A stretch of DNA of 37,241 bases from a virus: positions 1 to 37,241 of IMG/VR virus record IMGVR_UViG_3300005529_000072. One strand, written 5' to 3'. Below are positions 1 to 37,241 of this stretch, one piece after another. Both the position numbers and the translations under genes were made by a program. Below the pieces are notes generated by a model. That model made no database searches. It saw only the letters and a list, made by a program, of their open reading frames with translations, and had not been told where the DNA came from. How positions within the stretch are numbered: position 1 is the stretch's first letter; every line of letters begins with the position of its first letter.

Positions 1-1
1 C

Positions 2-238
2 AAGCAACTTGAGTGCGCCAACCAGGATAAGGAGTGGTTTCAGAAGAACGCTGCCAACGAGCGTGCTGCTCGCGAGAGAACGCAGCGCCAGCTTAGGGCC
101 GTCAAGGGCGCAAAGACGCGCATAGTGAACCGTGTCAAGAACGGAGTCTGCCCTTGCTGCAACCGGACATTCATGGATCTGCAGCGGCATATGACCACGC
201 AACACCCCGATTTCAACGGAGCAGCGGACAATGGATGA
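2..238 (+). CDS. C2H2-type zinc-finger protein, C-terminal part (5' end outside window)
   Basis: The open frame enters from the left edge and runs 78 codons to TGA at 236-238. A charged, Arg/Gln-rich helical stretch is followed by CPCCNRTFMDLQRHMTTQH, a compact zinc finger of the kind seen at the end of many small phage and proteobacterial DNA-binding proteins. The finger is shorter between its Phe and Leu than the classical C2H2 spacing. A role in DNA or RNA binding is inferred from the finger only. The stop overlaps the next start by 8 nt, so it is the upstream member of the plus-strand operon. The start and full size cannot be seen. Confidence 0.75.
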   Translation, partial: KQLECANQDKEWFQKNAANERAARERTQRQLRAVKGAKTRIVNRVKNGVCPCCNRTFMDLQRHMTTQHPDFNGAADNG

Positions 239-464
239 GAAAGTCTACCGATGTCGCTGGCGGTTCAATCCTAATAGCAAGCCGCGAGAAGGGACGTCCA
301 CCGTCCGAGCCAAGGATTTAATAGAGGCGACGCACCGAATAAAGAGGCTAGTTATTGAAGGATTCGAGCATGTCGGATTTGGCGGAGAAGTCGAAGTGCT
401 GAGTGCGGAGATATCAACAACTTCGTCCAGCGCATTACCTGTTCTATCGGAGGATAAGTCGTGA
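231..464 (+). CDS. Hypothetical 77-residue phage protein
   Basis: A 77-codon frame starts at ATG 231, inside the end of the preceding zinc-finger gene, and ends at TGA 462-464, which forms a GTGA overlap with the HNH gene. The product has a basic, Arg-rich N-terminal half (RCRWRF, TVRAKDLIEATHRIKR) and a Ser/Thr-rich tail. There is no signal peptide, membrane segment or motif I recognise. Overlaps at both ends are the best evidence that it is translated. The function is unknown. Confidence 0.6.
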   Translation: MDEKVYRCRWRFNPNSKPREGTSTVRAKDLIEATHRIKRLVIEGFEHVGFGGEVEVLSAEISTTSSSALPVLSEDKS

Positions 465-1009
465 GATGGCCCCCAGTGTCGAATGCCGAATGGATAGAGC
501 GCATCAAGGCTCGCGCGCCCGCCAACGAGCGTGGCTGCTGGATATGGCAGGGCAGCAAGAACGGACTTGGATACGGCGAGGCGGCATTTCGAGGTGTGCG
601 GAAGATGGTCCATCGGTTCATGTACGAGCTCACCGTGGGCCCGATCCCCAAGGGAATGTACGCGTGCCACCACTGCGATACGCCCTCCTGCGTCAATCCA
701 GCGCATCTCTGGATCGGTGACCACAAAGCCAACCAGCGAGACATGATCGCTAAGGGACGGCATGTCGCGCAGAAGCGAACTCATTGCCTCAGATACGGCC
801 ATCCCCTGAGCGGCGACAATCTCGCGTTCCATGAGGGGCGGCGAAGCTGCCGGATGTGTCAGGTCATCCGCAACCGCGTCAAGGCAGGCTGGACCGAAGA
901 GGAAGCCCTTAACACGCCGATCATTCCAGCCGGTCAGGTGACAGCCCGCAGGAAATTCACTGGCAGGAAGCGTCGCTCGGTAACCGTGAACGGTGGCAAT
1001 GGCGATTGA
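461..1009 (+). CDS. HNH endonuclease (HNH_3 type) with C-terminal zinc-binding motif
   Basis: This is a 182-residue HNH homing-type nuclease. CWIWQG at residues 26-31 begins the HNH_3 pattern. The catalytic region is HHCDTPSCVNPAHLWIGDH (residues 70-88), with the conserved His pair and N-P-A-H-L. A second zinc-like motif follows (C109, H114, C130, C133). It probably cuts double-stranded DNA, either as a free-standing homing endonuclease or in genome maturation; the sequence does not say which. GTG at 461 is chosen because GGAGGA at 449-454 lies 6 nt upstream and GTGA overlaps the preceding stop. It does not interrupt any gene visible here. Confidence 0.88.
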   Translation: MRWPPVSNAEWIERIKARAPANERGCWIWQGSKNGLGYGEAAFRGVRKMVHRFMYELTVGPIPKGMYACHHCDTPSCVNPAHLWIGDHKANQRDMIAKGRHVAQKRTHCLRYGHPLSGDNLAFHEGRRSCRMCQVIRNRVKAGWTEEEALNTPIIPAGQVTARRKFTGRKRRSVTVNGGNGD

Positions 1010-1238
1010 GCGCATCACTGGCCTTGAGAAGTGGCCGCCAGACTACGGACTGGACGAGGTAGTCGGCAGGGGCGTCAACTTCCATATCGAGCGCATGGAC
1101 GACGGGCATTTTTGGTTCAGCGTCAGCGACGGCGAGCGGGAAGTCTGCTTCTGGCTCTACTCAAAAACCAAGATCACCGTGACCCACGAGGACAGAGGTC
1201 CTCCACCACAGGAAGCGGGTCAATCCGATAAGGCTTGA
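999..1238 (+). CDS. Hypothetical 79-residue phage protein
   Basis: A short frame overlaps the end of the HNH gene by 11 nt and ends at TGA 1236-1238. ATG 999 is used; GTG at 993, two codons upstream, is an alternative, and neither has a clear ribosome site, so translation is probably coupled to the HNH gene. The product is acidic to neutral, with aromatic beta-strand-like segments (DGHFWFSVSDGEREVCFWLY) and a Pro/Gln tail. The fold is probably small and mostly beta. I recognise no family. Confidence 0.6.
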   Translation: MAIERITGLEKWPPDYGLDEVVGRGVNFHIERMDDGHFWFSVSDGEREVCFWLYSKTKITVTHEDRGPPPQEAGQSDKA

Positions 1239-1262
1239 CTGTAAACCTAGTCGGTGTACAAT
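1235..1262 (+). promoter_or_regulatory. Sigma70-type promoter for the HTH gene at 1269
   Basis: TTGACT at 1235-1240 and TACAAT at 1257-1262 are separated by 16 nt. Each hexamer matches five of six consensus bases. The expected start of transcription, about 7 nt downstream, falls on the ATG at 1269, predicting a leaderless message. The -35 hexamer lies inside the last codons of the preceding gene (stop 1236-1238). Confidence 0.6.
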
Positions 1263-1268
1263 GTGGGC

Positions 1269-1490
1269 ATGAAAAGCTACACCTCGGATCAAGTCCGCAA
1301 AATGCTCTGGGATCGTATGAAGGACACACCAGCGGCGGCTATCAGTCAAAGACAGTTCGCGAAGCAGATCGGGATATCGGTCCCATTCCTGAACAGTACG
1401 CTCAAGGGCGTACGGGAACCGCAGGGCAAGATTCTGGAGTTTCTGGGGCTTGAGCGCGTTGTGGCATACCGCTACGTAAAAAAACGCTAA
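1269..1490 (+). CDS. Small helix-turn-helix DNA-binding protein (Cro/XRE-like)
   Basis: The 73-residue product has a helix-turn-helix at about residues 26-52: SQRQFAKQIGISVPFLNSTL, then KGVREP, a typical XRE/Cro turn and recognition helix. The end (ILEFLGLERVVAYRYV) matches the pattern of small phage regulators that end in a LGL-RV--Y tail. ATG 1269 is preferred over GTG 1254 because the predicted promoter ends at 1262, making 1269 the first codon of a leaderless mRNA, as for lambda cI from PRM. It probably represses or tunes transcription. It stands apart from the main immunity region at 36.4 kb. Confidence 0.78.
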   Translation: MKSYTSDQVRKMLWDRMKDTPAAAISQRQFAKQIGISVPFLNSTLKGVREPQGKILEFLGLERVVAYRYVKKR

Positions 1491-1508
1491 CAACCAAGGC
1501 GATGGCCT

Positions 1509-1715
1509 ATGAGACCTGAATTGACGCCCAAGGCGCAGCGCGAAATGGAAGAAGTCTGGCGACTTCGTCGCGAAGCGCTGCATATTCTCCGTCTCGTGAT
1601 CGCGGAATGGGAGAGTGACCCACAATCGGTTCAATGCTTCGATGAGCGGATTCGTAAGCGAGCCAAAGAGGTCTCTGAACGAATCCGCAAGATCGACCCG
1701 CTGGACGACATTTGA
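1509..1715 (+). CDS. Hypothetical 68-residue helical protein
   Basis: A short, highly charged frame follows the HTH gene by 18 nt. ATG 1509 has AAGG at 1497-1500 upstream. The product is rich in Arg, Glu and Leu with heptad-like spacing (EMEEVWRLRREALHILRLV and RIRKRAKEVSERIRKI), suggesting two amphipathic helices or a coiled coil. There are no Cys, no signal and no recognised family. Its position in the accessory row, co-directional and close-packed, supports it as a gene. Confidence 0.55.
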   Translation: MRPELTPKAQREMEEVWRLRREALHILRLVIAEWESDPQSVQCFDERIRKRAKEVSERIRKIDPLDDI

Positions 1716-1762
1716 GCATCGCCCCAACTATCCGAAGGGTGATTTTCGACTGAGGTGCATGA

Positions 1763-2077
1763 ATGAACAACGTTACGCGCTTACCGACGAAGCCCGATGC
1801 TATCGAGGCCATGAAAGGCCCCGAACTCTATGGCGCGAAGATCGTCATTGATGGGCATGAGGTGCCCAACATGTGGATGGTGGACAAGGGCGAGACCGTG
1901 GAGCTGTGTTTCCCGGGCCCAGTACATTTCATCTTCCCTCGTGAGATCGCCGCCCATGCGGCAGCTCTGGCGGCCAAGGCGATGGCCGTTGGAGCGGGCC
2001 ATTCGCACATTTCTTCCACGCACGCCAGCACGAAGGCATACGGTCCGCAGGTACACGTCATCCAGAGCATCGAATAA
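1763..2077 (+). CDS. Hypothetical 104-residue phage protein
   Basis: This frame begins at ATG 1763, 47 nt after the previous gene. The first half looks like a small beta domain (GAKIVIDGHEVPNMWMVDKG and ETVELCFPGPVHFIFPREI). It is followed by an Ala-rich helix (IAAHAAALAAKAMAVGAG) and a His-rich tail. There is no signal peptide. The beta-then-helix layout occurs in small phage proteins of unknown role. The function is unknown. Confidence 0.6.
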   Translation: MNNVTRLPTKPDAIEAMKGPELYGAKIVIDGHEVPNMWMVDKGETVELCFPGPVHFIFPREIAAHAAALAAKAMAVGAGHSHISSTHASTKAYGPQVHVIQSIE

Positions 2078-2095
2078 CTCAAGAGCGAATCAGTC

Positions 2096-2356
2096 ATGAC
2101 CGAACAGAACGTAAAAGATTGGTTCGACCGTCTGAAACGTCGTCTTAAAAGTGAGAGAGATTGGAGCCCGGAGGATCAGAAGGTCATGGACTACGTTCTA
2201 AAACGGCCATGGTCCGAACCGGCCGGTATACGGGCGGTCAAGCGCGTGGAGACAGCAACCAGTCCTCTGCCGCTGTGCCCGGTTTGCGGAGAGCCCCTGA
2301 TTTATGGATGCAGTGCCGTCGCGTGTAAATCGGTGAAATCGGCCGATCAACGATGA
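2096..2356 (+). CDS. Small protein with C-terminal zinc-ribbon-like Cys cluster
   Basis: The 86-residue product has a charged helical N-terminus (residues 1-37) and a C-terminal cluster C61-x2-C64-x7-C72-x4-C77 (CPVCGEP onward) that could bind one zinc. It starts at ATG 2096, 18 nt after the previous stop. Its last codons overlap the next gene by ATGA (2353-2356), so the two are probably made together. Both are small Cys-cluster proteins, which suggests nucleic-acid binding, but this is inference. Confidence 0.65.
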   Translation: MTEQNVKDWFDRLKRRLKSERDWSPEDQKVMDYVLKRPWSEPAGIRAVKRVETATSPLPLCPVCGEPLIYGCSAVACKSVKSADQR

Positions 2357-2637
2357 GGTACGAGCGCACCAAATCTGGAGAGTGGCTGCGTCCCATCCGG
2401 CGTGGCTATAAAATGGCCTGCTGTGATTGCGGCCTCGTGCATAGCCTGGACTTTCGGGTTGTCGATGGCCGCGCTGAATTCAGAGCTTACCGAGACAATC
2501 GCGCTACTGCCGCAAAGCGGCGATGGCGCGGCCTGTCGGCGGGCGGTAGAACCGACACCGACTCCGTTGGCGGACGCGAGAAACCCGTAAGGGCGAACCG
2601 CCGTAGCCGGGGTGCCACCCAGGACGGCCGCAGCTAG
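2353..2637 (+). CDS. Conserved-type phage protein with CCDCGLVH motif
   Basis: The N-terminal 55 residues follow a pattern I recognise in many phages: YERTKSGEW, a basic stretch, a CCDCGLVH Cys/His cluster (C23, C24, C26, H30), then DFRVVDGRAEFRAYRDNRAT. The role is not established. The C-terminal third is Arg/Gly-rich and low in complexity, and may have drifted or run past an ancestral stop. ATG at 2353 overlaps the previous stop (ATGA). Confidence 0.7.
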   Translation: MRYERTKSGEWLRPIRRGYKMACCDCGLVHSLDFRVVDGRAEFRAYRDNRATAAKRRWRGLSAGGRTDTDSVGGREKPVRANRRSRGATQDGRS

Positions 2638-2643
2638 GTTATG

Positions 2644-2770
2644 TCGCTGTTTTACCTGAAGCGGCCAATCAGGGGTGGGCGGAGATCTGAGCCGGCACAA
2701 GGCCACGCATCCTCCATCCGTTGCAAAACGGACGCTAGGGTGCCCACAGGTTCGAAACCTGTACAGCGGC
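2644..2770 (+). ncRNA. Candidate tRNA-like structured RNA with an enlarged anticodon-side arm
   Basis: This is the only gene-free stretch of the left region (2638-2788). A perfect T-arm is present: ACAGG (2746-2750), loop TTCGAAA, CCTGT (2758-2762). Right after it, ACAGCGG (2763-2769) pairs with TCGCTGT (2644-2650), six Watson-Crick pairs plus a G-U, like an acceptor stem. CCTGA/TCAGG (2655-2659/2669-2673) encloses AGCGGCCAA, a D-loop-like sequence with A14, G18G19 and A21 equivalents. GTGGGC (2675-2680) can pair with GCCCAC (2742-2747), although its last two bases compete with the T-stem. The interior has a TCCGTT/AACGGA hairpin with a GCAA tetraloop (2717-2732). At 127 nt it is too long for an ordinary tRNA, has no standard 7-nt anticodon loop and no encoded CCA. 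Chance folding of GC-rich DNA is not excluded. Confidence 0.35.
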
Positions 2771-2788
2771 TATCGTCGAGAACCGCCG

Positions 2789-3055
2789 ATGGGTGAATGG
2801 CAACCAATTGAAACGGCGCCAAAGGACGGGACTGACGTGATTGTCGGCTTCGACTTCGCGTCTGTGTGGATTGTGCATGTTGCATGGTACCGTGACGGCG
2901 GAATCGAGAATGGCGTCGAGGGGCCCGAGGACATCGGTTGGTGGTCTTATACGCTGCACAGCGTCACGCAGGAAAAACTCGAAGGGCATCGCGCTCCCAC
3001 GCACTGGATACCGCTGCCGGATATACCAGCGGAGCGTCGATCCGCTGGGCCTTAG
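2789..3055 (+). CDS. Small phage protein with THW-PLP C-terminus (DUF551-like)
   Basis: The 88-residue product begins MGEWQPIETAPKDGTDVIVG and ends with PTHWIPLPDIP. This N- and C-terminal pair is shared by a widespread group of short phage and prophage proteins that resemble DUF551; their role is unknown. ATG 2789 is chosen because the conserved -EWQPIETAP start begins there, although upstream in-frame codons exist. The ribosome site is weak. It is the last plus-strand gene: its stop (3053-3055) overlaps the stop of the convergent minus-strand gene, leaving no room for a terminator between the two operons. Confidence 0.75.
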   Translation: MGEWQPIETAPKDGTDVIVGFDFASVWIVHVAWYRDGGIENGVEGPEDIGWWSYTLHSVTQEKLEGHRAPTHWIPLPDIPAERRSAGP

Positions 3056-3417
3056 GTAATCTTCACCGTCACCGTAATGGCTACCCCAGCCGGGGAGTTC
3101 GGCTGAATCACACACGCCGCAGCACTCGGATCGCTCTCCTGCGAGCCTTCCACCGCCGTCACGGCGACGCAATTGGAGCCCGAGGGCAAGGTAATCGTGG
3201 TGCTGGTTCCGGTGATAGCGGAAGCCACCTTCGCGAACGTTCCCCCTTTCGGTCCCGCATAGATGTTATAGGTCAGTGTCCCTGAAATCGCCGAGCCGTC
3301 CGTGTTCGCCGTCGGGGCGGTCCAGGAAGCGGTCGTGGTATGGGTGACCGTTTGGGCATAAGTAATGCCGGCGACCCCGAGCAGGAACAGAACCGAGAGG
3401 ATTAAGAGCGTGCGCAT
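3052..3417 (-). CDS. Exported protein with fibronectin III-like domain
   Basis: A typical signal peptide (MRTLLILSVLFLLGVAGITYAQ, cleavage likely near residue 21) is followed by about 95 residues with an FN3-like pattern: TTASWTAPTANTDGSAI, LTYNIYAG, then NCVAVTAVEG. Two or three Cys could form disulfides in the periplasm. It is the last gene of the minus-strand operon, next to lysis genes, so it would be made late. A cell-surface or periplasmic role, or a lysogenic-conversion factor, is possible. The pattern W-aP-tntDGS is common in bacterial FN3 modules. Confidence 0.72.
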   Translation of the reverse strand: MRTLLILSVLFLLGVAGITYAQTVTHTTTASWTAPTANTDGSAISGTLTYNIYAGPKGGTFAKVASAITGTSTTITLPSGSNCVAVTAVEGSQESDPSAAACVIQPNSPAGVAITVTVKIT

Positions 3418-3426
3418 GGGAAACTC

Positions 3427-3627
3427 CTAGGTGGTGGATTCGTGCAGTGCGTCCTCGCGAACGCAGGAATAAACCGTGATGTAGCTGTCTACGACGTGCT
3501 CAGGGGGCTGATTCATCTGCGCCGTCACACATTCCTCCGGGGTCGCGAACGGCTCGCCTACGCGATGCCAGGAGGTGGGAGAACCATCGAGGGCGGACAG
3601 TACGAGGGCGATCAGGATGAAGTGCAT
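3427..3627 (-). CDS. Small exported protein with paired cysteines
   Basis: The 66-residue product has a short hydrophobic N-terminus (MHFILIALVLSALDG) that may act as a signal peptide. The mature part carries two Cys (in EECVTAQ and YSCVRE) that could pair in the periplasm. It overlaps the end of the NlpC/P60-like gene by 16 nt and has AGGTG upstream. Its place among lysis genes and the Cys pattern resemble small outer-membrane spanin partners, but no lipobox is visible, so the role is open. Confidence 0.55.
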   Translation of the reverse strand: MHFILIALVLSALDGSPTSWHRVGEPFATPEECVTAQMNQPPEHVVDSYITVYSCVREDALHESTT

Positions 3628-4106
3628 TGGGCACCTATGGCGCAGAGCATGGCGAGCAAGGTATTGGGAGAAACTTGCTGGGGTGTCAGGGGGAGTTTTG
3701 GCAACTTTCCTACCCGCTCAAGGGCATCGGTTTGCAGCGCCGAGCAAATCCAGTGACCGGCAGAGGAAATCGGGCGCCCGATGATGAGCCCCAGGATATC
3801 GGCCTTGTCATAGGGGTCTCCGACCTGGGAGCGTAGGTAGGTCTCCCATTCGGCCGCCTCTCCTGCTGTACAAGGGAGCTTCAGAACGGCGCGCCGGACC
3901 CATTTCTCATAAGCCGGAGGGCGAATCTGCACCCCGGCTTTCACTCCGCCGATGACATCCGAGCGCGCCCCAAGACAGGACCCATCTGGGAGAATCGCAT
4001 CCACGTGCGACCAGCCGTTGTAACCCGATCCCCACCAGGCGATGGCTCGCGAGGGGAGGCCGGCGCCGAGGACGAATTGCCAGCGCAGAGCGGCGTCGAG
4101 AATCAC
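3612..4106 (-). CDS. NlpC/P60-like (YiiX-type, permuted papain fold) cysteine peptidase or amidase
   Basis: The 164-residue protein carries the permuted NlpC/P60 signature: WSHVDAILPDG with H34 first, DPYDKADILG in the middle (residues 97-106), and WICSALQTDAL with C121 late. In this family the His-then-Cys order marks the circularly permuted members. They hydrolyse amide or ester bonds in peptidoglycan or lipids. The GTG start at 4106 forms GTGA with the preceding stop; a longer start at GTG 4133 is possible but would overlap the upstream gene by 31 nt. It lies in the lysis cluster, so cell-wall or envelope cleavage late in infection is likely. Confidence 0.72.
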   Translation of the reverse strand: MILDAALRWQFVLGAGLPSRAIAWWGSGYNGWSHVDAILPDGSCLGARSDVIGGVKAGVQIRPPAYEKWVRRAVLKLPCTAGEAAEWETYLRSQVGDPYDKADILGLIIGRPISSAGHWICSALQTDALERVGKLPKLPLTPQQVSPNTLLAMLCAIGAQCTSS

Positions 4107-4360
4107 TTGAGCTTCTGCAGGCTCGCGATCCACGCATTGATTTTGGCGTTCGCCACACTCTGGGCAGCCCCGAACTCACTGTCGGCCAATGCCGGAAGCT
4201 GCATCTCCAGGCTCCCCAGAAGCACCTGGAGGGCCCCAGGGAATTTGATGGCGACCTGGGCAGGGTCAGTGCCAAGGTTCGCCACGAAGGTCTGAAGGGC
4301 TTGGAGCGCGGCGATCAGTGAAGGTGCCGCCGCTTGCAATACGGGATTGGGTGAACTCAT
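4103..4360 (-). CDS. Hypothetical 85-residue Ala/Leu-rich protein of the lysis cluster
   Basis: The product is mostly helical and rich in Ala and Leu, without charged clusters or a clear membrane span (SLIAALQALQTFVANLG, then ALQVLLGSLEMQLPALAD). It is linked to both neighbours by ATGA/GTGA overlaps. Small helical proteins like this sit beside holins in related phages, and their role is unknown. It might peripherally associate with membrane or virion, which is inference only. Confidence 0.65.
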   Translation of the reverse strand: MSSPNPVLQAAAPSLIAALQALQTFVANLGTDPAQVAIKFPGALQVLLGSLEMQLPALADSEFGAAQSVANAKINAWIASLQKLK

Positions 4361-4614
4361 TTCGGATTCTCCGGTTGAACGAAAGGGACAGATTGTTCCT
4401 GACGCTTAATCTTCGCGTTGTTGTAGTGACCGAGTGCGCTCACGGCGCTCCCAGTCAGAATCGAGAGCCAGTCCGCATAGGGGTGCGGGATAAGATGGCC
4501 GGCGGTCGCCAGCCCTGCGACCGTGATGAGGTAGCCCAGGACAGTCGTACGGCGCTGCCAGAGGTAGCACCACGCGTCCTTCATCGACATGGGCGGCAGG
4601 TCCTCATCAGTCAT
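4357..4614 (-). CDS. Holin-like membrane protein (class II-type topology)
   Basis: The 85-residue protein has a charged N-terminus, a membrane segment at about residues 24-42 (TVLGYLITVAGLATAGHLI), a second weaker one at about 49-64 (WLSILTGSAVSALGHY), and a charged, Lys/Gln-rich tail. That layout and size fit a phage holin, which would let the endolysin reach the wall at the end of infection. ATG 4614 forms ATGA with the upstream gene's stop. A neighbouring one-span protein (5182-5427) is the other holin candidate. Confidence 0.65.
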   Translation of the reverse strand: MTDEDLPPMSMKDAWCYLWQRRTTVLGYLITVAGLATAGHLIPHPYADWLSILTGSAVSALGHYNNAKIKRQEQSVPFVQPENPK

Positions 4615-4841
4615 AGGGCGGGTTCTCGTTTGGCGAGCGTGGCGCGAAATTGCGCAATGCCTTGGGCGAGGTACTGATTCTCCAGGTTGTCTTGTTCCGA
4701 CCCGTTGAGGCGGGCAAGCCAGCGATCCCAGAGCTTGCGGGTGAAAGGAACTCGATGGTTGTAGGCCATCAGGTGGTAGTGACGAATGCACCAGCCTCGA
4801 GCGCGGGAGGGCTCCTCGCAGCTTTCGTGATGGCACTTCAT
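4611..4841 (-). CDS. Small zinc-binding-type protein (CxxxxC...CxxxH)
   Basis: The 76-residue product begins MKCHHESCEEPSRARGWCIRHY: C-x4-C-x8-C-x3-H, a zinc-cluster pattern found at the N-terminus of many small phage and actinobacterial-type DNA-binding or nuclease-associated proteins. The rest is helical and charged. ATG 4841 makes an ATGA overlap with the endolysin stop. A longer frame upstream (to 4940) only antisense-shadows the endolysin. It may bind nucleic acid, but no catalytic motif is seen. Confidence 0.7.
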   Translation of the reverse strand: MKCHHESCEEPSRARGWCIRHYHLMAYNHRVPFTRKLWDRWLARLNGSEQDNLENQYLAQGIAQFRATLAKREPAL

Positions 4842-5182
4842 GCGCGTACTCCATCCGGGGAGATCGAGAAGTGATTCCCGTCCGGTAAGTGTTGAAACCG
4901 CCCGCCCCATCTGTGCTGCGGGCTCAGGGATTCCCACCACGCACCGATATCCTCCAGTTGGCTACCGTCTTGAATGTAGGCGCCGTCCTTGAAGAAGTTG
5001 AGATCAATGGCGAGGCGCTCAATATGTAAGCTGTGGGTGATGCCCGTCCCATCCGCGGCATTCAACGCCGCTTGCTGTGGAGTGCGCCAGGCTTCCCCCA
5101 AGGTAACGCCATATCCGAGCTCGGCGGCTTTCTGGATCAGCTTCGCGGCGCTTTGCGCGAATTCTTCCTGCAGCGCACTCAT
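4838..5182 (-). CDS. M15 family peptidase endolysin (L-alanyl-D-glutamate endopeptidase type)
   Basis: The 114-residue enzyme shows the M15/VanY zinc site: TLGEAWRTPQQAALN near residues 27-41, SLHIERLAIDLNFF with ligands H53 and D60, and WGGRF followed by DGNHF with H104. Members of this group, including several phage endolysins, cut peptide cross-bridges of peptidoglycan. There is no signal peptide, so release depends on a holin. ATG 5182 overlaps the preceding stop (TGATG) and has GAGG upstream; ATG 5206 is an alternative with poor spacing. Confidence 0.85.
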   Translation of the reverse strand: MSALQEEFAQSAAKLIQKAAELGYGVTLGEAWRTPQQAALNAADGTGITHSLHIERLAIDLNFFKDGAYIQDGSQLEDIGAWWESLSPQHRWGGRFQHLPDGNHFSISPDGVRA

Positions 5183-5427
5183 CAGTCGGGCCTCGAGTCT
5201 CCCCATCGTTCCTGCATGCGCCCCTCGATGTTCGAGAGGCGTTCGGCGATCTCACTCAAGTTGAGTTCCATTTCGCGCAAGTGGGCTTGATTCTCCTGAT
5301 GCATGTCATTCATCTGTTCCCGGATGGCATGCTTGAATGCGCGCGTCAGAATGGACCACACGACCCCGATGACGGCCAGGATCGGAATGACCCAGGCGAG
5401 CCAGAACGGCTCCTCCGGTTGACTCAT
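5182..5427 (-). CDS. One-span membrane protein with coiled-coil tail (holin or i-spanin-like)
   Basis: The 81-residue protein has a membrane segment at about residues 9-28 (WLAWVIPILAVIGVVWSILT) followed by a long charged helix with heptads (AIREQMNDMHQENQAHLREM onward to residue 72). This fits a type of small holin or an inner-membrane spanin. The start ATG 5427 has a strong ribosome site, GGGAGGTG, just upstream. It lies directly before the endolysin and overlaps it by one base, the usual place for a lysis partner. Confidence 0.7.
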   Translation of the reverse strand: MSQPEEPFWLAWVIPILAVIGVVWSILTRAFKHAIREQMNDMHQENQAHLREMELNLSEIAERLSNIEGRMQERWGDSRPD

Positions 5428-5440
5428 CTCACCTCCCTGT

Positions 5441-7777
5441 TTAGAGCGATCCGAAGCCGGTGTACTGCCAGGCCGCCCCGTCGTACTCCACATCGACAAA
5501 AGCGGCGGTCGCGCTGCCAATGGTTTTCAAGGCTCCTACGGCGAGGGTGAAGGAACCTAATCCGGTGCGGACGATGCGGAACTTCGCGCCCTTGACGGCT
5601 CCGGTGGTAGAGAGGGTGACGGTGCGATTGGCGGTGAGGGTGGTGGCAAAGCGCTGCACCTGATAATCCACGCCCACCTGCAGGGTGACATTCGCATCCC
5701 CGCGGTCCGCAGAGATCGTGGCGAGGTCGCTGTCAAAGAGCCCGGTGAGGGTCTGTAAGCCCTGGGCACGTTCGACCGTGCACCCCGCTGAGGTCGAACT
5801 GTCATTGCGATAGGCGGTGGCCCCTCCAGTCACCGTTCCGACGTAGTTCCCGCGACATTGGACCCCGGAGGCGCCGGAGAGAGCTCGTACCCCATAGGTC
5901 TGGGTGGTCTCATCGAAGGTATCGTGCGCAGACTCATAGCCGATGCGGTTGTTCTCGATCAGCACGCTATCCGTTTGGGCGAGTTGGATGCCGGATTGAC
6001 CGGTTCCCCCTGCTCCGCTGCCGGCGATGAAGCACTGCCGGATCGTGCCGGTGGACACTCGCCCCGGACTGTAGATGTCATTTGACAAGCCGATCTGAAT
6101 GCCCTGGGCGAGCGAGTTGCGGATCTTCACCCCTTCGATCGTGAAGTTGGTCGTTTCCGTCTCGGTCAGAATCCCCACGGAGTGATTGAAGATCGTGCCG
6201 CCCCGCACGGTCATGCGTCCCGCGCCACTGGAGCGCACCCCGGCCCCATTGCTCTGTCCCTGGGTCCCAGAACCCAAGGCGGTGAGGGCAAAGTCCTCCA
6301 GGGTGAATTCCAGCAATTCGGTCTGCTTGTTCGGACCCAGATAGGTCCACACCACGCTGCCATCAGTGATCGCGGTTCCGGTTCCCGAAGGTCCCCCGGA
6401 GCTCGCCGAGGTCCCCGCGGTGGTCACCATGTACCAGTTGCCCCCATTCACGCGCGTAGCATTCAGGATATAAGCGGTACTGGCGGTCCAGGGATTGCCG
6501 AGGTATCCCCCCGTGGGTTTGCTTGCGCCTCCCACCTCCACGCCGGAGCCGATGAGGTTTTCCCCGACGATGTTGCGTAGGCTGATATCGTGCTTCGCCC
6601 CGACATCATCGACCCCGACCCAGGGACGGAAGAACAAGGATTCTCCCGTGCCGGCAGCAAAGGCGGAGGTCATATTGGCGGCATAGAGTCCATCGACCAC
6701 GATTCCATAGGCGCCGTTGAAGGTCACCGCCACCGCGGAGGAATCGAAATTCGTGGCCCGAATGTTGGTCAGCTTCCAGTTATGCGCATGCGAAGTCTGT
6801 CTCGCAGAACGATCGCTCTCATTGGTCGCCCAGCCGAATTCGTAGTAGAGGCCGAGAATCGCTTTCCCACCCCCATCCATGGAGATGTTCTCCAGGACGA
6901 CATTCTGCAGTCCTCCCAGACAGTAGATCGGCATGCCGATCGCGTGATTGCAGATGAGGTGCAGATTGCGCAGGGTGATATTCCCCTGCGGGGAGGGCAT
7001 GAGAGAGTCAAAGGCGGGGTTGGTGAAGTAACTCGCATCTCCCCGGGTACCGAGGGAAATACACCCCCCAGCATTGACCCAGGAGCTTCCCGACTGACTG
7101 TAGTTGGCGATGACGGTGCCGTTTTCGATCACCACATCCCGGATTGCAAAGAGAAACCCCGCATCGGAGTCGGAGAAGGTCGAATTCCCCACCTTGGTAA
7201 AGGAGAGCGTGCACCCCTGCAGATCCAGGTGAATCCCCGGGTGAATGTCGATCACATCGTTGAAGTAGTAGACATCCGTTCCGGTGGTGTTCTCGAAGTA
7301 GATCTGCCCGCTGTACGCACTCCCGCTGCGATTGCCGATGATTGCCAGAAGGTTGGCGGTGTTATTGGTCGCCTGGTTGGAGTCATTTGGAATGAGTCCA
7401 TAGCGCAGGACGTTCCCGGTCGGAAATGCTGCATTGCCCAACGATGCTTCGGTCGAGAGCTGGGGATAGAGGATCTCCCCAATGTCCGCGGCGGTGAGGA
7501 ACGGGGCGGTATAATCGTCCTGGTCCCACAGGGTGGTGGTGCCGGTGGAATCTGTTAAAACGAAGTGGTAATCCCCCGGCTCCAGGCGCACAGTAGCGGA
7601 GCCTGTGGCATCCAAAACGACCGGATTGGCATTGGGATTGACCCCCGCCGCATCCGAGAACGTGGGTTTCGCAGTCGTGGTGCCGGCGTTGTAGGTGAAC
7701 AGCAGCCCTCCGGCCAAGGGGAGACCGGCGGTGTCAAAGGCCCGGAAGACGGGGAAAAAGAGAAACGGCGTCGTCAT
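5441..7777 (-). CDS. Tailspike protein with beta-helix fold
   Basis: The 778-residue protein starts with a conserved phage tail-fibre head (residues 1-95: PVFRAFDTAGLPLAGGLLFTY, then PGDYHFVLTDSTGTTTLWDQ), which attaches to the virion. The centre (about 150-680) is a parallel beta-helix, seen as recurring VIENGTVI-, ITLRNLHL-, VVLENISM-, FTIEGVKIRNS-type strands. Around residues 425-485 an inserted W-T-Y-V-W module resembles carbohydrate-binding inserts of phage spikes. The C-terminus is a compact beta domain. Such spikes bind and often cleave host surface polysaccharide. AGGA upstream of ATG 7777 supports the start. Active-site acids cannot be assigned. Confidence 0.88.
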   Translation of the reverse strand: MTTPFLFFPVFRAFDTAGLPLAGGLLFTYNAGTTTAKPTFSDAAGVNPNANPVVLDATGSATVRLEPGDYHFVLTDSTGTTTLWDQDDYTAPFLTAADIGEILYPQLSTEASLGNAAFPTGNVLRYGLIPNDSNQATNNTANLLAIIGNRSGSAYSGQIYFENTTGTDVYYFNDVIDIHPGIHLDLQGCTLSFTKVGNSTFSDSDAGFLFAIRDVVIENGTVIANYSQSGSSWVNAGGCISLGTRGDASYFTNPAFDSLMPSPQGNITLRNLHLICNHAIGMPIYCLGGLQNVVLENISMDGGGKAILGLYYEFGWATNESDRSARQTSHAHNWKLTNIRATNFDSSAVAVTFNGAYGIVVDGLYAANMTSAFAAGTGESLFFRPWVGVDDVGAKHDISLRNIVGENLIGSGVEVGGASKPTGGYLGNPWTASTAYILNATRVNGGNWYMVTTAGTSASSGGPSGTGTAITDGSVVWTYLGPNKQTELLEFTLEDFALTALGSGTQGQSNGAGVRSSGAGRMTVRGGTIFNHSVGILTETETTNFTIEGVKIRNSLAQGIQIGLSNDIYSPGRVSTGTIRQCFIAGSGAGGTGQSGIQLAQTDSVLIENNRIGYESAHDTFDETTQTYGVRALSGASGVQCRGNYVGTVTGGATAYRNDSSTSAGCTVERAQGLQTLTGLFDSDLATISADRGDANVTLQVGVDYQVQRFATTLTANRTVTLSTTGAVKGAKFRIVRTGLGSFTLAVGALKTIGSATAAFVDVEYDGAAWQYTGFGSL

Positions 7778-7789
7778 TCAAGGATTCCT

Positions 7790-8014
7790 ATGGACTTAGC
7801 TCCACTACTGGGCCTGACTGTCGCGATGTCGCTGCAGCCGCTGTGTCATAAATACGTGAATCGCCCGCTCGTGCGCTGGGTGCGCCGCCATACACAGGGG
7901 CGCTGGCAACGGGTATTACTGTTCCAACTCTGGAAGGACAGTCGGCGGGATCGCGAAGCCGCCGCCCGGGAGGCCGAAGCGGAGCGCTGGCGCAATTGGC
8001 GCCCCAAGTCGTGA
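7790..8014 (+). CDS. Possible plus-strand small membrane protein between ejection protein and tailspike genes
   Basis: A 138-bp gap in the otherwise gapless minus-strand operon (7778-7915) contains a plus-strand ATG at 7790 with AAGGA five bases upstream. The 74-residue product has a hydrophobic start (LAPLLGLTVAMSLQPL) and an Arg-rich, helical remainder (LVRWVRRHTQGRWQRVLLFQ). Its last 99 bases run antisense to the end of the ejection protein gene. In P22 the same place, between genes 16 and 9, holds inserted superinfection-exclusion and immunity genes. Real coding is uncertain. Confidence 0.3.
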   Translation: MDLAPLLGLTVAMSLQPLCHKYVNRPLVRWVRRHTQGRWQRVLLFQLWKDSRRDREAAAREAEAERWRNWRPKS

Positions 8015-9364
8015 AGTCGCTCCCCCGAGTGCAGCAGACACCGGGTTGTGGGTCAGCGCATACAGCGGCAGCTTCCAAGGCGTCGAGAGACTGAAGGCCG
8101 GCATGCCCTTTGCCCCTCCTCCGGCTTGTCCCCACATCGCTGCGTTGAACAGATCGTTCTCGCCAGCCCCAGGAGCGGTATAAGCCGGATTGTTCCGCTG
8201 CAGATACTTCCCCAGGGCTTCCATGTTCGCCCGGCCGGTGGAGGCATTGAGGATCGAGGGGTTGTACCGGACATCCTGCAACAGGCCGTACTGGGGTCGG
8301 GCGGCGGTGTAAGCCGCTCGCAACCCGGGGTCCGCAATATTCGACTGGATCAAGTCTTCCACATGATTGCGGATCTGATTCAGAGCCAAACCCACCTCAC
8401 GCGAGCCGCCTTCGGAATTGAGCGCGGCATAGGCGTCCTGTCGGAGACCGGTCGAGATATTCCCCAGCAGCTGGCCGTTCGCCGTTCCGCTCCCCGTGGC
8501 GTGACTGAGCAAATCCGTCACGTTGGGGTTGTTCTCCACCATCGTGCGCACCGAGGGATTCAGCTTCCCGATCAGATTATCAAGGGTCTGGGGAGTGGCT
8601 GAGAGATCCACGTCGGTCGCGGCATCACGACCGGCCTGGAAGATTTGTCCGAGTCGGGCAGATTGCGCGCCGAGCTCTCCGCCTCCCAGATTGGCTGCAT
8701 CCGAGCCCACGGCTTGCGCCAACGTGGCATCGGCCGTGCGAGGGGACCATCCCATGAAGGGTTGTGCAGCGCGGCCCTCGAGCCAATTGCTCACGCCCTC
8801 CCCGATGCCTTTACCGGCCAATCCCGCCGCCACCCCGATGCCGGTATTCAACGCCCGCGAATCATTCTCTCCGGTGGGCTCCATGGCGCCCAAGAGGCCG
8901 CCTAATCCGGCTGCCGTGAGATATCCTCCGGAGAGGCCCATCAGAGGAAGCGCCGGCAGCGCGCGGCCTACGAGCGCTCCGGGCGCATTCGCCAGCGGCG
9001 CATCGAGTTGACGTTTGGCGGCGACATCCCCCGGCGTTGCCAGCCCCAGCATTTGCCGCAGGCCCTGTCCCCAATTGGTGAGTGTGAGACCAGCTTGGGC
9101 CGGGATGTTACGCACCATCGCGCCCAGCTCACTGGTCACCGGCTGCGTAGCATTCGGGTCAGGCAGCGCGACGGGCGACAGCCCACGTTGGGCTTCCGCG
9201 GAGCCACTTGGCGCAAGCGACCCATTGGCTGTGACATCGTAGGATTGTCCGGTCCCGTAACGCGGGCCGCCGTTGAGCGCCTGCAACCCTTCCGTGGAAA
9301 CCGCCCCTAAATTCCCGGCCTGCAATGCCTCCAGATCAGCGGTCGAGAGTTGCGACAGATCCAT
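7916..9364 (-). CDS. Internal virion / DNA ejection protein (P22 gp16-position)
   Basis: The 482-residue protein lies just before the tailspike, where podoviruses keep ejected proteins. It has an Ala/Gly-rich hydrophobic centre (about residues 110-185: LVGRALPALPLMGLSGGYLT, then GLGGLLGAM and TGIGVAAGLAGKG) that could enter membrane, followed by a helical C-terminal half. Its stop is separated from the tailspike start by a 138-bp gap, unusual for this operon. It abuts the next ejection-type gene without a gap. The assignment rests on position and composition, not on a motif. Confidence 0.65.
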   Translation of the reverse strand: MDLSQLSTADLEALQAGNLGAVSTEGLQALNGGPRYGTGQSYDVTANGSLAPSGSAEAQRGLSPVALPDPNATQPVTSELGAMVRNIPAQAGLTLTNWGQGLRQMLGLATPGDVAAKRQLDAPLANAPGALVGRALPALPLMGLSGGYLTAAGLGGLLGAMEPTGENDSRALNTGIGVAAGLAGKGIGEGVSNWLEGRAAQPFMGWSPRTADATLAQAVGSDAANLGGGELGAQSARLGQIFQAGRDAATDVDLSATPQTLDNLIGKLNPSVRTMVENNPNVTDLLSHATGSGTANGQLLGNISTGLRQDAYAALNSEGGSREVGLALNQIRNHVEDLIQSNIADPGLRAAYTAARPQYGLLQDVRYNPSILNASTGRANMEALGKYLQRNNPAYTAPGAGENDLFNAAMWGQAGGGAKGMPAFSLSTPWKLPLYALTHNPVSAALGGATSRLGAPIAPALRFGLPGGGFAIPPTVLPELEQ

Positions 9365-10801
9365 CTACCGCCCTTTGCGACGTGCCAATTCCGCGCGGAT
9401 ATCCTCGAGTGAGGGCATTCCGCGCGGAGCGCTCTGGCCTTGAGCGCTCTTGAGATCGGCCCCGAGGGTATTGCGGTATTGCGGGAGCTGTGTGGCCGAG
9501 CCCGCCTGCGTCAGGAGTCCCTGATAGAACCCCTGCCGGTTCGCCTGTACTTGGCTCAAGGCTTCTGCGTTCTTCGTGTTCAGCGGGATGAGACTCTCGA
9601 GGTTCTGGCGAATCTGCGCCGTCGTGAGACGCGCGCCCGATTGGTCATGGCCTGCCGCCTGCAGGAGCGGCATAAGGGCGGCCATGTAAGTCTGTTCTTC
9701 CTTGGTGATGCCATGGGCGAGAGATTCCTGCCCGAAGATCTGGCTGAACCACCCGCTATCTTCCGAGGTCGCCGCATTGATGAACGCCGCCCGCTTCGTG
9801 GGCGAGAGCCCGACGCCGCGGTTCTCGAGATCATTCAGCTTTTGCATGCCGGCGCGCATCTCACCGCCGAACATCGCGGCTTTGAGTTCGGGATCGGTCG
9901 GAGCCTTGTAGCCGATGTTATATCCCGGCACACCGGCGGCCGTAGGATTGCCCGGACGTGCCCCTTGCATGCCATAGCCACTCGTCTGCACAGGAACCTT
10001 GGTGGTCTGATTCGTGTTCGGGTCCCACTTATCTACGAGCGTGTATCCCGGAGTCTGGCGTTCGATGAGATCGCCAGCTTTCTTGCCGGTTACCGGATCG
10101 ATTTGCCCGACCTCTCCCTGTCCTAGGTTCACGTTCTGCAAGGCGACGGGGTAATCCTTCGAGGGCATCCCCACTTGTCCCCGCAGATTGTTCGCCGCGA
10201 AGGCGATCGCCCGACGCACGTTCGCATCGTTGAAGTCCCGCACCGGATCAAGGCCCAACTGGGGGGCGATCTTCGGCCACTGCGAGATCAGTGAGGGATT
10301 GTTCATCACCGTCTTGGCGGGCTGGTCGGAGTTGAAGATCGAATCCATCATGTTCAACGGCCCCTGCGCTTGTAGTTGCGCCTGGGTCTTCTGGTATTCC
10401 TGCACGCCCTGCGCGGTTTTGAGCGGGTCATCCCCACGCAGGAGCGCGAGCGCACCGAGCGTGGAAGGCGTGAAGCCCCCGATATTCCCGGGCCCGCTTA
10501 CGGAAGCCTGGGGGCCGCTCTGAATGCCTCCCGTAGGTCCGCTCGCGCTCTGGGCACCCATGCTCTGAGAGCCGGGCTGGGGCCCTCCCAGGTAGCCTTG
10601 TCCCTGGAGGGACTGACGGGCGATGTCCTGGTACATCTGCTGATTGCCCAAGGCGATGCGCAGTTGGTCGATCCCGAGTTGCCCCTTGGTGATGTCCTGC
10701 TGCTGAAGCTGTTGCGCTCCGGGGATCATCTGCCCGCGGACATAGGACCCCAGCAGGTCCGGATACTGCATCGGAGGCAAGGCAACGGAAGGGACGTCCA
10801 T
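9365..10801 (-). CDS. Internal virion / DNA ejection protein (P22 gp20-position)
   Basis: The 478-residue protein is rich in Gln, Gly and Ala, with a Gln-rich N-terminal helix (GAQQLQQQDITKGQLGIDQL) and long low-complexity stretches, typical of proteins that pass through the portal during ejection. The C-terminal part (AALMPLLQAAGHDQSGARLT, then RQNLESLIPLNTKN) has the pattern shared by phage injection proteins that end in a long helix. It overlaps the p32-like gene by one base. Specific function is inferred from context. Confidence 0.65.
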   Translation of the reverse strand: MDVPSVALPPMQYPDLLGSYVRGQMIPGAQQLQQQDITKGQLGIDQLRIALGNQQMYQDIARQSLQGQGYLGGPQPGSQSMGAQSASGPTGGIQSGPQASVSGPGNIGGFTPSTLGALALLRGDDPLKTAQGVQEYQKTQAQLQAQGPLNMMDSIFNSDQPAKTVMNNPSLISQWPKIAPQLGLDPVRDFNDANVRRAIAFAANNLRGQVGMPSKDYPVALQNVNLGQGEVGQIDPVTGKKAGDLIERQTPGYTLVDKWDPNTNQTTKVPVQTSGYGMQGARPGNPTAAGVPGYNIGYKAPTDPELKAAMFGGEMRAGMQKLNDLENRGVGLSPTKRAAFINAATSEDSGWFSQIFGQESLAHGITKEEQTYMAALMPLLQAAGHDQSGARLTTAQIRQNLESLIPLNTKNAEALSQVQANRQGFYQGLLTQAGSATQLPQYRNTLGADLKSAQGQSAPRGMPSLEDIRAELARRKGR

Positions 10802-11538
10802 CAGGGGTTCCCTACGAGAGCTTGGTAACTAAAGGGGCTGCCCGGGGCATTGGGATTGCCGAAGACACTGGAATAGCCCCCGGGAAGTCCTGCGCCGTAC
10901 TGACCGGTGCCCAACCCCAACTGCGGTTGCGTGGGCGGATTGAACTTGCCGTAGATGCCGACTCCCTGATCGATCCCTGAGGCGATCGCGTTATAGGAGT
11001 TAATATCCCCCTGCGCTTGCGCATTCCCCGAGTAGATCTGGGCGGAGGAGATTTGGTTGGCCGCGCTCTGGCCGGCCTGGGAGGTCGCTTGGGTCGCTCC
11101 TTCGCCGAGTCCTGCAAGACTCTGCAATCCTCCCACGTAAGAGCTGAAGTAATTCCCGGCCAGCCCTTGACCATACTGAGTCAGAGCTTTCCCTGTGGCC
11201 CCCGAGTTCAACAACCCCTGCGCGGCGGCGGAGCGATCGACCGCCTGAATCCCTTGGCCGAGCTGGAACTGATACCCCGGTAGATTCTGGATGGTCTTGC
11301 TGGGATCGACCTTGGCGTATCCCGGCAGTCCGTAGATCCCCCCGAGTTGCTGCGTAGCAGCCACCCCCGCTTGACGAAACGGCGCCTGGTTGGCGTTCGT
11401 CTGGTCGAACATGCTCTGCTGGGTCTGCTGAGCGGCATTGGCGGCGTTCTCTTGGGCCGAGGCGGCTTTGTTCGCCGAGTAAATCCCCGCCCCGAGGGTC
11501 GCGACCCCGACGCCAATGGCGGTTGCGACACCGGTCAT
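10801..11538 (-). CDS. DNA transfer protein p32-like (P22 gp7-like)
   Basis: The 245-residue protein has an N-terminal glycine-rich membrane-like segment (ATAIGVGVATLGAGIYSANK), then an Ala/Gln helix (AQENAANAAQQTQQSMFDQ) and repeated Gly-Leu-Tyr-rich motifs (FRQAGVAATQQLGGIYGLPG and FQLGQGIQAVDRSAAAQGLL). This is the pattern annotated as DNA transfer protein p32 in many podoviruses, a virion protein delivered into the host to help genome entry. It is first of the three ejection genes. ATGA overlap joins it to the cupin-like gene. Confidence 0.8.
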   Translation of the reverse strand: MTGVATAIGVGVATLGAGIYSANKAASAQENAANAAQQTQQSMFDQTNANQAPFRQAGVAATQQLGGIYGLPGYAKVDPSKTIQNLPGYQFQLGQGIQAVDRSAAAQGLLNSGATGKALTQYGQGLAGNYFSSYVGGLQSLAGLGEGATQATSQAGQSAANQISSAQIYSGNAQAQGDINSYNAIASGIDQGVGIYGKFNPPTQPQLGLGTGQYGAGLPGGYSSVFGNPNAPGSPFSYQALVGNP

Positions 11539-11951
11539 GTCAGAAGCTCCTGGACTGGGTGAAAGATCTGGTTTTCGAGCATGTCCGTATCCCGTTCGCC
11601 GTTATCGCTGTGAATGGTTCGGCCCACCACATCCGTCAGGGTGTAACAGACCATCTGATCCCCCGGGGCGCTCACGGTCGAGTCGGGCGCTACCTTGTGA
11701 AACCGCCCGTGCGGCGTGATCCAGATCAACTCGCCAGAAATCAACTGGATCGGATGCCCGTGTCGATGCGGACGCCCGATAAATAGCGTCCCACGCGGAA
11801 TCCTCATCTCGCGGATGTACTTCCCGCCCCCGAACAAATGCTCCACAGGACAGGGGATCTGTGGGTGTTTCAGAAACTCCCGCATCAGGTAGGTGATCTT
11901 TTCCGTCCAGGTCAGTTCCGGGAGTTGATCCCACTGCGGCACGATGTCCAT
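11535..11951 (-). CDS. Cupin-like (RmlC-type) phage protein
   Basis: The 138-residue product has a cupin-like core at about residues 60-115: RGTLFIGRPHRHGHPIQLIS, then GELIWITPHG and PGDQMVCYTLTDVVG. The His pair in PHRHGH sits where cupins bind a metal. Proteins of this kind are often encoded just before p32-type transfer genes in podoviruses; their role is not known, perhaps virion assembly or modification. AGAGG precedes ATG 11951 at a good distance. Confidence 0.72.
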   Translation of the reverse strand: MDIVPQWDQLPELTWTEKITYLMREFLKHPQIPCPVEHLFGGGKYIREMRIPRGTLFIGRPHRHGHPIQLISGELIWITPHGRFHKVAPDSTVSAPGDQMVCYTLTDVVGRTIHSDNGERDTDMLENQIFHPVQELLT

Positions 11952-12027
11952 GCAACCTCTGCAGACACACCAGTTCAGAAACGAGTTTGTTGAGCTTCTT
12001 CAGCTCCGCCAGAATTTCAGAGTTCAC
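11602..12027 (-). CDS. Possible overlapping gene with short coiled-coil start
   Basis: GTG 12027 has a strong AGGAGG ribosome site at 12033-12038. The first 26 residues (NSEILAELKKLNKLVSELVC and following) form a clear heptad pattern and account for the otherwise unused 65 bp between the two flanking genes. From there on the frame runs inside the cupin-like gene in another phase for about 115 codons with no typical protein character. Either a short coiled-coil protein has lost its stop, or a longer overlapping product is made. The end is therefore uncertain. Confidence 0.35.
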   Translation of the reverse strand: MNSEILAELKKLNKLVSELVCLQRLHGHRAAVGSTPGTDLDGKDHLPDAGVSETPTDPLSCGAFVRGREVHPRDEDSAWDAIYRASASTRASDPVDFWRVDLDHAARAVSQGSARLDRERPGGSDGLLHPDGCGGPNHSQR

Positions 12028-12250
12028 GTAAAGCCTCCTGCACCGCCAAATATCGCTGGGCGTATTCCTCGACATCGGCGATCAAGGCCGCTTTTTCGTT
12101 CGCGAGCAGCAAATGTCCCGAAGCCAGAGCGGCGGTATTGATCGTGCGGCGCTTGGTGGCTTGCGGAACCCCTTCGTAGGTGCCTTCCAGTACCAGCCAC
12201 TTGGTGTCCGTATGGGGATCGCCCGAAGAAATCCGTTTGACCGTGATCAC
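12017..12250 (-). CDS. Hypothetical 77-residue structural-operon protein
   Basis: A short product with a small beta start (TVKRISSGDPHTDTKWLVLE) and a helical, Ala/Glu-rich end (EKAALIADVEEYAQRYLAV). ATG 12250 overlaps the preceding stop (ATGA). It lies between the FCCH-domain protein and the cupin-like gene. I recognise no family, and it may help tail or head completion. Its last codons (QEALREL) supply the AGGAGG ribosome site of the candidate coiled-coil gene. Confidence 0.6.
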   Translation of the reverse strand: MITVKRISSGDPHTDTKWLVLEGTYEGVPQATKRRTINTAALASGHLLLANEKAALIADVEEYAQRYLAVQEALREL

Positions 12251-13125
12251 CGGATCGGCCCTCCCGAACCGCCGCCTCCCGCACCGCCTCCTCCACTGGT
12301 CCCGGTGGTTTGGCGGGTCGCCGTCCCTCCGGAGGTGTAGGCGCTGAAGGCGCTCCCATCGACGGGAATGGAGAAATGCGTGGCATCGATCTTGGTGATG
12401 GTTTCGGTCTGCCCGTTCAGATGCGTTCCAAAATCCCCGGGGAGGGAGGCCAGTTGCACCTGATCGTTGGTGTTGAACCCATGGGCGGAGCCGGTCTGAA
12501 AGACAATCGGATTCGCACTCGTAGCCCCGGTGATACTCGCAGTCGAGGCCGATACGGGGGTCATGATCGAGCCCACGTAGTAATTGCCGTTATCCGCCAC
12601 CACCGTTTGCGGGTTGGTCGTGGCGAGATACGTGACCGCACCTCCTAAGAAATGTGGATCACTCGCATACACATAGTGCAAGGTGCTGGTCGGCAACCCC
12701 GTGATCGTTCCGGAGTTATACGCACTCTGCCCGTACCCGTACTGCACTGTGTGCGAGGCGATTGCGATCGTGGCGTGGACTGAATCCGCCGTCGCCGAAA
12801 GGGGAACCGTGCTTTGCACCGAAAGCACATTGCCCGCAGAAACCTGGGGCAGAAAGCGCTGATCGCTCGCAGTGCCCTGGTCGCTGATCTTCTGGGTGAT
12901 CGCGGGGATTCCCGCAGATCGGCCTAGAGGGAGCGCCTGATTGCCGAGCGTGATTCCCCCCAAGCCATTGGCGACCAGTCCGGCGTTGAAGTCATTATTG
13001 GGATAGCGGATATCTTGTCGGGCCAGGACCTCGCGGTACAGCCGTGCAAAGGTCTGCTCCAACTGCGGTCCCTGCACCGGCCCCGGACCGAAGCGGGGAT
13101 AGGGGGTCTTCATGAGGTCCGTCAT
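12247..13125 (-). CDS. Phage structural protein with FCCH-like beta domain and Gly-rich tail
   Basis: The 292-residue protein has an N-terminal part (PRFGPGPVQGPQLEQTFARL) that likely docks to another virion protein. A beta-rich centre follows, then at about residues 190-270 a repeat commonly labelled ubiquitin-activating E1 FCCH-like in phages (ITGATSANPIVFQTGSAHGF, LNGQTETITKIDATHFSI). The tail is nearly pure Gly with Ser and Thr. ATG 13125 gives an ATGA overlap and GGAGG upstream. Its place next to the gp10-like gene suggests a tail or needle component. Confidence 0.72.
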   Translation of the reverse strand: MTDLMKTPYPRFGPGPVQGPQLEQTFARLYREVLARQDIRYPNNDFNAGLVANGLGGITLGNQALPLGRSAGIPAITQKISDQGTASDQRFLPQVSAGNVLSVQSTVPLSATADSVHATIAIASHTVQYGYGQSAYNSGTITGLPTSTLHYVYASDPHFLGGAVTYLATTNPQTVVADNGNYYVGSIMTPVSASTASITGATSANPIVFQTGSAHGFNTNDQVQLASLPGDFGTHLNGQTETITKIDATHFSIPVDGSAFSAYTSGGTATRQTTGTSGGGGAGGGGSGGPIR

Positions 13126-14531
13126 CCCAGGACCTCCGCATCCGCATTCGCACCCAACCAAGCAATCTTCGTGAGCGCGGTCGTACACACCCGCAAGACA
13201 GTCTGCCGGCCCACTCCTAACCGCCGCCATTGTGCCCGGGCGAGGCGTTTGCCGAGTTTCCCCAAGGTCTGAAAGCGCCGATAGCCGAAACTCTCTCCCC
13301 CGTCATGGGAGACCTCGAGCCACACCTGAGGGATGGCATCGGGATCGATGATATTCCCCACGCCCATCTCTGCGACGAGCTCGAGGCGATCGAGTCTTAC
13401 CCGATGACGTTCGGAATCGGGCAGCATCCAGGCGCGCTCGCGATAGATCACATCCCCATCATCCGAGAATGCATCAAGATCAAAGGCATAGAGCTTGCCG
13501 TTCTCGAAATCCCCGACGATATGCTGACCGTTGAAGAAGGCATAACAGTTCGCCCGGTGACGATGCAGTTTCCCATCCGCGCCCAACCACGCCCGGCGGT
13601 GCCACAATTGGGTGGCGACGTCATACACCCAGGTCTCATCCGCAGTCGGAAAGGTGAACACGATGAACGTATGCCCTTCCTGCTGATAGGCAAAGGCGAT
13701 GCAGTCATCCACCCGCGGAAAATCCTCGAAGGTGTGCTCGATCGGGTGGGTGGAGACTCGTAAAGGCCGATAGGCATTGGTGCGAATCACATTCGCATTG
13801 CCCTGTCGGTCCTGCGTGAGCCACCACACCGAGTCATCCGCCCGCGTGACGGAAAACCGTGCGGCACAGCCGGTCTCCAGCATGCCCCCCGGAATGCGTT
13901 CAAAGGGAAACAACGCATTGCCGGTATCGGACCAGATCTCCGCCACGAACTTGCACAGCAGCCACACTTCGCGGTGATCACAGACCAGAGAGATCAGCTG
14001 ATCCGGCGCTCCTTCGGCGGAGGCGAAGTCCAAAGGGTCCACGCTGGTGAGATCTTCGAGTGCGGTGATCCCAAAGCGCGCTCCGCCATCGGTAAAGAGC
14101 ACGGTGCCATCTTGTTCGGTGACAATGGCGTTGATCGGCTGATCCGGGTCGGAAACTGCTTTTAGCAAGCTCGTGAGCGTGCAGAAGTGCCAGCCGTCCT
14201 GATGCGAGAACAGCACTTGCGTGCCGTTGTCCGTGATGGAGACGGGACCGGAGTAGTTCGGGATATCCCCGATCTTGAAGGCGCTGAAGTTCTGGTCGAT
14301 GCGATAGACCGCAGAACCCGAGACGGCAAAAAGTAGGCCCTGCACTTCCCGCAACCCGCGCACCTCTCCGGTGGCGAGTTGCGCCTTGCGCACCAAGCCC
14401 GGAGTCCCTAAGAGTGCCCCCTCCTCCCCGGTGCCGGATTCATTGCTTTCCAGGTACAGATTGACGCAGGTCTGGGCAGAGACGGGTTTGGCGCGGGATT
14501 CGTAGAACCCCCCGAGGAAGGAGGTTTTCAC
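13122..14531 (-). CDS. P22 gp10-like tail accessory / packaged DNA stabilisation protein
   Basis: The 469-residue protein starts with the family hallmark GGFYESRAKPVSAQTCVNLY and LLGTPGL. It then shows repeated beta-blade segments (LREVQGLLFAVSGSAVYRID, ITDNGTQVLFSHQDGWHF), matching P22 gp10, a tail hub protein that plugs the portal and prevents DNA leakage after packaging. P22 gp10 has a similar length, about 470 residues. The gene follows the gp4-like adaptor by ATGA, the P22 order being 4-10. Confidence 0.88.
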   Translation of the reverse strand: MKTSFLGGFYESRAKPVSAQTCVNLYLESNESGTGEEGALLGTPGLVRKAQLATGEVRGLREVQGLLFAVSGSAVYRIDQNFSAFKIGDIPNYSGPVSITDNGTQVLFSHQDGWHFCTLTSLLKAVSDPDQPINAIVTEQDGTVLFTDGGARFGITALEDLTSVDPLDFASAEGAPDQLISLVCDHREVWLLCKFVAEIWSDTGNALFPFERIPGGMLETGCAARFSVTRADDSVWWLTQDRQGNANVIRTNAYRPLRVSTHPIEHTFEDFPRVDDCIAFAYQQEGHTFIVFTFPTADETWVYDVATQLWHRRAWLGADGKLHRHRANCYAFFNGQHIVGDFENGKLYAFDLDAFSDDGDVIYRERAWMLPDSERHRVRLDRLELVAEMGVGNIIDPDAIPQVWLEVSHDGGESFGYRRFQTLGKLGKRLARAQWRRLGVGRQTVLRVCTTALTKIAWLGANADAEVLG

Positions 14532-15148
14532 CCAATCCTCGTCTGCAGCTTGCTCCCCCGCGTCCCCCGGCGGCGTTCGGTCTCATTCACCGACTGGGCA
14601 ATGGTGAGATAGCGCTCTTTCCACTCCGGTAGGCGCGACTGTTCCCCGATGTAGGGAGCGGATTCCGCCAAGGCGGCATACAGGAACAGATCCGGCCAGC
14701 GGGTAAAGAACGCGTTCAACCCCGTGGAGATATCGGGGAAGCGCTTGATGTACTGCCCCGAGACCACCGTTCCATCCGGTTGGGAAGGCCAGAAGATGAG
14801 ATTGTCGCCCTGAAGCGAATACCGTTTGGGATGATGAAAGCTCTGGCTCTGTTTCTGGATCAGGGTCTGGATCAGCTCATACGGACAGTAGGTGAGGGCA
14901 GGCCAGGTCGGCAGAAACACGCTCTTGAGCTCGAGGCAATCGGTCGGCAGTGGGGCGACATTCAACGCAATGGTGGCGGTGAAGGAGGTGTCCTGGGTGG
15001 AGCTGCGCACATCCCGATACAAGCGCTGTTCGCCCGCGCCCACGATCAGATCCAGCACGTTCACCGAAATGCTCGACTGGCTGATGTCATCCCCGTCGAT
15101 GACGGTCAGGAGCGCGGTGCGAAAGGCCGGATAGTTAGCGAATTTCAC
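14528..15148 (-). CDS. P22 gp4-like tail accessory / head-tail adaptor protein
   Basis: The 206-residue protein contains the pattern of phage adaptor proteins: helical start (LLTVIDGDDI), EQRLYRDVRSSTQDTSF and LPTDCLELKSVFL near the middle, LIFWPSQPDGTVVSGQYIKR, then a helical end (LFLYAALAESAPYIGEQSRL, YLTIAQSVNETERRR). These proteins form the first ring below the portal. It lies directly before the gp10-like gene, as in P22. It overlaps the GT8-like gene by 14 nt. There is no sign of the lysozyme activity reported for P22 gp4. Confidence 0.82.
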   Translation of the reverse strand: MKFANYPAFRTALLTVIDGDDISQSSISVNVLDLIVGAGEQRLYRDVRSSTQDTSFTATIALNVAPLPTDCLELKSVFLPTWPALTYCPYELIQTLIQKQSQSFHHPKRYSLQGDNLIFWPSQPDGTVVSGQYIKRFPDISTGLNAFFTRWPDLFLYAALAESAPYIGEQSRLPEWKERYLTIAQSVNETERRRGTRGSKLQTRIG

Positions 15149-15878
15149 AGCGACTCTCGGCCCGTAAGGTCAGATGCGAGGCTTTCTCCCCCGCACACCC
15201 CAGGGCATTCAAGAGGGTGCGATGCCAGGGCTCTGCGCCCTCACAGTCGGCGTAGTGAGTCAAACCCGGCACTCCCAAGGTGTAGTGATACACCGCCGCC
15301 TCCTGGGGAGCATATTCCCCGACCAGATGGTTCCACTCCGGCGGCAACGCCCCGACGTGATGGGGGGCTAACCACTGGAAGCGATGCAGAAAGGCCGGGG
15401 CACAACTGCGCACCCATTCCGGGGTCATGCCGCGGTTCCCAAAGTGACTGCAGTTCCAGAGCATGAGCGAGGACCAGTTCTTACGCGGGTAGTCGTTATT
15501 CACACTCTCCATGCTGGAGCCCACGTACTTACGTCGGTGAGTCGTGTGGTAATCGTGCTGCACGACACTCACTGCACGAGTGAGAGTGCCGTTCAAACGC
15601 TGCGCCCACAGGTGGGCTAAATCTCTCTGACAGAGCATGTCCCCATCGGCATAGATCGCCCAGCCGACGAAATCGCACAGAAAGGGCACCAGATACCGCG
15701 AGAGCGTGAAGGCGTTACTCCCATCACTCTCACATCCATAGTCCCCCAGCATCGAGATCGATAACGGCATGAAAGCCACCGGCATCGAGGTGTGCTCGAT
15801 GACCGATTGGCAAAAGACGTGATAGGCCGCGGCTTCCCGGGGGTCGTACCCCACGAAAAGGCGGATCGGATCTTTCAC
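15135..15878 (-). CDS. GT8-like glycosyltransferase (DxD motif)
   Basis: The 247-residue protein starts like nucleotide-sugar transferases (IRLFVGYDPREAAAYHVFCQ), shows SNAFTLSRYLVPFLC and then YADGDMLC with the metal-binding DxD-type motif DGD at residues 78-80. A WNCSHFGNRGMTPEWV segment and a HYTLGVPGLTHY segment follow. This fits glycosyltransferase-like proteins of the GT8 clan, which retain the sugar anomer. The acceptor is unknown; it may be a virion protein or host surface sugar. It sits inside the structural operon with other sugar-related genes. Confidence 0.78.
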   Translation of the reverse strand: MKDPIRLFVGYDPREAAAYHVFCQSVIEHTSMPVAFMPLSISMLGDYGCESDGSNAFTLSRYLVPFLCDFVGWAIYADGDMLCQRDLAHLWAQRLNGTLTRAVSVVQHDYHTTHRRKYVGSSMESVNNDYPRKNWSSLMLWNCSHFGNRGMTPEWVRSCAPAFLHRFQWLAPHHVGALPPEWNHLVGEYAPQEAAVYHYTLGVPGLTHYADCEGAEPWHRTLLNALGCAGEKASHLTLRAESRCEIR

Positions 15879-16450
15879 GCCAAGGTCCCGTTCGGTAACT
15901 CGACAGTCGATTTCGCAAAGGCCACGACCAAAAACCCATTCCCCGTCACGCTGAAGTTCTGCAGGTCAAACCGTGACCACAGTTTCGGCAGCCACCACTG
16001 CATGGGTTCCTGAATCAGATGCGCGTTGCGCCCATCAGGGAGAGTTTTCCCCGCAGGACCGGTAGCCACCGTGGCGACCAGAACCCCTTGCGTCACGCGC
16101 CGCAGATCATCCAGGACTGCCTCGAGATAATCCGGCTCGATGTGCTCCAGGACATCCAGGCAACAGACCAGCTCCGCCGGCACAGGGGGAGCGGCATAGC
16201 GCTCCACCCCCGGGTCGTAACACTGGTAGGTCAGCTTGTGGAGGCTCTTGAGCCCTTTGGCGAGGGAGAGATTCGATCCACAGCCGTAGTCAAGCACATG
16301 GCGTACTTCCATTCGCTCGATGAGCTGATTGATGAGCGGGGCGTATTCCGCCCCCATCACCCCGTAATTGCCCTTCTGATGTAGAGCGGCTTGTTGAGTG
16401 CGGTAGTGTTCGGAGATCAAGCCGCTCGATTTCGTCGGTCCATTGTCCAT
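15875..16450 (-). CDS. SAM-dependent methyltransferase
   Basis: The 191-residue protein has the class I motif I VLDYGCGSN at residues 52-60 and CLDVLEHIEPDYLE at 97-110, the acidic loop and helix that follow SAM binding. The N-terminus EHYRTQQAALHQKGNYG is common in short methyltransferases of phage and bacterial sugar clusters. ATG 16450 is chosen since the family pattern begins there; ATG 16507 is possible. The start lies 161 nt inside the upstream gene. It ends with an ATGA overlap to the GT8-like gene. The likely substrate is a sugar or peptide made by its neighbours. Confidence 0.8.
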   Translation of the reverse strand: MDNGPTKSSGLISEHYRTQQAALHQKGNYGVMGAEYAPLINQLIERMEVRHVLDYGCGSNLSLAKGLKSLHKLTYQCYDPGVERYAAPPVPAELVCCLDVLEHIEPDYLEAVLDDLRRVTQGVLVATVATGPAGKTLPDGRNAHLIQEPMQWWLPKLWSRFDLQNFSVTGNGFLVVAFAKSTVELPNGTLA

Positions 16451-17786
16451 GTGTCTGCCTGACAATGCGTAAAGAGTGATACCAGGGAATCGAATCCCCG
16501 TGGCCATAGCGCCAGGTGGTCGCCTTGGGGAGTAACACCGTCACCGGAATCCCTAAAGCCCCTGCGGTATGCGCCACTGCCGTTTGCATGCACAGGACCT
16601 GATCCAATGCGGCAATCAGGGCGGCGGTATCGTCATAATCCTTGGTCAAGGTCGCCCAGGGGTACTGCACCAACTCAACATCCGGATGTTCCACGTGAAA
16701 CGTGGAAATCTCCGCACTCGCATCCTTGTATTGCAGGCATACCCAGTGCGCCTCGATGCTTCGGAATACCGGCAGGAGTTGGTTCAGGCTCAACTGCCGA
16801 TAGCGCGCATTCGTATGCGCTACCCCGCCCGACCAGGCAATGCCGATCACCGGTTTCCCCAAGGAGGCAAAGCGCTCGCGCCACATCGTGGTACGAATCG
16901 GGCACGGGGTCAGATACGGCGTGCCGGGGAAGTCGCTTTCGCGGTTCCGGTAAAACTGGCCCAACTGCGAAAGTGGAATAGAGGCATCAAAGAGACGATC
17001 GGCTTTATCCCACAGCCGTCCCGAAACACCGGTCTCTCGACGCGTCCCGTAGACCTTCGCTTGCGGGAATGAGCGCTGAAATAGATTCGCCAGTCTCGGG
17101 TCGCAGTCGAGGATGACTTTCACATCCCGCAGGGCATCGGGGAGGACGGAGGCGAAGGAGATCGCATCCCCTAATCCTTGGTCCTCGTAGACCACCACGG
17201 TCTTGCCGGCTTTCCCGTTCCACTGCGGCTCGCCGTTATAGACGACCTTGGGACACCAATCCCCGCCGACCACTTCCCGATAGTTCTTCCACCCCTCGCG
17301 CCATTCGCGGCGGGCGAGCTGGCAGATCCCTAAGTTCGCCGTGGCGCTCTTGCGTCCGCCGGGGGAGAGTTTCAAGCACTCCCGCACGCAGCGCTCGCCC
17401 TCATCGAAATCCCCGTTATCGATGTGCAGCGCCGAGAGATTGAGCCAGATGCAGGCTTTGTGCTTGTCATCCGTGGCGTAGCGGATGGCTTGCTCGTACG
17501 CGTTCTGAGCCACTTCTGGAAGCCAGAGGATTTGCGCGGCGCCCCCGAGGTTGAGCCACAGCGCGGCATTGTTCGGGACTTCCCGGATGGCCGCCAGCGC
17601 ATAGTGATACGCCGGAACGCCCATGCCTAAGCGGCGTAAGGCATAGCTCCCGAGACACAGCCCGTCGATATCGTGCGGGTCTTTCTCCAGCCGGCGATTG
17701 GCATACGCCAGGGCTTCTTTGAGTCGGCCGGCTTCCGCCTGGGTCGTGACCTCCTGGAACTCGGCCTGTTCCTCGAAGGACATCAT
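16290..17786 (-). CDS. TPR-repeat protein fused to GT9-like glycosyltransferase domain
   Basis: The 498-residue protein has TPR-like helical pairs in residues 10-150 (LKEALAYANRRLEKDPHDID, AALWLNLGGAAQILWLPEVA, ACIWLNLSALHIDNGDFDEG). A GT9-type, ADP-heptose-transferase-like domain follows at 195-445: VVYEDQGLGDAISFASVLP, VIGIAWSGGVAHTNARYRQL, and DDTAALIAALDQVLCMQTAV then HTAGALGIPV. Such fusions transfer sugars in the cytoplasm. The last 50 residues (from about 446) are low-complexity and overlap the methyltransferase gene out of frame, suggesting a lost stop. ATG 17786 overlaps the upstream stop (ATGA); ATG 17783 is equally possible. Confidence 0.8.
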   Translation of the reverse strand: MMSFEEQAEFQEVTTQAEAGRLKEALAYANRRLEKDPHDIDGLCLGSYALRRLGMGVPAYHYALAAIREVPNNAALWLNLGGAAQILWLPEVAQNAYEQAIRYATDDKHKACIWLNLSALHIDNGDFDEGERCVRECLKLSPGGRKSATANLGICQLARREWREGWKNYREVVGGDWCPKVVYNGEPQWNGKAGKTVVVYEDQGLGDAISFASVLPDALRDVKVILDCDPRLANLFQRSFPQAKVYGTRRETGVSGRLWDKADRLFDASIPLSQLGQFYRNRESDFPGTPYLTPCPIRTTMWRERFASLGKPVIGIAWSGGVAHTNARYRQLSLNQLLPVFRSIEAHWVCLQYKDASAEISTFHVEHPDVELVQYPWATLTKDYDDTAALIAALDQVLCMQTAVAHTAGALGIPVTVLLPKATTWRYGHGDSIPWYHSLRIVRQTHGQWTDEIERLDLRTLPHSTSRSTSEGQLRGDGGGIRPAHQSAHRANGSTPCA

Positions 17787-18133
17787 GTGAAGAATTGTTT
17801 GCCTTTGCCGAACTCCTTCCCCGTGGTGCATTTCAAGTGGGGATAGTTCGCGTTGATCTCCTCGTACATGCGCTGCTGATGATCCCGATTGAAGACATCA
17901 ATCCCTTTGGCGCGCATCTGCAGAATCACGATCGTCGGCAGCTTGGCGTAGAGCCACCACCCCTCCCGGATACCTTCGCGGTTCAAGCCGGCTTCATTCG
18001 CCACCGCTTTGGTCCAATCGAGCACCGGCTCGCAATCGGCGGTGCGGATCAGGGTGTACTGCTGGTCGGTGTCGTTCCAGACCCCACGGGTCTGGATGCC
18101 GGTAACGGGGTCGTATTCCAGGAAGTCAGACAT
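17783..18133 (-). CDS. Conserved-type 116-residue phage protein of the head operon
   Basis: MSDFLEYDPVTGIQTRGVWND at the start, a central LIRTADCEPVLDWTKAV and a C-terminal FNRDHQQRMYEEINANYPHL followed by FGKGKQFF match a protein widespread downstream of capsid genes in podoviruses; its role is not known. The length is as usual for the group. ATG 18133 has GGTGAG upstream and lies 85 nt inside the preceding gene. It sits as the only non-sugar gene within the glycosylation module. Confidence 0.72.
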   Translation of the reverse strand: MSDFLEYDPVTGIQTRGVWNDTDQQYTLIRTADCEPVLDWTKAVANEAGLNREGIREGWWLYAKLPTIVILQMRAKGIDVFNRDHQQRMYEEINANYPHLKCTTGKEFGKGKQFFT

Positions 18134-18540
18134 CGGATCTCACCCAACGCCATCAGCTGGCGGTGTTCGGCTTCCCAATCGTGGGGAGCGTTATCGGGCA
18201 TGGGCCCGTTGAATTTCGGGGACTGCAGATCCCCCATGAGGCGGTCATAGCCAATCACCCACAGGACATCCGGCTTCAGATTCGCCATCGCGAGTTTCGC
18301 AGCCGCCAGACCGTGGGAGTCCTTCCAGCCATTGCGCCGCAAGGGGATGTAGGGCCAGCACGTGACCCCTTTCGGACACTGCGAGGGCTTGCAGACCAGA
18401 AAATCCGTCCGGGTGCCCCAATGGGAAGGATCGCCGCGATAGCCGCTTTTCAAGCGCACCACGGTGAACTCATCGATGAGCGCACCCAGACCGGAAAAGA
18501 TCGAGGGGCCATGCCCTACCAGCACGACCCCCCGAGTCAT
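18049..18540 (-). CDS. Sialyltransferase-like (GT29-like) protein
   Basis: The 163-residue protein opens with VVLVGHGPSIFSGLGALIDE followed by FTVVRLKSG and a GTRTDFLVC segment. This resembles the GNGPS...G..ID-...VVR...G.RTD pattern of GT29 sialyltransferase-like proteins. The central DVLWVIGYDRLMGD fits a second strand-loop element. It is only about half the size of a full enzyme, so activity is doubtful. The last 28 residues overlap the next gene out of phase and look like read-through of a lost stop. It forms ATG/stop coupling with the capsid gene at 18540. Confidence 0.6.
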   Translation of the reverse strand: MTRGVVLVGHGPSIFSGLGALIDEFTVVRLKSGYRGDPSHWGTRTDFLVCKPSQCPKGVTCWPYIPLRRNGWKDSHGLAAAKLAMANLKPDVLWVIGYDRLMGDLQSPKFNGPMPDNAPHDWEAEHRQLMALGEIRCLTSWNTTPLPASRPVGSGTTPTSSTP

Positions 18541-19556
18541 TACGACAGTCCCACCACCTTGGCCGAGGACTGGTAATTACGCGCTACCAGAGTGGCCTCC
18601 GTGATGATCTGGTACTTCGTGCCATCGCCCGTTCGGGCGAGCTGCCGGGCCATCGGACGCCGCAGGAAAGCGATCGCCCAGTAATTCGGGTCCAGACACA
18701 GCACGATTCCGGTCCGCATGTAGCGATGCAGGATGACCGTGTGGCGTCCGAAGTCCGACACATAGACATTCGCCGCCCCGATGATGGGGGCCTGGGTAGA
18801 GGCATCGACGTCCACAAAGCGCGTCGCGATGGAGGTGAAGCCATCGATGGTCGCTTTCTGGCTCGCGGTCGTCACAATCACACTCGGATCGCCACCGTTG
18901 CTCCACGCGCCCTGGAGGGCGTAGTTGAGGAAGGTGGAGGTGAGTGCAGCGGTGGCCGACTGGTCCGTGGGCGCCGTGGTCGGGAAACCCCCCGTGGTCG
19001 AGGGCGTTGTGGCATTGGTGCCCGCCGTGGGAACCACTGCACTAGAGGCCGTGATAGTCGTGCCCACTGCGGCATTGTTGAGATAGCCTGCGATCCAGGT
19101 CTCAATGCCCGCCATGGAGCGGCCCGTAGTGGCACCACCCGAAGAAGCCGGCTGGTTGGTCGTGATGGCCTTTTCCATGTCGCGCTTCAGTTCGCGCATC
19201 TTGACCATCGCGCCGCGAGCGACTTCCGAGCCGCGGCCGGCTTTCTTCACCGCTTCCAGGGTGTCGGAGACGAGGAACGTCTTCGACAGGATCTGGCAAT
19301 AGTTCCCCATGCGGGACGGAGGAGTGAGCGAGGAGAAGGTCGCATCATCGCCTTCCACCTGAATATTGGTGGCTGGCGTGGCAAGTGTCTGCGTCAACCA
19401 CTCATGCGCGGTGGACTCGGCCGTGATTTTGTCGAAGTTGCTGACCGCCCAGGTGTCTTCCGGGAACAAGTCCCAAATGACATCCTCGAGGTCTTCCCGA
19501 ATACCACCGCCGGAGCTGACGCCGAAGGTGGAGCTGGTACCTGAAAGAACCGTCAT
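18540..19556 (-). CDS. Major capsid protein (DUF5309 / SU10-like group)
   Basis: The 338-residue protein follows the scaffold gene and starts with GIREDLEDVIWDLFPEDTWA and VSNFDKITAESTAHEWLT. It then has NYCQILSKTFLVSDTLEAVK and MRELKRDMEKAIT, the pattern of DUF5309-type HK97-fold capsids. A Thr/Ala/Pro-rich loop of about 50 residues (175-225) is an insertion likely exposed on the shell. The C-terminus includes VYVSDFGRHTVILHRYMR and LDPNYWAIAFLRRPMARQL. Many copies would form the icosahedral head. Confidence 0.86.
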   Translation of the reverse strand: MTVLSGTSSTFGVSSGGGIREDLEDVIWDLFPEDTWAVSNFDKITAESTAHEWLTQTLATPATNIQVEGDDATFSSLTPPSRMGNYCQILSKTFLVSDTLEAVKKAGRGSEVARGAMVKMRELKRDMEKAITTNQPASSGGATTGRSMAGIETWIAGYLNNAAVGTTITASSAVVPTAGTNATTPSTTGGFPTTAPTDQSATAALTSTFLNYALQGAWSNGGDPSVIVTTASQKATIDGFTSIATRFVDVDASTQAPIIGAANVYVSDFGRHTVILHRYMRTGIVLCLDPNYWAIAFLRRPMARQLARTGDGTKYQIITEATLVARNYQSSAKVVGLS

Positions 19557-19560
19557 GTCG

Positions 19561-20436
19561 TTACCTTTGAGGAGTGAAAATCCCCTCCAAGCGCTGCTCG
19601 ATCACACTCGCCTTCTGGGCCGAGGTGCGCGCGCTGTTCAGGGCTTTACGAAAGTTGAGTTTGGCGGCCGTCTCCGCAGGCATGCGGTTCTCGGACGCAC
19701 CGGGTTTCAAGACCTTTTGCGGGGCTTCCACCGGTTTCGCTTGGGATTTGACGCGCTCGAACTGCGCGGCCTTCCACAGCACCCGATAGGAGCGCGGATC
19801 AAGCAGGACGTTATCGATTTCCGCCTCACTGAGACCTTCCGACTGCGCATACGTGCGCACGGTCTTTTCGGTCTCCTCAGTGAATCCCGGAATCGACTTC
19901 GAGGCTTGTTCGCGCGATTTCCCGCGCAGATCCTTGAGTTTGCTCTGCACTTCGTCCATGAACTTCGTGCGTTTCTCGGCAATCGCCTCTTTGAGCTTTT
20001 GCCGGCGTTCCTTCACGTTATCCAGCTCCAGGCGCTGGCGCATGATCTGATCGGTGGTCATGTTGGCCCAGTCCAGACGGCCGGCCTGTTCCAGATACGC
20101 CTCGATCAAGGCAATCTCCCGCTGTTCCCCGGAAGTGGATTCGGCAAAGGCCGCCTCCAGCTGACGGGTCTGCGTGAGCTCGCGCAGGTGATCCACCGAG
20201 CGGCGTTGATCGGCCAGCTCTTGGGTCTTCTGGGTGTAGTCCTGGTTCTTCATGAAGGCATCTTTGAGCTTCACGGGAACCTGGTACTTCTCCCCATCCC
20301 ATTCGAGTTCGGCGAGGTCGGCGGCGGGCCGGGCAGTGACTTCAGGGTCTTGCTGGACGGCGCCCAGGCCAAACTTGCTCGCGATCTTCTCTTGCACCGA
20401 CTGCTGGGAGGCTTGGTCGGCTACTTCATCGGTCAT
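19561..20436 (-). CDS. Scaffolding protein
   Basis: The 291-residue, strongly helical, Glu/Lys/Gln-rich protein sits between portal and capsid genes. It shows a common scaffold start (ELEWDGEKYQVPVKLKDAF, then DYTQKTQELADQRR), long coiled-coil stretches (RQRLELDNVKERRQKLKEAI), and a basic C-terminus (residues 240-291) of the sort that contacts coat protein. It would direct shell assembly and then leave. It is separated from the capsid start by 4 nt. Confidence 0.82.
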   Translation of the reverse strand: MTDEVADQASQQSVQEKIASKFGLGAVQQDPEVTARPAADLAELEWDGEKYQVPVKLKDAFMKNQDYTQKTQELADQRRSVDHLRELTQTRQLEAAFAESTSGEQREIALIEAYLEQAGRLDWANMTTDQIMRQRLELDNVKERRQKLKEAIAEKRTKFMDEVQSKLKDLRGKSREQASKSIPGFTEETEKTVRTYAQSEGLSEAEIDNVLLDPRSYRVLWKAAQFERVKSQAKPVEAPQKVLKPGASENRMPAETAAKLNFRKALNSARTSAQKASVIEQRLEGIFTPQR

Positions 20437-20439
20437 GGA

Positions 20440-20718
20440 TCACCTGTAGAAAAAACGTAAGGGGTTTTTCTTGCGCTGTTCGTCCTGTTCCAGGCGGAAA
20501 CCGGCGACCTTGCCGTTGCCGATCACCGCGACGAGGTTCAAGCGCACATCACGCAGGAGTCGAAGACACTTGCGCAGCTCATCGGCCTCTTGCGCCGCAT
20601 TCAGCGGGCACTTCTCGAGGCGATCGATAATGGCGGTCCGCACCGATTCAAACGCCTCGGTAAAAACCGGGGATTCCAAGATCGCGGCAGCTTTTTGGGC
20701 GCGCTCGAGAGCGTTCAT
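20440..20718 (-). CDS. Small helical protein between portal and scaffold
   Basis: The 92-residue product is helical and charged, with an Ala-rich start (LERAQKAAAILESPVFTEAF) and a central ADELRKCLRLLRDVRLNLVA. It matches a group of short proteins often encoded directly after P22-like portals; the role is unknown. ATG 20718 overlaps the portal stop (ATGA). The C-terminus is basic (EQRKKNPLRFFYR). Confidence 0.65.
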   Translation of the reverse strand: MNALERAQKAAAILESPVFTEAFESVRTAIIDRLEKCPLNAAQEADELRKCLRLLRDVRLNLVAVIGNGKVAGFRLEQDEQRKKNPLRFFYR

Positions 20719-23084
20719 TGCATCCCCACAATCCGGCCGGTGTGATCTTTCAAGGCGATGTGGGAAGCCAGTTTCGTCCCGTCGTGACCGAAGATATCGA
20801 TCCCTTCGATCTCGCCTTTCTTGTTCTTGCGCACGACCTTTCGGCCCGTGGCCAGGGCATGGGTGCGCTTCACCTCATTCAGGACGTTGTTCAAGGTGGC
20901 ATGCACGGTCTGCAGATCCACCCCGTGCTTCTCGATGTGCCCCTTGGCATCGCCCAAGGCCGTGGAGGCGCTGGTGGCGGCATTGTGGGTCTGATCCAGC
21001 TTCGCGGCCATCGCCTGTAGGATTGCCTCGTGCGAGGCTTTCAGCCCCTCTATTGCGACCGTATGGCCGTGATCGATCTGCTTGTGAATGAGCTCGATCC
21101 CGTATTCGGAATCGATCTTGTAGCGCTCCAACGCGGCCTTGCGCTCGCTCTCGACCTCTTGCTGCATGATCTCCGCCGCTTTCACCCGCTCGCGGGAGTG
21201 AATCTCCATATCCGCCTTGACGATTTCCGGAGGTGGCGGTGGAGGTGGCGCCGGAGGCAGGGTCTTCGGATCGGTCAGGAAGCGTTCGGGAACGGCCAGG
21301 TCGGACATCTTCAGCATTTCCATGCCGATGGCGTAGAAGTTCTCCGCCTTGGCAATCGGCAACTGCAGTTCGGCGGCCTGGACCATCTGATTCCACACGG
21401 CATTCAGCCGTGCCATCTGCGCATCCTTGTTGCCGGCGGAGAAAGCCACACAGATCTTGAAGTGATTGCGCTTCTTCCACGAACCCGGATCGACCTCGAC
21501 CCATTTCCCCTGCAGTTGGATCGTTTCCCGCTTGTGGCCTTGCTTCAGGACCTGTTCATGCACGATGGCGAACAGATCCTCGATCGCAAAGGCGAGAATC
21601 CGGGCAATTTGCTCGACCCGCTGGGCGGCCATGGTGGCCAGGGTTTGCACCCCGGTGGCCGTCTTATTGAGCGAGTTCTGATCGATGCCGGTGAAATAGC
21701 GATTGGTCCCGGTGCGGTTCTCGCGCACCTGGTCCATGTACTCCAGCCCTTCCATGGCTTGGGGGAAGACGAAGGGATGCTCGATGAAGCTGATCGCATT
21801 GACATCCGAGGTCCGAATGCCTCCCCCCGGACGGGAGATCAGCACATCCTCGACATTGACCTTGGTCTCATCGAAGACCTTCTGCGGGTTGTTCGAGAGA
21901 TAGAGGTTGTCCAACCCCTCGCGCAGAATCGCCGTCTTGATCCGCTGGATATCCGCCACCATGTCGGCAATGGAAAAGCCCACATGCCGATGGGGTAAGG
22001 GACAAGCCACTCCCGAGGCCACGGGAATGCGGGAGACCTCCTCGAGATACAGAATCCGCCGCCCCACCCGCAGGATCTGTAAGAGCTCGGCGATCCCATC
22101 CCCGTCGTAATCGACGCGAATCCAGATCATCCGGGCACGAACCCGACGCATCGAGGGATCAGAGGGCTTGTAGCGCTCTAAGCGCCGTTCCCCGAACTGA
22201 TCGCGGGCGTAATCCTCCTGGGTGTAGATCTCCGGGTCATCGGCAATATCAGTCGGGATATCGAAGCCCTGCTCGCGCAATTCGGTGAGGGTCATCTCCT
22301 CCCAGTACTCGAAGTAGTTGCACCGATCATCCAAACGCCAGGAGAACGCGCGTTGATCGACCTTCACCCGCTCCGGAGGCAGGGTGCGGATGCAGAGATC
22401 CTTCGAGTGTAAGGATCGGCGGATGGTGCAGTCGTAGAGCAATGCCGGAGTCATCATCGGCTGCCCGTTGGCATCGACAATCGGCCTTCCCTGCGCGTCC
22501 AGCACCGGATCAGGCGGCAGATCCGGTGCGGGGTGACTGGATGACTCGATCAGCTGGCAGTTCGGGTCCTGCAACAGATACGCCACCCCAGTCTTGGTCT
22601 GGTCGGTGTATTTCTCGATCTCGACCGTCCGACGTGTATCCCGGTACACGAGGAAATAGGCGTTCTTGGTCAAGAGCGCATCGGTCGCCCACTCCAGGAA
22701 CAGATCGAACCAGGGATGCTTGGTGGTCACCAGCCAGTTGAGATACGCCGCTTCCTGCTTAGCCGGCTCCACATCCGCTTCGTTCTCCGGCACCAGGGAG
22801 ACCACATCATCGCCATTGGCGAAGATGCGGCACAGGGAGGGCAGTATCCACTGCACCGTTTCAAAGACGGTGCGATCGATGACGTTGCTCTGCCCTTCGG
22901 GAGCGGGATCGATGTTCTTGCCGAGATAGAGGTCAATCGCTAGAGCGCGTTCCGCGGAGAGCTCGGCCGTGAGGTTCGAAAGATTCGACCCATAGGCGCG
23001 GTTGTCCGCATCATCGATCGCGGACAGCAGTTCGGTCTCCCCCATCGGCTTCAGGGGAGTGATCGGAACGGTGGAGTCGGTCAT
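20715..23084 (-). CDS. Portal protein (P22 gp1-like)
   Basis: The 789-residue protein has the P22-like portal pattern: NVIDRTVFETVQWILPSLCR, IFANGDDVVSLVPENEAD, FLEWATDALLTKNAYFLVYR, then AFSWRLDDRCNYFEYWEEMT, RRILYLEEVSRIPVASGV and GTNRYFTGIDQNSLNKTATG. A Pro/Glu segment with eight prolines in a row (about residues 615-625) precedes a long helical barrel (DMEIHSRERVKAAEIMQQEV onward), slightly longer than the P22 protein. Twelve copies form the vertex through which terminase packs DNA. It follows the terminase and a 41-codon gene. Confidence 0.9.
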   Translation of the reverse strand: MTDSTVPITPLKPMGETELLSAIDDADNRAYGSNLSNLTAELSAERALAIDLYLGKNIDPAPEGQSNVIDRTVFETVQWILPSLCRIFANGDDVVSLVPENEADVEPAKQEAAYLNWLVTTKHPWFDLFLEWATDALLTKNAYFLVYRDTRRTVEIEKYTDQTKTGVAYLLQDPNCQLIESSSHPAPDLPPDPVLDAQGRPIVDANGQPMMTPALLYDCTIRRSLHSKDLCIRTLPPERVKVDQRAFSWRLDDRCNYFEYWEEMTLTELREQGFDIPTDIADDPEIYTQEDYARDQFGERRLERYKPSDPSMRRVRARMIWIRVDYDGDGIAELLQILRVGRRILYLEEVSRIPVASGVACPLPHRHVGFSIADMVADIQRIKTAILREGLDNLYLSNNPQKVFDETKVNVEDVLISRPGGGIRTSDVNAISFIEHPFVFPQAMEGLEYMDQVRENRTGTNRYFTGIDQNSLNKTATGVQTLATMAAQRVEQIARILAFAIEDLFAIVHEQVLKQGHKRETIQLQGKWVEVDPGSWKKRNHFKICVAFSAGNKDAQMARLNAVWNQMVQAAELQLPIAKAENFYAIGMEMLKMSDLAVPERFLTDPKTLPPAPPPPPPPEIVKADMEIHSRERVKAAEIMQQEVESERKAALERYKIDSEYGIELIHKQIDHGHTVAIEGLKASHEAILQAMAAKLDQTHNAATSASTALGDAKGHIEKHGVDLQTVHATLNNVLNEVKRTHALATGRKVVRKNKKGEIEGIDIFGHDGTKLASHIALKDHTGRIVGMQ

Positions 23085-23206
23085 TTCTTGAGCGACAGCG
23101 TCCGCGGCGGATTGCGGGAGGCTTCCAAGGCCGCCAGGCGCGCCTCCAGGGCGGCGATCTTGGCTTCCAGTTCCCGGATCTTCTGGGCATCAGACAGACT
23201 AGACAT
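23081..23206 (-). CDS. 41-residue coiled-coil mini-protein between terminase and portal
   Basis: The frame starts at ATG 23206, overlaps the terminase stop by 8 nt and ends in an ATGA overlap with the portal start, filling the gap exactly. The product, MSSLSDAQKIRELEAKIAAL followed by EARLAALEA, is a textbook heptad coiled coil of about four repeats and a basic Pro-containing tail. Similar short coiled-coil genes at this place occur in podoviruses; the role is unknown, perhaps in terminase-portal docking (inference). Confidence 0.7.
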   Translation of the reverse strand: MSSLSDAQKIRELEAKIAALEARLAALEASRNPPRTLSLKK

Positions 23207-24461
23207 AGGCTCGCTTGGGATACCTCAGTGGGGCAGAACGGGTGCCGCTCTCCACCATCTTGTCGGCCACCATGGCCAGATACCGAAAGGCATCGGCCCC
23301 ATGGGAAAACTCATCGTGCAAGGGCGTCGAAGGCTCCCCCGTGGTGACGGGAATCGACCGTCGATAGCGCTTCAGGCATTCCCTTAGACGCGTCGTGTTC
23401 GAGCGATCGAAGTAACAGCGGGGGAAGATCAAGCGGGCTTTCTTGAGCCCGATCTCCACATCCGCCTGGGGAACAATCGCCACCGTCAGCCCCAGCTTAC
23501 GCAAGATGGACTCCGGAGCGGTCCCCTCGCCCAAAAGCTTGAACTTGCCTTCCGCGCCATCCCAAGGCAGCCAGTGGGTGCCATACCGATAACCTTTCTT
23601 CTCCAGCTCCTGCACGTAGCTGGCGAGGTTGCGCTGGCTATCCTCGAGGTAATCCACGATGCGCAGTTCCGAGAGGTGGCGCTGCACGAAAATGATGGCC
23701 GTGGAGTCGTTGAAGCCCAGATCCCACACCGTATGCACGGCGAGCAAGGGATCGACGGGCACGTTACAGACCCGCTTGCTGGCCGCTAAGGCCGTCACTT
23801 CGGGGGTATAAATCGCCCCTTCCGCTGCCGCCCGGCACTTGCCCTCGTAGATGTTCTCAAAGGCCAGCGGATCGGTCGCTTTCAGATGCTCCATGCCGCG
23901 GAGGAACTTCTCCGACAGCCACGGGTTATCCCGATAGCTCATGGGGATCAGCACCGTCTTGGGGGGGGTCTCCTCGATGAACCGCACCCAGGTCTCATCC
24001 GTGTCCAGGTCCGGATTGAAGCTGATCCAGATCTCCGCGCCTTTCTTACGGATCGTGGGCAAGAGAATCGACCAGGACCGGCGGGAGATCACCTGGGCTT
24101 CTTCCACCCAGCAGATATCCGCGCCTTCAAAGCTCTTGATCGAATCGACCGTGAGGGACGACAGCCCCGCAAAGACGAACTCGGTGCCGTTCTTGCCCGT
24201 GATCGCCACTTTCTGGATCTGATAGTGATCGGTGAGCCCCAGGGCCACGATCTGATCCGAGAGCAATCGGTGCACCGAATCCCGAATGGCCCGCTGAGTC
24301 TCGCGAGCACAGAACACCCGCACCGGCTTCGTAGTGCCGATGATCAGCAGCGCTCGAGCAATGCCCCAGCTTTTCGCTCCACCCCTGCCCCCATAGAGCA
24401 CCTTGAAGTCGTAGGGCTCAAAGAGCGGGGCGAGCTTTTTCGGCAGTTCGACCTCAGCCAA
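23199..24461 (-). CDS. terL: Terminase large subunit
   Basis: The 420-residue packaging motor shows Walker A GGRGGAKS (residues 24-31), Walker B and catalytic acid ICWVEEA (116-122), and the coupling segment SFNP (147-150). In the nuclease half it has WDLGFNDS with the first Asp at residue 247 and a late HDEFSHGADAFRYLA with paired acids near 382-392. It belongs to the PBSX/P22-like terminase group by its GGRGGAKSW loop. It pumps and cuts DNA at the portal. The stop overlaps a coiled-coil mini-gene. Confidence 0.93.
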   Translation of the reverse strand: MAEVELPKKLAPLFEPYDFKVLYGGRGGAKSWGIARALLIIGTTKPVRVFCARETQRAIRDSVHRLLSDQIVALGLTDHYQIQKVAITGKNGTEFVFAGLSSLTVDSIKSFEGADICWVEEAQVISRRSWSILLPTIRKKGAEIWISFNPDLDTDETWVRFIEETPPKTVLIPMSYRDNPWLSEKFLRGMEHLKATDPLAFENIYEGKCRAAAEGAIYTPEVTALAASKRVCNVPVDPLLAVHTVWDLGFNDSTAIIFVQRHLSELRIVDYLEDSQRNLASYVQELEKKGYRYGTHWLPWDGAEGKFKLLGEGTAPESILRKLGLTVAIVPQADVEIGLKKARLIFPRCYFDRSNTTRLRECLKRYRRSIPVTTGEPSTPLHDEFSHGADAFRYLAMVADKMVESGTRSAPLRYPKRAYV

Positions 24462-24690
24462 CGAACTTGACCGTGTGATTCAGTTCCACAGGATGGTCCT
24501 CATCCCCAACGTGCTGAATCAATTGCAGTTTGGGGACTGACCGGTCCAGGAGCGAATTGGCTGCCGCAACTTGGGTCGCGCTCATCTCCAGCTCCCCGGA
24601 GATATGCTTCTGCAAGCGGTCGATAATGACCGAAGCTTGGATCTTGGCGCGGACTTCCTCGGAGTGGTGGCGGTTCAATCGAGCGGCCAT
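24454..24690 (-). CDS. Terminase small subunit-like protein
   Basis: The 78-residue product lies immediately before the large subunit and overlaps it by 8 nt. MAARLNRHHSEEVRAKIQAS, VIIDRLQKHISGELEMSATQ and VAAANSLLDRSVPKLQ match the short terminase-small-subunit-like proteins common in podoviruses and prophages. The helical N-terminal part would bind the packaging site; the acidic tail may contact the large subunit. It is shorter than classical TerS proteins, so an oligomer of compact subunits is likely. Confidence 0.75.
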   Translation of the reverse strand: MAARLNRHHSEEVRAKIQASVIIDRLQKHISGELEMSATQVAAANSLLDRSVPKLQLIQHVGDEDHPVELNHTVKFVG

Positions 24691-24723
24691 GGTGTATGCG
24701 ACTGCCTTTCGGCTTGGTCGCCC

Positions 24724-24879
24724 CTATTTGGTGCGGTTCCCCACATGCTTCTTGGGAACGTAGTTGACGCCCTTTTCGGACGGGAACGGCATGGGCTTGC
24801 CGGGAGGCGGGAGCGTGCTTTTGGCCCCTTTGCCGCGGCCCATGATGTGGTTGTGGATGATGGCGTGGAGGTGCTTCAT
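24724..24879 (-). CDS. 51-residue basic mini-protein upstream of terminase genes
   Basis: ATG 24879 overlaps the preceding stop (ATGA) and the frame ends at TAG 24724-24726. The product is basic and His/Pro-rich (MKHLHAIIHNHIMGRGKGAK, then PPPGKPMPFPSEKGV and YVPKKHVGNRTK) with no membrane segment. Its size and charge suggest nucleic-acid binding or simply a structural extra. It is one of two mini-genes here that pack without gaps. I recognise no family. Confidence 0.6.
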   Translation of the reverse strand: MKHLHAIIHNHIMGRGKGAKSTLPPPGKPMPFPSEKGVNYVPKKHVGNRTK

Positions 24880-25025
24880 TTGCGTTTAGTCCCGAAGTGT
24901 TTACCGACATCGGCTGCGACGAACTCTTTGGCCACGGCTTTCGAGGGGCCTTTGCCGTTACGCGGCTTGCCGCCATGGGCAATCATTTCCATGTACCGAT
25001 GCTGTTTGCCGGATTTGCTGGGCAT
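24876..25025 (-). CDS. 49-residue Lys-rich mini-protein, DUF3008-like
   Basis: MPSKSGKQHRYMEMIAHGGK, KGPSKAVAKEFVAADVGKHF and a basic end match the short phage family that begins MP(A/S)KS-QRFM and has a K-x-E/F helix, often labelled DUF3008-like. The function is unknown, possibly in DNA binding or virion maturation. GAGGTGAGCG precedes ATG 25025 at a good distance. It is tied to the next gene by ATGA. Confidence 0.7.
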   Translation of the reverse strand: MPSKSGKQHRYMEMIAHGGKPRNGKGPSKAVAKEFVAADVGKHFGTKRK

Positions 25026-25033
25026 CGCTCACC

Positions 25034-26821
25034 TCACATGAAAAAGAGAATCGTGGTGTCTTCATCCTCGGCATTGCGCCGGGACAGCTCCATTAGCATC
25101 CGAATCTCGGCGGTCACGAGCGCTTGCTCGTAGACCACTTCGATCTCGCGCTTCACTGATTGTGCGGCTTGCTGGAGTTCCGGCGCATCGACTTCGATCT
25201 TGGGCGCCGAGAGCTTGGGCGGCTCCTGCGCTTGTTCGGCTTGCTGCGCTACTTTCTGCGCAAGGGCCTTGGCGCGGTTCAGCAGCTCAATCGCCTCAGC
25301 GAGCGAGCGACATAGGAACTCCTGCCCGTCGATCACGACTCGATAGAGCGTCCGACGCCGTTTCCGACCCGCATCCTGGGACGCACTCGGGGGGCTTAAG
25401 AGCGAGGCGACGAAGGCCAGGCTCGCCGAGCCAAAGAGATTCCCACTGCCGAGCGTCCCGGACCCATCAAAGGCAATCGCACTGCTGCCCGCCAAAGCCC
25501 CCGAGGCGGTGAGCGTCGAATTGCTGGCGAAAGTGAGCGTGGCGCTGGCGGCCATCTCCCCATCGCCGAGAATGACCCCGGTCTGGGAGAAGACCAATGC
25601 CGCGGTACCGTTCAATCCCGGCTGCAGCAGCGTCCCTGAGGCGCCAAAGACGAGATCCGAATCGCCTGCGAGAACTCCGGAACCCGAAAGCGTTGCACTG
25701 GCGGCAAAGCTCAGATCGGATTCGCCGCTGAGAACGCCCGTCCCTGTCAGCGTTCCACTCTCCCCGAAGGTGAGCGCAGTCGTTCCGGCTAAGGCTCCAG
25801 TCCCCAGTAAGGCGCCGGTCTGTCCAAAGGCCAGATCCGAATCGCCCGCAAGTGCCCCGGCCCCCAGGAGATTGCCAGTCTGTCCGAAAGTGAGGGCGCT
25901 CGAGCCATTAAGGGCCGTGGCTGGAGCGGAGAACCCTCGAGGGCCTGAAACGAACTGCAGATTCGCGAACGGTCCGACGCCAGGACCGGCCTGGGAGCCT
26001 CGGCCCTGTCCCGCCAAGGCCCCGAGGGTGGCGTTGACATCAAAGGCGACTCCGGCCGTGCCGGAGATAGCCCCCGAGGGCGTAAATCCCCGCGGCGCCA
26101 AGACGAATTGCGCGCGCTTGCTCGGAGAGACTCCGGGACCTACGGAAGCCGAACGCCCTTGGGATACCGCGCCACCGGTTTCTGTAAAAACCGCCTGGAT
26201 CGTCGCAAAGGTATCCGTCCCATTGCTCGGGGCAGTGAAGGTCGAGGCGACATTCCCCGTGACGAGGACGCGCTTGTCCTGCGCCCGGGCCAGCCACACC
26301 GCGCCCGTTCCTTGGGCGGCATGGCCGCTTTCTCCCGTCCCTGCCGATGGCGTGACATTGCCATTGCCATCCGCACAGAAACTCCAGACGAAGACCGGCG
26401 CCGAAGTCGCATTGGAATTGCCGGTGCTGATCGCATCGGTCCCGGTGCCCGGAGAGGCCACCGAGATCATGTTCGTATTGGCGAGCAGCGTATTTAGACC
26501 ACTGATCTCCCCCACATAGATCGCGCTGAACGGGGCGCTCGAGGTCCAATTCGCCGTGAAGGTGGTCGAGCCGCCTTTGCAATTGAGCGCGAGGAAGGCG
26601 GCGTACTGCTGGCCGGGACCGGTCAGAAAGACCTGGGTCCCCAGCGCATTGATCGTATTACCGACCCCTCCATCGTTAATGTTGTTGACGCTCTGATTGG
26701 CCCCGAGCGTGACGACAATCAGAGCCGCATTCCCGGCCGTCATGGTCCGGGTCACGGCAACAGAGGTTGCGCTCGCGGTTTGCTCGGGGCTGGAGGTCTC
26801 CCCTACGAATAGGCCAGCCAT
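25034..26821 (-). CDS. Virion-appendage-like protein with 20-residue tandem repeats
   Basis: The 595-residue protein has three parts. Residues 1-215 form a beta-sandwich-like domain (ALIVVTLGANQSVNNINDGG, FSAIYVGEISGLNTLLANTN) shared with two other gene products here (26822-28264 and 30834-31523). Residues about 303-461 are eight tandem repeats of 20 residues of the type AL-G-S-L-FG-SG-L-G-G, likely stacked beta turns or a beta-roll. The last 120 residues are charged and helical (RALAQKVAQQAEQAQEPP-type) and look cytoplasmic or core-facing. It has no signal peptide. A fibre or decoration role is inferred. It abuts the next gene at TAA/ATG. Confidence 0.7.
   Translation of the reverse strand: MAGLFVGETSSPEQTASATSVAVTRTMTAGNAALIVVTLGANQSVNNINDGGVGNTINALGTQVFLTGPGQQYAAFLALNCKGGSTTFTANWTSSAPFSAIYVGEISGLNTLLANTNMISVASPGTGTDAISTGNSNATSAPVFVWSFCADGNGNVTPSAGTGESGHAAQGTGAVWLARAQDKRVLVTGNVASTFTAPSNGTDTFATIQAVFTETGGAVSQGRSASVGPGVSPSKRAQFVLAPRGFTPSGAISGTAGVAFDVNATLGALAGQGRGSQAGPGVGPFANLQFVSGPRGFSAPATALNGSSALTFGQTGNLLGAGALAGDSDLAFGQTGALLGTGALAGTTALTFGESGTLTGTGVLSGESDLSFAASATLSGSGVLAGDSDLVFGASGTLLQPGLNGTAALVFSQTGVILGDGEMAASATLTFASNSTLTASGALAGSSAIAFDGSGTLGSGNLFGSASLAFVASLLSPPSASQDAGRKRRRTLYRVVIDGQEFLCRSLAEAIELLNRAKALAQKVAQQAEQAQEPPKLSAPKIEVDAPELQQAAQSVKREIEVVYEQALVTAEIRMLMELSRRNAEDEDTTILFFM
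25439..25915 (-). repeat. Tandem 60-bp repeats coding for 20-residue units
   Basis: Eight consecutive units of 19-20 residues lie inside the appendage protein gene. Unit starts read ALNGSSALTFGQTG, ALAGDSDLAFGQTG, ALAGTTALTFGESG, VLSGESDLSFAASA, VLAGDSDLVFGASG, LNGTAALVFSQTG, EMAASATLTFASNS and ALAGSSAIAFDGSG. A partial ninth follows (LFGSASLAF). The DNA units are similar but not identical, so the array is old or under selection at the protein level. Confidence 0.85.
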
Positions 26822-28264
26822 TTACTTGTACGAGCTGGTTGAGCCCGTCCATCCTTGAACGCCGTTGATTCCGCCCCCGGCATCGTTCTGCACGGTATAG
26901 GTGAACTGAATCGTGGAGGTGGAGGTCGTATACGCATGCGCGAAGCCGTCATCCGACTCTAACCCGGTCCCCCCACCGTCCCACGCGGCGCACACCGCGA
27001 TATCACTCAGAACTCCCGTGGGTCCTGAAGCCCCTGAAAGCGTATGCGCATCAATCCCACAGGTGCTGATATGCAGCTGGCGGGCCGTGGAAGACGGCGT
27101 GGTCGAAGTCGTAGGCAGCGTGGTGGAGGCGGTCGTCTGCTTCCCACTGTTGGTGGTCACCTGGTCGAAGCTCGATGCCCCAGTGACATCGTACAGTTCA
27201 AAATGCGAGACGGAACTACTGGAGACCACATCCGAATTGGCGGTGACGATATTGCTGAGCGAAGGCGTCGCATTCTGTGCGCACGCCTGCTGGCAAAATC
27301 CTGCACTCACGTCCAACGCCGTGAACACCGGGGCACTATTGGTGCCGTAGCTGTTCCCGGCGGTGTCGGACATCCCGGACAGACCGACCCAATTCGCTGG
27401 GTTGCTTTGATCGGCGGGCAATACCTCCCAGCTCAAATGAACCAGATTCCCGCGTGTCGGGAACTGCATCGCCCAGGGACCGGTCGCCTCCGTAGCCCCG
27501 TAGATGTTGTAGCCCTGCACGGTGACCACACGGATACCGGCCGCGGGGGCGGTGCCGGCATTCGCTGCTTTGAGCGCGATGGCGACCATCTGCGAGGCCC
27601 CAGACCCCCCAGTGCAGCTCATGTCCGGGTTCACCGCACCATGCGTGCTCTGAATCCCGAACTGCGTACACGGGGCTACGTCCACCGTGCTATTCAGGTT
27701 TGCGGCGTTCAGCAAGCCGAAGGGGATGGCGGTTCCCGGGTTCCAATGCGTGATGGTTCCCGCCCCGGACATCTGCGCGCCGTAGCAGAAGATGAGATCG
27801 CCATCCTGAGTCGTCGTGATGCTGCCGGCGGTCAGGTTCGGTGCGGTGGCGGAGTCATTGTGGCTCGTGCCATCCAAGGCACTCGCCTGGGCGATATTAT
27901 AGAACTCATACACCGCGTAGTGCGTGTTGGTCGGGGTGCCCGCGGTATGCGTGACGAGAATCGTGTTGATGCCCGCCGGGCAGTTGAGCCCCACAAAGAC
28001 ATCAATTCGGCGCGTCGAGCCGACCGAACTGACTGCCGCGGCCCCCCAGATGCCACTGCTGAGGTTGTCGTTGACACTGGCACTCGTGACCGTGGTGTCA
28101 CTGGTGACCACGACAATGAGACAGTTCCCCGTGAGGGTATTGTTCGGTAGCCCAATCGTGACCGGATTGGAGGTGGCGGCCCGGCTATTGGCGGAAGTGA
28201 AGCGCCCTTGAACCAGGCTCGGCAGAGCAACCGCAGGGGTATAGCCTCGCCCGCTGTTCCACAT
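26822..28264 (-). CDS. Beta-rich virion-appendage-like protein
   Basis: The 480-residue protein is Ser/Thr/Gly/Ala-rich and nearly all beta. Residues 45-235 match the domain of the neighbouring 595-residue and 229-residue proteins (LIVVVTSDTTVTSASVND, HYAVYEFYNIAQASALDGTS, GDLIFCYGAQMSGAGT). A second, related half covers about 245-475 (VVTVQGYNIYGATEATGPWA, LHISTCGIDAHTL). It has several Cys, but no signal peptide. It is probably a multi-domain fibre or capsid decoration. The start ATG 28264 overlaps the previous stop (TGATG). Confidence 0.68.
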   Translation of the reverse strand: MWNSGRGYTPAVALPSLVQGRFTSANSRAATSNPVTIGLPNNTLTGNCLIVVVTSDTTVTSASVNDNLSSGIWGAAAVSSVGSTRRIDVFVGLNCPAGINTILVTHTAGTPTNTHYAVYEFYNIAQASALDGTSHNDSATAPNLTAGSITTTQDGDLIFCYGAQMSGAGTITHWNPGTAIPFGLLNAANLNSTVDVAPCTQFGIQSTHGAVNPDMSCTGGSGASQMVAIALKAANAGTAPAAGIRVVTVQGYNIYGATEATGPWAMQFPTRGNLVHLSWEVLPADQSNPANWVGLSGMSDTAGNSYGTNSAPVFTALDVSAGFCQQACAQNATPSLSNIVTANSDVVSSSSVSHFELYDVTGASSFDQVTTNSGKQTTASTTLPTTSTTPSSTARQLHISTCGIDAHTLSGASGPTGVLSDIAVCAAWDGGGTGLESDDGFAHAYTTSTSTIQFTYTVQNDAGGGINGVQGWTGSTSSYK

Positions 28265-28812
28265 CAGTTCGAGTAGACGATCTCAAACTGCTGACAGGTA
28301 ATGCTGTTGGAGGCGTTCGCGACACTCCATGTCCCAAAGAGATCCACGGTCTGCGAAGAAGTCGAGTCAAAGCCTGTTCCCGCAGCCGGCGCAGAGGTCG
28401 GCAGGAGCATGATCGGCGTCGTGGCGGACAGAGCCGCACTCGTCAAGACTCCTGTTCCCAGCATGGTCGCCGAGGTGCTGGCGCCGGTCGTGAGACAGGT
28501 GAGATCGATCTTCAGGTCCCAAGTGAGGTTGGTCGCCGAAGTCGCCAGGGTTCCCGAGGCCCCGCCGTTGAAGACGATGACCGAGCCGAAGCGCACATCG
28601 AAGGTGAAGGTGCCGGGCGAGGAGGCCGCGGTGGACATCTTGCCACTGGCATAGATGCGGATCTTCGACAACCCCGCGACCAATTGATTGGCCGGAATCG
28701 TCCACTTCGCTTGCGCGGCATTCAGCAGGCTCGTCGCCGTCGTGCTGTTGGTCAAGGCGGTGCCGGCGGCCGGCTGCACGCCCATCGACTGGTTCCACGA
28801 ATTATTCGCCAT
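28264..28812 (-). CDS. Small beta-rich structural protein
   Basis: The 182-residue product has a Thr/Ser/Ala-rich jelly-roll-like pattern: AKWTIPANQLVAGLSKIRIY, TFTFDVRFGSVIVFNGG, LTWDLKIDLTCLTTGAS, then VDLFGTWSVANASNSITCQQ. The alternating hydrophobic strands and lack of charged helices fit a capsid or tail decoration protein. It belongs to the eight-gene block between the late-operon start and terminase. No known name can be given. Confidence 0.65.
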   Translation of the reverse strand: MANNSWNQSMGVQPAAGTALTNSTTATSLLNAAQAKWTIPANQLVAGLSKIRIYASGKMSTAASSPGTFTFDVRFGSVIVFNGGASGTLATSATNLTWDLKIDLTCLTTGASTSATMLGTGVLTSAALSATTPIMLLPTSAPAAGTGFDSTSSQTVDLFGTWSVANASNSITCQQFEIVYSN

Positions 28813-28818
28813 GTGTGT

Positions 28819-29268
28819 TTAGTCCAAGGTGACAGTGAGAGCGCCGATGGCAAAGCTCGGCGTAATACCCGCGGAAATGGAGAGCGAGGCGGTGAGCGCT
28901 CCTGAGGCGAGAATCTCTCCGGCCCCCGAGGTGGATTTGCCCACGGAAAAGAACGTCGCGGTGCCCGAGCCCGCCGTGCAAGCCCCGAAGGTGACAGCCG
29001 CGGCATTGGCCGCTTGAGTGGGGGCAGTGCCGGAGACCGTCCATCCCGAGCTCGACCGGGCGACCGCTACCCGGGCATAGCCGGTATAGCTGATCTCATT
29101 GGTCGTCTGATTGCCCGCCTCCCCCGGATCGGAGGTGTGCAGCGCGACGAATAGGGAGCCGGCTGTGCCACTGCCGACAATTCCGGTGACATCGCCCCAC
29201 CCTGCCGCGGTAGTGTTGTTGAACAACAGCAGGAGGCAGTCATTCTCGAAGGCATTACTGGCAGACAT
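28819..29268 (-). CDS. Phage structural protein, beta-sandwich type
   Basis: The 149-residue protein has the pattern of a widespread phage virion protein: a short helix (SASNAFENDCLLLLFNNTTA), VGSGTAGSLFVALHTSDPGE with the common L-V-ALHTSDPGE segment, NEISYTGYARVAVARSS, then AAAVTFGACTAGSGTATFFS and ILASGALTASLSISAGITP. The same plan is seen in the 131-residue protein at 29919-30314, so the two are likely paralogues. It is probably a tail or head decoration subunit. Confidence 0.72.
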   Translation of the reverse strand: MSASNAFENDCLLLLFNNTTAAGWGDVTGIVGSGTAGSLFVALHTSDPGEAGNQTTNEISYTGYARVAVARSSSGWTVSGTAPTQAANAAAVTFGACTAGSGTATFFSVGKSTSGAGEILASGALTASLSISAGITPSFAIGALTVTLD

Positions 29269-29277
29269 TCACAATCC

Positions 29278-29919
29278 TCATTTCGCGAAGTCCTGGGTCG
29301 TGGTGACCCACGCTCCGACGCCTGAAAAATAGGCACTTTTGGGGAAATTCGCCGCCCCGCTGAACAAACTCGGGAGCGCCGTCAAATTGCCCTGCGCGGC
29401 GATGTTGAGCACGGCAATCTCGGTGAGACTCGCGGTCACTATGCCGACCCCGGCCACACTCGCGCTCACCGTGAGCGTGCCGCCCGAGAGGCTGCCGGTT
29501 CCGGCGACCGCTCCCAGTCCTGCGATGCTGACACTCGCAATGAAGGTGTCCGCTTCGGTCAACGCCCCTACGCCGGCGATCGTGGCATCCCCGTCCAGGA
29601 AGGTGCCGATGGTCGCCGAGACAATCCCGACACTGGCAATGCGCACGGTGTCGGTGAAAGACCCGAGGGCGGAGAGATCGCCCTCCCCATCCGCTTCTGC
29701 CGTCCCCGCGGCGAGAAAGCCCTGCGCAATACCAATCAGTCCCCCGGCCCCGATATCGGTGGCCGAGACCAGAATCTCCACCGCAGAAATCGAGCTGACC
29801 GATCCAACCCCTCCAACATTGACGACCCCGGTCGTGCCGGCGGCAGTGACCGTGCCTTGGCCTGCAATCGCCGCCGTGATGGTCGCGGAGACCGGCGGCG
29901 GGAAAAGCAGCAGCGGCAT
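29278..29919 (-). CDS. Gly/Val/Ala-rich repeat structural protein
   Basis: The 213-residue product consists of degenerate repeats of roughly 25-30 residues around I-A-G-x-G-x-V/L (ITAAIAGQGTVTAAG, VNVGGVGSVSSI, RIASVGIVSATIG, ATIAGVGALTEAD, VSIAGLGAVAGTG, ASVAGVGIVTASL). There are no charged clusters or Cys. It looks like a stacked beta structure, in the same style as the 20-residue repeats in the 25034-26821 product. A fibre shaft is a plausible role. It overlaps the next gene by one base. Confidence 0.65.
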   Translation of the reverse strand: MPLLLFPPPVSATITAAIAGQGTVTAAGTTGVVNVGGVGSVSSISAVEILVSATDIGAGGLIGIAQGFLAAGTAEADGEGDLSALGSFTDTVRIASVGIVSATIGTFLDGDATIAGVGALTEADTFIASVSIAGLGAVAGTGSLSGGTLTVSASVAGVGIVTASLTEIAVLNIAAQGNLTALPSLFSGAANFPKSAYFSGVGAWVTTTQDFAK

Positions 29920-30314
29920 TAGGTGAAGCTGGCGGTAAGCGAGCCGGAGTTGAACTGGAAGGTGTTGCCGTTGTTCACCGTGACATCCGAGGACAGCTGC
30001 GCGTAGCTGAGAATATTGCCGGCGGTGGAGGCATCACAGATCGCCACCCATCGCACGGTGCCCCATCCGGCAGTGGCCGTGGTGAAGGTCACCGTGGAGG
30101 CTTGCGTCACCCCCGAGGCGGGCGCCCCGAAGGTAATGGCGACTCGCGCATACGCACCTCCCGAGACCTCGTTGGTCAAGGTTCCCGCCAGGAGATCGGA
30201 GTTGGAAGCGGTCGAGGTCAGCAGCGCTGCATACACCGTCGCCGGGCTCGTATAGCTCGTGGCCCGATAGACGTGGTTGGCGAGTTTGTTGACCAGAAAG
30301 GTGGACAGTGGCAT
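29919..30314 (-). CDS. Phage structural protein, beta-sandwich type (paralogue of 28819-29268)
   Basis: The 131-residue protein starts with a short helix (STFLVNKLANHVYRATSYTS) and then has VYAALLTSTASNSDLLAGTL, NEVSGGAYARVAITFGAP, TVTFTTATAGWGTVRWVAIC and ILSYAQLSSDVTVNNGNTFQ. This order matches the 149-residue neighbour and a common family of small virion proteins in tailed phages. It is likely a decoration or tail subunit. The weak Cys content and lack of a signal agree with virion location. Confidence 0.72.
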   Translation of the reverse strand: MPLSTFLVNKLANHVYRATSYTSPATVYAALLTSTASNSDLLAGTLTNEVSGGAYARVAITFGAPASGVTQASTVTFTTATAGWGTVRWVAICDASTAGNILSYAQLSSDVTVNNGNTFQFNSGSLTASFT

Positions 30315-30323
30315 GGGAGATTC

Positions 30324-30824
30324 CTACAGGTTGACGTAAGTCAAATGGCCGCGGACTCCCACGGCGCTTCCGAGATTCAGGACCAGAGCGGTGTTAGTGC
30401 CGGTTTGGAAATGCCCGACCGGGGAGAACGGCGTGGAAATCCCGCCATTGGCGGAAAACGACATCGCTCCCGTTAAAGCGGTTCCGGCCGCACCGGAAGT
30501 CCACTTGACGGCGTTCGCCGCATCGCAGACCAGAGAATAGGACAGCACGCGCGTCACCTTGCCGGACACGGCTGCCACGATCGTGTTATCCCCGCTCGAA
30601 GAAACATTGATCGAGGCAAAGAGCGGGGTGATGAGCGTCCCTTGGTTGGACATCTGCGAGGATTCGACCGTGGCCTGCACGGGCAAGGGCTGGGACACCT
30701 GGGGATCGTTGTAGACCCCATCGGCGCCCCACCCGGCTTTGACCCGCTGAACCTCGAGCCCCGCGCCGATATCATCGGACGCGATGACCACTCCGGTCCC
30801 CGGCAGCGTGACGTTATCTGTCAA
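30324..30824 (-). CDS. Small beta-rich structural protein
   Basis: The 166-residue protein begins with VTLPGTGVVIASDDIGAGLE, VQRVKAGWGADGVYND and PLPVQATVE, a start I recognise in phage virion proteins. It is followed by beta strands (TRVLSYSLVCDAANAVKWTS, SFSANGGISTPFSPVGHFQT, NTALVLNLGSAVGVRGHLTY). The NLGSA-GVRGHLTY end is typical of this group. It may form a receptor-facing or decoration domain. It sits 9 nt from both neighbours. Confidence 0.7.
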   Translation of the reverse strand: MTDNVTLPGTGVVIASDDIGAGLEVQRVKAGWGADGVYNDPQVSQPLPVQATVESSQMSNQGTLITPLFASINVSSSGDNTIVAAVSGKVTRVLSYSLVCDAANAVKWTSGAAGTALTGAMSFSANGGISTPFSPVGHFQTGTNTALVLNLGSAVGVRGHLTYVNL

Positions 30825-30833
30825 GGGAAACTC

Positions 30834-31523
30834 CTATCGACCGACGCCGAGCAGCGCGCGGAAAGCGCTCGGAACACTCGGCGGTTGAATGACGATCACC
30901 ACCATCTTGGCGGTCTGCGTGGTGGCATCCGCCACAGTCCCGGTCGCTTGTGCGGGGGCAATCGCGCTCGCCGTGGTTTGAATCTGATAGCCCGCGACCA
31001 ATGCAGAAGCGGAACCGGCCATGACATCCTGCATCTGCAGGGTCCAACCCGCCGGTAGCGAGAATGTGCTCGCATTGGAGGCGGAGGTTTTATTCTTCGC
31101 GCCCCAATAGATCGCCAGACAGTTATCGACCGACGGGGTGACATTCCCCACCTGTCCGGGAATGCTTTCGGTCACATTCCCCGCACGGTCCGCACTCGTA
31201 TCCACCGTGAGGACGGTCGCAGGTCCGGTAAAGGCCATGGAGTAGCAGCGAAAGTTGGTGCTTGCACTCCAGGTCGCCGTCATCATCGCATCGTTGGTGG
31301 CGGCCGCGAGGCGTCCGAAGACATACTGACTCGAGGTCACATTCACATGCGGGGTGAGATCCACCCACGGGGACACCGCGCTGATCGTGTGCGAGCCAAA
31401 GCCTTCGGTGAAGAAATTCAGCAGTAGATCCCCGGGGTTCCACGCCACCGAGGGGGCATTGGGCGTGCAGGTACTCCCGGTGCCGGTGACCACCGTGCTA
31501 TCGGAGCCGAAGACCCAACTCAC
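30834..31523 (-). CDS. Beta-sandwich appendage-like protein (single-domain paralogue)
   Basis: The 229-residue product has one copy of the domain repeated in the 480- and 595-residue proteins: WNPGDLLLNFFTEGFGSHTI, NFRCYSMAFTGPATVLTVDT, VDNCLAIYWGAKNKTSASNA and PAQATGTVADATTQTAKMV. A basic end, FRALLGVGR, closes the protein. It overlaps the glycosidase-like gene (31520-31523, ATGA), so it may be its virion partner. No signal peptide is present. Confidence 0.66.
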   Translation of the reverse strand: MSWVFGSDSTVVTGTGSTCTPNAPSVAWNPGDLLLNFFTEGFGSHTISAVSPWVDLTPHVNVTSSQYVFGRLAAATNDAMMTATWSASTNFRCYSMAFTGPATVLTVDTSADRAGNVTESIPGQVGNVTPSVDNCLAIYWGAKNKTSASNASTFSLPAGWTLQMQDVMAGSASALVAGYQIQTTASAIAPAQATGTVADATTQTAKMVVIVIQPPSVPSAFRALLGVGR

Positions 31524-33094
31524 GGATTAAACACCGCCGCGGTGGGATACGTCGTGCTCAGCAGCGAGGCATAACTTCCACAGCCGTTCACCGTTTGATC
31601 CATGAGCTGTGGCAGGAGCAACGAGGTAGGCCCGGGACCGTCCGGAGGAACCGGATTCGCTGGCGCCCCGGAGTTGGTCGCCACTGCGTTGCAGTTAGGG
31701 GTTACAGGATCGCGAGTGCTGCTGATGAACAGATCCGTGCAGCCGTACTTCACCATGGTCTGCATGATGGAGGAGGCGGAAGTCATCGCCAACAACCCGG
31801 AGCCCACTCTTGCCGGCGGAACCGCGGTGCCTTGCGTATTCCCCAAGGTGTCCCCGGTCAGATGCCAGTGTGCGCTGTAGCCCAACGCTTGATAGTTGGT
31901 CCAACCGGCCTGGGCAACAGGGGCCCCATTCGGCGGCGGCGAGGGAAAGGTCCCCGCATAGGCGGCCATCCCCCAGATAACCCGCTGACCCTTGTTGGCA
32001 GGGCCGGCTTCATTGGCCCCGTCATAAGGCGCAATCGTCACCGCCGAGGGCATGACGGCGGAGAAGAACCCGGGGTAACTCCCCTGATTCAGAAACGTCG
32101 GCCGCAGGGTGATCCAGCTGTTGGGCAAGGCGGAGCGCAGAGAGGGAATCCCGCTGGAGACCGCCGTGATCAGCGCAGAATCCGAATACCCGGCATCGGG
32201 GTGACTGGTAGCCAAGCCAATGGAGAGCTCCATGCAGGGATCAAACCGATAGCACCAGTTGAGTCCAAACTCGGTCTGATAGGCCCCCATCATCTGCGCG
32301 AGCCGATCCCAGACGGCAGCATTCCACACTCGCACGATCGGCCCCGTGCTGATGCTGTTGCCGTTCGCATCAGTCAGGCCGGTCGCGGTGTAATACAACC
32401 CACCGTGGTTGTTGCCCGAGACCGGCCCGTACGCGGAATTGTTGAGATACACCGGCGCATAGGTCGAAGGCCACGCATTGGAGCCATTCACCTGTCCGTT
32501 TCCGGAGGTGTTCAGCTGCATCGAGAACTTGAGATTGTTTCTCGAGCAGTAATTCAGCAGCTGGAAAATCCCGGCGAAGCCCTGATTGCCGGTCGAATCC
32601 CACGACCCGTCGTACACTCCTCCGGCTTGGCTCTCCAACTGGCCCCATTTCCAGCAGGTATCCATCCCGCTCGGCGTGGAGGTGAGCAGCAGAATGGAAT
32701 CCATGTGGGTGGTGTCATCACTCACCCCGTTGGACCCCAGGCCATTGCCCGTTTGCCAATGCACCCCGGGTGCAAAGGGGAACCGCGCCCCAGCGGTCTG
32801 CGAAATAACCGTTGAGAGCGCCCCTTTCTGGAACTGATCGAACGCCTGGACCTGGTAGAGCTGCGTCCCGGTCAGGGGGTCAGTAATCGAGGTCTGCGCC
32901 GGATCGTTGATGACCGCAAGGAGCTGGATATTCGAGGGGGTCGTCCCCCGAAACACCCGGTAGCCTGCGATGACGCTTTGACCGGTGGGGGTCGGCGGCA
33001 CCCAGGACAGAATGCAGTTCGAGCCGCTCTTGACCGCCGAGACCTGGGGGGCCTGCAACACCGACGTCAGAGTGCGTACGGCGGTGATCTGCAT
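31520..33094 (-). CDS. FN3 domain plus glycoside-hydrolase-like (TIM-barrel) protein
   Basis: This 524-residue protein begins with a fibronectin III module (residues 14-105: NCILSWVPPTPTGQSVIAGY, RVFRGTTPSNIQLLAVINDP). The larger rest looks like a TIM-barrel glycosidase: GMDTCWKWGQLESQAGGVYD, LLNYCSRNNLKFSMQLNTSG, VWDRLAQMMGAYQTEFGLNW, YRFDPCMELSIG with candidate acids, and ITLRPTFLNQGSYPGFFSAV, then IAPYDGANEAGP. It lacks a signal peptide, so it would be virion-borne and act on capsule or other polysaccharide. It is the first gene after the early-operon terminator. The family number cannot be fixed by eye. Confidence 0.62.
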   Translation of the reverse strand: MQITAVRTLTSVLQAPQVSAVKSGSNCILSWVPPTPTGQSVIAGYRVFRGTTPSNIQLLAVINDPAQTSITDPLTGTQLYQVQAFDQFQKGALSTVISQTAGARFPFAPGVHWQTGNGLGSNGVSDDTTHMDSILLLTSTPSGMDTCWKWGQLESQAGGVYDGSWDSTGNQGFAGIFQLLNYCSRNNLKFSMQLNTSGNGQVNGSNAWPSTYAPVYLNNSAYGPVSGNNHGGLYYTATGLTDANGNSISTGPIVRVWNAAVWDRLAQMMGAYQTEFGLNWCYRFDPCMELSIGLATSHPDAGYSDSALITAVSSGIPSLRSALPNSWITLRPTFLNQGSYPGFFSAVMPSAVTIAPYDGANEAGPANKGQRVIWGMAAYAGTFPSPPPNGAPVAQAGWTNYQALGYSAHWHLTGDTLGNTQGTAVPPARVGSGLLAMTSASSIMQTMVKYGCTDLFISSTRDPVTPNCNAVATNSGAPANPVPPDGPGPTSLLLPQLMDQTVNGCGSYASLLSTTYPTAAVFNP

Positions 33095-33107
33095 GGCGCT
33101 CCAAACG

Positions 33108-33129
33108 AAAAACCCCGCTTGCGGCGGGG
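33108..33129 (-). terminator. Intrinsic terminator between early and late minus-strand operons
   Basis: On the minus strand, CCCCGC, loop CGCAA, GCGGGG, then five T (33112-33108). The six-pair GC stem plus T-run is a canonical rho-independent terminator. It ends only 13 nt before the first late gene (ATG 33094), with no promoter visible in between, so late transcription must read through it, as with Q-type antitermination. Confidence 0.85.
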
Positions 33130-33152
33130 TGAGGGGATAGCGTTGTCAGCGG

Positions 33153-33653
33153 TTATCGGAACGATTCGAGATAGCTACACAGTGAGCCGAGGTCATCAGA
33201 GCGCATCAGCCGCACGACGTGGCGAGTCTCACCACACAGTCGGAACCATTCACCGCGAATCCGGTAACGTCTCAACAGAAAATGGATCAGATTCTCAAGT
33301 TCCTGCTCGGCACGAATGCTGCCTAAGACCCGCAGGCGCCTGTGATGACTGATTTGGATGGCTTCGAGCCGCTTGCGAAGATTGGTGGTCGAGCCGAACT
33401 TGACCGCGCCTGAGAGCCCGATGGCATAGACGCGCATCGCGGAACCTGAAGACGGCCTAGCTGCCTGAATAATTGAAGAAAATTCAGGAATTTCTGTGGG
33501 AATTTCGCTTTTCCGAGGCGCGAAAATTGCCACGTTGTGCAAGCCGCGCGAGATACACCAGCGGCAAAATAACGCCCCAGGGGCGGTCTCACGAAGGCAT
33601 CCATGAGACGCACAGAGCGATAACTGTGCAGTTTCGGAAGCTACACCATTCAT
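33153..33653 (-). CDS. Zinc-finger plus GIY-YIG nuclease-like protein
   Basis: The 166-residue protein has an N-terminal Cys cluster C14-x4-C19-x10-C30-x2-C33 and a linker. At about residues 74-140 is a GIY-YIG/MUG113-type domain: RVYAIGLSGAVKFGSTTNLR, KRLEAIQISHHRRLRVLG, a Glu at 120 and GEWFRL. It probably cuts or binds DNA. Some members are non-catalytic regulators. ATG 33653 forms ATGA with the Q-like stop. A long upstream extension of this frame only shadows the Q gene. It is the last early-operon gene before the terminator. Confidence 0.75.
   Translation of the reverse strand: MNGVASETAQLSLCASHGCLRETAPGALFCRWCISRGLHNVAIFAPRKSEIPTEIPEFSSIIQAARPSSGSAMRVYAIGLSGAVKFGSTTNLRKRLEAIQISHHRRLRVLGSIRAEQELENLIHFLLRRYRIRGEWFRLCGETRHVVRLMRSDDLGSLCSYLESFR
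33464..33506 (-). promoter_or_regulatory. AT-rich island with dyad and direct repeats inside the GIY-YIG gene
   Basis: In GC-rich surroundings, CCTGAAT (33464-33470) and ATTCAGG (33482-33488) form an inverted repeat with an 11-nt centre. GGAATTTC occurs at 33487-33494 and again at 33499-33506. The island codes for the linker between the two domains. It could be a protein-binding site or part of a late promoter upstream of the terminator. No clear -35/-10 pair is seen. Confidence 0.25.
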
Positions 33654-34054
33654 ATTTTGTTCTGCAAGTATTCTAGCGAACGACCGATCTCGCGCCGTGC
33701 TCGATATAGCAAAAGCCTGAACCTGTTCGGGCTCATCCCACAGTAGCGAGCCGAGACCTCGATGGGCTGCCAGTAGACGTAGTGTTTGGTCACCACCTTG
33801 CGTTCGATGGCCTTCAGGCGCAATACGGCGTGCTCGACGGCTTCCACCGCGGAGCCCATCTCCGGGAGGGGTCCCGGTTGGGCAGCCCCTGTAAAGCCTT
33901 GCTCGGCGACCCGAGCGAGTAGGGTCATGGTGGGCCAGCCACTTAAACCCTCCCTGCCCCAGCGCGCCCACATTTCCAGGGCATGATCGACATGCGCCAG
34001 AGCATCCCCCATGGGACGTCCGCGTGATCCGGTGATGGTCATAACTGCGTTCAA
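33650..34054 (-). CDS. Antitermination protein Q-like (sigma-70 region 4-like HTH)
   Basis: The 134-residue protein has a helical N-terminus (DALAHVDHALEMWARWGREG). At about residues 80-130 is the C-terminal pattern of phage Q-type antiterminators: EAVEHAVLRLKAIERKVVTK, HYVYWQPIEVSARYCGMSPN, RFRLLLYRARREIGRSLEYL. These resemble sigma region 4, bind near the late promoter and let RNA polymerase pass terminators. The context fits: it is near the end of the early operon, just before the terminator and the late operon. TTG 34054 makes a TTGA overlap and has GGGGG upstream; ATG 34042 is an alternative. Confidence 0.78.
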   Translation of the reverse strand: MNAVMTITGSRGRPMGDALAHVDHALEMWARWGREGLSGWPTMTLLARVAEQGFTGAAQPGPLPEMGSAVEAVEHAVLRLKAIERKVVTKHYVYWQPIEVSARYCGMSPNRFRLLLYRARREIGRSLEYLQNKI

Positions 34055-34314
34055 TGCGCCCCCAGGGTTTCAAAGACATTCAATTCAGTGCGCCAGGTGA
34101 AGACCGGCAGGCCACGCGCTTCGCACTGAGCGAGGAATTTGACCTGCGCGGGCGTATAGCCATTGCGGCCCTGCTTGATCTCAACCGGATAGAAGCGCCC
34201 TTGATACCCTACCCAGCCGTCCAAGGGCCCCACAGGCAGCCACAGAGCCCCAAAAGCCTTCGCGACGGCTACGAGCTCGCGTTCGTTTCCGTCCCTGCGG
34301 GCCGCTCTACGCAT
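34051..34314 (-). CDS. Small PD-(D/E)XK nuclease (VRR-NUC-like)
   Basis: The 87-residue protein shows the core of the PD-(D/E)XK fold: an N-terminal helix with Glu (NERELVAVAKAFGALWLPVG), D32 in GPLDGWVGYQGRFY, and the E45-x-K47 pair in PVEIKQG, followed by TPAQVKFLAQCEARGLPVFT. Short phage members act as structure-specific nucleases, for instance on Holliday junctions. ATG 34314 overlaps the previous stop by 8 nt. It lies between replication and Q genes, the place where lambdoid phages keep such resolvase-type genes. Confidence 0.8.
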   Translation of the reverse strand: MRRAARRDGNERELVAVAKAFGALWLPVGPLDGWVGYQGRFYPVEIKQGRNGYTPAQVKFLAQCEARGLPVFTWRTELNVFETLGAH

Positions 34315-34420
34315 GACGGCACTCTCGGCATATGAAGGGTCTCGCCTGCGAGCCCTTGAGGGGCTTGTGTTGCTTGCAGCGGATACAGCGGCGGCGATTG
34401 AGCAGATGAACGATTTTCAC
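34307..34420 (-). CDS. 37-residue zinc-ribbon mini-protein
   Basis: The frame from GTG 34420 to TAG 34307-34309 codes for a tiny basic protein with CIRC at residues 12-15 and CREC near the end (CIRCKQHKP, then PFICRECRHA), a two-knuckle zinc ribbon. GTGA joins it to the previous stop and its end overlaps the nuclease gene by 8 nt. GGAGG lies about 10 nt upstream. It may assist the neighbouring nuclease, by inference from coupling. Confidence 0.6.
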   Translation of the reverse strand: MKIVHLLNRRRCIRCKQHKPLKGSQARPFICRECRHA

Positions 34421-34551
34421 CGATGCCGCGCCTCCAGCGTTTCGATATCCACGCAGGCATCGCGAACCGCATGCCAGTCCTCTTGCGCGACCTTCATCAG
34501 GAGGTAGGCAATGAGAATCTTGCAGTGGGCGAGGTATTGCTTTCGGCTCAA
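34417..34551 (-). CDS. 44-residue helical mini-protein (TTG start)
   Basis: The frame starts with TTG 34551, overlapping the upstream stop as TTGA, with GGAG five bases before it. It ends at TGA 34417-34419, inside a GTGA overlap with the next gene. The product is helical: SRKQYLAHCKILIAYLLMKV, AQEDWHAVRDACVDIETLEA. Exact fit between coupled neighbours is strong evidence that it is translated. There is no known family. Confidence 0.6.
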   Translation of the reverse strand: MSRKQYLAHCKILIAYLLMKVAQEDWHAVRDACVDIETLEARHR

Positions 34552-34775
34552 AGCTTCTCCCCATAACAGCGCTCAAAGGCTGCTTTCCAGCACACCGGTT
34601 TCCCACCCTTGCTGCCGACGATGACAAGCTCCAGGCCGTTGGACTTAATCGCCGCGCGCATCGCTTCGCGCCGGGAGTCCGTGTCGGTGAGGCCCTCGAA
34701 GATATCGGGGCCGCGATGCTCCACGAGCCGTTTAGCGAGCCAAGCCTCGTTCTGCTGTTGGGACAGCAGGCTCAC
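34548..34775 (-). CDS. Hypothetical 75-residue early protein
   Basis: The GTG start at 34775 overlaps the previous stop (GTGA) and follows GGAGG by 5 nt. The product has a helical start (SLLSQQQNEAWLAKRLVEHR), GPDIFEGLTDTDSRREAMRA and a C-terminal strand pair (LELVIVGSKGGKPVCWKAAF). A longer frame upstream to 35144 exists, but that part is a shadow of the replication-partner gene. The function is unknown. The DNA-metabolism context suggests an accessory replication role. Confidence 0.65.
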   Translation of the reverse strand: MSLLSQQQNEAWLAKRLVEHRGPDIFEGLTDTDSRREAMRAAIKSNGLELVIVGSKGGKPVCWKAAFERCYGEKL

Positions 34776-35188
34776 GCAAGCCTCCAGCAGCGTTGCGGGA
34801 TATCGAAGCGAATCCCCTGCGGACCATGCAAAGCAGCCAGGCGCTCGATCCCACTGCCCTTCGGTAAGCGCTTCAGCCATCCTTCGGGGTCGTGGACGCG
34901 CTGATCCTCCAGCGCCCGCAGGCAGGCGTCCTCGCAGATGCGGAATTTCCGCTCCGTCTCGTCCTTCGCATCGACGGGCTTTTCCTCCTTCGGCCGCAAC
35001 TCCACCGGCTTGGGAAAGAATTTCTGGTAGCGAATGTGCTGCGTCGCCAAGCGCTCGACCGTGCCCAGCGGTTCGTCCTTGAGCGCTGACCAGTACGAGT
35101 CCACCACTGGGTCGGTGAGCTTCTTCCCGAAGGCCACGGCGCATTTCTGCAGGATCGCCCTGAAGGGCTCGAAATCATTAGGGTGCAT
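34772..35188 (-). CDS. Putative replication partner (helicase-loader position)
   Basis: The 138-residue protein directly follows the O-like replication gene and overlaps it (TGATG at 35188). It starts HPNDFEPFRAILQKCAVAFG, KKLTDPVVDSYWSALKDEPL and has FFPKPVELRP, similar to small phage proteins whose N-terminus includes L-KL-----YW-AL and (F)xPKPxEL. In lambda the gene after O is P, a DnaB loader. Position suggests a like role, but no loader motif is visible, so this is inference. An upstream extension to 35284 is a shadow. Confidence 0.55.
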   Translation of the reverse strand: MHPNDFEPFRAILQKCAVAFGKKLTDPVVDSYWSALKDEPLGTVERLATQHIRYQKFFPKPVELRPKEEKPVDAKDETERKFRICEDACLRALEDQRVHDPEGWLKRLPKGSGIERLAALHGPQGIRFDIPQRCWRLA

Positions 35189-35967
35189 CAGCAGTACTCC
35201 GGGTCTTCGGCCGGGGGGCGCCAGGTGAGCTGGGGTTCTTCGTGCTGGGAGCGCGGCCGGAAATCCGGAGCCCGTCGGCACCACATCCGCCAGGTTCGAT
35301 CCCAGTCGTGCTTGCGTGCCTTGGCGCCGGAGGCCGAAAGCCAGTAATCGGTGAAGTTCTGGAACTCCCGCTCCGGGTCCGCCTTCTCGGCTTCGGCGAT
35401 TGCTCGCCTCTCGGGGGTCAGACTCCAGTCCTCGGGGAGGCGCGTCGCGGTGGCTGAGCGCTTCGCGCGAGGCTCTCTCTCCCTCTTACTCTTGTCTGAG
35501 TCTGAGTCTGAGTCTGAGTCTGAGTCTGAGTAAGTGTCCGCTGTGTCTGATGGTGTCGCGCGGTGTCCGCCGGTGTCCGCCGGTGTCCTATGACGTTCCT
35601 TGTACCGACGCACTTTCTCAGCGTTGCGCCCGTCCTTGATCTGGTCACGCCCTGAGGCGCGGTCCCGGTAAAGCTGGATATTCACCACCCGCCAGCCCCA
35701 ATCGCGCGCAGGGTCGATCGGTACGAGCTTGCGTCCCTCCTCTGCCTGGCTGCGACTGCGTGGGTCGGGAGCGCAGAATCGCTTGATGCAGGCGAGGAGG
35801 TCGGCTAGAGGCATGCCAGTCATGCCCGAAATAGCTTCGGGCATCACATCGATATGGCCGCGATGATCGGCGAGCGCGAGCATGCACACCCAGGCGGCGG
35901 TATCAGGCCATTTCCCGTAGAGCGACCCCTTGAACACGGAGTCGAAAACCGGGGTGTAGCCGCTCAT
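35188..35967 (-). CDS. Replication initiation protein (lambda O-like)
   Basis: The 259-residue protein opens with SGYTPVFDSVFKGSLYGKWP and AAWVCMLALADHRGHIDVMP, then EAISGMTGMPLADLLACIKR. This is the winged-helix-like N-terminal domain of phage replication proteins. DWGWRVVNIQLYRDRASGRD and RNAEKVRRYKERHR follow, then a repetitive linker (129-158) with (SD)6 at 147-158, and a basic helical C-terminal domain (LTPERRAIAEAEKADPEREF, ASGAKARKHDWDRTWRMW). The plan matches lambda O: a DNA-binding N-half, a linker with iterons in the DNA, and a C-half for helicase recruitment. ATG 35967 is chosen since MSGYTP starts the family; GTG 35997 is possible. Confidence 0.78.
   Translation of the reverse strand: MSGYTPVFDSVFKGSLYGKWPDTAAWVCMLALADHRGHIDVMPEAISGMTGMPLADLLACIKRFCAPDPRSRSQAEEGRKLVPIDPARDWGWRVVNIQLYRDRASGRDQIKDGRNAEKVRRYKERHRTPADTGGHRATPSDTADTYSDSDSDSDSDSDKSKREREPRAKRSATATRLPEDWSLTPERRAIAEAEKADPEREFQNFTDYWLSASGAKARKHDWDRTWRMWCRRAPDFRPRSQHEEPQLTWRPPAEDPEYC
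35494..35529 (-). repeat. Six tandem copies of a 6-bp unit coding for (Ser-Asp)6
   Basis: GTCTGA on the plus strand is repeated without change at 35494, 35500, 35506, 35512, 35518 and 35524, encoding six Ser-Asp pairs on the minus strand. Copy-number change keeps the frame and would only alter linker length. Confidence 0.95.
35534..35588. repeat. GTGTC repeats at 10-bp spacing, candidate replication iterons
   Basis: GTGTC occurs at 35534, 35543, 35553, 35563, 35573 and 35583, thus on one DNA face once per helical turn. Within it CGGTGTCCGC is repeated exactly at 35561-35570 and 35571-35580 and partly at 35581-35588. It lies in the middle of the O-like gene, where lambda keeps its origin. Confidence 0.6.
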
Positions 35968-36107
35968 GAAGAAAAAGCCGGGCTCCGCAGGGAGCACGAC
36001 GCCACGCAGACGGTGGTTCGTATGGGGCCGGCTGAGGACGCGGGCGCTGAAAGGGAGGAAAGCGCTCCGCGGTGTTGGTTATGTTGTATACCCCCTGACG
36101 TGGACAT
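35964..36107 (-). CDS. Possible 47-residue mini-protein between Cro-like and O-like genes
   Basis: The only gap of the early operon (35968-36106) carries a frame that starts at ATG 36107, overlapping the Cro-like stop as TAATG, and ends at TGA inside the O-like start codon (ATGA). This exact fit favours translation by coupling. The product is unusual: Ser/Ala/Arg-rich (GALSSLSAPASSAGPIRTT, then VCVASCSLRSPAFSS), with no motif, so it may be non-functional as a protein or serve only coupling. Confidence 0.35.
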   Translation of the reverse strand: MSTSGGIQHNQHRGALSSLSAPASSAGPIRTTVCVASCSLRSPAFSS

Positions 36108-36352
36108 TAGGGGGCTCGGGCCTCACCGATCGGGCGCCCCCGGCGCTTCATCGGCGCGTTCGCGGTCAGAATGTCGCGGACCGTGATTTCCAGGCCCTTC
36201 AAGGCCATGGCCACGATCACGTCTTGCCAGTACTCCTGGGGGATGCGGCCGAATTTCTTCCACTTTCGGGCCGTGTCAGGTTTGACTCCAACCGCTCGGG
36301 CAAACTCTGAAATGTTCCGCCAATGGCCAAATATGTCGTGAACGCCTTGCAT
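36107..36352 (-). CDS. Cro-like helix-turn-helix regulator
   Basis: The 81-residue protein has a helix-turn-helix in residues 14-44 (ISEFARAVGVKPDTARKWKK, FGRIPQEYWQDV), the pattern of small phage Cro/YdaS-like regulators, and a basic tail (MKRRGRPIGEA). It is the first gene of the leftward early operon and divergent from the repressor. The predicted promoter's -10 ends 7 nt before ATG 36352, so the mRNA has almost no leader. It likely binds the operators in the immunity region and favours lytic growth. Confidence 0.8.
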   Translation of the reverse strand: MQGVHDIFGHWRNISEFARAVGVKPDTARKWKKFGRIPQEYWQDVIVAMALKGLEITVRDILTANAPMKRRGRPIGEARAP

Positions 36353-36359
36353 GCCCTCT

Positions 36360-36386
36360 TTTATAACGGAATACTTTTCCAGTCAA
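36360..36386 (-). promoter_or_regulatory. Leftward early promoter (lambda PR-like)
   Basis: On the minus strand, TTGACT (36386-36381), then the 13-bp operator GGAAAAGTATTCC and GT, then TATAAA (36365-36360). The spacer is 15 nt, shorter than the ideal 17. The operator begins next to the -35 and fills nearly the whole spacer, so a bound repressor would block RNA polymerase. Confidence 0.65.
36368..36380. promoter_or_regulatory. Operator site, copy 1 (GGAATACTTTTCC)
   Basis: The 13-bp sequence is the exact reverse complement of the sites at 36908-36920 and 36930-36942. It occupies the spacer of the leftward early promoter. The repressor or Cro-like protein is the likely ligand. Confidence 0.75.
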
Positions 36387-36415
36387 TGGGCGGAAATAAT
36401 GGCCAGTGACTGGAA
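36377..36415. promoter_or_regulatory. Inverted repeat TTCCAGTCA / TGACTGGAA at the repressor start
   Basis: Perfect 9-bp arms at 36377-36385 and 36407-36415 with a 21-bp centre. It covers the region between leftward promoter and repressor start, and overlaps operator copy 1. It may be a second binding element (Cro versus repressor) or a DNA-loop site. A weak rightward -10 (AATAAT, 36395-36400) lies within it. Confidence 0.5.
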
Positions 36416-36441
36416 TTTCTATCCAGCTACCGTTTGCGGGC

Positions 36442-36816
36442 ATGGCGAAGCGTCCCCGCAGCGGCGAGAAAGGCACCCCCGGTCGAAAGGCCGATGGGGT
36501 GCCGGCTGGGCGGAGCGCTTTTAAGCGTGAGCTGGCCAGCCGTCTGAAGAGCGCCCGCGAAGATGCCGGGCTGAGCCAAGTGGAGATGGCCAGGCGCTTG
36601 ACGATCGCGGTCGGTTACGAGGTAACTGCCGACGAATACCGCAAATATGAGGGCGGCAAAAAGCCTTCGTCCATGCCCCACGACCTGTTATTCCCCTTCG
36701 CTGAGATCACCGGCCGCACGGTCGGGACGCTCGTCGCGCCCCTCCCTTTTCGGGTCGTCCGCCCAGAACAGGCTTTAGCGGTGCGACCCGCCCCCTTACG
36801 GAAGCCGGCGTACTAG
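36442..36816 (+). CDS. XRE-family phage repressor (CI-like, short)
   Basis: The product has a basic N-terminal arm (MAKRPRSGEKGTPGRKADG) and an XRE helix-turn-helix at about residues 30-80 (AFKRELASRLKSAREDAGLS, QVEMARRLTIAVGYEVTADE, YRKYEGGKKP). The C-terminal part is short (to 124 residues). It lacks the S24 peptidase domain of lambda CI, so induction would not be by RecA-driven self-cleavage. It is flanked by the two operator-bearing early promoters, which marks it as the prophage repressor. ATG 36442 is chosen; GTG 36406, 12 codons upstream, would be leaderless from a weak AATAAT -10. Confidence 0.75.
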   Translation: MAKRPRSGEKGTPGRKADGVPAGRSAFKRELASRLKSAREDAGLSQVEMARRLTIAVGYEVTADEYRKYEGGKKPSSMPHDLLFPFAEITGRTVGTLVAPLPFRVVRPEQALAVRPAPLRKPAY

Positions 36817-36845
36817 AACTACTGGAGGCTCACCGCTAGATATCT

Positions 36846-36875
36846 CAGCCCCAAGCGGGGCTGGGCCATCTTTTT
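36846..36875 (+). terminator. Intrinsic terminator after the repressor gene
   Basis: CAGCCCC (36846-36852), loop AAGC, GGGGCTG (36857-36863), then seven bases and five T (36871-36875). The 7-bp stem is strong, but the T-run is displaced by seven bases, so efficiency may be moderate. It would insulate the next early promoter from repressor transcription. Confidence 0.65.
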
Positions 36876-36900
36876 GCGTTTGAGCGGCCTTTCTGCGCCT

Positions 36901-36920
36901 GGAATACGGAAAAGTATTCC
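36901..36920. promoter_or_regulatory. Operator dyad GGAATAC-n6-GTATTCC, containing operator copy 2
   Basis: Perfect 7-bp arms at 36901-36907 and 36914-36920. The right 13 bp (36908-36920, GGAAAAGTATTCC) is identical to the other two operators. It abuts the -35 hexamer of the rightward early promoter at 36921. Confidence 0.7.
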
Positions 36921-36949
36921 TTGACATCAGGAAAAGTATTCCATAGACT
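36921..36949 (+). promoter_or_regulatory. Rightward early promoter (lambda PL-like) with operator copy 3
   Basis: TTGACA (36921-36926), 17-nt spacer, TAGACT (36944-36949). The -35 is consensus. The operator GGAAAAGTATTCC lies at 36930-36942 inside the spacer, in the same orientation to the promoter as in the leftward one. Transcription would start near 36956 and lead to the gene at 36978. Confidence 0.75.
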
Positions 36950-36977
36950 TTCTCCCCATCAGCCAGGGGAGACAGCC

Positions 36978-37193
36978 ATGTACGTCCCGCAGAAGATCAC
37001 CACGACGGTCGTCCTCCGGCCCGACTACGACAACCGCCAGCTGCACAGCTTCTCGGCCTGGTTCGATGCGAACGAGACCGACCTGCAAGCCTACTTCCGT
37101 GCCCTGGACCCCGATATCCGCGGGTGTGACTTCCTCACCTTCGCCTCCTGTCAGCACGAGATCGAGCAAGCCACCCAGGGAGAGCGGCTGTGA
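36978..37193 (+). CDS. Small early protein, first gene of the rightward operon
   Basis: The 71-residue product starts YVPQKITTTVVLRPDYDNRQ, LHSFSAWFDANETDLQAYFR and is acidic with aromatic residues. ATG 36978 has GGGGA about 8 bases upstream and lies about 22 nt after the predicted transcription start. In lambda the corresponding position is taken by N and small host-interaction genes. This one lacks the Arg-rich motif of N, so antitermination is unlikely on sequence alone. The function is unknown. Confidence 0.65.
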   Translation: MYVPQKITTTVVLRPDYDNRQLHSFSAWFDANETDLQAYFRALDPDIRGCDFLTFASCQHEIEQATQGERL

Positions 37194-37241
37194 GCGCCTG
37201 GCACTGGTTCCAAGGTTTGTCCTGGAGTGCCGCCTCTCTCG
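37190..37241 (+). CDS. Hypothetical protein, 5' fragment (runs off the right edge)
   Basis: GTG 37190 overlaps the preceding stop (GTGA). The first 17 codons read SAWHWFQGLSWSAASL after the start Met. It is clearly the second gene of the rightward early operon, with GGGAGAGCG upstream as ribosome site. Too little is seen to name it. Confidence 0.5.
   Translation, partial: MSAWHWFQGLSWSAASL

Follow-up and report, generated by a model that had tools for sequence, protein, structure and literature searches.

In phages lambda and P22, the genes for Cro and for the repressor are divergent with the OR sites between them, and a second pair of operators lies at PL beyond the repressor gene. The operators are inside promoters, OR2 stands beside the PRM -35 element, and spacings are 20 to 24 bp. 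Self-cleavage through an S24 domain belongs to the way in which lambda is induced and is not common to all lambda-like switches; the repressors of the TP901-1 and phi13 CI-Mor systems do not rely on it. The TP901-1 and phi13 switches involve an interaction between CI and Mor (PMC11149083). The cI message of lambda is leaderless, and in PY54 leaderless cI and cro messages have both been proven by RACE (PMC4488713).

We analyzed a 37,241-bp record of an uncultured virus (the window, meaning the whole of that stretch of DNA), one end of which carries an arrangement like that of lambda and P22, with a degenerate OR2 and a putative PRM. This region is very probably a lambda-type lysogeny switch in which a short XRE protein acts as the repressor and a Cro-like protein competes with it for the same operators. 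The gene order, the sites, their spacing and the conservation of all three can be read from the DNA itself.

Phages that share the switch

A search with the Cro-like protein led to the uncultured phages L004, L008 and L009, which share the order cro, divergent repressor gene, and then a promoter with two operators. Their repressors are homologous, at 33 to 38% identity. Using a pattern that describes PL only (GGA-N7-TCC-TTGAC-N4-GGA-N7-TCC), we matched eight viral contigs, seven of which encode homologues of both proteins: the same three phages again and, as new members, L012, L014, L016 and L017. The eighth, L013, does not encode homologues of both proteins and was rejected as a chance match. 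As a direct control for chance, the same pattern was run against 257 Gb of bacterial and archaeal genomes, where it matched 13 contigs, none with homologues. Cro-like homologues are present in seven related loci; five of these uncultured phages keep the layout of the switch, and the other two keep it in part. In L014 and L016, PL and the gene pair are present and the full Pcro/PRM register is absent.

No relatives were returned by a search with the repressor alone or by a Cro alignment run against bacterial genomes, and a scan with the exact 20-mer gave no matches. A scan for a Pcro pattern added no members; its hits L036 and L037 were chance matches. Neither the repressor nor the Cro-like protein matched anything in the phage records searched. 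As a separate observation, 12-bp tandem repeats in an open reading frame of L010 (4297 to 4500) encode a AARDPAWDAARD-type repetitive protein stretch.

Tyrosine integrases were found in four of the seven relatives, which supports the view that the window phage is probably temperate. The window record, possibly a fragment, yielded no integrase, and a resolvase-type integrase was also looked for and not found. The first gene of the rightward PL operon (36979 to 37193, plus strand) encodes a 71-amino-acid protein that matches no known family, and the record ends 48 nt after it. A second small helix-turn-helix protein is encoded near the start of the record (1254 to 1490, plus strand); in a circularly permuted genome, this gene might lie further along the PL operon. 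Elsewhere in the window, a run of TGAGTC hexamers (35492 to 35533) in a replication-initiation-like gene encodes an (Asp-Ser)n stretch, and a protein weakly similar to sigma factors (33650 to 34054), possibly a late regulator, is encoded between the replication and structural genes.

Operators, promoters and predicted message starts

The first-pass annotation had reported a 13-mer, GGAAAAGTATTCC, three times in the immunity region. We recovered all three copies where it had placed them and, in a scan of the whole record, no other exact copy. One of them, OR1 (36368 to 36380, minus strand), lies in the Pcro spacer and has the same position in six phages. The other two are on the plus strand: OL1 (36908 to 36920) abuts the PL -35 element, and OL2 (36930 to 36942) is within the PL spacer. 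The claim that the 13-mer sits inside both early promoters held, whereas the added point that the copies share one orientation means little because GGAAAAGTATTCC is an imperfect palindrome, and each copy is also found on the opposite strand with three mismatches. A 20-bp dyad described next to the PL -35 element is present (36901 to 36920). The relatives lack its left arm, and the dyad was rejected as a functional unit because it is not conserved.

A degenerate form of the operator, GGAWWNNNWWTCC, matches the 37,241-bp record exactly four times, always in the switch region, and the reversed control matches nowhere. In the 67-kb record of L017, the same form was again found at four places, all in the switch region, with a control count of zero. 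A weight matrix was then derived from the operators of L004, L008, L009, L012 and L017, with the window excluded. Its best sites in the window were those at 36930, 36908 and 36368 (18.6 bits each), and the site at 36412 ranked fourth (15.1 bits); the next-best site in the whole record scored 12.3 bits. A site as good as that at 36412 appeared in 0.3% of simulated first-order Markov sequences with the nearest-neighbor composition of 36353 to 36441. Across the relatives the shared operator form is GGA-N7-TCC, in differing sequence versions. The proposal that the repeats are chance or host-factor sites without a role in immunity has next to no probability, since they are specific to the switch region and their position is conserved while their sequence differs between phages.

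The fourth-ranked site, OR3 (GGAATTTCTATCC; 36412 to 36424, plus strand), lies in the spacer of a putative PRM and has the same position in L017 and L004. A fifth, OR2-like site (GGAAATAATGGCC; 36392 to 36404, plus strand) is degenerate and poor when scored alone (2.7 bits); a full GGA-N7-TCC stands at this register in L004, L008, L009 and L012. Because both sites are in register with good operators of the relatives, we read the operator set of the window as three OR and two OL sites, which is lambda's anatomy if the degenerate OR2 is counted. OR1, OR2 and OR3 are between the repressor gene and cro, and OL1 and OL2 are on the repressor gene's far side. OR1 and OR3 are clear in the window and OR2 is degenerate, while OR2 is clear in four relatives. 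The first-pass annotation had instead seen a minimal two-operator switch, with an identical operator in its two early promoters. The identity of the three best copies fits that proposal, but it missed the conserved fourth site and the degenerate fifth, both in register with the relatives, and we consider it highly improbable.

PL (36921 to 36949, plus strand) reads TTGACA-17-TAGACT, a 10/12 match to sigma-70, and was the sole sigma-70-like match in a strict scan of 35900 to 37241. On the minus strand, the Pcro -35 element TTGACT (36381 to 36386) is followed directly by OR1, and the -10 element TAAAAG (36358 to 36363) is 5 nt before the cro start codon. This side is the same in six phages: a -35 element, an operator, 4 nt and TAWAAG, giving a 17-bp spacer, with the start codon 5 to 7 nt on. 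On the repressor side, these six phages share the order OR1, 10 to 11 nt, OR2, 1 nt, a TTGAC-like hexamer, 17 nt, a weak -10 element, 7 nt and the start codon, and past OR2 there are no insertions or deletions. The corresponding elements in the window, on the plus strand, are a putative PRM -35 element, GTGACT (36406 to 36411), 1 nt after OR2 in a register kept in six phages, and a weak putative -10 element, ACCGTT (36429 to 36434), 7 nt before the repressor start codon at a spacing also kept in six phages. The -35 hexamers of the six are GTGACT, GTGACG, GTGACT, ATGCAA, GCGACA and GTGACG; in the -10 hexamers, position 6 is T in all six and position 2 is A in five. Three of the six (the window, L017 and L004) have OR3 in the PRM spacer. 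A geometry that does not change across six phages defines Pcro, PL and a weak PRM, the last of these putative because its hexamers were read by register.

OL1 and OL2 are 22 bp apart, start to start, in all eight phages, with OL1 touching the -35 element and OL2 in the spacer; this spacing counts as independent evidence for the window, L004, L008 and L009 alone, because the PL pattern was used to find L012, L014, L016 and L017, where it holds by construction. L009 also carries a third good operator, GGAAATACTTTCC (2078 to 2090), 23 bp upstream of its OL1. Behind the repressor gene, a credible intrinsic terminator (36844 to 36865, plus strand) has a 9-bp stem (-20.7 kcal/mol, z -3.7), and the lambda-like layout first proposed, with the repressor gene between early promoters and a terminator behind it, is supported. 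If transcription starts the usual ~7 nt past the -10 element, both messages would be leaderless; we therefore predict cro and repressor messages that start at their start codons, the situation proven in PY54.

The two regulators and their operators

The repressor gene (36442 to 36816, plus strand) encodes a 124-amino-acid protein with a Cro/C1-type helix-turn-helix (Pfam HTH_31, 1.5e-6) and a short tail. Its structural model was confident over residues 30 to 100 and, in a fold search, resembled C-proteins, the 434 repressor domain and TP901-1 CI. As first annotated, the repressor lacks an S24 cleavage domain, and no Peptidase_S24 was found in the window record. From this it had been argued that induction must differ from the lambda mode, which is a fair inference for repressor cleavage only: the S24 domain is absent in the window and in all seven relatives, and its absence excludes lambda-type self-cleavage of the window repressor. 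Because the repressor has no RecA-stimulated S24 self-cleavage domain, we claim a lambda-type layout and not a switch that is inducible like lambda. Induction could possibly proceed through an antirepressor, a protease or passive loss; a Bro-N antirepressor was looked for and not found. A more distant phage, L005 (4780 to 5924), has a related Cro-like protein together with a repressor that does carry S24, and its different, GTACGCTGTGTAC-like operator occurs twice on either side of the repressor gene.

The Cro-like protein (36107 to 36352, minus strand; 81 amino acids) is the product of the first gene of the leftward (lytic) operon. Its nearest solved folds in Foldseek were the Cro proteins of Xfaso 1, N15 and P22 (weak E values of 0.25 to 0.76; probabilities of 0.87 to 0.99), and its relatives match Pfam YdaS and P22_Cro, so that an N15/P22 Cro-type fold is indicated. 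Its AT-hook-like tail ends in RGRP, an AT-hook core that five of the six core phages retain.

These features raise the question of which protein goes with the operator. If the operators belonged mainly to the Cro-like protein, with the XRE protein as an accessory regulator, one could point to the Cro-like recognition helices (RKW), which, like GGA/TCC, hardly vary among the six core phages, and to the RGRP tail, which could contact the AT-rich operator center. The operator variant, however, tracks the relatives of the repressor and not those of Cro. Among the repressors, that of L017 is the nearest to the window's (66% identity), and GGAAAAGTATTCC is the operator in both phages. Among the Cro proteins, the nearest is that of L004 (60% identity), a phage with GGATAAATAATCC-like operators, and the L017 Cro is only 40% identical to the window's. 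Because the window matches L017 in its repressor and 13-mer and L004 in its Cro, the operator class would go with the repressor, a pairing that comes from a single mosaic case. We therefore regard the Cro-centered explanation as improbable. L014 and L016 have operators of the form GGAC...GTCC, and their recognition helices carry K for the usual R (YKK for YRK and KKW for RKW), which suggests, as a lead drawn from small numbers, that both proteins changed in parallel with the operator.

Under the lambda-type reading, the XRE protein would be the prophage repressor and would bind the 13-bp GGA-N7-TCC operators, perhaps cooperatively. At OR1, inside Pcro, and at OL1 and OL2, around PL, it would silence the lytic and PL operons. 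OR2, adjacent to the PRM -35 element, is placed such that it could promote transcription of the repressor gene itself, whereas the position of OR3 within the PRM spacer is one from which it could limit repressor synthesis. The Cro-like protein would compete for the same operators and tip the switch to lysis. Against this reading we counted the poor PRM -10 element, the degenerate OR2, the two relatives without the whole register, the missing integrase in a window record that may be a fragment, and the OL1-OL2 spacing that is given by construction in four of the seven relatives.

We also propose, tentatively and as somewhat doubtful, that these loci form a family of compact, conserved lambda-type switches, in which the repressor would be uncleavable, each promoter would have an operator in its spacer, the mRNAs of both regulators would be leaderless and induction would depend on some other factor such as an antirepressor. 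The operators, three promoters and two short proteins make this a switch that can be predicted from sequence, and the phage records searched contain no described relative of it. Its operator variants, paired with repressor variants, form a natural series, and because the window and its seven relatives all lack the cleavage domain, they offer a clean case for how such prophages are induced.

Comparison with described switches

Large terminases of the Pseudomonas phage H66 group are ~50% identical to that of the window over 97% of the length, but the group has no match to its repressor or Cro-like protein. The N-terminal domain of TP901-1 CI is among the fold matches of the repressor, whereas the TP901-1 and phi13 CI-Mor systems differ in gene content and operators, and no Mor-like protein was identified in the window. 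Relative to lambda and P22, the window repressor is short and lacks the S24 cleavage domain, and the operators are 13 bp instead of 17 to 18 bp. Here, moreover, OL1 abuts the -35 element with OL2 in the spacer, OR3 is found in only three of six phages, and the cro message is predicted to be leaderless too. The immB regions of N15 and phiKO2, telomere phages like PY54, have three OR and two OL sites, the set that we read in the window, and the N15-type Cro is among the closest folds of the window Cro-like protein; these three phages differ in operator sequences, and the window proteins have no detectable sequence match among the phage records searched. Taken together, the evidence supports well a switch that is real, well conserved and ordinary in kind, new only as a member.
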